A program made the position numbers and the translations under genes. DNA of 64,000 bases. Origin: Macrophomina tecta (Eukaryota; Ascomycota; Dothideomycetes; Botryosphaeriales; Botryosphaeriaceae). Location of the stretch: NCBI GenBank assembly GCA_024180945.1, contig JAKSGN010000041.1, positions 744,001 through 808,000 of the forward strand, read 5' to 3'. Below the pieces are notes generated by a model. It saw nothing but the letters and a program-made list of their open reading frames with translations, was not told the origin of the DNA and searched no databases. Shown here in pieces: positions 1-64,000 of this stretch. Position 1 is the stretch's first letter; every line of letters starts with the position of its first letter.

Positions 1-1645
1 GTTAGGCTGTTTCATAGAACCAATCTGACGTGTCGCAGTATCATGTAGCCCGTTCGTTTCTCAGACTTGATCGCCGAGGCCTACGGCTTGACTACGCAGT
101 CCTTGAGCATGATACTGTTCACTTCGTCAGCCCGCTCAAATTCGCCACGCTGACTTGACGGCATCGCTGGATTGTGGACTCGAAAGCTAAATGTCGGCTT
201 TTCGGTCCTGCACCGTCGCCTGCCGTCTACAGTCAACTGGACAGCTTTCAAAAGGTACGCACAGTAATTTTTTTTCTCTATGGACCCCGTCCCTGGATGA
301 TGATCAACCGACAACGGAAAGGCATTCCTCAATCCGAACACATGGTGTCGAATCTGTCAAAAACAAAGTTTCAGCCTTGTCTGACCCAGCACCTCACAAC
401 ACGATCCTATTATCATGTTAAGATGTGAGCATCGGCTAACGTCCCATTGCTTAGGTACTACATTCTACTTTCCCACATGCCCGTTCTGCAGGCTCCCGCG
501 ACACATGAGGAAATTTGAACGAACGGGCGGACAGACTGCATACCTCAGATGGCATCCATCAAAAGCAAGGCGTACAAACCTTGTGGGTGTCATCTTGTGG
601 GACTGCTTGTTGAGAATTCGTCAGCTGATCCGCAATTGCTTCTACATAACATTCTCACGGTTTGGATGTTTGGAGTAACCGGCTAACGGCCTGGGTGCAG
701 GTACCTTTTTTTTTTTTTTTTTTGTTCGCACTCCCCACAGGCCATCGTATATGATGATCAATATTCACACTGTTTGATCCTTCTACGTGTAACGAACGTG
801 GTATGGAAATGAACATTAAACACTGAAAATTCTGATTTAATGAGGTATGTGTTCTGAGCTCGATTTTGTTGGCATTGCACTCCCCACAGGCCATCGTATA
901 TGATGATCAATATTCACACTGTTTGATCCTTCTACGTGTAACGAACGTGGTATGGAAATGAACATTAAACACTGAAAATTCTGATTTAATGAGGTATGTG
1001 TTCTGAGCTCGATTTTGTTGGCATTGGAAAGAGCTAATTAGTGCTGCAGCCTGATTCACGATGGATTCCTCGCACCTTCATGCGACGTAGTTTCTGTCCT
1101 CGAGCCACCGCTAACTATCTGGTGTGGCAGCAGGTCTTTGACTTCAAGTGCTTCATATGATACCCGCGTAACTAGGTACGTATGCCTCGGAGATGCCGCT
1201 GTCCTCTCTCCTTTCCTGATGAGCTCAATTATTTCGCTGTGTTCTTCCTGAGATTCGTCTTTGAAGAAATATCATCACCTTGGAGACCTGAAACTTCACG
1301 CAAATGATCTGTCTGAACACGTTCCTTCCACGGAGCTGATGCTGACTCGGAACAGAACCACGCTATATACGTATTTATGTAGATGAATGGACGAACTTGA
1401 ATAAGAATAATTCTGAGTGACCCTGACGTAATGTGGTGAGCATGTGTAGCAGTGGCTTGAACGGCTGTTGCTGTCGTTCCTGCTTGTGGCGTGTTGAGGT
1501 GCTCCGCTGTAGAAACGTTCAGAAGAGGGCCGGATCGGCGCGGTGATGAAGGAACTCGACCATCCCGTCGCCGAGCCGTTACGCACGCTCCGAGTACGCA
1601 ACCGCAACATGCGCCTCGACAGCCCATGGCTTTCTTATCCGTACT
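1..1645. other. Gene-free left flank
   Basis: I find no convincing coding region here on either strand. The only open frames are under 165 codons, lack recognisable motifs and overlap each other in several frames. The stretch contains a run of T residues at about 705-723 and the 149-bp tandem duplication listed separately. The last few hundred bases are presumably promoter and 5' leader of the downstream sorting nexin gene. Confidence 0.6.
728..1025. repeat. Perfect 149-bp tandem duplication, two copies
   Basis: Copy one runs 728-876 and copy two 877-1025, each starting GCACTCCCCACAGG and ending TTGTTGGCATT. Reading the two side by side I see no difference between them. The unit is AT-richer than the flanking genes and has no open frame running through it. 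Perfect identity suggests a recent duplication, or an assembly artefact. Confidence 0.93.
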
Positions 1646-4600
1646 ATGGAACTCACCCGCCGGGATGTGATCCTCGCCTGTATCGCTGTCTTCATCGCTT
1701 GGGGCTACGTTACCCATTGGGCGCCGTCGCTACGATACGTTCCCCAAGCACTCTTCGCGGGCATCGCCATCACAGTAGCCGGGATCCTCTACCTCCTCCT
1801 CTCGACCTCGCAGCCCCCCGAACATGCCCGTCCTCGCCCCATCCGCCCGCCGCAGCATGTTGCTTTCGTATCCCCACAAGCCTGGAAGGCTGAAACCGCC
1901 TCCCTCAAGAGCAGGTCGCTCTACCGCCGCCAACCGCTGTATCCGCCCTCCTTCGTTATCTCCGATCATCTTGACAGCCTCCTCGACCTGATACTCCGCG
2001 ACTTCGTGCAGAGCTGGTACGGCCAGATCAGCCCCCGTCCGACATTCACGAATGAGGTCGACCACGCCGTACGCACAGCCCTGGGCAACATCCGGGACAG
2101 GGTGTTGGAGGTGGACCTGGTGGAGATCGTCATATCGCGCGCGGTGCCCATGGTGACAACACACATGCGAGACTTCTACGAAGCGGAGCGCATCGTGCGG
2201 GGGCGGAAGCTGTCGCGGGACGTGACCGAGTCGGAGGAGCTGGACAACGCCATCGCGGCCAAGTACCGCGACGGCAAGCTGCACCCGGCGGCGTCCCTGA
2301 CGTACACGAACCCCAAGTCGGCGCAGCAGCAGCACCTCCGCGGCATCGTGGCCCGGCTGATGGCACAGGTGCTGCCGCGCGGCATGCGGACGAGCCAGGC
2401 GGTGAACACGTTGATCAAGGAAATCGTGGCGTGCGCGGTGCTCTTCCCCGTCGTCCAGATGCTGGCCGATCCGGATACGTGGAATCAGGTCATGGAGGGC
2501 TATGGGCGCACGCTGCTGCAGGACCGCAAGACGGTGCGGAAGCTGCGCGCGGCGCTGGATGAGCACGCCCCCGTCTCGCCGAAGCTGCCCAAGACTGCCC
2601 CCTTTCCACGCCTGGCCCCGGGAGATAATGAGAGGAATTTTGAGAGGTTCATACGCGCGATTCGCCAGTGCAATTCGCTGTCCGACGCTCGCCGGTTCAG
2701 GAGCGAGATAGCTAGCCAGCTCAAGAAGGAGGCTGCCGTGGACGGACAAGACCCGCTGTATCTGCGTCGTCTCGAGACGGCTCGGAGAATACTGGACCAG
2801 AGGGTCGTGCAGCTGGGATCTGGGAGCTCTGCCAAGCAGAAGTTGACGGTGCAGCCGAATCTTGCGCGGAGGAACTCGAGGCTGGAGAATGCCAGTCTCC
2901 GGCAGGTCCTCTATGATGCTTCCGGCTTGTCGTACTTCATGGAGTTCATGGACCGCCAAGGCATGATGAGACTGGTACAATACTGGATTGTCGTGGACGG
3001 GTTCCGTGATCCTCTCGAGGAGGACACGGGAGAGATTGATGATGCCAATCTTGAGCTTTCATGGGGTGCCTCGGAACGCGCTGACCTGGCCCAGATATAT
3101 GAAGCATATCTGACGAAGCCGGAGCTAGCGGTGCCCGATAACATTCGTCGAGTAGTGGACGACTTTCTGAAGGCTGGAAGGAAAGCTACAAATGCCCAGT
3201 ACCTTGCAGCTCGGCGTACGGTAATGCAGGTGCAGTCATCCGTATATAACGAGATGGCAGACCGATACTTTGCACGCTTCAAGAAGTCCGACCTTTGGTA
3301 CAAATGGCTCGCATCGGATGAGGCATCACTTTCTAAGAGCCCTCCCGGACCTTCCATTTCAGGCCATACCATCACCGCTTCTCCCTCATCTTCCAAGCCG
3401 CCTGCTCTCCCCCGCTCGTTATCCTCACAATCCACGGACCTTCGAAGAGCGGCAGTTTCCACCTCTGACTTGAAGAACATCAAAACCTTGCAAAGTCCAG
3501 CAGCACCCACTCGGAGATCGTTGGATGACACAGGTCGCCCCCCTTTATTCGATGACGATATCGAGCCAGACCCGATGGCCGGCTCGTTTCAAAGCATAGA
3601 CTCAGACTTTGAGGCCTACCGGCCAAACGGTGACAATTCCCAAATCGTCGATGCCATGCAGGAAGCTCTTGAAGACATCATGGACAATGATGCGGATAGG
3701 GACTCTCTCTTTTCAGACGGACCAAGATCCACGCAAGACAATGAATCCTTAAGGGGCTCTTTTGAGATTGCCCGGACTGGATCACCGGCGGTACAATCGA
3801 AAGAAAGGGGCAAGCCAAGCATAACATCACTCGGCCTTGTAGGTGCACCGACAACGAGGGGCGTCTTTTCCGACAACCTCTTCGGCGATGAAGAAAAGTT
3901 TCCAGAAGACGAAATGGAGGACGCGGATGCAAATGAAAAAGATGCTGAAGATGAGATCCACGAAGCTGCGCCCGGTGATCTGGGTTTGGCGGAAGCTATC
4001 GATGCTTTGACGCAAGATCTAGACCGACTGGTCAACCAGGAGTCTATTGTGGATTCGTTGACCAAGAAGGCTGAGCTCACGAATAATGCGGCAGAATTGC
4101 GGATTCTCAAGAAGTCGAAAGCAAGTCTTCAGCGGGAGATTCATCGAAAAGAACTTCAACGCCAACAATATGTCATTCAAGAGAGTGATAACAGCTTGTA
4201 TGGTAGAGCAACCGTGTCCATCCAATCGATAATGGTCGGCAAGGATGAGGATGGTTCGGAGTTTGCCTTGTGTGAGTTGCCCCTCTACTTACAGCTGAAT
4301 TTTAGCTAAACTTATCAGATGTCATCGAGGTTCGCAGGCAAGCGGGAGAGCAAATGCCAGCCGCAGCATGGGTTGTTGCAAGACGATATAGCGAATTCCA
4401 CGAGCTCAACAAACGTCTTCGCTCTAAGTATCCCATGATACGAAACCTCGAATTCCCTCGTCGGCAGATGGGACTCCTGAAGCTACAGAAAGACTTCCTC
4501 CAGAAACGGCGTTCCGCTCTAGAGAAATGGCTCCGCGAACTGCTCCTCATCCCCGCAATATGTCGGAGCCGCGAACTTCGGGCCTTCCTCTCCCAGCGAG

Positions 4601-5410
4601 CCATCTCGCCGACTGACCCCACAGACTCACAAGCCGAGACCAAAGACTTCGTCTCCCGCATCTACAGCTCCGTGAGCGATGGCATGGAAGAGTTCATCGG
4701 CAACATACCCGTGCTCGACCAGCTCTCCCTAGCCGGACAAAACCTCATCTCGGCCGCGACCACTCAACTCAACAACGGCAACGGGCCGGCTGCGGCGTCG
4801 ACCACGCCCAACGCCCTCGCAAACGACCCGCAAGCCGCGGCTGAGGCTGAGGCGGAACTGCGCGCGTACGAGAACCAGCAGCTCGAGCCGCTCATCAAGC
4901 CCATCTGTGACCTCTTCCTCGAGGCCTTCGAGCTCAACCGCGAGAACAACTGGCTGCGCGGCCGTGCCGTCGTCGTCGTCCTGCACCAGCTGCTTGGCGG
5001 CACCATCGAGCGCAAGGTCCGCGAGAACGTGAAAGTCCTCACGCAGGAGGACAGCATCGTCCGCTACATCAACACCCTCCGCGACGCCATGTGGCCGCCC
5101 GATAACGGCGGCGAGATGGTGAGGGACAAGCCGGTACGCACGCCGCAGGAGAAGGCCAAGAGCAGGAAGGAGGCAGGGCTGATGCTGGCGACGCTGATTC
5201 CGGACTTGGCGGGCAGTGTGGTGGGCAGGGCGAATGCGCAGGCGGCCAGTAGGCGCATTTTGGCGACGTTGAATAACCAGAGGTTGAAGTGAGTCTCTCT
5301 CCTCGTCCTATCTTTTACCTCAGTTCGGCTCCTGGCTGACCATCCCACGCAGCACTCATCTTGTCTATTCACTGCTCGACGAGATCATCCAGATCATTTT
5401 CGGCGTCTAA
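1646..5410 (+). CDS. MDM1: Mdm1-type sorting nexin (PXA-RGS-PX-Nexin_C), ER membrane tether
   Basis: Three exons: 1646-4271, 4319-5288 and 5353-5410, giving 1217 residues. Introns are 47 and 64 nt; the first has a GCTAAAC branch site. The N-terminus has two hydrophobic segments (about residues 8-25 and 31-53), then a PXA domain (about 100-290), an RGS-like domain (about 417-555, LRQVLYDASGLSYFMEFMD), an acidic Ser-rich linker, a coiled coil near 800-845, a PX domain (about 845-965, containing VVARRYSEFHELNKRLRSKY across the first exon junction) and a Nexin_C domain (about 1058-1150). This is the complete SNX13/SNX14/Mdm1 architecture. Family members sit in the ER membrane, bind phosphoinositides with the PX domain and tether ER to vacuole and lipid droplets. 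The last exon adds NTHLVYSLLDEII, a typical family C-terminus. Confidence 0.93.
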
Positions 5411-5977
5411 TACGGAGAAGCGGGCATTGCTGCCTTCAGTTTCGCATGCACTGAGCGAGTGATCATCAAGAATGTTGTCTCTTTCCCCCTCATGAAGCGA
5501 ACGAGAGCAATCATGTGTCTTTTTTCCAGATAGAAACCATTTTACACCTTCCGTCATTTCATTGCCAAAATGACTTCTTTTTCGTTCTCTTCTTGCGGTT
5601 CCAACCTGAAGCGATTCATGATAGATCAGATTAATAGCTGGCTCGCAATTATTTGAGTTGCGGCTACTTCTGCTTCTCGTATAACTTCTCTCCCCCCTCC
5701 TTTTTCCACCCCAAACTTCATGCCATAGTTTTTATAGACACCCGCACATGACTAATAAAACAAAACGAACAGCTTCCTCAAAAACAATAGAACTCGTGGC
5801 ACGTTAAGTCCAAAAGATACCTTTCCTTCCTTTCTCTTCTCTCGCCCTCCAAGACAAGCCTGTCATTGCGTGAGGTAAGAACGTTAAGTTCGCCTGTCTG
5901 ACTCACGCGCAAAACATAAATGAAAAAAAAAAAACCCCCAAATAGGTAAAATAACCCCCATCCCCGATCTCGGTGCT
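5411..5977. other. Convergent intergenic region, MDM1 and GCV1 3' ends
   Basis: The two flanking genes point towards each other, so this stretch must hold both 3' untranslated regions and terminators. It is AT-rich with AATAAA-like words (for example near 5754-5760) and an A-run at about 5924-5935. I see no gene. Confidence 0.6.
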
Positions 5978-7449
5978 TTATCCGGGCGTCGCGCCGCCCT
6001 TCCAGTATTTCGACGGCACGAACGGCATCTTCGCGACGACGGCCTTCCTGGGGCGGCCGCGCACGACGACGCGCAGCTCGGTGCCGGCCTTGTGCAGGCC
6101 GTCTTTGACGTAGCCCATGGCGATGTTCTTCTTGAGGGTGGGGCTGGGGCAGCCGCTGGTGATTGTACCGACGGAGGCGCCGCTCTCGTCGACGATGTCG
6201 GCGCCCTCACGGGCGGGGGCGCCTTCGACGATGAAGCCGACGCGGCGGCGCGAGACGCCCGCGCCGCCTTTGCTCTTGGGCTTGAGCTGCGCGAGGATGA
6301 CGTCGGCGCCGTGGAAGCCGCCGCGCTCGCGGCGGTTCTTGGGGATGATCCAGGAGAGGGCGCCCTCGACGGGGGTGGTGGTGTCGTCGAGGTCGTGGCC
6401 GTAGAGACACATGCCGGCCTCGAGGCGCAAGCTGTCTCGCGCGCCCAGGCCGGCCCAGCGGAGTTTGGAGGGGCCGCCGGTGGAGAGGAGGAGCTCGGCG
6501 AGGGCGGTGGTGTGGGCGCCCGGCACGGAGATCTCGAAGCCGTCTTCACCGGTGTAGCCGCCGCGCGAGACAAGGACGTCGGGGATAGTCTGGCCGGCGG
6601 GGAGGGTGAAGGTGAGGGCGCGGCTCTGGCCGAAGTAGAGGGTCGTCAGGTCGCGGGATTCTGGGGGCAGCGCGGCGGAGAGGATCTCGACGGCGAGCGG
6701 GCCTTGCAGGGCGATCAGGCCGCGACCGTCGAGTCGGTCCCAGGTTACGGCGCTGGAGGCGTCCTGTCCATGCTCGGCTTGGAAGGCGTCGAGTTCGGCG
6801 GAGAGATAAGCGGAGTCCTTGTCGCGGCAGGCGGCGTTGGTAACGACGAAGAAGACGTCGCCGGGGAGCTTGGTTATGATGGTGTCGTCGACAATGCCAC
6901 CGGTGTTGGGGTGGAGGAGGGTGGAAAGGGTGGAGGTGTTGTCGGCGAGGGTGCTGGCGGAGGAGGGCGTAATGCGCTCGAGGAAGGCGGCGGCACCGGG
7001 GCCCTTGAAGTAGTGCTGGACCCTGGGGGCAATTGGTTAGCTGCATGCTTGTGGGCTGGAGGGATGCAGCTGGGCGCGTACATGTGGCTCACGTCGAAAA
7101 GACTGGCCTTCTCGCGGGTCCAGTTGTGCGACTCGGCCAGCGACAGGTCGGAGTACTGGACGGGCATCTCAAAGCCGCCGAATGGCACGAATTTGGCGCC
7201 ATATTTGGCGTGCAGGTCGTACAGGGGAGTCTTTTCCAAGCTCGCGTCCGAGCTGTACGGGCGAGCAAGCGCCAGCCCTTGCCGCAGGGGAGTGGTGGAG
7301 GGAAGCGTGCGGGCGGCCAGCGGGATCGGCGGGCTGTGGACGGAGCGCGGCTGGCAACGCTGAGCTCTGCTCAGAACGGACAGAGAGCGGGTGCGGGCGA
7401 GGCCATTGGCCTGGGGCACAAGCAGCGCAGCTCCTCTCCGGGCGGCCAT
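5978..7449 (-). CDS. GCV1: Glycine cleavage system T-protein, aminomethyltransferase, mitochondrial
   Basis: Two exons on the minus strand: 7449-7082 and 7022-5978, with a 59-nt intron that has a GCTAAC branch site 19 bases before the acceptor; 470 residues. The N-terminus ([10 protein letters not shown], rich in Arg, Ala and Ser) reads as a mitochondrial targeting peptide ending near RPYSSD. Next comes [20 protein letters not shown] and [20 protein letters not shown], both diagnostic of GcvT, then [16 protein letters not shown] and the C-terminal barrel ending near [10 protein letters not shown]. The enzyme transfers the methylene group of the lipoamide-bound aminomethyl intermediate to tetrahydrofolate, releasing ammonia. 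I chose the ATG at 7449 because the frame further upstream runs into the divergent VMA5 gene. An in-frame upstream ATG inside the shared promoter cannot be excluded. Confidence 0.95.
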
Positions 7450-7777
7450 GGCGAGGGCTGGGTGCAGGAATCTGGCAGCGAGATGGGAGGAGAGGCAGCG
7501 CGGTCGGGAGAGTGCAAAGTTGCCGGTGGTGGATGGTCGGCCTGGCTCTGGCGGCGGGGGACGGAGCTCCTGCAGCACGCGCCCCATGACGAGCCTGAGC
7601 TCTGGCTTCTGGCTGGCTGTCGGGCTGCCAGCCAACGTCCAGCTACGGCAGTTTACCTGGAGCTGCAACAACACCACCGCTGCTGCATCTCCAGCCCCGC
7701 CCGCGTCCGCCCCGCCTGCACTCCCGCCCCCGTCCGCGTGCCTGCCTCTCGACCCCGTCTGCCACGCCGCTGACACC
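7450..7777. promoter_or_regulatory. Shared divergent promoter, GCV1 / VMA5
   Basis: Only 328 bp separate the two start codons, which face away from each other, so both promoters and 5' leaders must lie here. The region is GC-rich, with C- and T-rich tracts upstream of VMA5. I see no clear TATA box. The function is inferred from geometry alone. Confidence 0.6.
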
Positions 7778-9201
7778 ATGTCGAAGGCCTCGAAGTACCT
7801 GCTGGTGTCGCTCCCCACCTCGATAGCGCCCTCCAACGACCACGATGAGGCCTTGACCGCGCTGCGCTCCACCGTCTCCAACGACGTCGGCACCACCTAC
7901 CCCTTCGCTCTCCCGAACTTCAAGATTGGCACTCTCGATGCCCTCGTTCAGCAGGCCGACGACCTCGCCAAGCTCAACACCGCCTGCGAGCAGGTCGTCA
8001 ACAAGGTCGGAGACTCGTTGCGCGGCATCCTCGACAACGACGAGGAGAAGATTGCCCAGCAGAAGACCATCAACGACAGTGCGTGCACTCTGGCCAGCCA
8101 AATGTGGGGCATTCGCTGACGGTTGCAGAGCCCGTGGAGCAGTACCTGCGCTCGTTCCAGTGGAATAAAGTCAAGTACCGTGCCGACAAGCCCATCGCCG
8201 ACTTGATAGATTCGCTGCAGAAGGTATGCTTGGTCGTCGTGTCGTCACTCCTGATCTATGCTCAAGCCGCGTTTACAGGAGCTAGTCGGTATCGACAACG
8301 ATGTCAAGGGCAAGTTCAACCAGTACAACCAGGTGAAGACGAATCTGGCTGCAAGCCAACGACGACAGACGTGAGGCTTCCTGGCACCATCTCTCTGCAT
8401 GTGGCCTTGCTGACACCTACCGCCTCGTTTCCAGCGGCAACCTGTCCACCAAGTCACTCGCCTCCATCGTCCCGCCTGAAGTTCTCGTCCAAGACTCGGA
8501 ATACCTCGAGACCCACCTGATCGCAGTCCCCAACTCCCTTGTGAAGGACTTCCTGAAGAGTTACGAGACGCTCTCCCAGATGGTCGTGCCGCGCTCGGCC
8601 AACCAGGTCGCCAAGGACGATGAATTCACCTTGTTCGCCGTTGCTACCTTCAAGAAGCACTCTGCCGAGTTCGTCCACAAGTGCCGCGAGAAGCGTTGGA
8701 CGCCGCGTGATTACAAGTACAAGGAGGGTTCAAAGGAGGAGGAAGCTCGTGAGGTTGACCGCTTGGAGAAGGAGGAGCGCAAGGTCTGGGGCGAGGCTCT
8801 GCGCCTGGGCCGCACTGGCTACTCGGAGAGCGCGATGATCTGGATTCACGTGCTCGCCCTGCGGGTCTTCGTCGAGACGGTCCTGCGCTACGGTTTGCCG
8901 CTGGAGTTTGTGTGCGGATTGGTGCAGGTCAGGATTCCTCCCTCCTTCAGTTTCCGTCATGCGTGAATTTCTGGGGAAACGAGTAGCACTAACCCTCTTC
9001 CAGACCACGGAGAAGCTCGCCAAGAAGGCGAAATCCAATCTTGATGCTAACTACTCATACCTGGGCGGCAATGCCTTCGGCAGGGACAAGCAGGGCCGCG
9101 TAAAGAAGGATGACTCGGCCGTCAACGCTGAGCTGCAGGCAGCGGGTCATGGCGATTCCGAGTACACGCCATATGTTTACTACGAGTTCGAGATCCAATA
9201 G
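7778..9201 (+). CDS. VMA5: V-type proton ATPase subunit C
   Basis: Five exons: 7778-8078, 8129-8223, 8279-8370, 8435-8927 and 9004-9201, giving 392 residues. Introns are 50, 55, 64 and 76 nt. The spliced product begins [14 protein letters not shown] and contains [58 protein letters not shown] and the family C-terminus [14 protein letters not shown] with [12 protein letters not shown] at the end. This matches fungal Vma5 in sequence and length (about 390). Subunit C is a peripheral V1 stalk subunit that bridges V1 to Vo and is released during glucose-dependent reversible disassembly. ATG 7778 lies in a good context (ACACCATGTC). All four introns fall in the coding sequence and each has an obvious frame-restoring junction. 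Confidence 0.96.
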
Positions 9202-9359
9202 TCGCGGGGTCATGTACGTTTTCTACGAAGAAAGAAAGAAAGCATTCTGTTAATATTAAACGCATTGCCCGGCCTGGGATACACGCTGATTCTGATGGAG
9301 AGTATATACTCATATCAACTAATTTCAAGCAGCTATCTACATTCCTCTTGGCTCTAGAT
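9202..9359. other. VMA5 3' flank
   Basis: Short 3' untranslated region of VMA5 with AT-rich sequence around 9240-9330. Nothing else is visible. Confidence 0.5.
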
Positions 9360-10170
9360 TGGACCGTTATGGTCTTGATACTTCAATCCGCTCGGGATCA
9401 TAGCGTGAGTGAAATTCCAAGGGGCAGCGACCTTGATATGGTGCGTCCCGAAGCGGTAAGTGATTGGCTGTGCCCTTGTGCTGTATGAAGCATCTACAAC
9501 CCCGGTTCGAGCCATGTTCAGCGACGTCTGGGGCAGGAAGCCAATCTTTTACATCAACATTGCCCCCTAACCTGCAGCGTCTATAAGTTTGTTCTCCAAT
9601 TTTACTTCTGCTTGCTGGGCTGCACGTTGACATGGTTGTCGCCGTTCGGGGAAAAAAAAAAAGCCGCTGCAAGTTTTCTCCTACCTCGCTGTAATCTTCG
9701 GTAGATGCAACCTCTACTAGAGCCACCTTTCGGACAGGAATCGACGCTCAACCATGACGATACTTTTTGTTCGGGTTGGCGCCATTGTCAAGGAGCATGT
9801 TCACGATTTCAACAGCCTTTATCCGCCGAAACATGGAGAGGGGTCCAGCCGTGTTTGTACCTCAGGCTAGGATGTATGTTCTCGGTGTGTTCTTTTCGAA
9901 CCTCGAGAAGTAATCTCACAATCTCGACCGTTATCTTTTTCGCTGCAATCGTGAGTGGCGTTCAGCCCTCGTTGTCTTCGGCACCCAACTCTGCTCTCTT
10001 GCTCCTGATCGAAGCCTTAACGATCTTGTCATTGCCTCGAGACGCAGCGCGCATTGAAAAGCGTCCGCCTTCCGAATCTCTGACATAAAGCTCGATCGAC
10101 TGGTCATCGTATATCAGCTCAACAGCCTTCTCGACCCAGCCTCCTTTGACAAAGTCTACCAGGATTTAGC
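9360..10170 (-). pseudogene. Decayed ankyrin-repeat gene
   Basis: The minus strand reads as ankyrin repeats broken by stops and frameshifts. Clear pieces are TPLTIAAKKITVEIVRLLLE (about 9961-9900), YKHGWTPLHVSADKGC (about 9860-9815) and, one frame away, AVEIVNMLLDNGANPN (about 9815-9770). A further piece near 9570-9470 reads GGNVDVKDWLP...AEHGSN. At 9962-9964 a TGA sits where ankyrin repeats carry Trp in the G-W-T-P-L motif, i.e. TGG to TGA. Another TGA is at 9809-9811, where the frame is also lost. Upstream, at about 10160-9990, the frame is still open (VEKAVELIYDDQSIELYVRD). G-to-A changes of this kind fit repeat-induced point mutation but also ordinary decay. The original protein may have been a larger ankyrin or NLR-like protein; I cannot tell. 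Confidence 0.7.
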
Positions 10171-11760
10171 TATACCCTGGGGGCAATTTTACCTGTTCGT
10201 TGAGGACTGGAACGACGCAGCTGAAAGCGTCGGCGGATGAGCCAAAATCGGCTGCTGGTAAAACCCTCGGAAAGCGAGGAGATGCTTTTCATACTCGCTC
10301 GATGTGCGTGTACCCGTTCATCCAGGACAGTGGATCGCAAACCACCTGGCCACTCTAGAGGCTCGGCTTCCGCAAATCTCCTCTCTCCTTAGGCACGTCC
10401 TACGAGAGCTCGAAGATATGGTTTGCCGCCGCCACGAATGGTTGACCCGACAGGCGTGATGATGCCAGAGGAGTACATTGCGAAGAACATTATGCCTGCA
10501 GTGCTCAGACATTCACTAAGGTGTTGTTGTGCCGAGATTCTCCAAGTCGGGCAGTAAAGGGGCCAAGGTTGCACCAGCCACTCGTGGTGGGGAAAATGGG
10601 GTGGGGCAAAATGATGGCAGCTTTGGACAGTAGAGCTTTGGAATGTAGCTTAGCTTAACCTCAGCGAGGCGTTAGCTTCAATGTTGCGTCCGGAATATCA
10701 TAAATGGATTCTCTCGAGAATAGCAGCCCGTAGAGTTCGTGCTGCTTCAGTAGCAGGGTAGCGTGTTGCATTGCAGCAGAGTGGCGAGTGCAGAGACTGT
10801 AGCCCCTGGGCGAGCAGAAATTTCATTCGCACATGTTGATTGTGCTCTCTGGTGCGGTTATCATATGCCTCCACAATAGAAATATATCTCTTGCACCCAG
10901 AGCCGTCATTTTTGGTGTGCTCGGCGCTAGTGCGGTGCGTGCCTTCCCAACTCCCTGGGCCGTCGGAACATGGGCGTGCACATAGCAAGCACACAGCATG
11001 CTTGGTTGATTCACGTATCGATCTGATCTCAGGAAACCGATGAAGGCAAAGTCTGCGAGGGAGAGTGTCCACAGGAGAGGCTGATCTTTCTGCGGTGCCC
11101 CGCACTTCTCGCCAGCCTTTGAGCGAGCCCTTTCATCGGGATTCGAAGCGCAGGCCACCTGAATGCACATCTTCCTCAGAACAATCCTCGGAAACGGAGC
11201 CAATATTGTGGATATGGCTTGGACCTTTCACACAAGTTCGCCCGGAGTATTGGGGCATCTGATGGGCTCTGCGGAAGCGATTGTGTTGAACGGCAGCGAT
11301 AAGGCTGTTCTCAGCATCCAAGTCCCAGGCGCACCTTAGGCGGGCTAGCCTCGACTGTCAACAGACTGATACCGCCCTAATTACTGATTAGCAGCGGTAT
11401 ACCCTGCAGGCATCGGCTCAAGGCCGGCTATGTAGCACGTCGATCCCTTGGTCACATTGCCGCTGAGGGTGCAGAGTACAGGCCGCACTCGCGTTTGTCA
11501 CAGCCGCCGTAGCGTTTGGCCATGTGCCGAAAGAGTAGTGTGCAGTGAATGTCTTCGGTCATTGTACTGGCGTGGTTGAAAGTCAAGCCGCCGGAACACG
11601 ACACTTTTGACTGCAAGCAATAGCTGTTGAGGACTGAATATTCACTGAGAATGCCCTCCTTGATGGATAAGGATGTTTGTAGGTAGTTGTAGCTTTGCGA
11701 AGTGCTCAGTAAAAACGTGTTGGTTGATAAAACAAAAATTTTGGCTGACATTCATCAGTA
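10171..11760. other. Accessory region without a confident gene
   Basis: Several minus-strand open frames have protein-like stretches but no intact gene. Examples are about 11203-10823 (DQPLLWTLSLADFAFIGFL), about 11321-11133 (ENSLIAAVQHNRFR) and an ATG-started 99-codon frame at 11751-11452. None matches a family I recognise. They lie on the same strand as the ankyrin relic and could be further remains of the same or a neighbouring decayed gene. Confidence 0.4.
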
Positions 11761-11761
11761 A

Positions 11762-11888
11762 AGCTGAATGGCGCAGCGGAAGCGGTAAGCAGTTCCCAAT
11801 CCGACAAGCAGTTGAATAACTCACTAACAATTAATACAGCGCCGGGCTCATAACCCGGAGGACAGTGGATCGAAACCACTTTCAGCTA
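11762..11888 (+). tRNA. Initiator tRNA-Met (CAT) interrupted by a 55-nt GT-AG intron in the D-arm
   Basis: Removing 11785-11839 leaves a 72-nt perfect cloverleaf. Acceptor 5' AGCTGAA (11762-11768) pairs fully with TTCAGCT (11881-11887); the D stem GCGC (11771-11774) pairs with GCG+C across the junction; anticodon stem CCGGG/CCCGG flanks loop CTCATAA with anticodon CAT at 11849-11851; T arm AGTGG-ATCGAAA-CCACT; discriminator A at 11888. Eukaryotic initiator hallmarks are present: A1:U72, three consecutive G:C pairs next to the anticodon loop (GGG/CCC), and A54 in the AUCGAAA T loop instead of TTCG. A box (11769-11782) and B box GGATCGAAACC (11867-11877) are intact, and a T-run terminator follows at 11891-11898. 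The intervening sequence starts GTAAGC, has ACTAAC at 11823-11828 and ends ACAG, as in the mRNA introns of this window. It lies between nucleotides 24 and 25, not at the canonical 37/38 site. Confidence 0.92.
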
Positions 11889-13494
11889 TGAAAGTTATTT
11901 TTTTGCATTTTTTTTCCTTTTCGGCACTGTGCGTTCGATTCGAGATCCGCGCACATCGCTTGTCACTTCTTTTTTTTTTTTCCTTTTCGTCGACATTCTT
12001 CACCCGCAAGAGAACCATACCCCTTAAAACAGGGTCAAAATGGACATATATCAACACCAAGCATTGTTTCCTCAGTGCTGCAATACCAAAAGGCGTGGCA
12101 GACCTATCTCAGTTCGAACGCTTCCATCTTTCTCGTAGAAGCAGCTCATTTCTAAATAAAGCAACCGGCGCGAGAACGAGTAAACGTCACAGACGCAGGA
12201 TTTCTCGCAGCGCGCGCGAAACGGCTGACATCATTGCGCAGATCCGCATGGCGCCTTCAACAAATTCCTTTGCACGGCCTCTTTCACTCACCCCATAACT
12301 CGCGTACCAAGAGCTAGGCGGCAGCGATAAGACCGCAGACAAATCTTAATTACGAAGAAATGAGATATACACGCAGCCGAGGTCCATAGAAGGTTCCTGC
12401 GAATTAAGGCCGAGAGGGCCGGCGTTTGTTTTTAACGCCGAGGTCGTGTTGATGGTTGTACACGAAGGCAATTGGCGGTCACGCAGGAGAGCCATGATGT
12501 TGCGTACGAGAAGTGAGAGACAGGATGTGCTGGTAAGAACGGCCGGCTTTAGAGTGAATCGTTAAAGGACGTGTGCCCCAGTAGGGCTCGTCCTATTGGT
12601 GTGTGATCGAGCAGCGGAGAATCTAAAGACCACATCGGTCGACAAGGCTTCAACAGGCCGGGCACTTGCACGATCGTCAGCACGAACGCATGGCGTCAAA
12701 AGAAATGGGGAGCGAAAAGCCACGTCGAGATAACTGCTCCAACTATCCTGGTCAGAGCAAGAGGCTGCATTACTAGCGAGTCAATCTCGTAATAGGAGTG
12801 GCACATCACGCAGAGAACACCGAGAGCATATCATTCAAGGTGCCTTTCCATAAGTTTTTATTTTCACAGTGTGTGGTAGCTGATTTGCATCTATGCGGCG
12901 GTCGATTAGTGCATGAATGCGCCTTAATCCGTGCAAGGGCGTACCGAAAAGCTTTCATCCCGTTTTTCAAGACCACAACCCAAATCCATCTGTCAAACCC
13001 GGCTGCCAGCAAGCCCAAGACAAGCGGCGCCAGGGGTTGTACATGGGAATGAGCGCAGAGCAGAAGAACCGGAAGAAGCGTTGGCCATACCCAGGCCAGA
13101 AAAGCCACCATACATAATCACACCCAACAAAAGCCAAAGTTGGGGGAAAAGAATAAAGAACCAGAGACGAACCCGCAACCCTCGCAGGCGATCACCACCG
13201 CCTCTCTCCTCCCAAAATCGCTGATTGAACTGCCCATTCTAAGTCATTTCGTGTTTTCGCAGTTCGTACGCTCGCTCTCTGGCGTTGTGTGAATAACCGG
13301 AGAAATTCCTCTCAAGCAGATAGCCAGCAAGCAATAATAAGCAGAGAATACGCCCAGTTATCCCACCCAAGGAAATACAAGCACTAATACCATCATTGGC
13401 AAATGGCCGATGTTGGTGAGCGACGGAAAGCACCATGTAAACGCCCGGCCCCCGGTCCAGAATTGTTCCTCTGCTCCTTGAGTTTAGATGCATG

Positions 13495-13533
<39 letters not shown>

Positions 13534-14114
13534 GCAAGAGGGAAAAAGCAAATAAAAGCACGCTCAAAAGCGGGTATAGCAAAATTTGAACATGGTGAAC
13601 GAATATCAGTCTGAGACCCCGTCAATGCATGATCAGTACTCGGGGGTTTTTGTTGACCTGAACGTAGGCGGAGCGGCTGGTGCGTGAATCGAATTCGTAA
13701 ACACCATTGCGGTCGTCAACGGGAAGCGAAGCCCAATGAGGTTGCACCGGAGTTGCTGCGGTCGAGAAGTGGGTGATCATTAAGCCCCTGGCCATTCGAC
13801 GAGTCACCATCCGACTTCCTGGTTGGATACGGGAGCCCGCCTAGTGACGGACTCCGACCATTCCGACGTTGTGTCGGCGCTCGTCAAATCCGAGAGGACT
13901 GCCGGCAGCAAAGTCCTGTTGAGCGTAGAATGGTCAGTCGTCTGTTGGGTATCGATGTGGAAAGTGTCGGAGAAGGTATCGACAAAGAGACGTCGCGTGT
14001 GGCAAACGAGAAGTCTTGCCAGCCATCAGGACATGCATGTACGAGGTTGTTAGACCAAGTACGTCCAGGTGGCTGCCTCAACTGCGCATGGCATATGACA
14101 AGGAACAAAGCACC
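11889..14114. other. Gene-poor region between the tRNA and MED19
   Basis: Begins with the pol III T-run terminator and further T tracts to about 11980. No gene is recognisable. An ATG-started 101-codon minus-strand frame at 13111-12806 begins with a hydrophobic stretch (MVAFLAWVWPTLLPVLLLC) but overlaps another frame with equally protein-like composition, so I do not call it. A GT microsatellite lies at 13492-13534. The right end holds the MED19 3' region. Confidence 0.5.
13492..13534. repeat. (TG)n microsatellite
   Basis: About 20 TG dinucleotide units with two C interruptions, from ATGTGTGTGCGTG to GTGTGCGTGTGC. Simple sequence outside any gene. Confidence 0.95.
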
Positions 14115-15394
14115 TCATACCTTCCTGCGCTTCTTCTTGGCGCCGGCGCCCCTTCCGTTGTCCTCACCGCCAGTCGACTCGCCGATTCCGTCATCATCAC
14201 CATATCCCTCTCCGTAGCCCTTGAAGCTCGAATCCAAGTAGCTGCGCTTCTTTCCCGCACGATCAGGGCGTATAGCGGACTTGGGGCCATTGGCCGGCCG
14301 CATCGCTGGGGAAGACGTTGCCGAGTTTCGACCCTGCATGACTTGGCCGCCCTGTTTGAGCTTCTTCGCTGCACCATCAAGCGAAGATTCGGCAGTCCGC
14401 TTCGTCGAAAGTCCGTCGTCAGTACCGATCCTAGTCTTCCACTTGCCATCCTCTTCCTTGGAGAGCTTGCCCGGGTTCATCTTCAGTGCACCTCCGTTCA
14501 GCTTGGCGAGAATGCGTTGTTGCGCGTTCTCCAACTCGTTGCCTCGAACACGCTGCAGATAGTACTCTTCATCGGGGAACGCCAGCAGGTTCTGCAACTG
14601 GCCGGGGGTGGCCTCCGGCCTGCTCTTGCCGCCGGAGATCTTGAAGTCTTTGACGTGACTCTCGTACGACTTGCGCAACTTGTTGATCTTCTCACCCGTC
14701 TTAGGGTCGAATCGAGCGACGCTCTGAGTAATGCGTTGAAGGCCGTACAGCGCTACCAAGTCCTGCGAAACGTGGGGTCGCGACATTTGGTACGCTATTT
14801 GCAGGCCAGTGTTAACAAAAGCTACAAGGCAAAGCATAACACGTGCACGAGTTCGGGGAGCTTACGAGTCTCGCTGAGCTTGTAGAAGGGACCAGAGCCG
14901 GACTGCAGCCGGGAATCTGGGCCAACTGCGCTCGCGGATGAGCCCGTGCCTGTCCGGTCGTGACCTGTGCGTCTGTGGTCGCCGTCGTTACCCATCTCTA
15001 CATCGCGCGTCGCGGATTTGGCGACGCCTTCCATAGCATCGTCAGCCATACGCGCGTCGGCCTCGTCACTCTTGAAGGCAAATGACACGGTGCCGGCGCT
15101 GCTGGCGGGAGTCGGGAAGGAGTTGGTGTTGGGCTGCTGCGAGGCCTGCGACATGTTGGCCGACGAAGGCGGTGTCACGGCCTGCCCTGAGGCCGAGGAG
15201 AGCGAGGCAGTGGAGGCATGGGAGTGGGTCGGCGCGGTGGAAGACATGTACGGTGGCGAGGTCGGGGTGTCGGGTTGCTGATGAAGGGTCGTCTTAGCGG
15301 GTTCGGCCGTCTTGGCAGCGAGGTGGTATGGAGGAGAGGCGGGCGAAAAGGATCCTGTCTGTCGCTGGCGTTTCTGCGGCGGGTCGACCGACAT
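14115..15394 (-). CDS. MED19: Mediator complex subunit 19 (Rox3)
   Basis: Two exons on the minus strand: 15394-14866 and 14794-14115, with a 71-nt intron; 402 residues. The N-terminal third is low-complexity Ser/Thr/Pro. The conserved core is split by the intron: SGSGPFYKLSET ends exon 1, and exon 2 begins YQMSRPHVSQDLVALYGL, then ARFDPKTGEKINKLRKSYES, which is the Rox3/Med19 signature. A Lys/Arg-rich tail ends in AKKKRRKV. Med19 belongs to the Mediator head/middle interface and bridges activators to RNA polymerase II. I start at ATG 15394 (MSVDPPQKRQ); the frame is open for a few codons further upstream but without an ATG. The gene is divergent to RAD10. Confidence 0.92.
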
Positions 15395-16049
15395 GTGAGC
15401 GGGCGGCGCGGGGGGTCGCAAGACGGCGGCGGCGGCGGTGATGGCGGAGGGCGGGCGCGGTCGGCAGCGCGGGTGAGAGCGAGCAACGACGGTGAGGAAG
15501 GGCGGCTCGCCGCAGCGTCACGGCGGATGGGGCTGCGACACCTAATTCATCGGCTTCCGGAGCGTTGCGTCGGTCGGCAGCACAGGCGGGCGCGGGATGC
15601 GAGGCTGGCGGGAGCGGACAGGGCCGTGGTGTTGCGCGTCGCTGAGGGGGGCGGGTTGGCGATGCCGGGGTGTTGGAGAGGACGAGCAGCGATGAAGGCG
15701 ACGGCGCCTCGTTGTTCGGGCGCAGCCAGGGCCAGACACCGCCAAGCAAAACGTGACTAAGCCCTTGACCGGCAGCGCTCGTCGCGGGCGCCAGCCGCCC
15801 TGCCCGCCCGCGCTGCTGCCGCTGCCGCTCGGCAAACACGTCCATCCAGCGCAAACATCACACTGGCACACGCCCATCTGCCGCCGGGCCCCAGGACCGC
15901 CCCTCCAGCGCTGCTGCAGCTCCTCCTCCGGCCCAGATGCGCGCTGCGGCAGGCGATTCCCTTTCCGGACCGCGCAATCTTCTCCCTGCGCAGATTAGGC
16001 AGCGGACGCTCGGCAAATCGAACATCGTCAAACACCACTCTGATCCGTG
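15395..16049. promoter_or_regulatory. Divergent promoter region, MED19 / RAD10
   Basis: 655 bp between start codons that face away from each other. The part near MED19 is extremely GC-rich with GGC/GGA tracts, and long open frames on both strands here reflect composition and not genes. Promoter role is inferred from position. Confidence 0.5.
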
Positions 16050-17159
16050 ATGGCCGATCCTACCGTGCAGCGGCCCAAGGTCCAGCAGCCAAAGCCCGTG
16101 GCTCTGCCTGCCCGCAGCGGTCCCGCTTCTATTCTGGTCTCGCCGCGCCAGAAGGGCAATCCCATTCTCAACAGCGTCCGCAACGTGCCCTGGGAATACT
16201 CGGACATCCCCGCCGACTACGTGCTCGGCGCCACCACGTGCGCCCTCTTCCTGTCGCTCAAGTACCACCGCCTGCACCCCGAGTACATCTACTCGCGCAT
16301 CCGCGCCCTGGCCGGCAAGTACAATCTTCGCATCCTGCTCACCATGGTCGACATCGACAACCACGAGGAAGCCCTGAAAGAGCTGTCCAAAACTTCTCTC
16401 ATCAACAACGTCACCCTGATCCTCTGCTGGAGCGCCCAGGAGGCCGGCCGCTACCTCGAGCTCTTCAAGACATACGAGCACGCCGCCCCGACCAGCATCC
16501 GTGCTCCCCAGGCCTCCAACTACTCGGAGAAGATGGTCGAGTTCATCACCACGCCGCGCAGCATCAACAAGACCGACGCCGTCAGCCTTGTCTCCAACTT
16601 CGGCAGCCTGCGCACTGCCATCAATGCTCAACCCGAGGAAGTCGCGCTGGTGGCCGGCTGGGGCGAGAAGAAGGTCAAGAAGTGGTGCAGCACTGTCCGC
16701 GAGCCCTTCCGCATCACCAAGGCCGCAAAGCGGGGTGGCATGACGCGCGAGGAGAGCGATGCCTTCCCGTCGACCTTCTCCCGCCAATTGACGAGGCCGG
16801 CGCAAGATTCCCCAGATCCGCGCGTTGCGGCGCGGCTGGGCGTGGGTGCGCCCGTGCCTGTAGATCAGGATCTTCCCGCCCTGGCCCCGGGCAGGAACCA
16901 GGACGCTGAGGAAAGACCATCTACACGGATCACCGAGGACCTGCCGCTTGCGGACCCTGGCGATGACGAGGAGGAGGCTTTGCGAGAGCTGGAGCTGGCT
17001 GAAGCAGTCAAATCAAGCAAGAAGCCGGCCGAACCGGCAAACGCATGCACAGACAAGCCCTCCGATACCGCAAGCACACTGAACAAGCGGAAGGCGCAAG
17101 ATGAGCCACTTAGCGAGGGCATACAAGCGGCACTGGCCAGGTTCAGACAGGGAAGCTGA
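16050..17159 (+). CDS. RAD10: DNA repair protein Rad10/ERCC1 (swi10), XPF partner
   Basis: Single exon of 369 residues from ATG 16050 (MADPTVQRPKVQQPKP). The ERCC1/Rad10 central domain starts near residue 30 (SILVSPRQKGNPILNSVRNV, PWEYSDIPADYVLG) and continues with YHRLHPEYIYSRIRALAGKY, LRILLTMVDIDNHEEAL and LILCWSAQEAGRYLELFKTY. A helix-hairpin-helix region follows (VSLVSNFGSLRTAINA, VAGWGEKKVKKW). Rad10 is the non-catalytic partner of Rad1/XPF in the structure-specific nuclease of nucleotide excision repair and single-strand annealing. After the HhH region there is an acidic, low-complexity tail of about 130 residues not found in short family members. The absence of introns is notable next to its intron-containing neighbours. 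Confidence 0.95.
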   Translation: MADPTVQRPKVQQPKPVALPARSGPASILVSPRQKGNPILNSVRNVPWEYSDIPADYVLGATTCALFLSLKYHRLHPEYIYSRIRALAGKYNLRILLTMVDIDNHEEALKELSKTSLINNVTLILCWSAQEAGRYLELFKTYEHAAPTSIRAPQASNYSEKMVEFITTPRSINKTDAVSLVSNFGSLRTAINAQPEEVALVAGWGEKKVKKWCSTVREPFRITKAAKRGGMTREESDAFPSTFSRQLTRPAQDSPDPRVAARLGVGAPVPVDQDLPALAPGRNQDAEERPSTRITEDLPLADPGDDEEEALRELELAEAVKSSKKPAEPANACTDKPSDTASTLNKRKAQDEPLSEGIQAALARFRQGS

Positions 17160-17346
17160 GGCTCGTTCCCTGCTACTTCACATCCACAAGCAACCCACAG
17201 CTTCACAAGACACCAGCCACACAGAGACCTCGTAGCTGAGCCTCTACATCCTTGTTCGAAACTGGAGCAGTGACCACACACTTCCACGCACCAGGCATAC
17301 CCAGGCAGTTCATCATTTACCCCACCCCAAACACACCTACCCTCCG
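17160..17346. other. Convergent 3' ends of RAD10 and the Zn2Cys6 gene
   Basis: Only 187 bp separate the stop codons of two genes pointing at each other, so the 3' untranslated regions probably overlap. I see no other feature. Confidence 0.6.
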
Positions 17347-19049
17347 TCATATATCCAGTAGTTTCATCCTCAACGTAACGTGCTCCACATTCTGCACGCA
17401 CAACCTGATCCGCCCCAGCTCTCCCATCCCCTCTATCCCCCCACCTATCGCGCTCTTCTTAATCTCACACATCGCCGGATCATCATGCCACTTGTTCTGC
17501 CTCCTCACAAACGCCGCTAACGTCCCGTACACCGTGCCCTCTGCGCCGCCCGCTTCAGCCTCCGTCGCGTCCCCGATGATCTGGCCCTTCACGACCTTCC
17601 GCGCCAGCTCGCGCCACTCGCTGCCGGTCAAGTCCATGCCGAAGCGCACCGGGCAGTCGTGCGTGCCCGAGTGCATGTGTGCGGGTGCGCTGGCATCGGC
17701 GAGGACGAAGGGCTTCTTGATGCCGGCAGCCTCGACGCGCTGCGCCTCGGCGTCGATGGTGGTGAGGAGCTTGTGGATGCTGTCTATGAGGGTCATGAGG
17801 AGGGATATGAGCAAGTGGATGTTCTGCGAGGCTGTGGCGAAGGAGAGCGGGCAGTGCGGGCAGTTGAGGACGGCGGTGGCGGTGGCGAGGGCAGCGCGCA
17901 AGGATGGGAGGATGAATGGGAAGTCGTGTGAGGAGAGGGAGTGGAGCGAGGAGAGCGTGAGGTAGATGTTGGAGAGGCAGGCGCAGGGGAGACCGGCGGG
18001 CCGGGACAGCAAGGGGTGCTGTGAGATGGATTGATCGTGCGTCGCTGGTTGTGTGTCTGGTCGGAGTATGAGAGCTTGGACAGTAGGAAGCAAAAGATTT
18101 ATTGCGGAGCGCTTACCATGTGATGATGTGCTCCCTGTGCTATGTGCTTGGTGTGGCGCTACAACACCACCATCACCATCGCCACTCCGCTCCATGGCTC
18201 CAATCAACGCCCCAGCCAACAGCGGATCCAAACTGAAGCTCGGATCCAACTCAAACACATCCAACCCATTCAATCCTGCCCCATTAACCCCGGCATCCCG
18301 AAACTCAAACCCTTCAAACCCGCTATACCCCAATCCTTCCATCCCATCCTGCCCCATACCTCCCTCCCCACCACTCCAGTTCCCTCCATGCAAACTGTAG
18401 GGCGGCGAAATAACAACGGCTCCATTCCCGCTCTCACCCGACACAAGAACAGCAGCATCATTCGAGAAGCCCGCTTCCACATCTTCTTCTTCTCCGCCGG
18501 CTCTCCGCCTCTTGCGCGGGCGGCCCATCTGCTTCTGCAGCGAGTAGACGCAGGGCAGCAGGCTCTCGCGCGCACAGCGGTCGCAGGCCGGACGGTGGCC
18601 GGAGCATTTGAGTTTGCGGGTGCCTTTTTCGTTCGTTTCGTTGTCCTGTTAGCCAGGCGAGATGCGAGGGGGACGGCGGGTGGCGTGCGCAGAGCGCGGT
18701 GGAGCAATGCTCTAGAAACGGGGATGTGGAAAGAAGAACGCGGCGGCACACCGGGCAAAGATGATGATGGCGTCGACTGATGCGTGTGGCATTGTCTTTT
18801 TTTGCGCATTGGGGCTCCTTTCATGACGGAGTCCTGGCGACGTTTTCCCATCGCTCTTGAGCGTGGAGCAAATGTGCAGAAGAGATGCCGGGGTGCGGTC
18901 TCATGGCCGCATCGACCAATAATGAAAGCTTGCTACTTACGGCACTCGTCACAGGCCGCGTGCCTCTTCGGCTCCGGCGCTAGCGACGACGGCGGCGTCT
19001 GCTGCTGCGTCTGCGCAGGAGCAGCACCGTGCTGGGCACCGTGCTCCAT
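17347..19049 (-). CDS. Zn2Cys6 fungal transcription factor, AflR-like C-terminal region
   Basis: Exons on the minus strand: 19049-18941, 18623-18117 and 18056-17347, about 441 residues. The first junction joins CDEC to RTRKLKCSGHRPACDRC, creating a complete binuclear cluster with spacing C-x2-C-x6-C-x6-C-x2-C-x7-C, followed by a basic linker (QMGRPRKRRR). Intron 1 is long (317 nt) and lies inside the zinc cluster. Intron 2 (60 nt, GTAAGC to CAG) has no in-frame stop, so its retention would add 20 residues. The C-terminal half has a helical region with CPHCPLSFATASQNIHLLIS and DSIHKLLTTIDAEAQR, resembling AflR-type regulators. Family members bind CGG half-sites and often control local metabolic genes, but I see no biosynthetic cluster nearby and the target is unknown. 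Confidence 0.85.
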
Positions 19050-20622
19050 GACTCCCTCTGTCGCGTCTCGCGAGTCAGCAGGGAATCTGGGCCTCGGCTG
19101 TCCGGCGCGAGAAATAGTCGATATGTCTCTGTCCGATCGGGAGAAGCAGGGCTCCTGACTAGAGGTCCGGGGGCCTGAGGACGCAGTGGTGGTTCTGAGT
19201 CAGATCATTCGCGGATGAGGGTGTACTAAAAAGCAGGCAACAGCAGCTGGAGGCCACGGCGCCAGAGAGGTGGCGGCAAAGAAGTCAGGCTACGAGGAAG
19301 TCGATGGGCAAGGGAGATGCAAGTTAAGTAAGATAAAGAACGGAGGAAGAAGAGGGTGGCGAGGTAGGATCGGTCAGACGTTCAAAAAGAGGCGTGAGGA
19401 CGAGGGGTTCGTCTGACGTGCAGGGGCGCAAGTCTCGGCAAGGCTAGCTACTCCCACGCCGCAGAACGGACGCCTCCCAACGCCGAAGGATTGCGTCCAA
19501 GAAGTGTGCAACAACGGCGGAGAGTGTGACTCCGGTGAGTATGGGCTCAGTAAGCGTGACAGATCGTCATCGGGTAAGCAATTGCTTCGCAATTGTGGTT
19601 AACAACGGTTGTTGTTGTTGTGTCGCTGGCGGGATTTGTGGGGTCGACAGACGCCTGGGCGCCTCAGGCTGAGGATTGGGAAAAAGTTGGAATTCCTGCA
19701 CGATGCTGCAGCGCGCCAGAGCTGTCGATGTTCCGAAAGCTGGGAGCAGACCCAGAATGCGGGAGATTCATCAAAGATACACGCAAAACCTAACCTGAAG
19801 TATCTCGAACCGGGCGGTGGGTAGGTTCTTGGGGGGTGTTTGGGGGTGGGGAGAAAGGCTAACCGCGAAAGGATATTTCTGGTGGACGCCGTGGAATAAC
19901 AAGCTTAGAAGAGAGTGTGTGGCGACAGGGTCGTATATAGCGGGGGTCCTAAGCTGATGAGCCACAAGCGACAGTGTTTCCCTTTTCGGTGCTCTAAGCT
20001 AGCGAATCGGCGCGGATCGTCAAGTGGGGCGCATCCATGCTGGCACCCACCGAACCATAGCAACGTCGATCCTAAAGATAGGCAGGAGGAAGCACCCATC
20101 AACGGCCAGATATAAGGGTGGCATTGGTAGCAGGACTGTCATTTCATCTCCGCTGCGCTGCGATGCTATGGGAATAGTGTTGAAAGATATTCACGTTTGG
20201 TTGAACACTCCAGCGGCCTATGTAGGTAATATCAACGAGGGACGAAATATATCAGCAACTCTCGATTATTTGGAAGCCCGTTAAGCAAAACAAAAACGCG
20301 ACCCGGCTCGTCAACGTGAGAGAAATAGCCCAGCATTCCGCAATAAGAAGCCAAAATGCATGAGCCATGACCTACAGCACCCAACCTCCCGTCATCAAGT
20401 TCATCAAGGCGTAGTCCCAATTACCGCTTCCAGAACCCAAAAAGAAGAAGCAAGGAAAGCAACCACAAGTCCGTCCTCTTCAGAAACTCCCGCTTGATGC
20501 TCAAGTCTCTCGAAGAGCCGCAATACAAGAAGAAATTCAGGCACGAGGCCCGCTCGAGCCAACCCATGAACCAACGCCGCAGACCCTGACCAACTTGCCT
20601 CAACGATCATCCCAACAACTCT
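19050..20622. other. Gene-free region upstream of the Zn2Cys6 gene
   Basis: About 1.6 kb with only short open frames. The left part should hold the promoter and 5' leader of the Zn2Cys6 gene, the right end the 3' region of the small Cys-rich gene. I see no RNA gene or repeat. Confidence 0.5.
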
Positions 20623-20847
20623 TCAGCGTCCTCCAGCAGCGGCAGCAGCCTTGGCTTTCCGGGCGTTGATAATGGCCTCGGAGTCTCCGTTGAGATTGCA
20701 GTGACCGCAGACCTGGTCCATCTTGAGCGTCTGCCAGATCTCGCCGCCGGAACAGGGCCTCTGCTTCAAGGCGGCCGGAGGACAGTAGGCGGCGAAGATG
20801 GTGTTGGTGTGGCCGCAGACGTGACTGTGGGCGTAATAGCGACACAT
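20623..20847 (-). CDS. Small Cys/His-rich protein, unknown function
   Basis: Single exon of 74 residues beginning MCRYYAHSHVCGHTNTIFAA and ending in an Ala/Lys-rich tail. It has six Cys and several His: C2, C11, the H9/H13 pair, C22, then PCSGGE, and VCGHCNLNG near residues 47-55. The C-x2-C and C-G-H groupings look like a metal-binding fold. I have the impression that short proteins of this type starting M-C-x-Y-Y-x-H recur in filamentous fungi, but I cannot name a family. No signal peptide or membrane segment is visible. It was called because of ATG, stop, codon usage and the Cys/His spacing. Confidence 0.6.
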   Translation of the reverse strand: MCRYYAHSHVCGHTNTIFAAYCPPAALKQRPCSGGEIWQTLKMDQVCGHCNLNGDSEAIINARKAKAAAAAGGR

Positions 20848-23800
20848 GTTGAGTGTTGTTGAGGTCTTCCCGGCAAGGGTTGAGGGTCCTCCGGTAAGAT
20901 GATTTGGTGTAGACCAGGACGTTTTCTCGGCCTCTTCTTGGCGAAAGGTTTTGCTTCAGGCTAAATCGGGTCGTCTCAGCGGATTGAATACCGAAGTCTA
21001 GAGTGGGGTGAAGTGAGACACCGGGCGGTTTGAGTAGAGTGATGGAAGACGAGGCCTTGGCTGATGCTCGATGATCCAAGGCTGCTGGTGTTGACAGGTT
21101 GAGATCTGCAAGGCGCGGGACCGGCAACGCAGAAGCAAGAGTGGAGAAAAGTCTGGGGGGAGGGGCGGCCGCAGAGGCGGAGCCGCGGCGCGTGGCAGTG
21201 GATAAGACCGTCGGAGAGAGGAAGGGTTGAGTTTGGGGAGACGGACCGAATGCGAGGCAATCTCGCCGGAGCCGATTAGAAGAGAAGGGAAGATGGGGGA
21301 GTGATTCGATGCAGCGTAATCAGAAAGACGACGCAAGATGACGGGCCTTTTATGTCTGAAGTCATGGTGAACAGTATCAAATTGGAGATGCTTTTTTGAG
21401 ATTAGCTAGTCTGTTTGGATGGCCAGAAGGATTTGGCAGGCGCCTGGCAGTGCATATCCATCTGCACTGCAGACCGGACCAGCCGAGCCATGGTTGTACT
21501 CAGGCATGCGGTAAGGAGAGGGAGGTGAGGCGCGTTTCGCTGCCGCATTGGCGAGCATGACAGATCGGTGAGAAGGTGGGCGGGCCTACTGTCAGCACTT
21601 CAGCCTTACGGTAGGGCGTCTGGCACAGCCGGAATGTGACGGACGATGCAGGAGTGAAACGAGGCCGGCCGTACGAGTCTTGGTAACGACAGACAGAAGC
21701 AGTGGCCTGGCGACGGGCAGCCTCTGGATTGGTTGCGCAACGGTGAGCAGAGGATGAGTAATTGGCAGGGCCAATCAAAGGCTGAATGGCGAGGATGGCA
21801 TCGGTCACATCAGGCGGCCCGCGTGGGAAAACGGGATGGAAGGGCCGGGGTGAAGAGCGGGCATGTGGGCGCGGGAGGAGGCATAGTAGAGTCTCAGTCC
21901 AGCATTGCAGCGGCGTCTGGCGAGGGTTTGACACACCCGCCAAAAAGGCAGCAGCAGGCAAACGGACGCGGATGTTTGCTAGCACGCGACGCGGGCCAGG
22001 CGCAATGACAATTGTCGCAGCAAGGAACGGCGCGGGAGGGGGAACAGCTGCGGGGGCCAGAGTCGCGGGGAAGCAGGCCAGCTCTAGACGGGACACATGG
22101 AGCTGGAAGGGGAGCGAGGAGCAGGCTCCGGGCATCGCGAGAGGAAGAGGCCGGGCCCGAGGCAATATAGAGGCCGGCGGGCATGGCTTGCGGATGATGT
22201 CAGGGCGGGCAGTGTGGAGGAGAGGCAGCGGGCGCGGGCAGAGGCTCTGTGCGGATGGCCAATGGCCGCGGGGCTTGACCGCTCTTCTGGACCTCCGCCA
22301 CCCAGCCTTCGGTCGACGATGCCATCACGTCGATATTTTTGTCGTCCGAGCCGATCAGCTGCCGTCTGCCATCCGCCGTGCCTGCGCCTTGGGGCGCCTG
22401 CCTGCGCCGCGGCTGCGCTGGCAGCGTGAAGACGGCGGCCATTCCATTTCTCGCCCGCACCCCCGGCCCTGCTCGCCCGCATCGCAGCGCAGCGCATCGC
22501 ATCGCGTCGCATCGCGTCGCATCCCCGCGCCGCTCCGCTCCGCGCCTCGCCTCGCCTCGCATTTGCATCGCGCGTCTCTCATCTCGCAGGCCTCGGCCCA
22601 CGGCGGCGGGCGGAGGCAGGCTGCTCTGGCGCTGCTGGGCCGGCGCGCCAGCGGGCAGTCGTGGCAGCCGGGCCTGGCTTCACGGGCGTGACGCAAGGCT
22701 GTGAAGTCAGATCAATGATCCGGCGATCATAGTGCGGCGTCTATACCTGTAGCCCAGCCACACTGCCAACTGGCACGGATCAGAGAGGCAACGTTCATGC
22801 AGCTACCGGCAGCGAAGCTTTGAACACGTAGCCGTCAGCTGCATGTGGCCTGCCGCTCCGGTGCCCTGGGATGCGGGAGAGCCATGGCCCGCCCGATAGT
22901 AGTACACCCGCCTGGCCGCCGGCGGAGTGCCCGTCGTCGTTGCTGCCGCCGACGTGCTTTTTTCTCTGCGACCTCGCCCTGAGAGCTGCTGCTGCGCTGG
23001 ACTGCCAGCGCGCCCTCCACACCATCTTCCTCCGCGCCAGCGCACCCCTCCACGCTGCAAAGCATAAGGCGAGCCGCTGGCCATCGAAGCTCTGCTGCTC
23101 CTGCTAAAACTCTTCGTCCGCTGAGCACTGACCGTTGTTCACCGCCTGCCCTCCATCGCCATATATACTCGCCGGCCAGCCCTGCCACCAGGCGCAATGG
23201 GAAGGCCCGTTGCCAATAGTCCATTCCACCGCCTCCAATCCGCCAGTGACGTCTTCAGTTGACGTGTATACGAGTACAGCACTCCGCGCTGCCATTGGCC
23301 GATCCCCCCCGCAGCCTGCTCTGCTTCTCGAATGCTTCTCTCTGTTTTCCGCCATGTTCTCTTAGAGGTAAATCCCGCTCCCCGTTGCAGCCAGCGCCTA
23401 TCCTCCGGCCTAGCGCGCGTCATCTGCGACACTGCCCGGGGCCGAGCTTCACGCCAGCGAAAGCCCCGTCCACCGCTGGAAGCTTGGGCGAGCATGCGCG
23501 CTGACACCGGCCAGGCTCGCGGGCAATCATCATCATAGTACTTCCGTCTCTTTTGCATCATTATCAACCCAGATACCCGCGGCGGCATTGGGCGACCACC
23601 GTCCGCACTCCCCCCAAACATACCCTCTTGTACAGGCGGCTTTTTGTATTTCCAGCATCCACCATCCTAATCATCTCCGCGGCCTCGTCGTATCCCACCG
23701 ATCCTCCGGAAATTGGGCTTGCGCTGCTTAATCGCCGCCGTGGTTACACCCGAGCAAACACCAAACGCCAGCACAACACGTCTAATATCATCCGCTGACG

Positions 23801-24072
23801 ACTGTGCCCGCGGTGCCATTGGCAGCTGCTCCTGCCTCCGACTCCTGCTCTGCGTCTTCCTCTTGCCGCGCGCGTCCGTTTTGCTGCATTGACAAGTGGC
23901 GGTGCATGGGTGCGACCTCCAAGGTACGTGAGCTCTGACCGTTGGTGCCTTGCGGCCTGAGCTTCCTGGCCCCAGACGGACGCGTCGCGACCGGCATCGT
24001 TGATATCAGCAAGCGCAAAGCGCATTTCGTGCTAAGAGACGCGCAGGACTTCCACCTGCCATCCGCTCGACA
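20848..24072. other. Long GC-rich non-coding region
   Basis: 3.2 kb without a supportable gene. Long open frames on both strands between 21.5 and 22.7 kb overlap each other and reflect high GC. A short-period repeat of GCATCGC/GTCGC words lies at about 22485-22565. The right part should contain the promoter and leader of the 14-3-3-like gene. Confidence 0.5.
22485..22565. repeat. Imperfect short tandem repeat (GCATC / GCGTC / CGCCTC units)
   Basis: Degenerate pentamer-like repeats: GCATCGCATCGCGTCGCATC, then CTCGCCTCGCCTCGC. Non-coding simple sequence in the GC-rich stretch. Confidence 0.75.
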
Positions 24073-26230
24073 ATGGCCAGCTCGGATGTCGACCTCAAGC
24101 ATCTGGGCCGCGTCGCCATGGCCATAGAACCGAAGAACCCGATTCTGGCAGCGTCGTTGCGGCAGATAGAGGGCAATTCGATCATGCTGGCGCCACGGCT
24201 GTATCGGGCGCGCAAGATGCGCAAGCTTGACACGTCGCGAGACACGAAGTCGTTGTCGAACTACCAACACATCCTGTGGCTGGCACGTGAGGGGCTTTCC
24301 ATTCTGGAGGTCGACGTGCTGCCCTACACGCAGGCTGGACAGTACGGCGCCGAGGCCGCTGTTCTGACCGCAAAACTCCGCGCCTCCTTTCTGCACATCT
24401 TTGCCCTATTCCACAATCAACCCCCGGTCACCAAGATCGACCCAAGATCTTCTGCCTCCACCACCAAGCTCGATCCTAGATCTTCCTCCACGAGCTCTGC
24501 CCCCGCAGTTGCCGCACCGGCACCCGCCAGCTTCAAAGGCCATCGACCCACTGGATCTAAAGGATCCAACGGCAGCGACCCCCATACACCTCCGCGCGCG
24601 AACCAGAGTAAACCAAAAGATCCAGGCGGCCGTGCCACAGGTCTTCGCGATCCCGTTGGCTCAATAACCTCCGAGACTTCGTTTGTCACCAATCCCTACG
24701 CAGGCAACCCCGCCAAGCCGTCAAACGGCGCAGTGCAATCCCCTCAACCTCCTCCCGGTCTTCCTGGTCTTCCTTCAACACCTCGTCCCTCGGCATTCAT
24801 TCTACCACCGCTAAACTTCTTACCCATGGCCGAAAGCTACTTCTCCAACGCCAGCCGCCTTGCCGCTGCCTATCTGCCTGGCTCTCATCCTCTCCGTCTT
24901 TCTGTCGAGGTCGAGCACTGCGCCTTCATCTGGGACTGCCTTCACGACCACCAGTATGCCAGGCGCCTCGCCCGCCACACCATTCGGGAAGTCTACCACG
25001 CCAAGGAAGGCATGGATGATGAAGACTTTGAAGATGCCGCGAAAATGGTGGATCACCTGGGCAAGGTCATGAAGCGCAAGAGCATTGACACCACTCCCAA
25101 AATGGCCGGTACTGCATCCCCTCACGGAGCAAATGACGGTAGCCCTATCACAAAGCAAGACTGGATGGAGCGCGAGGCGCGCGCTGTCGGCGGAGGCCTG
25201 CGCGGTGCCGCCCACGTCCAAGGCCAACTAGGTAGGTTATTTCCCCCAGTTCTTTTGCACAATCGATATCGATAATTCGCAGCGCCCAACAGTCCGTCTC
25301 AACGAGACCCTCAATCCCCCCGAGAAGACCGGACTGCCGTTGGACCTACCCGATCTCGCGCTAGCCGCCGACCTATTCGAAGAGATCCGCGGATATGATG
25401 GCAGGCAGGAGCCAGAGGAGGGAGAGGACGCCAACTGGAGCCTGCGCTACCACCCAAACAGCTTCAAGATGCGCAAGATCGGCGGCCCGGCACGCAACTT
25501 CCCCCCGGCCGTCGTCGACTACGAGCTCGTGCCCAGTCACGACCCGGCTCTCGTTGTGCAGCTCCTCCGCGCCGCCGCTCCCGCAGACGAGCGCTTCATT
25601 GCGGAGCGCATCATCCTGCGGGGCGGCGGTCCTGTCGACGATCTCCCCCACGCCGATCCCGCCGTTCTCGCCGCCGCCAAAGCCGCCGCCGACGGGAGAG
25701 GAGCGGAACTACCCGAGTACGACTGGTCTCCGCGCGTCTGGCGCCGTGGCGGAGAGAAGCTCAGGCCGGCCAGGTTTGTCGCCGATCTCAGGCTCGAGGC
25801 TGGGCTCTCCGCTGCGGCACCACCAGCACCTGGAGCTTTTCCCAGGGCTCCCAAACTGGCGGTCGTCCAACCCGTAGAGATCGGCACCGGCTGGGGAGTT
25901 CCTCTCGTTTGCACCGCCGAGCTGGAGGAAGAGGAGAGGGGAATAAGGGTGTGGGAGGAGGAGATGGACGAGATGGAAGTGGAGATCCGACGGGAAATGG
26001 AGATGCAGGAGATGAGCGTGTGGGGGAAGGCAGTGGTGGAGGAGAAGGAGGCTGAGGAAATGATGCTCGTTGGCCAAAATATCGAGGCCGAGATGGCGGC
26101 GCAGGAGATGGATGCAGCGGAGGTGCGGTTGCTGGAAGCGGTGTGGAGTAATATTGCGGCGCTCAAGGCACGCGGCGCCCTGCCGCGCACCTTCGGTGTT
26201 TTCTTTCATGCTGTGGCGCTGTCGGGTTGA
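24073..26230 (+). CDS. 14-3-3-like protein with a C-terminal extension
   Basis: Exon 1 is 24073-25231 and exon 2 is best placed at 25293-26230 (61-nt intron, donor GTAGGT), giving 698 residues. The N-terminal half has 14-3-3-family helices: LKHLGRVAMAIEPKNPILAA, LYRARKMRKLDTSRDTKSLS, LWLAREGLSILE, LRASFLHIFALFHNQPPV, then a Ser/Pro linker and YFSNASRLAAAYLPGSHPLR with CAFIWDCLHDHQYARRLARH. I recognise this as the divergent 14-3-3-domain protein of filamentous ascomycetes, not the canonical BMH type. The C-terminal region (RLNETLNPPEKTGLPLDL, RYHPNSFKMRKIGGPARNF, then a Glu/Met-rich coiled coil) is unknown. It has no ATG near its beginning, so I read it as exon 2 of the same gene. A competing acceptor at 25282 would instead give a tail of under 45 residues. 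Confidence 0.7.
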
Positions 26231-28273
26231 ACGAATGGTGCCAGCAGCAGCAACAGTGTCAGCATCAGGATTTACCGGTGCATGTACGAGTAGCTTGTAC
26301 AGTGTATAGCATCAACAAACTTGTTTATTGTGACCGCATTCGAGTACTGATGCACGATGACCACGATTTGCCTCGAGCGAAAGGGAGATGAAAGAATGCG
26401 ATGGGGTAAGTCAGACACTGGCGTCATAGTCGGTACTCGATACAAGGTCATGAAAGGATTGAGCATCCATGTAGATGCAGCTAGACCAAGGCTTAACATC
26501 ATCATCATCATCATGCCTCTGAGCGCTTCAACTGCCCAATCTGCCCTGTCATACTCACTTCTTCCTAAAGGGGGAATGAGCACGAAAGCTTCATCGTTCG
26601 GGTCGCTGGTGCTTCATAGCGGTATTCAACCCTGCCTTCTTCAAATCTGTAGATTTTTCCTAGTTTGCTGCATTTGCCCGCAACGGCGCCACACACGCAC
26701 GTAACATCGATATCCTACGAAGTCGTCATCCCAATACCCATCTATTTCTCTGGTGTTTAGGAGACGTACTTTGCCGTGTGACCCTTTTCACCCACCTCCA
26801 AAAACACGCCATCCGTGCGATCTCCCTCACCCTTCACCAACGAACACCCCCGTTTCCCCCCCCAGTTCCCGAATAAAGATAAACACGCAGATCTCCCGCC
26901 ATAATGACCCAACCACGTGGAACCATACCTTCCAGAAAAGAAAAGCGAGCAAGCCTAGTCGCTGACTCGTTGCCCCACAGTGTACGTTCCCCCAGCCACC
27001 AAAAGGCAAAGCAAAACAAAAACACACGATCTCCACAAAACCGTGATCGACGGCGCGGGCCCGCATTTCTTTTTCTGTCTCCACAACGAAAGAGAGAACG
27101 GAGGGCCCGTTAGCGCGGCGATGGCGTCGAGATCGGCAAGCGAACTAACAGGAGCTTGTGATCTAATTCTGCAGGGTAGTCCTTGTGAGGTTTTTGTGCT
27201 TCTCTCTCTCTCTCTCTCTCTCTCTGGTGTGAGTGTGCTTGTCGTCGAATCGTGGAAGCCACTTTTTTCTTTCGTTCTTGCCAGATTCGGGGCATTGCTG
27301 TAAGTTTACTTCTCCACTGGGTGCTACGACAGCGGAAGTAGAAAAGAAGGACGGTAGGGTTTAACGTCCGTGTTCTCTATGTGACTAATCAACAACACTG
27401 TGCTGCTTCCGCCAGGGGTGGGGCAGCCTGTGACCCGCGAACCCTTCAAAGGATTAACAAAAAAAAAAAAAAAAAGATGAACGCGGGTAACAGGCACGTC
27501 TACTCGCAGCATGAGCAGAAGATCAAAAGTTTTTTTTTTTTTTCTGCACAGCTCCGGTGGCTGCCTTATCATGGTACCAATCTGCGCGTCTGAGCAGGAA
27601 GGGTGATCAGTTCGTCATACTGCGCTCAATCACGAACTATTTCGCAACAATGCCGCTTGCTGTTCCCCTCGATAGCAATTTAAATGCCACTTTCACTGCT
27701 GCAACCATTATTCCAAGTCACTAAAGACAAAACATGCGCATCATGCATCACAAACAGTGCAGACAAAAAAGCATTTATTTCATCAACCTCCCTAATTTTT
27801 ATTCTCTTGTTATCTCTCGGGGGGTATTAAGAGGACACACCACTCTCGGCGCTTTCCCCACCCAAAATCCGCTTTAAGTCATTATCGAAAATGACAAAAA
27901 GGTCTGGGTATCTTCATTTTCCTGCTCAACAAAGCTTTCCTTCCCATCCTTATCTTTCAGCGCTCATATTTCTGAAGATCGATATACTCTTTAACTGTCT
28001 GCATGCCCCCAAGCGCTCAACAAGGGCAAACCAAGGCAATAACAGCGCCTTTGGTCTTCCTACTACATAGCATCGTAAAATTCGGTCCTGAGACAGTATC
28101 CTATGCATAGAAAAAAAAAAAAAGCATCTCGGTCTTTGTCTTGAACGGAATCTCTACAGGGGTCTTATTCTCAAGAAACCTTTCGAAGTATCGCGGTACA
28201 GCAAGACTTTTAAAGAGCAGGGATTGGAAAATTAGGATCAGTAAGTGAAGAGAAAAACCAGTTTCTCTAAATT
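26231..28273. other. 2-kb AT-richer intergenic region
   Basis: No gene found. It contains an ATC repeat at about 26497-26515, a (CT)n microsatellite at 27199-27225, an A-run at 27460-27475 and a T-run at 27530-27543. It should hold the 3' regions of both flanking genes, which converge on it. Confidence 0.55.
27199..27225. repeat. (CT)n microsatellite
   Basis: About 13 uninterrupted CT units in non-coding DNA. Confidence 0.95.
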
Positions 28274-30061
28274 TTACACACTCTCCGGCCTGGGGCGGAG
28301 GGAGGCGCGTCTTGCGCCCGAGTGCTGCTCCCTCTCCGAGCTGATCTCCTGAGCGAACTTTGAGCGCGCGCGGATGCGGTCACCATAAAAGTAGAAGATG
28401 TAAATAGGAACGGTGACGCAGACAGCAAGACAGGCGAGAATGGTCGAGGCGTAGGCGAGGTTGTTCGGCGGAGAACCAATGTTGGTGTAAACTAGAGCGA
28501 CGAAGTTAGCTTTTGTGGGGTTCAGTGCTTGTTCTAGAGTGAATGCTTACGAGGTGTGGCATAGATGGCGGCGATACCAGCAAGGACGTCACGGGCGAAT
28601 CCATTACCTCCCGTCGCTGAGGCAGAATAAGGACCGTAGGCGGCAACCATATAATCGATCGTGGCCATGTATATCGCGTAGTTTGCAATTCCGACAAGAG
28701 CAGAGAAAAGCAATGGCGCAATCCACGGGTTGTATTCGGGACCTCTACTGGTCCAGGCGAAACCAAACAGGCCGATCGCTTCGAGAGGGGCAGTGAACAA
28801 AAGCCATTTGAGACGATATTCGGGAAAGTCGGTTCCATTCTTGATCATCTTGCTTTGCTTGAGGAACCAGGGCATGAACGAGAACCAAGCAAGGAAGTAA
28901 CCGATGAGCAGCCTGTCCGAATGCCAATTAGCAAATGCTATCCAAGATGCGGACGGGTCGAACTTACGCTATGAAGGTGAGGCCGGTGTCAATGGTACTG
29001 AAGTTCCATTGCTTGAACACAGGACCATAAGACTCCAGGAAAGTGAAAATCAGAGCATCACTGAAACCGGAGAGCAGGGAGAGGAAGAGGACGATGGGCT
29101 CGGTAAGGAACATCTTGAAAGGACGGATCCAGATGGTGACGATCTCCCTGATCGGAATGCCATCGATGTTCCAAACCTTGGACTGCTTGACCCGGAGCTT
29201 CTCGAGCTCATCACGGGTGTAGGCGTTCGCATTTCCGGCCTTGCGGAGTCTCTGGGCCTCGCGGTTCATGAGGACAGAGGCGCGAGTCTCCCGAACGGTG
29301 AAGAAGTGGAGAATCTGGGTCGCGCCGCCGAAGATGAGCTGAAGCCAGAACACCCAGCGCCAGCTCAGGTACGTCTCAACGAAGCCACCGACAATGGGGC
29401 CGATGACGGAACCACCGACGGAGGAAAAAACAACGTAGCCGACAGCAAACTGCTGGTCATCGGGCTGCCACATGTCGGCGACCATGCCCAGAGTGACGGA
29501 GCCACCGGCAGAAGAGAGACCACCAAGGAAACGGAAGCCGATGATGGTCCCGTAGTTGGGCGCGAGAGCGCAGGGGATTTGCCAGAGGTTGACGAGACCG
29601 AGAGACCACTGGAGGATGGGCCGGCGACCGTACTCTTCAGACCAGGGAGCCCAGAGTTCGCAGCCGAAACCGTAGGCGACGAGAAAGATCAGCTGGCCGA
29701 CGCGAGCACCCTGAGCGCTGATGCCAAACTCCTCCTCAAGGCCGGAGACGGCATTAGAGTAGATACTGGCATTGAAATTCATGGAACACTGGATGACGAA
29801 GATGACAGTGAGGATGTACCACTTGTACCAAGTAGGGTAGCAGAAACCGAGGCGCTTGTAGACCTCGGGGTCGTCCTCGGTGATGGTTGGAACGCGGTCA
29901 TTGACTGCCTGTTGCTCACGGTAGGCCTTTTCCTCGGTAGGCTTCTCACGCAGAACTTCGTGACGCTCGTTGCTGGAGGTGTCATCAGACATCTTCGATG
30001 CCGCCTTGGAGACGACACTGCCCTGCTGGGCACGCTGCAACTCGTCTGACGTAGGAGCCAT
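28274..30061 (-). CDS. MFS transporter, DHA1 drug/polyamine type
   Basis: Three exons on the minus strand: 30061-28968, 28912-28551 and 28491-28274; 557 residues, introns 55 and 59 nt. After a charged cytosolic N-terminus of about 75 residues come twelve predicted membrane helices. The loop 2-3 motif reads LWAPWSEEYGRRPILQWSLG, the fungal DHA1 version of the MFS A motif, and helix 5 has GGSVIGPIVGGFVETYLSWR, matching the antiporter C motif. The spacing and the central loop (VRETRASVLMNREAQRLRK) are those of the group containing Flr1, Flu1 and Tpo1-4. Members export drugs, polyamines or metabolites by proton antiport at the plasma membrane. The substrate cannot be read from sequence. The last exon ends ARSKFAQEISSEREQHSG and a short basic tail. 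Confidence 0.92.
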
Positions 30062-33000
30062 GTTGGGATGGAGAGGGGAGAGGGCGGTAGGGAGTGAGAA
30101 AGGTCGGGGACAAGACCGGATTTAAAGAGGTGCTCGGGCAGACAGAAGTGGAAGGCATGGAAGCAAGCGCGTGGAGCGGAGCCATGGTCTTGGTAAGAGT
30201 ATAGTTCAGCGGCGCTTCCAACAAGGCTTACTTGTGACGTCAACAGGCGGCATTGCGTTGCATCAAGGACCGCTCGTTACGGGCCGTCGAAAATCTGACC
30301 AAGCCGTAAGAAGCCGCTGTGCCGCGGCGCCCCAAAGCTTGACCCACCAGGAGGCTCTGTGGTCTAGCCGTAAGTGGCGCGCGTGCCAGAGAAACAAAGG
30401 CGAGCCAAGCCTGCGGGCTGGTATTATAACAGCCGAAGCAGTATCGGGCAGTCAACTAGCGGAACCCCGTCGTTCGCGTATGCACCATGAAAGCAGGTGC
30501 GCCGCATGCGCAGTGGCCTCTGGGGCGGCGACGGAACAGGCGCTCGCAGCTCTCTCGTGGCGACCACGGAACGACTGTTGCCCCGGACCATGCCAACGCC
30601 TGACCGCTGCGGGCCCTCCGCTTCTCCAGCCTTTCAGGCGCGCACACATGAGCGAATTTTCGCCCCGGAGACGCGGGGCCCCCTTCTCGGCACCCACACT
30701 GCAGACAGACAGCGAGGTGTGGCCAAAGATCCGTCGTCGGTCGGCGGCGCCGGTGGGCACTCCGAGCGCATGACGCCGACGCCTCAGCCGCCGCCGCCGC
30801 CGCACGCGCACGGCATTGTCGTAATCCGAAAGCATGACCCTGCGAGCAAGAACAGTAGAACTATGGTGAAGCTGAACATTTGCGCTGGGCCAACGGTGCC
30901 AACCGCCGGGGCACAGCCCGCAATTTGCTTCGCTACTGTGCCCGCCGCGGGCCTCGACGACTGCTTGCGACCGGCCAGGCGAAGGCGCCCCACGGGAGGC
31001 GGGCAAAAAGGCTGAGCATCAGTCGAGTGCCGACGGGAGAGATAACGCCCCAGCGGCATCCGAGTCGCTCCGTGGACGTGGACGGCCTTGGCGGCACCAG
31101 CCTGCATTACTGCCCACCGGTGGATCTGGAGGCTCCACACGCGCTCCGGATTCTGCCCACACAGTCGCTCTCTCCAGGCTGGAGAGGCGGCGCTGGCCTT
31201 TGCCGCTTTCGACCCTAGACCGACCCGCCTCCACGCCGACCCACTCCCTGGCGTGACGTTGCCGCAAATCGTAATTCCGGCCGCTGTTGAACTTCGACGT
31301 GCGCTCGAGCGAGCGCAGCAAATCCGTAGAGACTCAGTCTGGTATCAGCTTGGGGTTTGGTGTTGCGCATGCCGTCAGCGGCGGTTATGCGGGACAAGCC
31401 AATGAGGCGCCGTGGCCTGCGTCGATCTTGCGTTTGGTGGCGCATCCAAGCTCGTTGCCACGCCTGGCCAGGGTCGTGCGTGACTCGCAAACCCTTTGCG
31501 CCTCAGAGCGGACAACGGCTGTCGGCTCTCGGTAGCCTCACCGTCCACTAATCTCGGGGAGCCTAGACGTTCTTGTGCGTCTCGGTGCCGTACGCGCGGT
31601 GAGACACCCACAGGAATGTCCGCCCGATCCCATCCGGACCGCAAAGTACCTTTGCAAAGACCACCAGCGGAATCCATGGACGAGGAGGACTTGAATCCCG
31701 CCTTCAGCTCGGCCGCTGCTGGCTGCGTCGGCCCCGCCTCTGCGCAAGGTCGAGCTTGACGAGGCGAGAAAATCTCACCATCTGCTGTCCTTCGTTTACG
31801 CTCCGAGTTCGGGCATTATACCGCCTCTGGCGGATGCGGGAGCAACTCCAGCATCCCATTCGCTAGTTGCACGATCGAATCCTCTTCGCTGGGTTGCGCC
31901 TCGGCTTCGAATGCGATGTACGCTGCCTCCCTGCTCTTCCCTGCTGCATCTGCCGGATATCTTTTGGCCATAGCTCGGGCGGGTACGTGTGCAGGGTCTT
32001 TGTCGCATGATACGATGGTGCATCTCTTTTTCAACTAATCGTCCATGTCCGATTGGACCTGTGCTTGGAGTTAAGGACCCAATGCAGGGTGCACGTAAGA
32101 CGCCACCTCCGCATGTGACGGTCGTCAGCCATTCCCAGGAGTACTTACCATAAATGCACATGTCGGTGAATGACTTGACGCTTGCCCAACCCAATGGTGG
32201 ATCCTTGTACTGGAGAAATGAGGAAGAGGCTTGAATCAAACGCCAGATGACCCGAGGATTCTCCTCGACCGACTGACTGATCTTCTGGTACTGCTTAGCG
32301 CGTTGAGCTAATGGCTGAAGGCACCGAGGCAGAGTTTAACTGACAGCCTGGCTCTGTCAATATCGCGTCGAAAGCTATGCGGTAGGGAGATCAGATCCCT
32401 GTACTACGTGAGGATATTCGCCTCAAACTTCGTCAAAAGAGGTTACGGAATGCATTCTGAGCATACCTGCTGGGGACTTTTGGTTGATGTCGTTCTCCTT
32501 TATGTGGCCGTATTAGATTGGCATTTCTAGAATACCGGGCCGGAAAAAGGCCCAGCCCATCCCATTCGGCGGAGCTGGATATGACTTGGCGGAAAGGAAC
32601 GTCTATCATTTTTTGGCCTGGACCGCGACGTCTTTGATCACATGCTTGTTTGGGGAGGGGGACCACTAAAGATTCAGGCCACCCGCGCATCAACAGCCAG
32701 CGTGCAGAAGAGTGTAAGATACCTTAGACTGCGTCTGCGGCGTGAAGGGCGTATCTTTAATGGGTCTGCCCAGCTTTTCGAATTTGACAAATATGAGAAA
32801 GATGTGATCTTGAACGCTCATGAGCGAGAAGTGTCACATGGGAATTGAGCCAGGGTCATTCTTAGTTCTCTGGGCCCGGCCGCGATTTTGTTGAGTAGAC
32901 TCCTTTCCCATAAAATCCCTGGTAACATGTGGTGTATGGGATATTGATTGGAGGTAGCTTCCCTGAGACAAGGCCCTACAACTGTGCCAATGGCCAATCT

Positions 33001-34043
33001 ATCTCCAGATAGGGAGCCTTCAGGCCAAGTTTGGCTGGATTTTGCCTGCCGTCAATTAACAATAATGCGCTAAGATGCCGCGGTCACTCTACCTGCCTGG
33101 TCGCCGGGCATAGTATTGAGGGGGACAGAGTAGACATCTTCTCTCCAACTACGGCGTGGATGAAACCCCCTGTTGAGCATGTGCCAAGCCTGAGGCTTTT
33201 CTCTTCGCGTCGAGCTAATTGCTCCCCTAGCCCATGTCTCTTAAGCCTCCGTCCTAGAGCAATCATAGAGGCTGAAACAAATCGAGGAATCTTAGGGCCT
33301 GTAAGTCAAGCTCCTGGCTTCGAATCCTTTTTGAGCGTCTTCGAGAATGACGTCTCAGATGCATGCTGAAGGTAAGTTTACAGCAGCCAGTCGGTGAAGC
33401 TACATGGCCGTGTAATCAGATTTCATCGAAAAGTCTCAGAAGATCCAGTATCTGGCGGTCGGCCCTTCCCCTGGTAAGTCGTGATGCCAGACATCCGCGC
33501 CCAGTTGTGTTCGTATTGCCGAATTGCATCAGCGTGCGAAGTTGAGATATACACCTGAGGGTATACGTGCAGTCAAACGAATGGATTTTGCGTGTGCATG
33601 AATATATAACTCCACAAGCTCTCCCGAGCGTGCTCTCGCAGTATTGTTGGAGCTGACGTCCCATAACCCCGCTAAGGCCTCTCGCACGCTCCTGCAGGCT
33701 TCTGCAAGAGTGATGGATCAGCCAGAGTAAACCATCCACTCATGGCAAGGTCGGGGCGAACGTGGAGCGAACATGGAATGAGCGGAACGTCGCGTTCGAT
33801 CGTGGAGGCCGCAATTGCCTAAGCTCAGCTCTGGGCAATGCGGGAGGGCGATCGCAGGTTTCGGTGCGGATGGTCCAGACGCGCGTCTTCCCAGACGTTT
33901 GAAGTTGCGGGGCTCGCCGCCAAGCCGAATTGGGACGTCTGCGCATCGTCTTATCGATATCATTTTCTTGCGTCTCGTCGCGCGCGCGCTCTGTGGCTAC
34001 AGCGGACCATAACGGCAAAGCCTCACGACACACTCCGTTCACC
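30062..34043. other. 4-kb gene-poor region
   Basis: Apart from the relic at 31816-32330 I find no gene. The left part (30.2-31.8 kb) is GC-rich with overlapping open frames on all frames, none with family features. The right part (32.4-34.0 kb) is AT-richer. The ends should hold the promoters of the MFS transporter and of RRP1. Confidence 0.5.
31816..32330 (-). pseudogene. Gene relic, unknown family
   Basis: Two minus-strand pieces look like real protein. The upstream piece (about 32312-32149) reads AKQYQKISQSVEENPRVIWR and LQYKDPPLGWASVKSFTDMC, and ends at a good donor (GTAAGT, 32148) with a possible acceptor at 32059. The downstream piece (about 32030-31816) reads MAKRYPADAAGKSREAAYIA and ends GMLELLPHPPEAV with a stop. 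The acceptor leaves the reading in the wrong frame for the downstream piece, and in the correct frame a TAG occurs at 32037-32035. I therefore call it broken. An unseen extra intron could rescue it. I do not recognise the protein. Confidence 0.45.
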
Positions 34044-34941
34044 ATGACAGACTCCACTGCGGCCTCGCAAAACAGCCCCTTCATTAAGCAGCTTGCTGCG
34101 AATGGTGTGTACACATTTCCACTTCCTCCTCCATCTTGCGCAATTCCCTAGACCTGAAATCTGACGCCGTAATTTAATTTTTTTTTCGCCCCTACGCAGA
34201 CAAGCGCATTCGCGACAAAGCTCTCGACAGTTTAAAGAGATACCTGGATGGCCGCACCGGACTCTCGGAGATTGAGCTGCTGAAGCTATGGAAGGGCCTC
34301 TTCTTCTGCATGTGGCAGAGCGACAAGCCGCGCACGCAGCAGCAGCTGGCGGTCGATCTAGCGGGCCTGGTCGACATCCTCCCCAGGGACACGGCGCTTG
34401 ATTTCCTGGCAGCATTTTGGAAGACAATGGCACGGGAATGGGTTGGAATTGATCGACTGAGGTACGAGCCTACATACGAGTGCTGCAACGGAATAAGGCA
34501 AAAGTGCTGACCTTCTCGTTCGACAGGATGGATAAGTTCCTCTTCCTCGTGCGCCAATACCTGAATGCCTCTTTCCGTCTTTTTGCTCGCCAGCGCTGGC
34601 GCGATACCGAACTGCTTGAGAAATACTTAGATATCCTGCGCGAAACGCCTTTGAACCCCACCGATCAGAAGGTTCCGAACGGGTTACGTCTGCACGTTGC
34701 TGACATTTACGTGGACGAGCTGGACAGATTGGATGATGCAAGAGAAGGTAGCCTGCCTCTGGATCAAGTATTGGCTCCACTGCGCGAGTTGGCGGAAAAA
34801 AGTGTCACGAAAGCGGTGCGGACTAGGGTGAAGGAGGCGCTGGAGGAGGACGAGAGGCTGAAGGATTGGAACAACCCCAAGAAGGAGGGAGAGGTTGAGC
34901 AGCAAGATGAGGATGAGGAGTGGGGAGGAATTGACGATTAA
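34044..34941 (+). CDS. RRP1: Ribosomal RNA processing protein 1 (Nop52 family)
   Basis: Three exons: 34044-34104, 34200-34461 and 34527-34941; 245 residues, introns 95 and 65 nt. The spliced protein begins MTDSTAASQNSPFIKQLAAN and continues DKRIRDKALDSLKRYLDGR, LLKLWKGLFFCMWQSDKPRT, QQQLAVDLAGLVDILPRDTA and MDKFLFLVRQYLNASFRLFA, the classical Nop52/RRP1 pattern. The C-terminus is acidic (EEWGGIDD). RRP1 is a nucleolar factor needed for processing of 27S pre-rRNA to 25S and 5.8S and for 60S subunit assembly. Exon 1 is short (20 codons), and intron 1 has a T-run before its acceptor. The gene converges with TRM8, with 170 bp between stop codons. Confidence 0.95.
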
Positions 34942-35111
34942 CATTAAGAACTTGGCATAATCACTGTGATTACAGCGCGGCGTTATTGAGGGCTGGTGGG
35001 GAAAAAGGTTATTCATGTTTCGCTGTAGCTTTTCCGTTCCATCTCTATATTCGAGCCTTCCCGGCCTTGCAATAGACCAACTCCAAACTTGAAAATGACC
35101 GAACAATCAGA

Positions 35112-36286
<1,175 letters not shown>

Positions 36287-36864
36287 TCTTTGTTGTTGGT
36301 GCTTTTTGGGGTTGGAGACTGGAGGATTGCGTCGCGGATGAATCGGTGAAATTCGAGAATGAAGTGGCCGGCGCCACCGGGGAAACCTCCCGCCCTAAAG
36401 CGGCAATTATGGGCACAGGTATATTCTACTGCAACAACAAGTCCCTGTAACGAAGGTGACGGAAGCAAGCTTCCATGAACGAGTTATGTCACCGGTCAAG
36501 ATGTCTGGCGTTTGGGTAGATGGCTCGATTGTTTTCCCATTTCGCCCTACAGTTCTTTACCGCCAACTTGGATGGGCTGAGTACGGACAAGCCAGAGGAC
36601 CCCTAGGCCCTTATTGAACGCAAGAAGAAAAATACCCTCAATTCCGATAAAGCAGGTGTTGCTTTATGTGCACGCCGATACCTAGAAGTGTTGTACATCC
36701 TACAAAGAAGGAAAAGAAACCCAGATTCACCCCTGGAGACCTGCCCATGAAGAAACCAAAGCCAAGTATGATATCGACGCGATGCTCCTTCGCAACCCAC
36801 CCTTGAAAGTCATATAATACCGTGTGCCATAGCACGCTTTCCGGCCTCGCCCAATATGCAAGCG
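36287..36864. other. TRM8 promoter and GID4 3' region
   Basis: 578 bp between two minus-strand genes. It should hold the TRM8 promoter and leader on the left and the GID4 terminator on the right. No open frame is convincing. Confidence 0.55.
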
Positions 36865-38020
36865 CTAATCGTCATTCGTTATTTCATCGGAATTCAATTG
36901 CGCCCATACACCCATGATCCTCGACATGCTCCAAATCCAGTTGTTGGTACCTGGACTCCGGGTTAATAAATTGAATCCTCCATCAGCGTTCTTCAAGGTC
37001 TTTACGTACTTTTCGCTCTTGGCGTGAAAGTAGATTCCACTGATTTTCCCAGTGACTTGACTAAAGCAGATATAGTAGAAACCTTCAAAGCTGGCACCGG
37101 ATATGGTGCGAACAGTGTGGTCCGGTACGAGGAAATGTTCCTTCCATCGCATAAAGAGATTTTCACGCTGAGCGAAGTTCTTGTACGTAAAATCGGCGCG
37201 CTTTGCCTGTTTGGCAAGTGGCCGCCACGCAGGGAAACGACCCCAGTGCTGCATGTCTACCTTTTCGTTGGAACCCCATTCTGGCCGATTGGTCTGAAAC
37301 GTGTATTTCGTGCCGATGATCTCGCCTTCAAAGTAGGTGGTGAGCGTAGGGTGATCGTCCGTTAAGCCTATTGTGCGAGTGTGAGTTTGTACATCTCAGA
37401 CGATATTCGAGACGATACATACCTTGTATGCGCAAGTATCCGCTGAGGCAGTGCGATTCCATGTCAACATGCTTGATCTCCACTTGGACCTCGTATACCT
37501 GGCGGTCGGATTGCTGGGTGCCCTTGAACTTGCTACCGGGACGAAGGAAGGACGACGTGGAATTGGGGAGGAACTGCGCGCATCCAGATCAGTCATGGTT
37601 CGATTGCGCACCGGGCTGAATGTTGTGGAGTGTTCTTACTCGATGCTCGGGCCACGCCGAGCCATACAGGTGCGGATACCAGGAGGGAGAGGCGGTGGAG
37701 GGAAGCGCAGGACTCTGCAATGTGGAGCGGTCGCATTCGGCCGCATCGCCCGTAGCGCTGAGGGGACTGGGTGTGTCCCTCAGCGGACCCTCGTCTTCAG
37801 TATCCATTTGCTTCCGCGGGTCGACATTCGGCCGGCTGTCCTGATCGTCGGGTGGGTTGGCGATGCGGGAAGACTGCTCAGACTGTGCAGCGCGACTATC
37901 GGGGGCGGTGGAGGCGTTGGCATCAATTGCGGGAGGCCGCGAGATATCTGGCGGGCATGTCGTGCGGCCGGAGAGCTGGTCAGGCGAATGCGAGGGCATG
38001 TGCGGACTCGGTTGAGGCAT
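36865..38020 (-). CDS. GID4: GID complex substrate receptor Gid4/Vid24
   Basis: Three exons on the minus strand: 38020-37640, 37573-37423 and 37367-36865; 344 residues, introns 66 and 55 nt. Residues 1 to about 130 are low-complexity Pro/Ser-rich. The Vid24 beta-barrel follows: SKFKGTQQSDRQVYEVQVEI, SHCLSGYLRIQGLTDDHPTL (across the second junction), TTYFEGEIIG, RPEWGSNEKVDMQHWGRFP and GASFEGFYYICFSQVTGKIS with GIYFHAKSEK. Gid4 recognises Pro/N-degrons of gluconeogenic enzymes and recruits them to the GID E3 ligase when glucose returns. The typical C-terminus with LKHV is replaced here by VKTLKNADGGFNLLTRSP, suggesting a longer or altered tail. Confidence 0.93.
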
Positions 38021-39025
38021 GACAATTCAGGGAGAACTTGCGCACGAGAACATCGGAGGAAGATTAAGTAAGCGAAAGCAATTAGGACGACTTTGCACAA
38101 GAACCGGGAGGTGGCGGGTGACGGAAGCTATCTGGAACTGCTGCACCGCATCATGGGCGGAGTGTTGGTTGTATTGTATGGAAGGAACGCCGGATCGGCC
38201 TCGAGACTCGTCGGGTCACTCCTTCCCCGCATAGGTAATCACGTGCCACATGCGGCAGGATTACAGTCACCCTGGGGGCAGGCTAGAGTGAAATACTATC
38301 GTAACTCTGTTTCGCGTTCCGCCGAGCCCCTGCTGCCTCGCCCATGGAAAAAGTTCTTGTCTCCATTCAACCCGTGGTACGACGCATTTTTTTTTTTTTT
38401 TGGAAATAATGAGCGGTAGTGCAAAGCGCGCACACAGCATTGACCCCGTTTATTTTTAGGATGTACATTCAAAGGCTCATCATGGCATGAACATCCGGCC
38501 AGTCGTTCGGGAAACGGAAGCCTGGTAGTATTGCTTAGGTAACCGACGAGAAGACCTGAGTGACGAAGCACACAAGCCCATGATCTTAAAAAACGTGGAT
38601 CGTTACCGATGATGTTGCAGGTCTCTCCGGAATATTCCCAAACGGACAATCGGTCTACCAAATTAGCGCCACGGAGTCAGCCAACGGGTGAGGGCATCAC
38701 GCTGCATTGATCACACTGGTGAAAGTTTCCTTGGAATGAACTCGGAGAACGTTGCAGTATGATATGATGCATGCTGGAGCCAACAGATACGGCCAGCTAG
38801 TGAAGCGGACACCGCGGCATGAGTTGAAGAAGTCGTTGTTGGAACTTGATCTTCCTGGATCTCCTTGTAAATGCATCTGGTCTCGTCGGACGCTTTTTCT
38901 TTCCTTTGTTTCCCTTGGCCAAGCTTCTTCTATTCAAATTGATCATCGTCAAACAATAAGACCCAGCGACATGACTCTAGTCTAGGGCATCTTGGAATTG
39001 GATCCCTTTGCTGTTACAGAATCGC
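38021..39025. other. 1-kb intergenic region, GID4 promoter and MAGO 3' end
   Basis: No convincing gene. A T-run lies at about 38388-38401. The region must carry the GID4 promoter on the left and the mago nashi 3' region on the right. Confidence 0.55.
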
Positions 39026-39818
39026 TCAGATGGGCTTGATCTGTTTCCCAAAATCAGATGGACGTAGGCGATACAATGCCAACCGCGGAGACTGACCTTG
39101 AAGTGGAGCGAAATTAACGAGAATACCAACGCCTTCAGGTCCTGAACGAGATAGTAGAATACGCGGAGACCCTCTGGGTCCGCCGACTCCGTAACATCAA
39201 CAAGGGAGCCAATTTTGGCAGTCTGCACGACCGTGTCAGCAATTCTAGATTACTGGTGAGCTGCCTTGTCGAGATCTCACCTCGAAGGAGATGTGCTCAT
39301 TGCCCAGCTTGATCTCTAGCTCTTGGCGACCGTCCTTGTTCTTTTGGGGCCATTTGGCGTCGTCTTCCCTGCAGACAGTCAGGTGTTTGCCGGACAGAAC
39401 AGGAAGGCAAGCTCACTTCATAATTTCGCTCTCTTTGATGATACGCTTGATCTCAGCAATAACTGTAGAGCTGACGCACACTGCGAAAAGAAAACATGCT
39501 CAGATGAGGCTGTAGAGCAATAATGAAGTGCGGCGCTTACTCTCTTTCCGAATCAGGGAGTCATTGCGGTAATTGGAGTTGTTCGCGTAACGTGCAGTGG
39601 CGCTCCGGCCGTCACCCACAGTGCGGAAATCAAACTCTGCGACGCCTCAGTTCAGTTTGCGCGGTGGCCGGGATGGCATGGTTGCATACCGAGAAACTCA
39701 TGGCCGAAGCGTCCGGAGTGACCAGAGCTAGAATTCTGTCAGTACACACCATAACGCAAGGCTGGACGGGAAAGGCGCACTAGTAACGAACATAGAACTG
39801 GTCGTTATCGGGCGCCAT
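39026..39818 (-). CDS. MAGO: Mago nashi, exon junction complex core subunit
   Basis: Seven exons on the minus strand: 39818-39781, 39727-39690, 39636-39541, 39480-39417, 39368-39281, 39222-39097 and 39040-39026; 154 residues. The six introns are 48-60 nt. The protein reads [111 protein letters not shown] and [23 protein letters not shown], nearly identical in pattern to animal and plant Mago. Mago pairs with Y14 and clamps eIF4A3 on spliced mRNA. A short Ser/Thr/Ala insertion (GDGRSATA) extends the loop before YANNSNY. It is the most intron-dense gene in the window, with a last exon of 15 nt. Confidence 0.97.
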
Positions 39819-40284
39819 TGTTGCTGCGGGGGTGGAAGAGCACGCGCACAGGCGGGATGCGATGCTGACGATGGTGTTGTAGCTGAAAGGCGACGCGGCT
39901 GGGTAGGGTTGTCGCGGCGGCGCGGCGGCGGGCGGTGAGGGCAGGCGAATCGGCCAAATTCGCTCGCGCGCTTCGTAGTGAACACCTGGAGGTGATCCTC
40001 AAGGACGAGCCAAGGGGTCCAACTATTACCCACGTCAGGCGCCAACAACCACGACACTCTTTCCGCCGCCTCCCCCGGACACTGCCTGTCCTCTCCATCT
40101 GCTTGGCTCCCGTTCCTCTTCTCTCTCTGCGCGCTGTCTCCGTTTCGAGTTCTGCCCGCACCTGGCACGTTCAACTGCGCACCGAACGGCTGACGGCCGC
40201 CGCGGGAGTCCGACGCTGCTGCTCGCCCACCACATCACTACAGCCATCTCCGCTATTTGACTACAACTCCATCAGCTCGGCAAC
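39819..40284. promoter_or_regulatory. Shared divergent promoter, MAGO / SEC26
   Basis: 466 bp between start codons facing away from each other. CT-rich stretches around 40060-40140 precede the SEC26 start, as is common in filamentous fungal leaders. No TATA box is evident. Confidence 0.55.
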
Positions 40285-43200
40285 ATGGCGACCTTCCTGG
40301 ACAACGCGTACAGCTTGGTCCATCAGGACAATGCTGCCGACCAGCCCACTCTGCAGGAGCTTAAGACCCAGCTCGAGAAGGGCACGGACGAGACCAAGAT
40401 CGAGACGATGAAGAAGATCCTGACAATCATGCTGAATGGCGACCCCATGCCCGGCCTTCTCATGCACATCATCCGATTCGTCATGCCATCTAAGAGCAAG
40501 CCGCTCAAGAAGCTCCTGTACCTTTACTACGAGATATGCCCCAAGCACGACGCCAATGGCAAGCTCAAGCAGGAATGGATTCTGGTCTGGTACGTATCCT
40601 ACTGGCACCAGCTGCATTGGCCTGTTCCTGATGTGTAACAGCAACGGCATGCGCTTCGACTTGCAACATCCCAACGAATACATCCGGGGCAACACACTCC
40701 GTTTCGTGTGCAAGCTCCGCGACGCCGAGCTTGTCGAGCCCCTGCTCCAACCAGCTAGACAATGCCTTGAGCACCGCCATGCATATGTCCGCAAGAACGC
40801 TGTTTTCGCCATCGCCTCGATATATCAGCATCTGGAAGCTCTCATCCCCGATGCACCCGAGCTTCTCCTGAACTTCTTGGAGGAGGAGAGCGATCACACT
40901 TGCAAGCGGAACGCCTTTGCTGCCTTGGCTTCTATTAGCCACGACAAAGCATTGGAATACTTGAGCGGCGTGTTTGATGGTATTCCGAACGCAGATGAGC
41001 TTCTGCAGCTGGCGGAGCTTGAGTTCATCCGCAGGGATGCCGTCGCCAATCCTCAGAATAAGGTCAGAATGCTGCGGAGGAAATGATTATGCTTTCTTTG
41101 GTTTACTGTGAGCTAACATTGCGGTAGGCTCGCTACCTGCGTCTGATCTTCGACCTTCTCGAGGCAAACACGTCAACCGTTGTCTACGAAGCTGCGTCTT
41201 CGCTAACTGCACTTACCAACAACCCCGTTGCGGTCAAGGCAGCTGCCTCCAAATTCATTGAGCTCAGCATCAAGGAACCGGATAACAACGTGAAACTCAT
41301 TGTGCTAGAGAAAGTGGATCAGTTGAGACAAAAGAATGAGGGCATCTTGGACGACCTTGTCATGGAAATCCTCCGGGTCTTGTCCAGCACAGATCTTGAT
41401 GTGCGCAAGAAGGCGCTGGAACTCGCTATGGAAATGGTTTCCAGCAAGAACGTGGCAGAGGTTGTTATGCTCCTCAAGAAGGAACTATCGAAGACCGTTG
41501 ATGAGCAGTACGAAAAGGTATGCCTGGATTGGCAATGGTGCAAGGTTCAAGAGCTAATCGTTTACAGAATGCCGAATACCGTTCCTTGCTCATTCACTCG
41601 ATACACCAATGCGCGATCAAATTCTCTGAGGTAGCGGCAAGCGTCGTTGATTCTCTCATGGAATTCATCGCCGATTTCAACAATGCCTCCGCCGTGGACG
41701 TTATTTCTTTTGTGAAGGAAGTGGTGGAGAAGTTCCCAGACCTTAGGCCTTCCATTGTGGAGCGGCTAGTATCAACCTTGAGCGAGGTTCGTGCCGGCAA
41801 GGTCTACCGCGGAGCCCTGTGGATTGTGGGAGAGTACTCGCTGGAGCCCAATGATATCCGGGAAGCTTGGAAGCGCATCCGTGCCAGTCTTGGAGAAATC
41901 CCCATATTGGCTTCAGAGCAGAGGCTGCTCGAGGAGGTGCCAGATGGCCAGCCGGATCCCAAAGATCAGATTAACGGTCACGCAAAGTCTGCCCCTACAG
42001 GATCCAGGAAAGTTCTTGCGGATGGCACATATGCCACAGAGAGCGCTCTGACGAGCCAAGCTGCCGTCAAGGCAAAACTGGAGGCTGTCAAGGCAGCTCA
42101 AAAGCCCCCGCTCCGCCAGCTCATCCTGGACGGAGATTACTACCTGGCTACGGTATTATCTTCCACTCTGACCAAGCTCGTCATGCGTCACTCCGAAATC
42201 TCTCAGGACACTGCCCGCACCAACGCGTTGAAGGCTGAGGCTATGCTTATCATGATTTCCATCATCCGTGTCGGACAGTCACAGTTCGTCAAGACTCCCA
42301 TTGACGAGGATTCAATCGATCGTATCATGTCCTGCGTTCGCGCTCTCGCCGAGTTCCAGCAAAAGAAGGAGCTTGAGACCGTTTTCTTGGAGGATACCAG
42401 GAAAGCATTCCGCACAATGGTCCAGTACGAGGAGAAGAAGCGTGCTGCTAAGGAAGCGTCAGAGAAGATGAAGTCAGCGGTCCAGGTGGACGATGTAATC
42501 CCTATCAGGCAACTCGCGAAGAAGAACACTGTGGACGGCGGCGACGAGATGGAGCTTGATTTGGAAAGGGCCACTGGAGGCGATCACACCACTGAGGATC
42601 TCTCTTCGAAACTGAGCAGAGTTGTTCAGCTCACTGGTTTCTCCGATCAGGTCTACGCCGAAGCATACGTCAAGGTGCACCAGTTTGACATTGTCCTAGA
42701 CGTACTTCTTGTCAACCAGACAACAGATACCCTGCAGAATCTCTCGGTCGAATTTGCTACTCTGGGAGACCTGAAGGTCGTTGAACGGCCCACTACCCAG
42801 AACCTCGGACCTCATGACTTCTTGAACGTGCAGGCAACGATCAAAGTGTCATCTACCGACACTGGCGTGATCTTTGGCAACGTTGTCTATGATGGTGCGA
42901 GCTCCACCGACTCGAATGTCATTATTCTCAACGATGTGCACGTCGATATCATGGACTATATCCAGCCGGCACACTGCTCTGAGACGCAGTTCAGGACCAT
43001 GTGGACTGAGTTTGAATGGGAGAACAAGGTCAATATCAACTCCAAGGCAAAGACACTGCGCGATTTCCTTAAGCAGCTGATGGCGGCCACCAATATGAGC
43101 TGCCTTACCCCTGAGGCGTCGATGAAGGGAGATTGCCAGTTCTTGAGTGCCAACCTGTACGCTCGGAGCGTTTTCGGTATGTTACACTACCCAACTTTCA

Positions 43201-43375
43201 AGCTTACCTCAAACTAACGGTCTCTGCAGGTGAGGACGCTTTGGCCAACCTGAGCATCGAGAAGGAGGGAGACGACGGCCCCGTCACTGGATTCGTGAGG
43301 ATTCGCAGTCGCTCGCAGGGTCTGGCGCTTGCGCTTGGCTCCCTCAAGGGCATCAACAAGGCTGGCGAGTCGTAG
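40285..43375 (+). CDS. SEC26: Coatomer subunit beta (beta-COP)
   Basis: Five exons: 40285-40589, 40642-41062, 41128-41517, 41568-43176 and 43230-43375; 956 residues, introns 52, 65, 50 and 53 nt. It begins [20 protein letters not shown]. The adaptin-like HEAT N-terminal half includes [40 protein letters not shown] and [20 protein letters not shown]. The C-terminal appendage includes [40 protein letters not shown] and [20 protein letters not shown]. Length and order match beta-COP throughout. It is a core subunit of the COPI coat for Golgi-to-ER and intra-Golgi transport and should be essential. Confidence 0.97.
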
Positions 43376-44176
43376 GAGTACATTGTAGGAGGTGTTTGAC
43401 GAGGTCAAATGTCCAGTTTTGCAGCCGCATTGAAGAAACAGGGTGCGTGGAGCTGGTTTGCAAGCAGCGATGGCGCCCACGGATGTTTATGAGGGCGATT
43501 GATGACATGCACGGATTTCGAGGTCTTCCCAGAGGGCTCCTTCGGCAGTAGAGGGATTTGGTGTTTGTGTTTTAGCTTGCATGTGGAGGGGAGCGAGCAC
43601 TGAACAAAACCACAGCCGGGGCTGGTGGACGGTCCGAAAATAGCTGAGAGCGCTTGGTGGTTTAGCACAAGTACACTTTTAATTTGCAGCCATGAGGTTC
43701 AGATTAGGTCTGGTGATCACTCCGCACTGCGCATGATGACGGCGGGGTCTTGAATAACGAGTGCACACTGGAGGGTGGCATTTGGGAGGTGGATGAAGTA
43801 GGAAGGTCCGTATCGGCTTCTGGTACCGTCGTTTACAAAGTTCGAGAACTGCCAATGGGAGGGCATGGTTTTCAGCGCCCTCGCGACAAAGCTGCCGGAT
43901 TCGGGCATTGTGAGGCTTCGTTCGAGACGATCCCTTGCAGGGCCCCTGCCCTTCCCGCGTCGGATGCCCGGTCTTCCGCCCGCCTCGGCTGGTTTTCGTT
44001 CGCGTACCGTAGCTGCGCGCTCGTGCATCTCTCTGAACACGGTGACGCGAGCGAGCGAGCTCCGAGCGGCGTCCTGGGCTTACGGGCACGTCCTCCCCGC
44101 CGCTCATCGCCTGCGATAAACCTACTGCGTTTCGCTCAGACATGCCGGATCTGCTCGGAATCACCTACGCTCGTTT
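43376..44176. other. SEC26 3' region and LCB4 promoter
   Basis: 801 bp between two genes on the same strand. Open frames occur on the minus strand (for example 44164-43679) but have no motifs and lie across GC-rich promoter-like sequence, so I do not call them. Confidence 0.5.
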
Positions 44177-45859
44177 ATGTCCATTCTAGCCACTATGTCG
44201 ACCGCTGGCGAGGGTATCCATTTCGACGAATACGCCGAGGAGTCCGCCCGGCCAACATCCGCGCTGCTCAGTCCAAGCGAGGCGCCTGATACCCTTGCGG
44301 TTGGGCGGCTGGCGTCGCTGTCATTGGGGGAAGATACACTTGTTGTGCTAGGTGAGTACGACGACCACATCGCCCCATTCAGTGAGCCCGGTTACTGAAA
44401 GGACACGCAGACGAAGCCTTCGTTGAACCCGACCCGAAATGTTGCGGACTCCTGCCAGACAGTACGTGATCCCGCGCCGCACCATCGCATCGGCTGCCCA
44501 GGCGCTGACGTTCCTCGAACCTCCACAGAAACCAAAACCACTCGCTCCATTCCCCTGTACAACGTGCTCTGGGCCGAGCTTGCCGAATTCGATATCACCA
44601 TTCATTATGCGCGCCAAGTGTCCTCGTCCGTCGTGCGCCCGGCTTTCGTCAACTACACCGTAGACAAGGATGACCGGAGCAAGGCGCGGATATGGATCGA
44701 GAAGCTACTCGACCGAGCTTACGGGGCGTCCCAGCGGCAGAAACGCATCAAGGTACTGGTGAACCCGTTCGGCGGAAAGGGTGGTGCGCAGAAGATGTAC
44801 ACCAAGGACATCGAGCCCATTTTCGCGGCTGCGCGCTGTGTCATTGACATTCAGGAGACGAAGTTCAATGGGCACGCTGTCGAACTGGCGGCTGAGAATA
44901 TCGAGGTCGACGACTGGGATGTCATTGCTTGCTGTTCCGGCGACGGCGTGCCCCACGAGGTCTTCAATGGCTTGGGTAAGCGGAGGGACGCCGCGAGAGC
45001 GCTACAGCGGATCGCTGTCGTCCAACTACCCTGCGGTAGCGGTAATGGCATGAGCTTGAATTTGAACGGCACGAACAGTTGTAGCATGGCCGCTCTCGCC
45101 GTGGTCAAGGGCCTTCGGACCCCCATGGACTTAGTGTCGATCACCCAGGGGGACCGCCGGACCTTATCTTTCCTTTCCCAATCTGTCGGCATCGTCGCCG
45201 AGTGCGATCTCGCCACGGAGAACCTGCGCTGGATGGGTGGTCAGCGCTTCACTTACGGCTTCCTCGTACGCGTCATTGGCCAAACGATCTACCCATGTGA
45301 CATTGCGGTTGGCGTCGAGATTGATGGCAAAGCTGCGATCAAAGAAGCCTACGCCCGCGAGGCGGCCAACCCGCCCCAAGACGGAACGAGGAAGCGCAAG
45401 TCGATCATGGTCGAGGAGGAGGCGGGTCTTCCGCCGCTGCGCTACGGCACTGTTAACGACCCTCTGCCCGAAGGCTGGACTCTGACGCCATACGACAAGA
45501 TGGGCAACTTCTACTGCGGCAACATGGCGTATATGTCTGCGGATGCCAATTTCTTCCAGGCCGCGCTTCCCAGTGATGGCTGTTTGGACATGGTCAACGT
45601 TGATGGCGATATCCCGCGTGCCACTTCACTCAAGACCTTGTTGGCTGTCCAGAAGGGCACTTTCTTCGATATGCCGCATGTCAAGTACAGGAAGGTGACG
45701 GGGTATCGCATCATTCCCAAAAATCAGAAGGATGGATATATCAGCATTGACGGTGAGAGGGTACCATTCGAGCCTTTCCAGGCCGAGGTGCACAAGGGGT
45801 TGGGCACAGTTTTGAGTAAGACCGGGCACTTGTACGAGAAGAGTGGACCACCACCGTAG
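44177..45859 (+). CDS. LCB4: Sphingoid long-chain base kinase
   Basis: Three exons: 44177-44351, 44411-44461 and 44529-45859; 518 residues, introns 59 and 67 nt. A second ATG at 44195 is also possible. After TKTTRSIPLYNVLWAELAEF comes the diacylglycerol-kinase-type catalytic domain: RIKVLVNPFGGKGGAQKMYT, CCSGDGVPHEVFNGLGKR (the SGDG nucleotide loop of sphingosine kinases) and VVQLPCGSGNGMSLNLNGTN, then SVGIVAECDLATENLRWMG and a C-terminal lobe with FYCGNMAYMSADANFFQAA and SIDGERVPFEPFQAEVHKGL. The enzyme phosphorylates sphingosine, dihydrosphingosine and phytosphingosine, controlling the balance of long-chain base phosphates in ER and endosomal membranes. Confidence 0.95.
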
Positions 45860-46460
45860 TGTGTTCTCGCCTTGTTTTCCTTTCCGTTGTTTGTAGAGGA
45901 GGTAAGTTTCTGAGAGAGGTAACACCATTGTTTGTGGGAGGCGGTCCATTTGCTGTTTACCAGGAATTGGCGTAGTCTTGCATTCCATTGAAGGTTTCAT
46001 TTGTGTGCTGCTCCTCAAATGTAAATCCATATACGGTCTGTACGTCTGTACCCAGACACAGATAGATACCCTTCTTTTCCGACGCCAATCTAATTTCTTA
46101 GTCTAGTGGAGGTTCTGCAAGGGCGAAACTTGCGAACAGGGTTCTTGTGGAGTCCGGTCTTGTACCGTTCTTGTGCTATTATCCAGTCCCAAGTCGTAAT
46201 TGTCGATAGAACATCAAGGGTCGAGAATGTGGATATTGATTTGTTAAAGGATATCAATGAACTCCGCCCATGCCTCCTCGCCCGTGTTCTGTACAGTCAT
46301 AATACACAACATTCCGGATATTCCCAAGTTATGATAGGGTGGTTTGCTCTGCGCCACGGCTGAAATCGACTCCTCGTTTTGGTCGGGTCGTCGTCCCTAA
46401 ATGGCAACCCGCTTCTGCTCACAAGCCTTGTTGGTCCCATGCTTGCCCGTCGAATGCGAG
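45860..46460. other. Convergent 3' regions of LCB4 and uL23m
   Basis: 601 bp between stop codons of two genes pointing at each other. AT-rich, no recognisable gene. Confidence 0.55.
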
Positions 46461-47224
46461 CTATGAGGTCGAAGGCCTCCACTTCTCTTCGCCGCGGCGT
46501 AGCCGTTCCGCCTGCTCTCTCAGAGTCTCCTTATCTTGCGGACCTTCATAGACGGCATCCGGCATCATCCTCCGCTGCTCATCCTCCGCATGCTTCTCGG
46601 CCGACCTGTAGAGATCACGTCCGTATCTGCAAGAAGAGCGTTGTTAGCTCGATTATCCAGCCTCGAATAACAACTTATTCTCTAGCCCCATCCACCGCTT
46701 CACAGAGATGCCAACGTGAACCGATGCAGGAGGTAAACGGAGGAAAACACGTACGGCGACCAATCCTCGGGCTCCTCGGGCCAGACGAAGGGTCTCTCCA
46801 TCTCGACCGTCATCTTCTTGATGGCGGGGCCGCGGTACCAGCGGCGCGGCATGGCGCGCTTGCGCGTCGGATCGTCCTGGCGGATCTTCTGCTGCTGGAC
46901 GAAGGAGCGCACGTTGGTGCACTTGATGCCGTAGGCATGCCACAGGTAGTCGCGCATGTCGAGCTTGTTGAGGTGGAGTGGGACGAGGAATTTGGCGAAG
47001 GTTGGCGGGAGAAAGGGTGTGCGGAGGAGGGTCAGGGTGAAGTCGGGCCTGCGTGGCGGTCGGAGAGGAGTTGTGGTTAGCTTTGCGGAGGTGGTCATGG
47101 GGCGCCGCCGGAGGTGAGTGCGGCGAGGCGCGTGGGAGATAGAGGCGAGCGATTGGGAGGGGCAGGCGTACAGGTAGACGGGCTTCTTTCCCAATGGGAA
47201 GGGCGAGATTCGTTTGGCGGCCAT
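46461..47224 (-). CDS. MRP20: Mitochondrial large ribosomal subunit protein uL23m
   Basis: Two exons on the minus strand: 47224-46755 and 46626-46461, with a 128-nt intron (donor GTACGT, branch GCTAACA); 211 residues. The conserved L23 core reads PDFTLTLLRTPFLPPTFAKF, LVPLHLNKLDMRDYLWHAYG, IKCTNVRSFVQQQKIRQDDP and KKMTVEMERPFVWPEEPEDW, followed after splicing by SPYGRDLYRSAEKHAEDEQR. The N-terminus (MAAKRISPFPLGKKPVYLYA) is basic and should target mitochondria. uL23m sits at the polypeptide exit tunnel of the mitoribosome. The symbol follows the yeast homologue. The divergent neighbour across a 1.2-kb gap is the large fungal-specific gene. Confidence 0.93.
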
Positions 47225-48393
47225 TGTGAAGGTAGGAGCCGGTGGGTTGGCGGCGGGGAGCTTGGATGCTGGTGGTGATCGGACTTTGAGATTTTGGCAT
47301 GCGGTCGTCGTTCAGGCTTGTCCGCGAGTCAAGGATCAGCGTCGGTGCTTGGGGTCTCCCGACCCGTTCCAGACGACAGCCTTCAAGTCTTCTCCGCAAC
47401 ACCATCGTCTCGACAGCGTCAATCGATGTCTGAATACACCGCTCATCTTGAGGCTATTTAATTCGCCGGTATGCTGCGACATTCTCGGACTGCAATCCTT
47501 CGCGCGAAGAGCTACGTATCTCCAGCACCTGCAGCCTTGCGGCCCATCTGGGATGGCTACAGGCACTTTCAGCATGTCAAGCGAGACGCTGCAGCAGAGT
47601 TGTATAGGAACAACGATGATATATGGCCCCTCTCACTCGGATCACCAAGGTCTACAAGAGCAAGCGGAGCGGAGACCGGGGCGCGAATTTACCACGCGGA
47701 GAGTGCCAAGATCCAAACGAAGGCCTCGAAATGCTGAAGCAAGAATGGTGTCTTACAACTTCAGAGCTTGGATCTCGTCCAGCGAATTGGTAATTGCGGC
47801 ACCATCTGCCTCCGTCTCTGCCTGCGTATATGCTCTTGAAAGGGTTTGCTCACATGGGATCTCGGAGAAGAGCAACTGCGGACAGCATCATTGGAAGAAT
47901 GCGGCATCAAATACAGCGGTGGTTCTTCATCCTGGTAGCTTTTTGCTCAGTGAATGTTCCTCGCAAATGCCTCGTAGGCATCGCGTTCTCTCGGTGACTA
48001 CTTTGTCTGAAGTCGATTGACCGCAATGCTGGAATACATGGTCCAGAATAATCACCACCACGAGCATCCTGGCGTTGCTATCATTCTCGCGGTTGACCAT
48101 AATCGCTCCTTCCGTTCCCTGCCTTCCGCATTTGCTACCTGCGCCGCCTTGCAGCGCCTTCCACCATTTGCCCCGCCAGCTCCTTCCTTTCCTTGCACCT
48201 TTTCACTCTGTTCAACGCTCATGCCGCCGTCACTGATCCGCCGTGATCAGAGCGTCGCCATACGACTTCGCCGTTTCATGGGCGGGCAGTAGAATCTGTC
48301 GCACCAAGAAACGCTTCTCCCCACAACACCGCATCTGGGATATCACTTTTATCCCTCATCCAGCTCAGCTACAAGGCTCGAAGGCACTGATTC
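47225..48393. other. 1.2-kb divergent intergenic region
   Basis: Lies between uL23m and the large fungal-specific gene, which face away from each other. One ATG-started 88-codon plus-strand frame at 47471-47737 begins MLRHSRTAILRAKSYVSP, resembling a mitochondrial presequence, but nothing else supports it as a gene. The region should hold both promoters. Confidence 0.45.
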
Positions 48394-51300
48394 ATGGATG
48401 AGTACGAACACCGTCACTCTCCCTGCATCGTTACCACTAACACGATGCGCTGCAGCTTCGAGAAAGAAGATGCTGCCGGTATGTCTTTCTTCATCATGCC
48501 CAAGATCTTTTTGGTATCTAACATAAATTGCAGAGTGGCAGCCGAACGCTTCCAAGCACCTTCATTCAAAACCCCCCGCAACTAAACAACCGTCCGCTCC
48601 TCACGCATACACGCGCAAATACCACAATGCAGTTCCGCCTGGTCTAACATCCGCCACTCTGCCTTCAGTTCCACGCCCAGTTGCCGCGCCTAAACGACTT
48701 TCCCATTTCAGCCAGGCGCATTTAATTGACCTTGAAGAACCGGAGGAGCGCCCTGTGCAGTCTCGCTACGGCTCTGCCAATCCTTTCGCTGCTCTCAACA
48801 CTGACAGTCCGGCCTCTTCCTCCGCCTCTACTTCACACCGCGATTCCCCAATGTCCCAACCCCACAACCGTGCAGGAACCAATGGACAGCGCAGAACAAG
48901 TTCGAATTTGGACCTGCTCTGTGAACTTAGTGCGAATGCTCTTTCCACGCCCTTCAACACCAGCAGAGTCAATGCTTCCGAGAATGATGGTCGCCAGAGC
49001 TCTTATAGTCTCCTTGACGAGGATGTTCCGATGTCATGCAGAGGAGGAACCGTAACAACTTTGGCAATTGAAGGAGACGCGCCAATGTTGGACAGGGATG
49101 AAGGCGATGCCTGGTTTGAGGCACAGTCGCTTGGGCAGAAGCCTTCTCCAAGCGCCCAGAACGTTGAGAACTTAAGCTGCCCACCGCAAATGCTCCAATG
49201 CCACATGTCAGGACAGTCAATTAACACTTCTCAAGCCAATTACCGAGTCTCAAGTTCTGGTCGTTCAAGCCCTCGCGGTGGCAGGAACACGCGCGGCCGT
49301 GGCAGCCTTCGTGGCCGTGGAGGCCACACAGCAGCTCATTTCCGCGGATCTAATTACCAGGAAGCATCGGCCCTTAGGGAAGACAATCCCTGCACTAGAG
49401 TTCCCCATACGCAGATATCTCAGCACTCCCATATCCGTGAATCCCACTCACAGTTCAGCCCTCGGCCTGCCCATGAAGGTGCTCCTAAGGCACGTGCCAA
49501 TGGAAAAATGCGCCAACCAAGTGATGCGGAGTCAGCCAAGACAGACTCGTCTGTCCCATTGTATGGAAGGAGCAAGAACAACTCATCGACAGAAACCGGA
49601 GCCATGATTGCAGGTTTGAACTCTCTTTCTGGACGCGACCAAGCATTGGCCGACAAGATCTCGAGAGCGATCGAGTCAGAAAAGCCTATTCCATCACTCG
49701 CTGCTCAGCACGACACTGCGGGAATGCTAGCATGGAGGACAAATAGATCCATTATGCCCGACATAGTCGTCGCATTACCAAAGGATCTGAATTTTGCTGC
49801 CGCGTAAGTTTCTGCAAAACCCTCCCCCGTGAGAGCTAGATCAACTGACTTGTTTGTAGGCTTTCGGAGTCCAGGTCAAGTTCCAAGCCAGTGTTGCCCC
49901 GGGTCCAGGAGATCGCCATTGCTACAGGAACTTACATCAACCCGATTTGGGGCAATTACAAGGGATCTAAGACAGTCAATCTTCTGTTCTATGGGACTCC
50001 GGAAGCTACGGAGTCTGCTCGGAAACTGGTTTGGGACTGGATTCAAGAGCTTAAAGACCAGAGCGACGAGAAGTGGGCTAAAGTGTGGGCTTACAACACG
50101 CATGACGAGAAACGGCTCAGAAAACGGCTCATAAAGAACACTGAACGGCAGCGCTATCGCAAAGCCCTTACTGAAAATGATCAGGTTCCTACCTACAGTC
50201 TGACCTTTCCGTGGCCGCTGAAGAGGGAGCCGGAGAAAGTTCTGGGTCCCAACTACGAAGCGCTAGACCCAATCCGCATGGATTGTCAGAGCTGGGTGGC
50301 CCGCGAGAAACATCCTGGACCTGCCATATTCAAGATCCAAGGCCATGAGGAAGGTAGAGTACAGGATGCGTTAAAGCGTATGCAGAACATCCCGCGAAGT
50401 TTTGATGCAAGGATCTTTGAGATGGAACCATTTACTATCATTGATGTACCTCCCTCGGATTCTAAGAAGTTTCCTCCTGTCATACGGATCCCGTACCATC
50501 CACCGCGCCCATTGAAAGATCCATCCGACAAGATGGAAGGCGGCTTGACGTTCCAATTCAAGTATCCCCTTACGGACACCTGGGCTCTCCAAGATGTCAT
50601 CGACCCCGACGATTTTCCCGACGATTCCCTGGAAGACCCTCTCGCCCTCCAGCTCTTGAACAAGGTCATTGAAACTACCCAACATGCCCGGTACTTCAAT
50701 GGGCTCCTACGGATGAACATTCATTTAGGCACATTCGTGGCCCAGAAGGCCTGGGATGTGGACATCGGCAACAATGCTTACAAATACTTTACCTTTGCTG
50801 ACATGATAAAAGGCTCGGAGAAGATGGAGGCGAGAGTGTCAGCAGAAATAGGTGACCCTATTATGGAAAGTCACGTGCTTGCCAGATGCTTCGAAGGCAA
50901 AAATATTCTAGCCCCTCAAGATCCGTGGACACGGAGGCTTTCCGCTGTGAAACCCGTCTACGCCGCAACTTTCGAGATAGCGACCCCCCTGGGTCAGGGG
51001 GACCTGATACTTGACGTGGAATTATCATGCGAAGGTGGAACTACCAACGTTCTCTCTAAGCGTTGGTATCGACTCCGTGAGAACAAGAGCGAGCCACGCA
51101 AATTGCTGGACGGTAGTATCTTGAACCTGGAGAATGGCCTAGCATGGCAGATTCGCCTTGATCAATACGTACCTGTGGATGAGCTCAATTTGTCCCGGGA
51201 CTACTATATCTTCCCTGACACTCTGACCCTGGATATCGACGCCGCGGAAGATCTTGAGAACCACAATTTTGTGGTATATCGAAGTCGGCACGACAGAGTT

Positions 51301-51771
51301 CTTCAAGTTCCCATCCAATCGGTCCGACAGAAGCGTCTTTGGCGCTTCAACACTAAAGCTGGGGAGTGGGTCGTGGAGGTTGGCAAGGTCGACAAAACTG
51401 TTTTTATTCATGGGCAGCCTCAATGTGTGTTTGAGCCCCGCTGGACGCTCAACTTGTCCCATAACAAATGGGATGAGCTCCTGGCTCTCAATAAACGCAT
51501 TGAGGTCGGACAGTCAGCTGCTTGGGGTAGAGGGAACCCAGCAAACCTTCTGTTCCCGAGAAATCAAGACATGTCCTTCATCACGGGCTTAGCTCGTCAG
51601 GATATGGAAGAATCTGACGACGAGTCGGAACAGGAAAATGATGACCGGGAGAACAGCGCTGGTGACAAGGAAGATCGGGATACACCTGAAGAGCAGGCTT
51701 CCGTGCAGAGTTTCCAGGACTTACTGGATTTACTTAGGCAGCTGGCCGAGTTGGTGTCCAGCAAGGCTTGA
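48394..51771 (+). CDS. Large fungal-specific protein, RG-rich linker, unknown function
   Basis: Three exons: 48394-48478, 48534-49803 and 49860-51771; 1088 residues, introns 55 and 56 nt. Exon 2 has no usable ATG at its beginning, and the joined frame (CSFEKEDAA-EWQPNASKHL) is open, which supports the first exon. Residues 1 to about 440 are low-complexity, with an RG-rich stretch (SPRGGRNTRGRGSLRGRGG near residue 265) typical of RNA-binding linkers. From about 440 the protein is folded-looking: KPVLPRVQEIAIATGTYINP, IWGNYKGSKTVNLLFYGTPE, YSLTFPWPLKREPEKVLGPN, YFNGLLRMNIHLGTFVAQKA and VELSCEGGTTNVLSKRWYRL. The first part of this region might be KH-like. The C-terminus is acidic. I know similar proteins only as uncharacterised fungal proteins. 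Confidence 0.85.
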
Positions 51772-52840
51772 TGCTACCTGCACGCGCGCCGCACTGACAA
51801 AGTCAACGAGTTTACTATATGGGGTTAAATTTCCTTAACTCCACACCACATTGTACCATCGCCTTCTTGGCGGGTGGGCGGGGGCTTTGGAAGCGCTTGT
51901 GGATGAGCCTCGAGCAGTCTTTGCGTATTCTTGGACCCATCATAATCATCTTCCGAACGACAAGGACACAAGTCTGGACCAGCCGTTTTGTGGTTGCCAC
52001 CTGAATACCAGCAAGCACCAGCGTACGCTTAACAACCAATCATAAAAACGGATCTCTATTCAACCGGTATTGTTTCATTTCGGGACTGCTGCAATTGCTC
52101 CCCGTCTGTCTTTGGTGCTTCAAGTCGACTGCACTTTCTTTCTCTCTTTTTCTTGCTCTAGCGATATTATCATAAAACCCTTTCGCAATCTGCTCTTTTT
52201 TGTTCCTCCCCGCCGGCTGTCCTTGACATGAGCAACGGCCACGGGAATGCTGTGACGAGGCGAAACGCCCCTGGCATAGCCCGCTCACAATGTACTCCTT
52301 CGTCAGATCTGGCTATGGAGCGAAAAGCCAAGCCTCGCAGAGAGCAGGGCAATGGCAACTAAAATGGGGACTTTGACGGGCGGCTCAAGTTGCTGAGGTA
52401 TTTTTTTTTTTTTAAGACAACAGTTGCTTACAATGGATGCTCTTTCTTTACGTTTTAATTTTGGAGGTGATATCTTGCTATCGTGCTTCAACTTACATGC
52501 ACAGCCGGCAATGCATGTAAGTGACATCGCAGAGCACTCGCGTCCGGCCGAATGCTTCAAGCATTCGCCCTTTCTTCCCAGGCGGCGCCACCAGTCATTC
52601 CATGTATTAAAGAGTTTTACATGATGCGAATCATATATGCCGAATTCGGGCACATAATGGCTCTCCTTTTCTTCCCCCCAACCCGGGGCCGCGGTAACGT
52701 CTATGCCAATGCTGCTTCCAAGATACAAAGTCGCGAGGTCTTCCTCTTTCCCTTTTAGTCGTCATCTCATAGGCGTATTTTGCTTGCTTTCCTTTTTTAT
52801 TTTTTTTTTTCCTCTCTAAATCTCACCCACAACCTCACGC
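51772..52840. other. Convergent 3' regions
   Basis: About 1.07 kb between the stop codons of the large fungal-specific gene and RRP42. AT-rich, with T-runs at about 52402-52413 and 52795-52810. No gene found. Confidence 0.55.
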
Positions 52841-54047
52841 TCATTTCTCGACCGCCTCCAACGCCCGCAGCACCTCCTCCGCGACGCCGCCCTCCTGCGT
52901 CGCCAATTTGATCACTCTTGCGACAAAGCCCCTCTTGACACCGCCGCGCGGCGGGGTCCACACGCCGGGCGTCTGCAAGCCCTCGCGCAGGGCGACGGCC
53001 TCGGCGCTTGACTTGGGTGCAATGCCGCCGGTCGCGCTGTTGAGCGCATTGGGCACGCCCGGCGGGGTGAGGCGAGAGGGCGGGTCGATGGTGCGGATAG
53101 CGTACAGGCGGAGGGATGGTTTGCGGCCGTCCGGCTTGCCGGCGATGCTGACGGTTGAGGGGGGCGTGGCCGCGGCGGCGGCTTCGCCGATGGAGAGTGC
53201 GATGACGGCTTCGGCGACGGCGAGCTCTTCTTTGCTCGGGTCGAAGATGATGTTGGAGCCGATGGCGACGACGAGGAGGGTGATGGGCGGGCGGTTGATG
53301 GTGGGGACAGAGCGGGCGCGCGGGTAGAGGGGCGTGCTGGCGGCCCAGTCGTCATCGAAGAGGGGGTCTTCGTCTTGTTCGGATTTTAGGCGGGGCAGGC
53401 GGGTGGAGAGGAGGGCGAGGTGGGTTGTTAGGGAGAGGAGGGGGAGGGGGTAGGAGAGCGGCGGAGAGAGGAGGAGAATCTATGGGATGGAAGGAGGAGA
53501 GTCAGCGGGCAGCGGGTGTAGAGCGAGGGGCGATGTTGCTCACGTCGATGTAGAGCTTCCAATGGAAGCGCCGGTTGATGAACAGGCGGTCGCGCAATTG
53601 GCCGTCTGCCAGCAAAGCCTCGGTCAACATGGCGGCAAGGAAGACGGGCAGCGGGTCATCATCGCGGTAGCCGGGGATCTCGACGCTCATCTCGACCCAG
53701 GCGTTTTCGCCCATGCCCCGCGAGCGGCGGGATGCGGCGTCCGGGTCGTCCTCCGCGGGCTCGTCGTCGGCCACGTCCACGTCGGCAATGTCGATGTCGT
53801 GCTGGCCGGGCCTCGAAGCGGTCTTCTCGACCTCAGCCTTCGCGCCTACAATGGCTTCGGTGCCGTCGGCGAAGCATATTCTCGCGCTGCCATTTGCGCC
53901 GGGGAGGATGTCGGTCTCGGCGACGAGCGGGCGGAATTGGGTGGGACTGCGGCCGTCGGGACGGATGGGCGGACTGAGGGAGAGCGAGGAGTGGATGTAT
54001 GCGAGCTCGGCGGGCGAGAGCAGCAGGTGCTGGCTGGGCGGCGGCAT
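52841..54047 (-). CDS. RRP42: Exosome core subunit Rrp42 (RNase PH-like)
   Basis: Two exons on the minus strand: 54047-53544 and 53479-52841; 380 residues, one 64-nt intron in phase 0. The start MPPPSQHLLLSPAELAYIHS is followed by the RNase PH domain: PPIRPDGRSPTQFRPLVAET, GSARICFADGTEAIVGAKAE, ENAWVEMSVEI, LAAMLTEALLADGQLRDRLF and FHWKLYIDILLLS across the junction, then PITLLVVAIGSNIIFDPSKE. An acidic Asp-rich loop (about residues 80-110) is inserted compared with yeast Rrp42. Rrp42 is a catalytically inert ring subunit of the nuclear and cytoplasmic RNA exosome. The tail after residue 290 is rich in Gly and Pro. Confidence 0.93.
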
Positions 54048-54291
54048 GGTGGAGGGCGGCTGGGTAGCCAGGCTCTCGCGCGGACGACGCAGTTGCTTGC
54101 GGTCGAATTATTCTGGCGCACGGACACGCGCCAGCAACGGCGGACGGAGGTCAAGCCAGCGTCATAGCGGAGCTCATTACCGCCATTTCGGCCAGGCACG
54201 CGAGCCCTCGTCTCTCGCCGGGGCAGAGCTCGGCGTCCTCCATCTTCAACACACATCCGCGGCGATCAATGCCTCGCCGCCGCAGCTGACA
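54048..54291. promoter_or_regulatory. Shared divergent promoter, RRP42 / MCH1-like gene
   Basis: Only 244 bp lie between two start codons facing away from each other. GC-rich, no TATA box evident. Role inferred from geometry. Confidence 0.55.
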
Positions 54292-56191
54292 ATGCCGTCA
54301 CCCACAGGGAGCATGGGCCCTGGCCACGCGCACATCGACAAGCGCGACTACCCCTCGGCCCCGGAGACGCGCCGCCTCCTCCGTCCCCATGACACCCCGG
54401 CTCCCGGCTCCCGCACCTCCTCCTCTCGCCCCAGCCAGTCCAACTCCTATGCTGGCAGCTTCTTCGAACAAGTCGCCGAGCAGATCCAGGAACGCGATCG
54501 CCAGATGATGCGTCGCTCAGTCCTCCGCTACGGCGGCTACGCTTGCGCCGTGCTCAGTTGGTGCGTACTACCCCAGCCCTCTCCCACCCTTGGCCGAGCT
54601 CTCCAAGCTGCAGCAACCCGTCCACTCACTGATTCCTGGCAGTCTCGCCGCCGGCTCCATTACCGTCTACTCGCTCTATGCCCCCCTCTTCCAGTCACAC
54701 CTGCGCTACAACCAGTTCCAGGTTAATATAATCTCCATCACCGCCGAGTTGGCTATGTACCTGCCCGTGCCCATCTTCGGCTACATCTGCGATCGCTACG
54801 GCCCTGCCCTTTCGGCTTTCATTGCCGCCATCCTCTTTGGCTTCGGGTACCTGCTTGCTGCCTTTACCTACCATGCCGGCCCTCACGGATGGCCCTTCGC
54901 CGTCATGGTGTTGGCCTTTGTCCCCATTGGCCTAGGAACCTCTGCCATGTATTTCGCCGCCTTAACAACTTGCGCAAAGAACTTCGGTCGCGGAAAGAAC
55001 AAGGGTCTTGCTCTGGCTGTGCCGGTTGCTGCATTTGGTCTGAGCGGCATGTGGCAGAGCCAGGTGGGTAGCCGCCTGTTGTACGAGCGCCGCCCGGACG
55101 GATCGCGCGGCGATGTTGACGTCTTCCGCTTCTTCCTCTTTCTGGCCATTTTCCTGTTTTTGGTAGGCCTGTTGGGGACGGCTACCCTGCGTATCGTGGA
55201 TGAGGAAGAGATGATCGATGAGGCAGTGGACGAGCTGGAGCGGAGTGGCCTCCTAAACGAGGATGAGTTCTTCAACCGTGCCGCTCATCAGCACAGCTAC
55301 GGTACCATGGCCCCGCAGGATCTCTCGGATTCGCAATATGACTTCATTCGTTCCGAGGCCGAGCATTTGAAGTTAAAGACGGAGCAAGAACGGGCCAAGA
55401 AGAATTGGCTCCTGAACGAAGAGACTCGTCGTTTCCTTGGTGACGCAACCATGTGGTGGTTGTCTGCGGGCTTCTTTTTGGTCACCGGTCCTGGTGAAGC
55501 CTTCATCAACAACATGGGAACCATTATAGGCACTCTATACGAGGTGCCTACGGCGGCTGAGTACCGCACATCCCCAGCGACCCATGTCTCGATTGTTGCC
55601 ATCACCTCAACAGCTGCCCGCCTGTTGACGGGTACTGTTTCTGATCTCTTCGCCCCTGTCTCAGCAGGCCCAGCTCACAGGCAAGGGCCCCGTTCTCAAG
55701 CATCCTCCTTCGCATCACTCCCGCCTCGCCGGCGCTTCACCGTTTCTCGCATCGTTTTCCTCGTTATTTTCTCCCTCCTGTTGTCCCTTGGCCAAGTTAT
55801 TCTTGCCGCTGGTGGCGTCCAGGGCCACGGTGAACATTTCTGGATTGTCAGCGCCCTGATCGGAGCCGGGTATGGTGCTGTCTTCTCCCTCGTTCCCATA
55901 GTTATCGCCGCTGTGTGGGGCGTGGAGAACTTCGGCACCAACTGGGGCATTGTAGCAATGATGCCCGCGGCCGGCGCAGCCGTCTGGGGGGTCGTGTACA
56001 GTGCGGTATACGACTGGAACTCGTCTGCCGCGAATGACGGCGGCGACGATGAAGACGTACTCTGCTACGGCAAAGCCTGCTACGCATCTACTTTCTGGGC
56101 GATGGCCGTGTGCGTTTGGGTTGCCTGTGGGCTGTGGATTTGGGCTTGGCGGGGCCCTGGTGGTTGGAAGGCCAGGGGCATTGCGGTGTAA
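54292..56191 (+). CDS. MCH1: MCH1-like major facilitator transporter
   Basis: Two exons: 54292-54560 and 54643-56191; 605 residues, one 82-nt intron. After a cytosolic N-terminus (about 80 residues, ending QERDRQMMRRSVLRYGGYAC) the membrane part begins LAAGSITVYSLYAPLFQSHL and RYNQFQVNIISITAELAMYL, the nodulin-like/Mch1 pattern. Further helices include FVPIGLGTSAMYFAALTTCA, a long central loop with ERAKKNWLLNEETRRFLGDA, WWLSAGFFLVTGPGEAFINN and ALIGAGYGAVFSLVPIVIAA. About twelve helices in all. Mch1 is related to monocarboxylate transporters, but yeast Mch proteins are not shown to carry monocarboxylates, and the substrate is unknown. Vacuolar membrane location is likely by homology. Confidence 0.92.
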
Positions 56192-56957
56192 TCCCCTTTT
56201 CTAGGTCCATCTCCAAGGTCTCAACTGACCTTTGGTCACTGTGGCATTCGCTGATGCCCACCCACCATCTGTCTATGTTTCCTATTGTATTGGCGATTTT
56301 ATCTCAAGTTCGGCTGGCATCTCTCTTTGATCTTGTTAGTAGACCAGAGCGGCGTTAGACGAGTTGGGCTTTTACGCTACTGAAGCGTGCACTGGCCGGC
56401 GTTCACGGTGGTTTCATGGATCGTCAAGCTTGTATTCACATCCGCATTGGGAAGTAGCGTAACGGCATATGTATAGCGGTGAGAGTGCCTGAAGAGGCAA
56501 ATTGAGACCTTATTCGGTATATACGGCTGATGGGAGGGGAATAGCAATTATATTTTCCTCTTTGGTGACATAGGTGCTGCTGCCACGCCCCTGGCTATTT
56601 GGAAGGCACGCCTCTATTGCGATATGATCGCTTTCCGTACCTGCCACCTCTATTATACATTCTTTTCTCAGCTGTTATCGTTTCCTGGTTCAGTGTCTTT
56701 CCTTCCAACAAGTGCACTTTCCGCGTAACGTCACTTCCTCACATTATGCCGCGCCCGCGTTGATCTCTCTTTACAAAGGTCTCGGATAGCTCGTCCTCCG
56801 ACCTTTTGCATATTCATCATCCGGTGCATAAGTTCCCGTACTCAATTCTGAACTGCCTTCAGGCCATTTTTACACATCATTCCACGTCAATCCCAAATCT
56901 TTTCCGGAAACCAGTTCCAGACATCATTGGCCCAGACTGAGAAACAGTACCGTCACC
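56192..56957. other. MCH1 3' region and promoter of the next gene
   Basis: 766 bp between two plus-strand genes. AT-rich, pyrimidine-rich towards the right end. No gene found. Confidence 0.55.
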
Positions 56958-57773
56958 ATGTCTCGAAGACCAATACTCAAAGCAACTCTTCCAAAGCCTC
57001 TTGCAATCATCAGCGGCATTGCCCTCGTAGCATCCGCCCAGTACATTCTGGAGAATGAAAAGGCTTCGAGGTGCAAAACCGCCAATGACAACATCAGCAA
57101 CGCTAATTTTGTGGACACACCGCCACTGCCAAAGAAGGACCCTCCGAAATCCCGCAGCAGAATCCCATGGCCACCGGATTATGTGGACAGTCACAACGAA
57201 GCCCGCTACCTCATCCAGAAAGAGCTCTATGAGCGCTCTCTCTCCCATCCGCCTCCCGCCTCACCCCTTGATCCACCGCCTCGTGAAGACCGCACATGTA
57301 CGGACCGCCGCTGGGCCCAGCTCATGGATGGCACCATCACACACCGGGAAACTACCCTCGTCGAAGACTGGCGCACGGGAATGCTGCATGTGGAGGACCG
57401 CATGTGGGACACGACTCGCAGCGGCGTCCTCAGATTCCACAATGTGACCAAGAGATTCCCGCCGATACAGAAAGGCGATATTGTGCAGGGCCAGGAGAGC
57501 GGCGTTTATTGCGACCGCAAGGCAGGCGATGAGGATGCGAAGTGCTACCGTCGCCATTTTTGGAACTTCGTAGCCGACACAGCCTCTTGGAAGGTGCAAA
57601 AGAGCAAGCATTCGGACAAGCCATTGCCGGGCTGGAGGGCAGACAAGGATTTGAATGGGGAAGAGCTCGTCAGGGTGGCGAGCCACATGCCGAAGCCGCC
57701 GGCAGGGTTTCGTATGCCGCCTGTTATGAAAGTGGATCCGAAGCCAACTGTGGATATCGAAGAAGGGCAGTGA
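56958..57773 (+). CDS. Hypothetical protein with an N-terminal membrane anchor
   Basis: Single exon of 271 residues. The N-terminus MSRRPILKATLPKPLAIISG is followed by IALVASAQYIL, a basic end and hydrophobic segment that could be a membrane anchor or mitochondrial signal-anchor. The rest is soluble and rich in Asp, Arg and Pro: RIPWPPDYVDSHNEARYLIQ, RRWAQLMDGTITHRETTLVE, RTGMLHVEDRMWDTTRSGVL, SGVYCDRKAGDEDAKCYRRH and FWNFVADTASWKVQKSKHS. I do not recognise a domain. The ATG context CACCATGTC, long frame and amino-acid pattern support a real gene. It is likely conserved only in filamentous fungi. Confidence 0.75.
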   Translation: MSRRPILKATLPKPLAIISGIALVASAQYILENEKASRCKTANDNISNANFVDTPPLPKKDPPKSRSRIPWPPDYVDSHNEARYLIQKELYERSLSHPPPASPLDPPPREDRTCTDRRWAQLMDGTITHRETTLVEDWRTGMLHVEDRMWDTTRSGVLRFHNVTKRFPPIQKGDIVQGQESGVYCDRKAGDEDAKCYRRHFWNFVADTASWKVQKSKHSDKPLPGWRADKDLNGEELVRVASHMPKPPAGFRMPPVMKVDPKPTVDIEEGQ

Positions 57774-60538
57774 TGCAGTTGCCGGTGGTATTCATCGTAT
57801 TACCAGCGCAAACTCGAATGATGGCGCAGTGTCATTCACTCTAAGTCCGCTCTCTTCACGTTCTTTCGGGTTTTCCAGATACCAATCACATCCCCCCACA
57901 CATCTCGGGTTGCATGACCACTGGCCGGATGTCACTTCTGCCTAGAAGCTGCCGAGATGCAATCGTTACACAAGCAGCGTGCCCAGTAGTTACGGGCTGA
58001 ACAATGCATTCACAGTCTGGTACTTAGCAGTTTCGTTCCTGCATCCGTTTTCCTCTTTCGTTCGAAAATATCAGCCGGAGTATTTCCATACACCACATCA
58101 TCCAAATGCATAGGTGAGCCGTTTATCTGACACCTCGCCGCGTGCCCGCACGCATGCGGTCAACAAGCAGGTGGGCGAGTGAGACGAGGGCGAGCACGGC
58201 TAGGTGTGCCAGCCGCGGATGTGGCTCAAGCCAATGCACCGGAACACGTGGCAGGGTGGTGCTGTGGCGAGGTTGAGGAGGGCGGACCCGCCCAGGGTTC
58301 ACGTGGAGAGCGGGGGCGCCGGATGCGAGGTTGGGCGAGTCGCCTGATATCGATGGGGAGGCTGTAATTGGGGCAGGGGCGGGGCCTGGAGCTGAGCAAG
58401 GACGGCTGGGGAGCGATGGGAAGGTGGTGCGGTCGTGCGGGGTGAAGTGCTGCGTTGCTTCATCGGAAGTAGGGTGGCGGATTGCGTTGGCTCCATGGCA
58501 GTTGGAAATGAGGAAGTACTTTCGAGAGTTTCGCTTCTCCGATCCACTTCTGCTGGTGTCTCAGTTTGGGGAGTGGGTGCAGTGTGATTGTGCAGCGTCA
58601 CATCTGTATGTTGTCATGACCTCATGTATGCCAAGCACACATTCTTTAGCCAAACCTTCGCGAAGCTGATTCAAGGCAGCGGGTAAAGCATTGTAAGAGC
58701 CTGGTGGATAGAAAAGGCGAGAAGCCAATTAATATTTTCTGTTCTTGTCTAGAAATCGACGATAGATAGTAACTGGAGTTGGAAATAAGACTGACAGACC
58801 GTCAGGAAATAAAAAGCACAAATAAGTAGCGATGGTCTGAGAGAAGCCCCTTGCCTTTAAACTATTTGAATCGCTACACTTGGCAACCCTTAGAAGCACA
58901 CATTAACCAAATATTCCAACGCCGAGTCTCAATGGTTGGTGGGCGTTGGTAAATGCTTGCAATTCAGACAAAATGCGAGAAGGTGAGTTTCTCGTGGATC
59001 TGACGCTCAGCCGCGAAAAATCAGAAGCGAAGATGCGAGTATTTAGACAATTCACCGCCGCCATCATTGCCCTGTTGTTCGTCATGCATGAGAGCCGGGT
59101 GGCAATGGTCACGTCACACAGTCCCGATTTCGGCACGCTGGCGCTTCCACTTTGATTGAGCCGCATCCTCGCCACAGCACACTACCCTCGCATACTGAGA
59201 TCATGCAGTGGAAGGAGCAATGAATGAAGACGTATAGCACGGGATGACAAGGATACTCAGCACTTGAGTAAGCTGAGCACGCCAAGGCCTGCAAGGCACG
59301 CAAATAGACCTGGCTGGCAAGGAGTCACAGTTTCAGGGGCGAGAGATGGATGTAGAGATGATCTTCAAAAATGAAATGAGCGTAGAAAAACTTTCTTACA
59401 GTTGGACAGCGCCGATCGTTCAGGTGCCGCTACTCCTTCATCAAACTTCGCACAGATAGATTTTCCCGCTCCATTCGAATTGGCTCCCTCGCTCAAATCC
59501 GTAGCCGACTGCCCACTGCCCACTGCCACAGTTGAGCCACGAACTCCGCCTGACTCATCGAAGTCGAAGTCGAGCTGTCAGTGGCCCCCAGAGCCGACGC
59601 CGCATTTCTGTAGAGTTCAATCGCAAGCGGATCCTTCTTCATGACGGCTGAGTAGATGATGTCCCCCGCGCAAAGGCACGCATACCACTAACTCGCTCAG
59701 CCTCCACCACGCCAATCCTGCGAGGAAGCGACCAGGGAGGAATTTAACAGCGCATTGGTCGCCATCGGCGCCGGCGGCGTAGACGAGGTTCTCTTAGCAA
59801 AGGGCATCGCACTGCTGCTTTGGATTCCTCTCCCGCGCGAGATACGTATCGGAGCCCAATATTGCGAGCACCCCCAACCGGCCACCGGAGATGAAACTCT
59901 TGCACCACGGGTTGGGGGACAGGGAGTATCTATGCATGGGCTCCATACATGGAGTGGCCACGTGCTCATTCGGTGTCGTGCGTGCTCGGTAATGCTTTCA
60001 GAAAGCGCCATGTGAAGCGGTCGCGGCCATAGAGCCGTTCTCGATGATAACCCATATCACCTTCAAATTACCGACCTCACAGACGGTATTCCGCTTGTTT
60101 CTCTCCGGAAGTCCGACCGTGTCGACCCTAGCTGCCAGCAGAGCTTTCAAAGTCAGGCCTTGCTCTGGGGATGTTGGTTTGGCAAAATACAAAGAGAAGC
60201 TTAGGATCGTTTGTGAGACGTCCCAACTGGGCGGCTTGAGCGATTTCGAAGGAGAAGAGCAGCCGGATATTTATTACACAGAGAAAAACATAACAAGCAA
60301 AATGGGATGGAAGAGCGACCAAGAGTAAGTGGCCTCACAAATGCACACAGGGTTATAGACAAGGTTAAAGCTCGACGCGGTCAGATCTGTATGACGCAGT
60401 CAAGTCGTATTTCAGAGAACGCAACTGAATGGTGGGGAATAAGGAGCCAAGTACGCTATAGTATGTAGTGACATAAACGACACCGGTGCCATTTGTAAGA
60501 CAATCATACCGTCAGTGTTTCATGTCGTTACCCATCCT
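57774..60538. other. 2.8-kb gene-poor region
   Basis: No confident gene. A weak two-exon candidate on the minus strand (58496-58123) is described under findings. Between 59.4 and 60.2 kb, short plus-strand frames have protein-like pieces (for example EEFNSALVAIGAGGVDEVLL near 59735-59795) but no intact structure. Confidence 0.45.
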
Positions 60539-62050
60539 TCACTGCAGTGCATCAAGCACCACCCTCGCAATCCACGAATGCGCCTTAGTCGTCGGGCTAC
60601 AAGAGGACAAGCAATTGATCAGTATCACGTCCCTGCACGAACAAAAAGGAGGGAGAAAGTAAAAAGAGGCAACTCACTGATACGCATCCATCCACACTCT
60701 CACGCCAAACCCTTCCTCACAAACCTCAATCGGCACATCCGGCCCAGCCTCCCCGAACGCGTTCACCAAGCAACTACCATATGAGCCGAGCGGCACGAAC
60801 CCGTACTCATCCGGCTCAGCATAATACTCGAAGTCGTCGAACAGGAGGACCAGGTTGATGTATGTCGTCAGGTCAGAGCCACCGTCGGCAAAATCGCGAA
60901 GGAGGGCGTCGAGAGTAGTGGAGAAAGTGTGGAGGGTGGTCTTTGTGGCGCGTGAGGCGTAGAAACTAGCGGGGAGTTTGTCGAGAGAAGGATAGTTGAG
61001 AAGAACGATCTGGGAGGTAGGGTCTGGGATAAGGTGAGTGTCAGTCGAGGTTATGGTAGTTTAGTCGGGGAGTTTGTGGAGTTTGTTGGAGTCGTACATC
61101 TTTCCCGCAGCCGAGAAACGGTGGAAGCGAGGGACGTGGAGACTTGAGATGCCGTGATGTTGTAGAAGATGGCATCGTTGGCGCCGCTCCACAGGAAAAA
61201 GAGCGGGACTGCGGCCGTTGAACTGACATTGAGTCCGGCGGGCGGGGCGCTTAGGAAGTCCTCGACCTGCTCATCTATTGATGGGACTGGGACTATGAAG
61301 TCGGGCGGGCTGAATCCTTGGGCAAGTTTGTTGGATGTGGTCGCTGAGTGCCACAAGTGTCAGTGTACCGTTTTCATGCCAGGGTGAGAGGATGAGAGGT
61401 CGATGTTGAAACATCACCAACTGTACTTATAACAAGCATTGGTGGCCAAAGGAGTTGTAGTGTCAGGGGGGTCTGAAGGAATTTGCGGATAGATGAATCC
61501 TTCGGGTCTCGACGTAAGTGCATGACGCAACACTTTGGCAAGGACCTCATAGAAAGCTATTCGGGAGCCCTTACCTCCACCTACGGCGTAGTTATATAGC
61601 GGGACAGATAGATTGCCGGCCACATATTCAACCCATACGGGTCCATCAGAGAAGCGGCCTCCCGAGCTACATTTACGCTCAGTTAGAGGAGAAAACGAAA
61701 GTGAGTATAGAAACCCACAAATATTGTGGCAGATGAGGCCATGTGCCATTAGTTACGCGGGCGGAGCCATTGCCTGTTATCCTTTCGTTAGCTGAGAGCA
61801 ATCTATATAACGGCTGACCGAAGATGTCCTCTCATTCCGACAGGTCCACAGCGAAACAAGTGCGCGACTTACCACTATCCGTAAAAGAATCGGCAAAAGC
61901 CACGACGGCAGAAAAAGCGGGCATTTTAGCCCACCCCTCCTCATCACCACCTCGACGCAATGCCTGCCGCGCCGACGGACCCGACAGCGCCGCTGCTACT
62001 ACCGCGCAGTAGAAGACGACTCCTAATAAAGATGAGTAGAAGACATTCAT
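60539..62050 (-). CDS. Secreted GDSL/SGNH esterase, CE16-like
   Basis: Six exons on the minus strand: 62050-61873, 61773-61719, 61666-61575, 61343-61098, 61023-60678 and 60596-60539; 324 residues, introns 99, 52, 231, 74 and 81 nt. The N-terminus MNVFYSSLLGVVFYCAVVAA is a signal peptide. The four SGNH blocks are present: block I VVAFADSFTDSGNGSARV with the nucleophile Ser; block II Gly in YNYAVGGATTSNKLAQGFS; block III FFLWSGANDAIF; block V DAYHPTTKAHSW with the Asp/His pair. YFSGGRFSDGPVWVEYVAG after block I is typical of the fungal acetylesterase/lipase group. Such enzymes are secreted and remove acyl groups from plant cell-wall sugars or lipids. Intron 3 is unusually long. Confidence 0.9.
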
Positions 62051-63671
62051 GGCTCCTGAAGCTATCTAGTCCGTGGACACAAGATCTGGACAATGCTAAC
62101 GGGGCGGACGAATCAGCAATTTATACCCCACCACCAACCATCCCGGTACCCAAATCTAGAAAGACCAGGAAGCAGACGAGCAAGCCCCGATAGCCCGCGG
62201 GACATGCCCACTCAGATGTGGCAGCAGCCCCTCGTCGGCACGCGGCTTAATGTTCCTTTTTCTCTTGGTCCCAAGAAGCTGGACAATACAAAGGCCAAGA
62301 AGATACGCCTGGCCAACCAGATCCCCCAACCCGACTCAGTCACGCCCAGATTCCAATAAAGCCATCTCACCTTCCCCTCCTCCACCCTGAAGGCGGGCAT
62401 GGCTTCCTCCTCTTCTGTAAACCAGACGATCGGTCCTTCGATCGGCTCGGCTCGGCTCGGCTCGGGGATTTTGCATTCCCGCCACTTCTTTAATTTGAGA
62501 ATCCGGAAATTTCTATACAAGAAAGACAGTAAGCACTTAGTGATGGTTTGCTGTTGGGGTGAGCCCTGCGGAGTACCGAATGCGCCGATCGGAGCCGAGC
62601 AACAAAGAAAAACAAACTCCTTCCCCTCTCCTGACGTCGACCAAATTTCCCTGTCTAAGGCCGTGTGACTCCTCAATTCTCGTGGAGCGAGACACAAGTA
62701 CACAACCCCGCATGACCACGTTTTTGCGCCGCATCCAGGCTGATATAGTTGGGGCGTCTTTACTTTTTTTTCACCGCATATATCAAAACTAAAACCTTTG
62801 CCTGACCACTAATCCCCTAACCATAAATATCGGACTGAGAGGCGTTTCCGCTTCCCGCGCGCATATACGGGCTTGCTTTTGCGATTCTTCTGGGACCGAC
62901 CCCGTATTGGTATTAAATGTTACTCAGTCCGCACTTAAGAAACAAGGAAAACCCCAAGACAGAGCAGCTAAGGTGAACGAATCAACACGTCGGCCCTTTC
63001 CCCCAGGGAATGATCCCGCCGCCATAAGATTCGACGGTCAATGGGTGTCAGAGAAAGAAAGAAAAAGAAAAGGCCCGTTCTGAGGCACAGCAATAGTTAG
63101 CAAACACCACACATAAGTTGCCCTGATCTCGATAAAACTCCTGCATAGTTTGTGCACGTGCAAAGATATAGCGTGATACAAAGTTCCTGGCCCCAGACAA
63201 TAAAAAGGCTCGAAGAGATCCCAGGAATGAAAAGAGAGAGGATAAGGGAATTGGACATATGCCCCCTTTGTTTCTCGTTACTTATGCATCGAAAACAGCG
63301 AAGAGAAAGACCCCAAGGCAATGTGCGAGACGCCAGAAGAGGCCCAGCCCAACTGCGTCCCTCCCCAGTGACTGAATAATTTCCATCACACGAAAAACAA
63401 GCAAAAGATACGCCGAATGTAAGGGGAATCCGTGCGACAGGAGGAAAAAGATGTATCAAAAAGTGAGGCACACACACAAAGACGCTAGGCCTGTTCAAGT
63501 AAACAAGAGGTGGTTGATTGAGAATAATACACATCGAGGCAACTAGACAGGGCGTCATAGTTACGGCGGGCCTTGGTCTCTGATTGCAACTAATTGGCTC
63601 ATCCCAGAAGATGGAAGCTTCCTCGTACTCGCGGTATCTCTGCTAGGGGCTGCCGGCACATCTGTGCCACT
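62051..63671. other. 1.6-kb intergenic region
   Basis: No gene found. It contains a short CTCGG repeat at about 62443-62465. The left end should hold the esterase promoter, the right end the 3' region of the HMG-box gene. Confidence 0.5.
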
Positions 63672-64000
63672 CTACGCGGACGTCTTCGCGGGTTTCTTCA
63701 CGGATAGGAACGGTGCATCCTCGCCATAGATGTTCTTGTACTCGCGGGCGTAGCGCTGCCTGTCACTCTCGAAGGCGTCCTGGTATTTCTGTAGCAGAAA
63801 CCCCCACGGTCAGTTGAGATCTCAAAGAACATAGGAGAAAAAGAGAGTAATGAGGCCTCCAACTACGGGGAGCGAAAACGAAGTACGGACCTGCTTCTCG
63901 GACGCGCTCAAAGCCTTCCATTCCTGACCGGCCAGTTTGCCTGCCTCAGCAATAGCAATGTTCTTGTAGTCGCCGCTGTTGATGCGGTCCTGGTAGAAGC
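63672..64000 (-). CDS. HMG-box protein, C-terminal part (runs off the window)
   Basis: Partial gene on the minus strand: exon from beyond the right edge to 63891, intron 63789-63890 (102 nt), last exon 63788-63672. The visible protein reads YQDRINSGDYKNIAIAEAGK, LAGQEWKALSASEKQ then KYQDAFESDRQRYAREYKNI and ends VKKPAKTSA. The A-G-x-E-W-K-x-L-S-x-x-E-K-x-x-Y pattern is the second half of an HMG box, suggesting DNA binding. Family members include nuclear chromatin proteins and mitochondrial nucleoid packaging factors; the missing N-terminus would decide. Confidence 0.8.

Follow-up and report, generated by a model that had tools for sequence, protein, structure and literature searches.

Spliceosomal-type introns outside position 37/38 in nuclear tRNA genes of Macrophomina tecta, including all initiator genes found

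A split initiator tRNA-Met gene and its relatives in the assembly

The window, by which we mean the whole 64,000-nt stretch of DNA analysed here, carries on its plus strand an initiator tRNA-Met gene (positions 11762-11888) in which a 23-nt first exon and a 49-nt second exon are separated by an insert of 55 nt (Table 1). The insert falls between nucleotides 24 and 25, within the 3' strand of the D stem, and once it is removed the exons join into a 72-nt initiator tRNA with an A1:U72 pair, a GGG/CCC anticodon stem, a CAU anticodon, an AUCGAAA T loop and paired stems. The initial annotation of this locus had proposed exactly this deletion, which holds to the base, and the exon coordinates place the break between nucleotides 24 and 25, as it had claimed. 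The A box, B box and terminator that it had described as intact, and the GTAAGC start, the ACTAAC with its branch A 12 nt from the end and the ACAG end that it had read in the insert, were likewise found in place. A simple composition model gives a chance of about 3e-6 that start, branch and end signals would be so placed in this insert. ARAGORN without its intron option reports zero tRNAs in the whole window, and the Rfam tRNA model scores 40.1 bits at the locus but takes a stretch of the intron for the tRNA's 5' half; Rfam matches other than tRNA are absent from the locus. Elsewhere in the window, two C/D-box snoRNAs (Rfam Afu_455 and Afu_294, at 293-386 and 1212-1294) lie upstream of a sorting-nexin-like gene with PXA, RGS, PX and Nexin_C domains. 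Both snoRNA families are named after Aspergillus fumigatus and, together with C-to-T-like changes in repeat copies of the genome, point to a filamentous ascomycete.

Table 1. Features of the split initiator tRNA-Met gene and the mRNA introns of the window used as controls
Feature	Position in window	Strand	Remark or basis
Initiator tRNA-Met exon 1 (nucleotides 1-24, Sprinzl numbering)	11762..11784	+	Acceptor and D stems completed by exon 2
A box (TGGCGCAGCGG), internal Pol III promoter, unbroken	11769..11779	+	Matches the A-box consensus
Spliceosomal-type intron, 55 nt, between nucleotides 24/25	11785..11839	+	Site identical in the 3 other initiator genes found
5' splice site GTAAGC	11785..11790	+	GTAAG in 4/4 initiator introns
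Branch-site sequence ACTAAC, putative branch A 11827, 12 nt from intron end	11823..11828	+	ACTAAC in 3/4 and ACTGAC in 1/4 initiator introns, all at 12 nt
3' splice site ACAG	11836..11839	+	Sequence
Initiator tRNA-Met exon 2 (nucleotides 25-73), CAU anticodon	11840..11888	+	Sequence and stem pairing
B box (GGATCGAAACC)	11867..11877	+	Matches the B-box consensus
T7 run, probable Pol III terminator	11898..11904	+	T4+ run <=75 nt downstream in 48/48 distinct tRNA calls of the nuclear loci read
Coatomer-beta mRNA intron, GTACGT...CCTGAT, 10 nt to end, CAG	40590..40641	+	Control; restored reading frame
Coatomer-beta mRNA intron, GTCAGA...GCTAAC, 11 nt to end, TAG	41063..41127	+	Control; restored reading frame
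Coatomer-beta mRNA intron, GTATGC...GCTAAT, 10 nt to end, CAG	41518..41567	+	Control; by eye between two coding blocks, outside the 15 candidates
Coatomer-beta mRNA intron, GTATGT...ACTAAC, 12 nt to end, CAG	43177..43229	+	Control; homology-confirmed

Does the fungus have an intact initiator gene elsewhere? The initial annotation had named several uninterrupted copies, if no spliced transcript came from this locus, as an observation that would speak for a pseudogene, and a search of the 54.1-Mb assembly (37 contigs) instead brought out four genes, all split at the same site. The 251-nt window locus, used as a query, has three relatives in the assembly; the exact anticodon-arm 13-mer GGGCTCATAACCC occurs at four places genome-wide (reversed control 0), a 21-mer of the anticodon arm, allowing at most 3 mismatches, again at these four (reversed control 1), and the joined 72-nt query matches at those places only. 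The four loci, on contigs C35 (the window), C18, C6 and C37, were read, and each is split at 24/25. The break is visible in the matches of the joined query: at all four loci the 3' match starts from query position 23, and for three of them the listing has a second match, on the 5' side, that stops at 23. A 16-mer from the 5' half, at 0 mismatches, occurs at six places, and the two beyond the initiator genes are not tRNAs. An uninterrupted initiator gene was found in the assembly neither with the 13-mer nor with the 21-mer at up to 3 mismatches nor with the joined 72-nt query; an intact gene could sit in unassembled sequence or differ by more than 3 changes in the 21-mer. Because every initiator gene found is split by an mRNA-like intron, at a site that the tRNA splicing endonuclease is not known to cut, the fungus probably needs its mRNA-splicing machinery to make initiator tRNA.

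Interrupted Trp, Phe and Arg(UCU) genes

A tRNA family search listed 62 matches from 63 scored of 1323 candidates, so that it is not a census, and the nuclear matches, plus the six places from the 5'-half pattern, were read with an intron-tolerant ARAGORN. The interrupted genes come to ten in four families (4 initiator, 3 Trp, 2 Phe and 1 Arg(UCU)), which widens what had been an observation on one gene. An approximate Asp tRNA query had no match and carries no weight. All three tRNA-Trp genes found carry a 24/25 intron (57, 53 and 68 nt) in addition to an intron at 37/38, and none of the three is intact at 24/25. They also all keep an A31.C39 mismatch (in our own numbering) at the base of the anticodon loop. 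The insertion site AGCG|CG is common to the initiator and Trp genes, and in both families the A and B boxes are intact. Contig G000:C17 (125,670 bp), which holds a dense array of mitochondrial-looking tRNA genes, is probably the mitochondrial genome.

The tRNA-Phe genes are only partly affected: two of the five found are interrupted at 30/31 (by introns of 57 and 58 nt) in addition to carrying the 37/38 intron, and the other three present the empty site CCAG|A, one of them judged from match coordinates only. Four of the five Phe genes were read downstream, and three are followed after about 17-19 nt, before the T run, by a short inverted repeat (e.g. CCAGTCGTAGGCTGG), the fourth having a different small inverted repeat at about 30 nt.

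A single tRNA-Arg(UCU) gene was found (G000:C2:1074400-1076200, minus strand), with exon 1 GCCCTGCTAGC and a 54-nt intron at 11/12; the other four matches of the Arg(UCU) query are intact Lys(CTT) genes. Its exon 1 depends on three G.U pairs. The intron cuts the A box, and the gene may therefore use another promoter, for which an AT-rich stretch with TATATAA upstream of exon 1 is a possible replacement.

Splice signals and intron drift

The ten tRNA introns are 53-68 nt long and every one starts with GT and ends with YAG. Six have GTAAG at the 5' site, the others GTAGG, GTCAG, GTTCG and GTATG, and nine have a CTRAY branch site, the exception being CTAAA in Phe_C2, an intron whose signals (GTTCGT, ACTAAA) are weak. 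From the branch A to the intron end there are 12 nt in seven introns, 11 in two and 10 in one. The composition-based chance of GTNNG, YAG and CTRA at 11-12 nt occurring together is 1.6e-6 to 7.8e-6 per intron, a figure that applies to nine introns because the branch of Trp_C7b, at 10 nt, is outside the 11-12 spacing. On the sequence features tested, the inserts would belong among spliceosomal introns.

How do they compare with the mRNA introns around the window gene? A scan based on coding potential gave 15 GT...CTRAY...YAG candidates between coding blocks of the window and none in two reversed controls, the codon table having been trained on the same window and a stricter cut-off leaving 1 candidate. 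Four introns of the coatomer-beta gene served as controls (Table 1). Three of them are among the 15 candidates, and one of the four is confirmed by homology: once it is taken out, the match to solved coatomer beta reaches residue 596 instead of 558 and scores 567 instead of 516 bits. By their signals, the tRNA introns look like the four coatomer-beta introns, in which the branch lies 10-12 nt from the end, and to that extent the statement of the initial annotation that the insert is like neighbouring mRNA introns stands. It does not extend to the 15 candidates as a whole, whose branch-to-end distances range more widely, from 9 to 22 nt, and of which one begins GTAAGT, so that the tRNA introns, with 5' sites apparently stronger than most of these, resemble the better mRNA introns and not the average one.

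The exons of the four initiator copies are 86-100% identical. Stem pairs 6-67 and 7-66 of the acceptor and 49-65 and 50-64 of the T stem differ between copies on both sides, with 0 broken among the pairs checked, and the D-stem letters are identical in all four. After joining, A1:U72, GGG/CCC, A54 and a cloverleaf complete by stem pairing are found in every copy; for joined C37, the minimum-energy prediction is a fold other than the cloverleaf. The introns (55, 58, 56 and 55 nt) share 60-73% pairwise identity, compared with means of 58-60% and maxima of 66-70% in shuffled controls, three of the six real pairs being at or above the best shuffle. Common to the four are a GTAAG start, an ACTAAC or ACTGAC whose branch A lies precisely 12 nt before the intron end, and a final YAG. 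When the ten introns were trimmed by no more than 6 nt at the start and 3 nt at the end, 8 of 45 pairs were more alike than 95% of shuffles; when the splice sites and the branch region were removed, 3 of 45 passed at the 5% level of the shuffles and 0 at the 1% level. Two of these three are initiator pairs (C35-C6 and C35-C18) and, if real, would be a faint trace of common descent. Selection has preserved the tRNA and the splice signals and little besides.

Removal, origin and distribution of the introns

The textbook view is that introns in nuclear tRNA genes belong to the tRNA splicing endonuclease and sit at position 37/38. The extra introns described here are at 24/25, 30/31 and 11/12, which rules out the canonical class, and at 53-68 nt they are too short for self-splicing group I or II introns, neither of which was matched by Rfam at the window locus. 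What, then, removes them? We consider it highly probable that the interrupted genes are functional Pol III tRNA genes whose extra introns are removed by the spliceosome. RNA polymerase III would transcribe the window gene from its internal A and B boxes and stop at the T run, giving a precursor whose D arm holds a presumptive spliceosomal (U2-type) intron. GTAAG, CTRAY and YAG would be read by the spliceosome, which would join nucleotides 24 and 25, and the joined tRNA could then fold and receive its normal end processing. Trp and Phe precursors with an extra intron would depend on two splicing systems: the intron in the D arm or anticodon stem would fall to the spliceosome, the one at 37/38 to the tRNA endonuclease and ligase. 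The presence of a U6 gene is in keeping with this reading. Against it, spliceosomal substrates are normally Pol II transcripts, and U6 snRNA, a product of Pol III that has spliceosomal introns in some fungi, is intron-free in the one gene that we found; the weak signals of Phe_C2, the A31.C39 mismatch of the Trp genes, the split A box and G.U pairs of the Arg(UCU) gene and the C37 fold count on the same side.

Spliceosomal access would be explained without a Pol III route if the tRNA exons lay within longer Pol II transcripts, the introns being spliced as in mRNA and the tRNA released by RNase P and RNase Z. The split A box of the Arg(UCU) gene and the TATATAA stretch upstream of it would fit such transcripts, whereas the initiator and Trp genes retain both boxes and a nearby T run, as other tRNA genes read here keep T runs. 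A run of at least four T occurs within 75 nt downstream of all ten interrupted genes (the first one at +47 in initiator C37) and after all 48 distinct tRNA calls in the nuclear loci read, one of which is the interrupted Phe_C29. Transcription by Pol II is in our judgement unlikely, although it is the least improbable of the alternatives considered here. Could the interrupted genes instead be dead copies, with the working genes in unassembled sequence? Gaps in the assembly are possible, and a review on introns in tRNA genes, in the part of its text available, takes eukaryotic copies with a short D-arm or T-arm insertion to be pseudogenes where just one among many synonymous genes has it (PMC4090602). 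However, all four initiator and all three Trp genes found are interrupted with none found intact, working genes of more than one tRNA family would need to be absent at the same time, and the stems have been kept by changes on both sides while the introns drifted, where decay of dead copies would spare neither the stems nor the splice signals. We consider dead copies very unlikely, and at the window locus the unbroken pairs among those checked, the four both-side changes and the failure to find an intact copy speak against a disrupted pseudogene. The preference of the initial annotation for a functional gene with a spliceosomal intron over a dead copy is thus strengthened by the both-side stem differences and by the Trp, Phe and Arg(UCU) cases, with removal of the intron remaining the presumed step.

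It is also conceivable that the introns are real and that the tRNA splicing endonuclease cuts at ectopic sites, as proposed for the red alga Cyanidioschyzon merolae, with GT...CTRAY...AG an accident. The fungus retains 37/38 introns and hence possesses the endonuclease, and Phe_C29 could form a 4/4 central helix, although 18% of shuffles score as well in total. Ectopic tRNA introns outside 37/38 have been described in nucleomorphs and C. merolae, according to the portions available of two articles (PMC4090602, PMC3978253). Against this, a simple pair count finds a full bulge-helix-bulge in none of the ten precursors, with 18-85% of shuffles scoring at least equally, the four initiator precursors show no unusual or shared fold (z -0.41 to -0.96 vs shuffles), and GT, YAG and CTRA are present in all ten introns with a branch distance of 10-12 nt. 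Ectopic cutting by the endonuclease is therefore the least probable of the explanations weighed here. Like canonical 37/38 introns, the spliceosomal-type introns lie in nuclear tRNA genes and have to be removed to make the tRNA, and both kinds coexist in Trp and Phe genes; unlike them, they occupy 11/12, 24/25 and 30/31, carry GT-branch-AG signals and form no full bulge-helix-bulge.

Insertion of spliceosomal introns at three sites, 11/12, 24/25 and 30/31, probably gave rise to the present introns, which have drifted since. That the initiator and Trp genes have the site AGCG|CG in common suggests that the introns entered by reverse splicing into the tRNA itself, with reverse transcription and gene conversion as later steps. 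Introner-like elements of fungi are new spliceosomal introns gained at many genome sites. Unlike these, the tRNA introns form no sequence family, being mutually dissimilar outside their signals, and queries with the C35 initiator, C7a Trp and C29 Phe introns hit no further copies, which speaks against an introner-like element as the source. mRNA-type introns in structured non-coding RNA genes are familiar from U6 snRNA and from 18S rDNA of fungi; spliceosomal introns in nuclear 18S rDNA of fungi were reportedly described by Rogers et al. in 1993. Unlike in those cases, the host here is a tRNA, several families are involved and every initiator copy found is affected. We incline, without pressing the point, to the wider hypothesis that spliceosomal introns invaded several nuclear tRNA families at preferred sites, reached fixation in all initiator and Trp genes and are spliced out of Pol III precursors, placing translation initiation under the spliceosome in a fungal lineage and coupling tRNA supply, mRNA splicing and start-codon use.

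The known ectopic tRNA introns offer the closest comparison. Those of the Guillardia theta nucleomorph and C. merolae are also outside 37/38 and also occur two to a gene, but as far as the accessible parts of the two articles go (PMC4090602, PMC3978253), the Guillardia insertions are 3-24 nt long and C. merolae splicing uses a bulge-helix-bulge, compared with 53-68 nt and spliceosomal signals here. In the review, 'spliceosom' occurs nowhere, and the eukaryotic ectopic introns named in the accessible part are those of nucleomorphs and C. merolae (PMC4090602). An initiator tRNA gene is interrupted in bacteria too, where, in the excerpt available, self-splicing group I introns lie in the anticodon loop of tRNA-fMet (PMC8450103); group I introns run to 250-500 nt in the accessible portion of another article (PMC10964413), far above the 53-68 nt of the introns described here. 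The initial annotation knew of no established description, and we recognised none of spliceosomal introns in nuclear tRNA genes among the titles and abstract starts listed by full-text searches of 5.39 million open papers, with subscription papers mostly outside them.

In this fungus the initiator and Trp tRNAs appear to depend on the mRNA-splicing machinery, as do the single Arg(UCU) gene found and some of the Phe genes. This makes testable the action of the spliceosome on short Pol III transcripts, the entry of introns into structured RNA genes and a role of splicing in setting the rate of translation initiation. The case also illustrates how a genome of this kind might come to be listed without an initiator tRNA. 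Of 173 eukaryotic genomes surveyed with tRNAscan-SE 2.0, a set that excluded incomplete fungal ones, six were without a predicted CAT subtype, and the part of the text available gives a mislabelled initiator for all six (PMC8450103), so that the split-initiator architecture is not general.

A pattern for the 24/25 class of intron in a GGTAGMG D arm, GGTAGMGGTRWG, matches 105 places in the genome, compared with 115 in the reversed control. Among the 100 places listed, two are Trp genes, the third Trp gene (GTAGGG) escaping the pattern, and of the other 98, 80 were read and by eye none was a tRNA. In viral contigs two patterns had no match, and a search of prokaryote contigs gave at least 120 stretches, which we take as chance. 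Twenty-four of the 80 stretches belong to one repeat, carrying GGTAGCGGTAAG and present in many copies, and have one 32-nt sequence in common. Several copies of this repeat have many C-to-T-like changes, which suggests repeat-induced point mutation, and some are paired 7.6 kb apart, like long terminal repeats (for example G000:C13:94865 with 102483, and C32:144435 with 152052).
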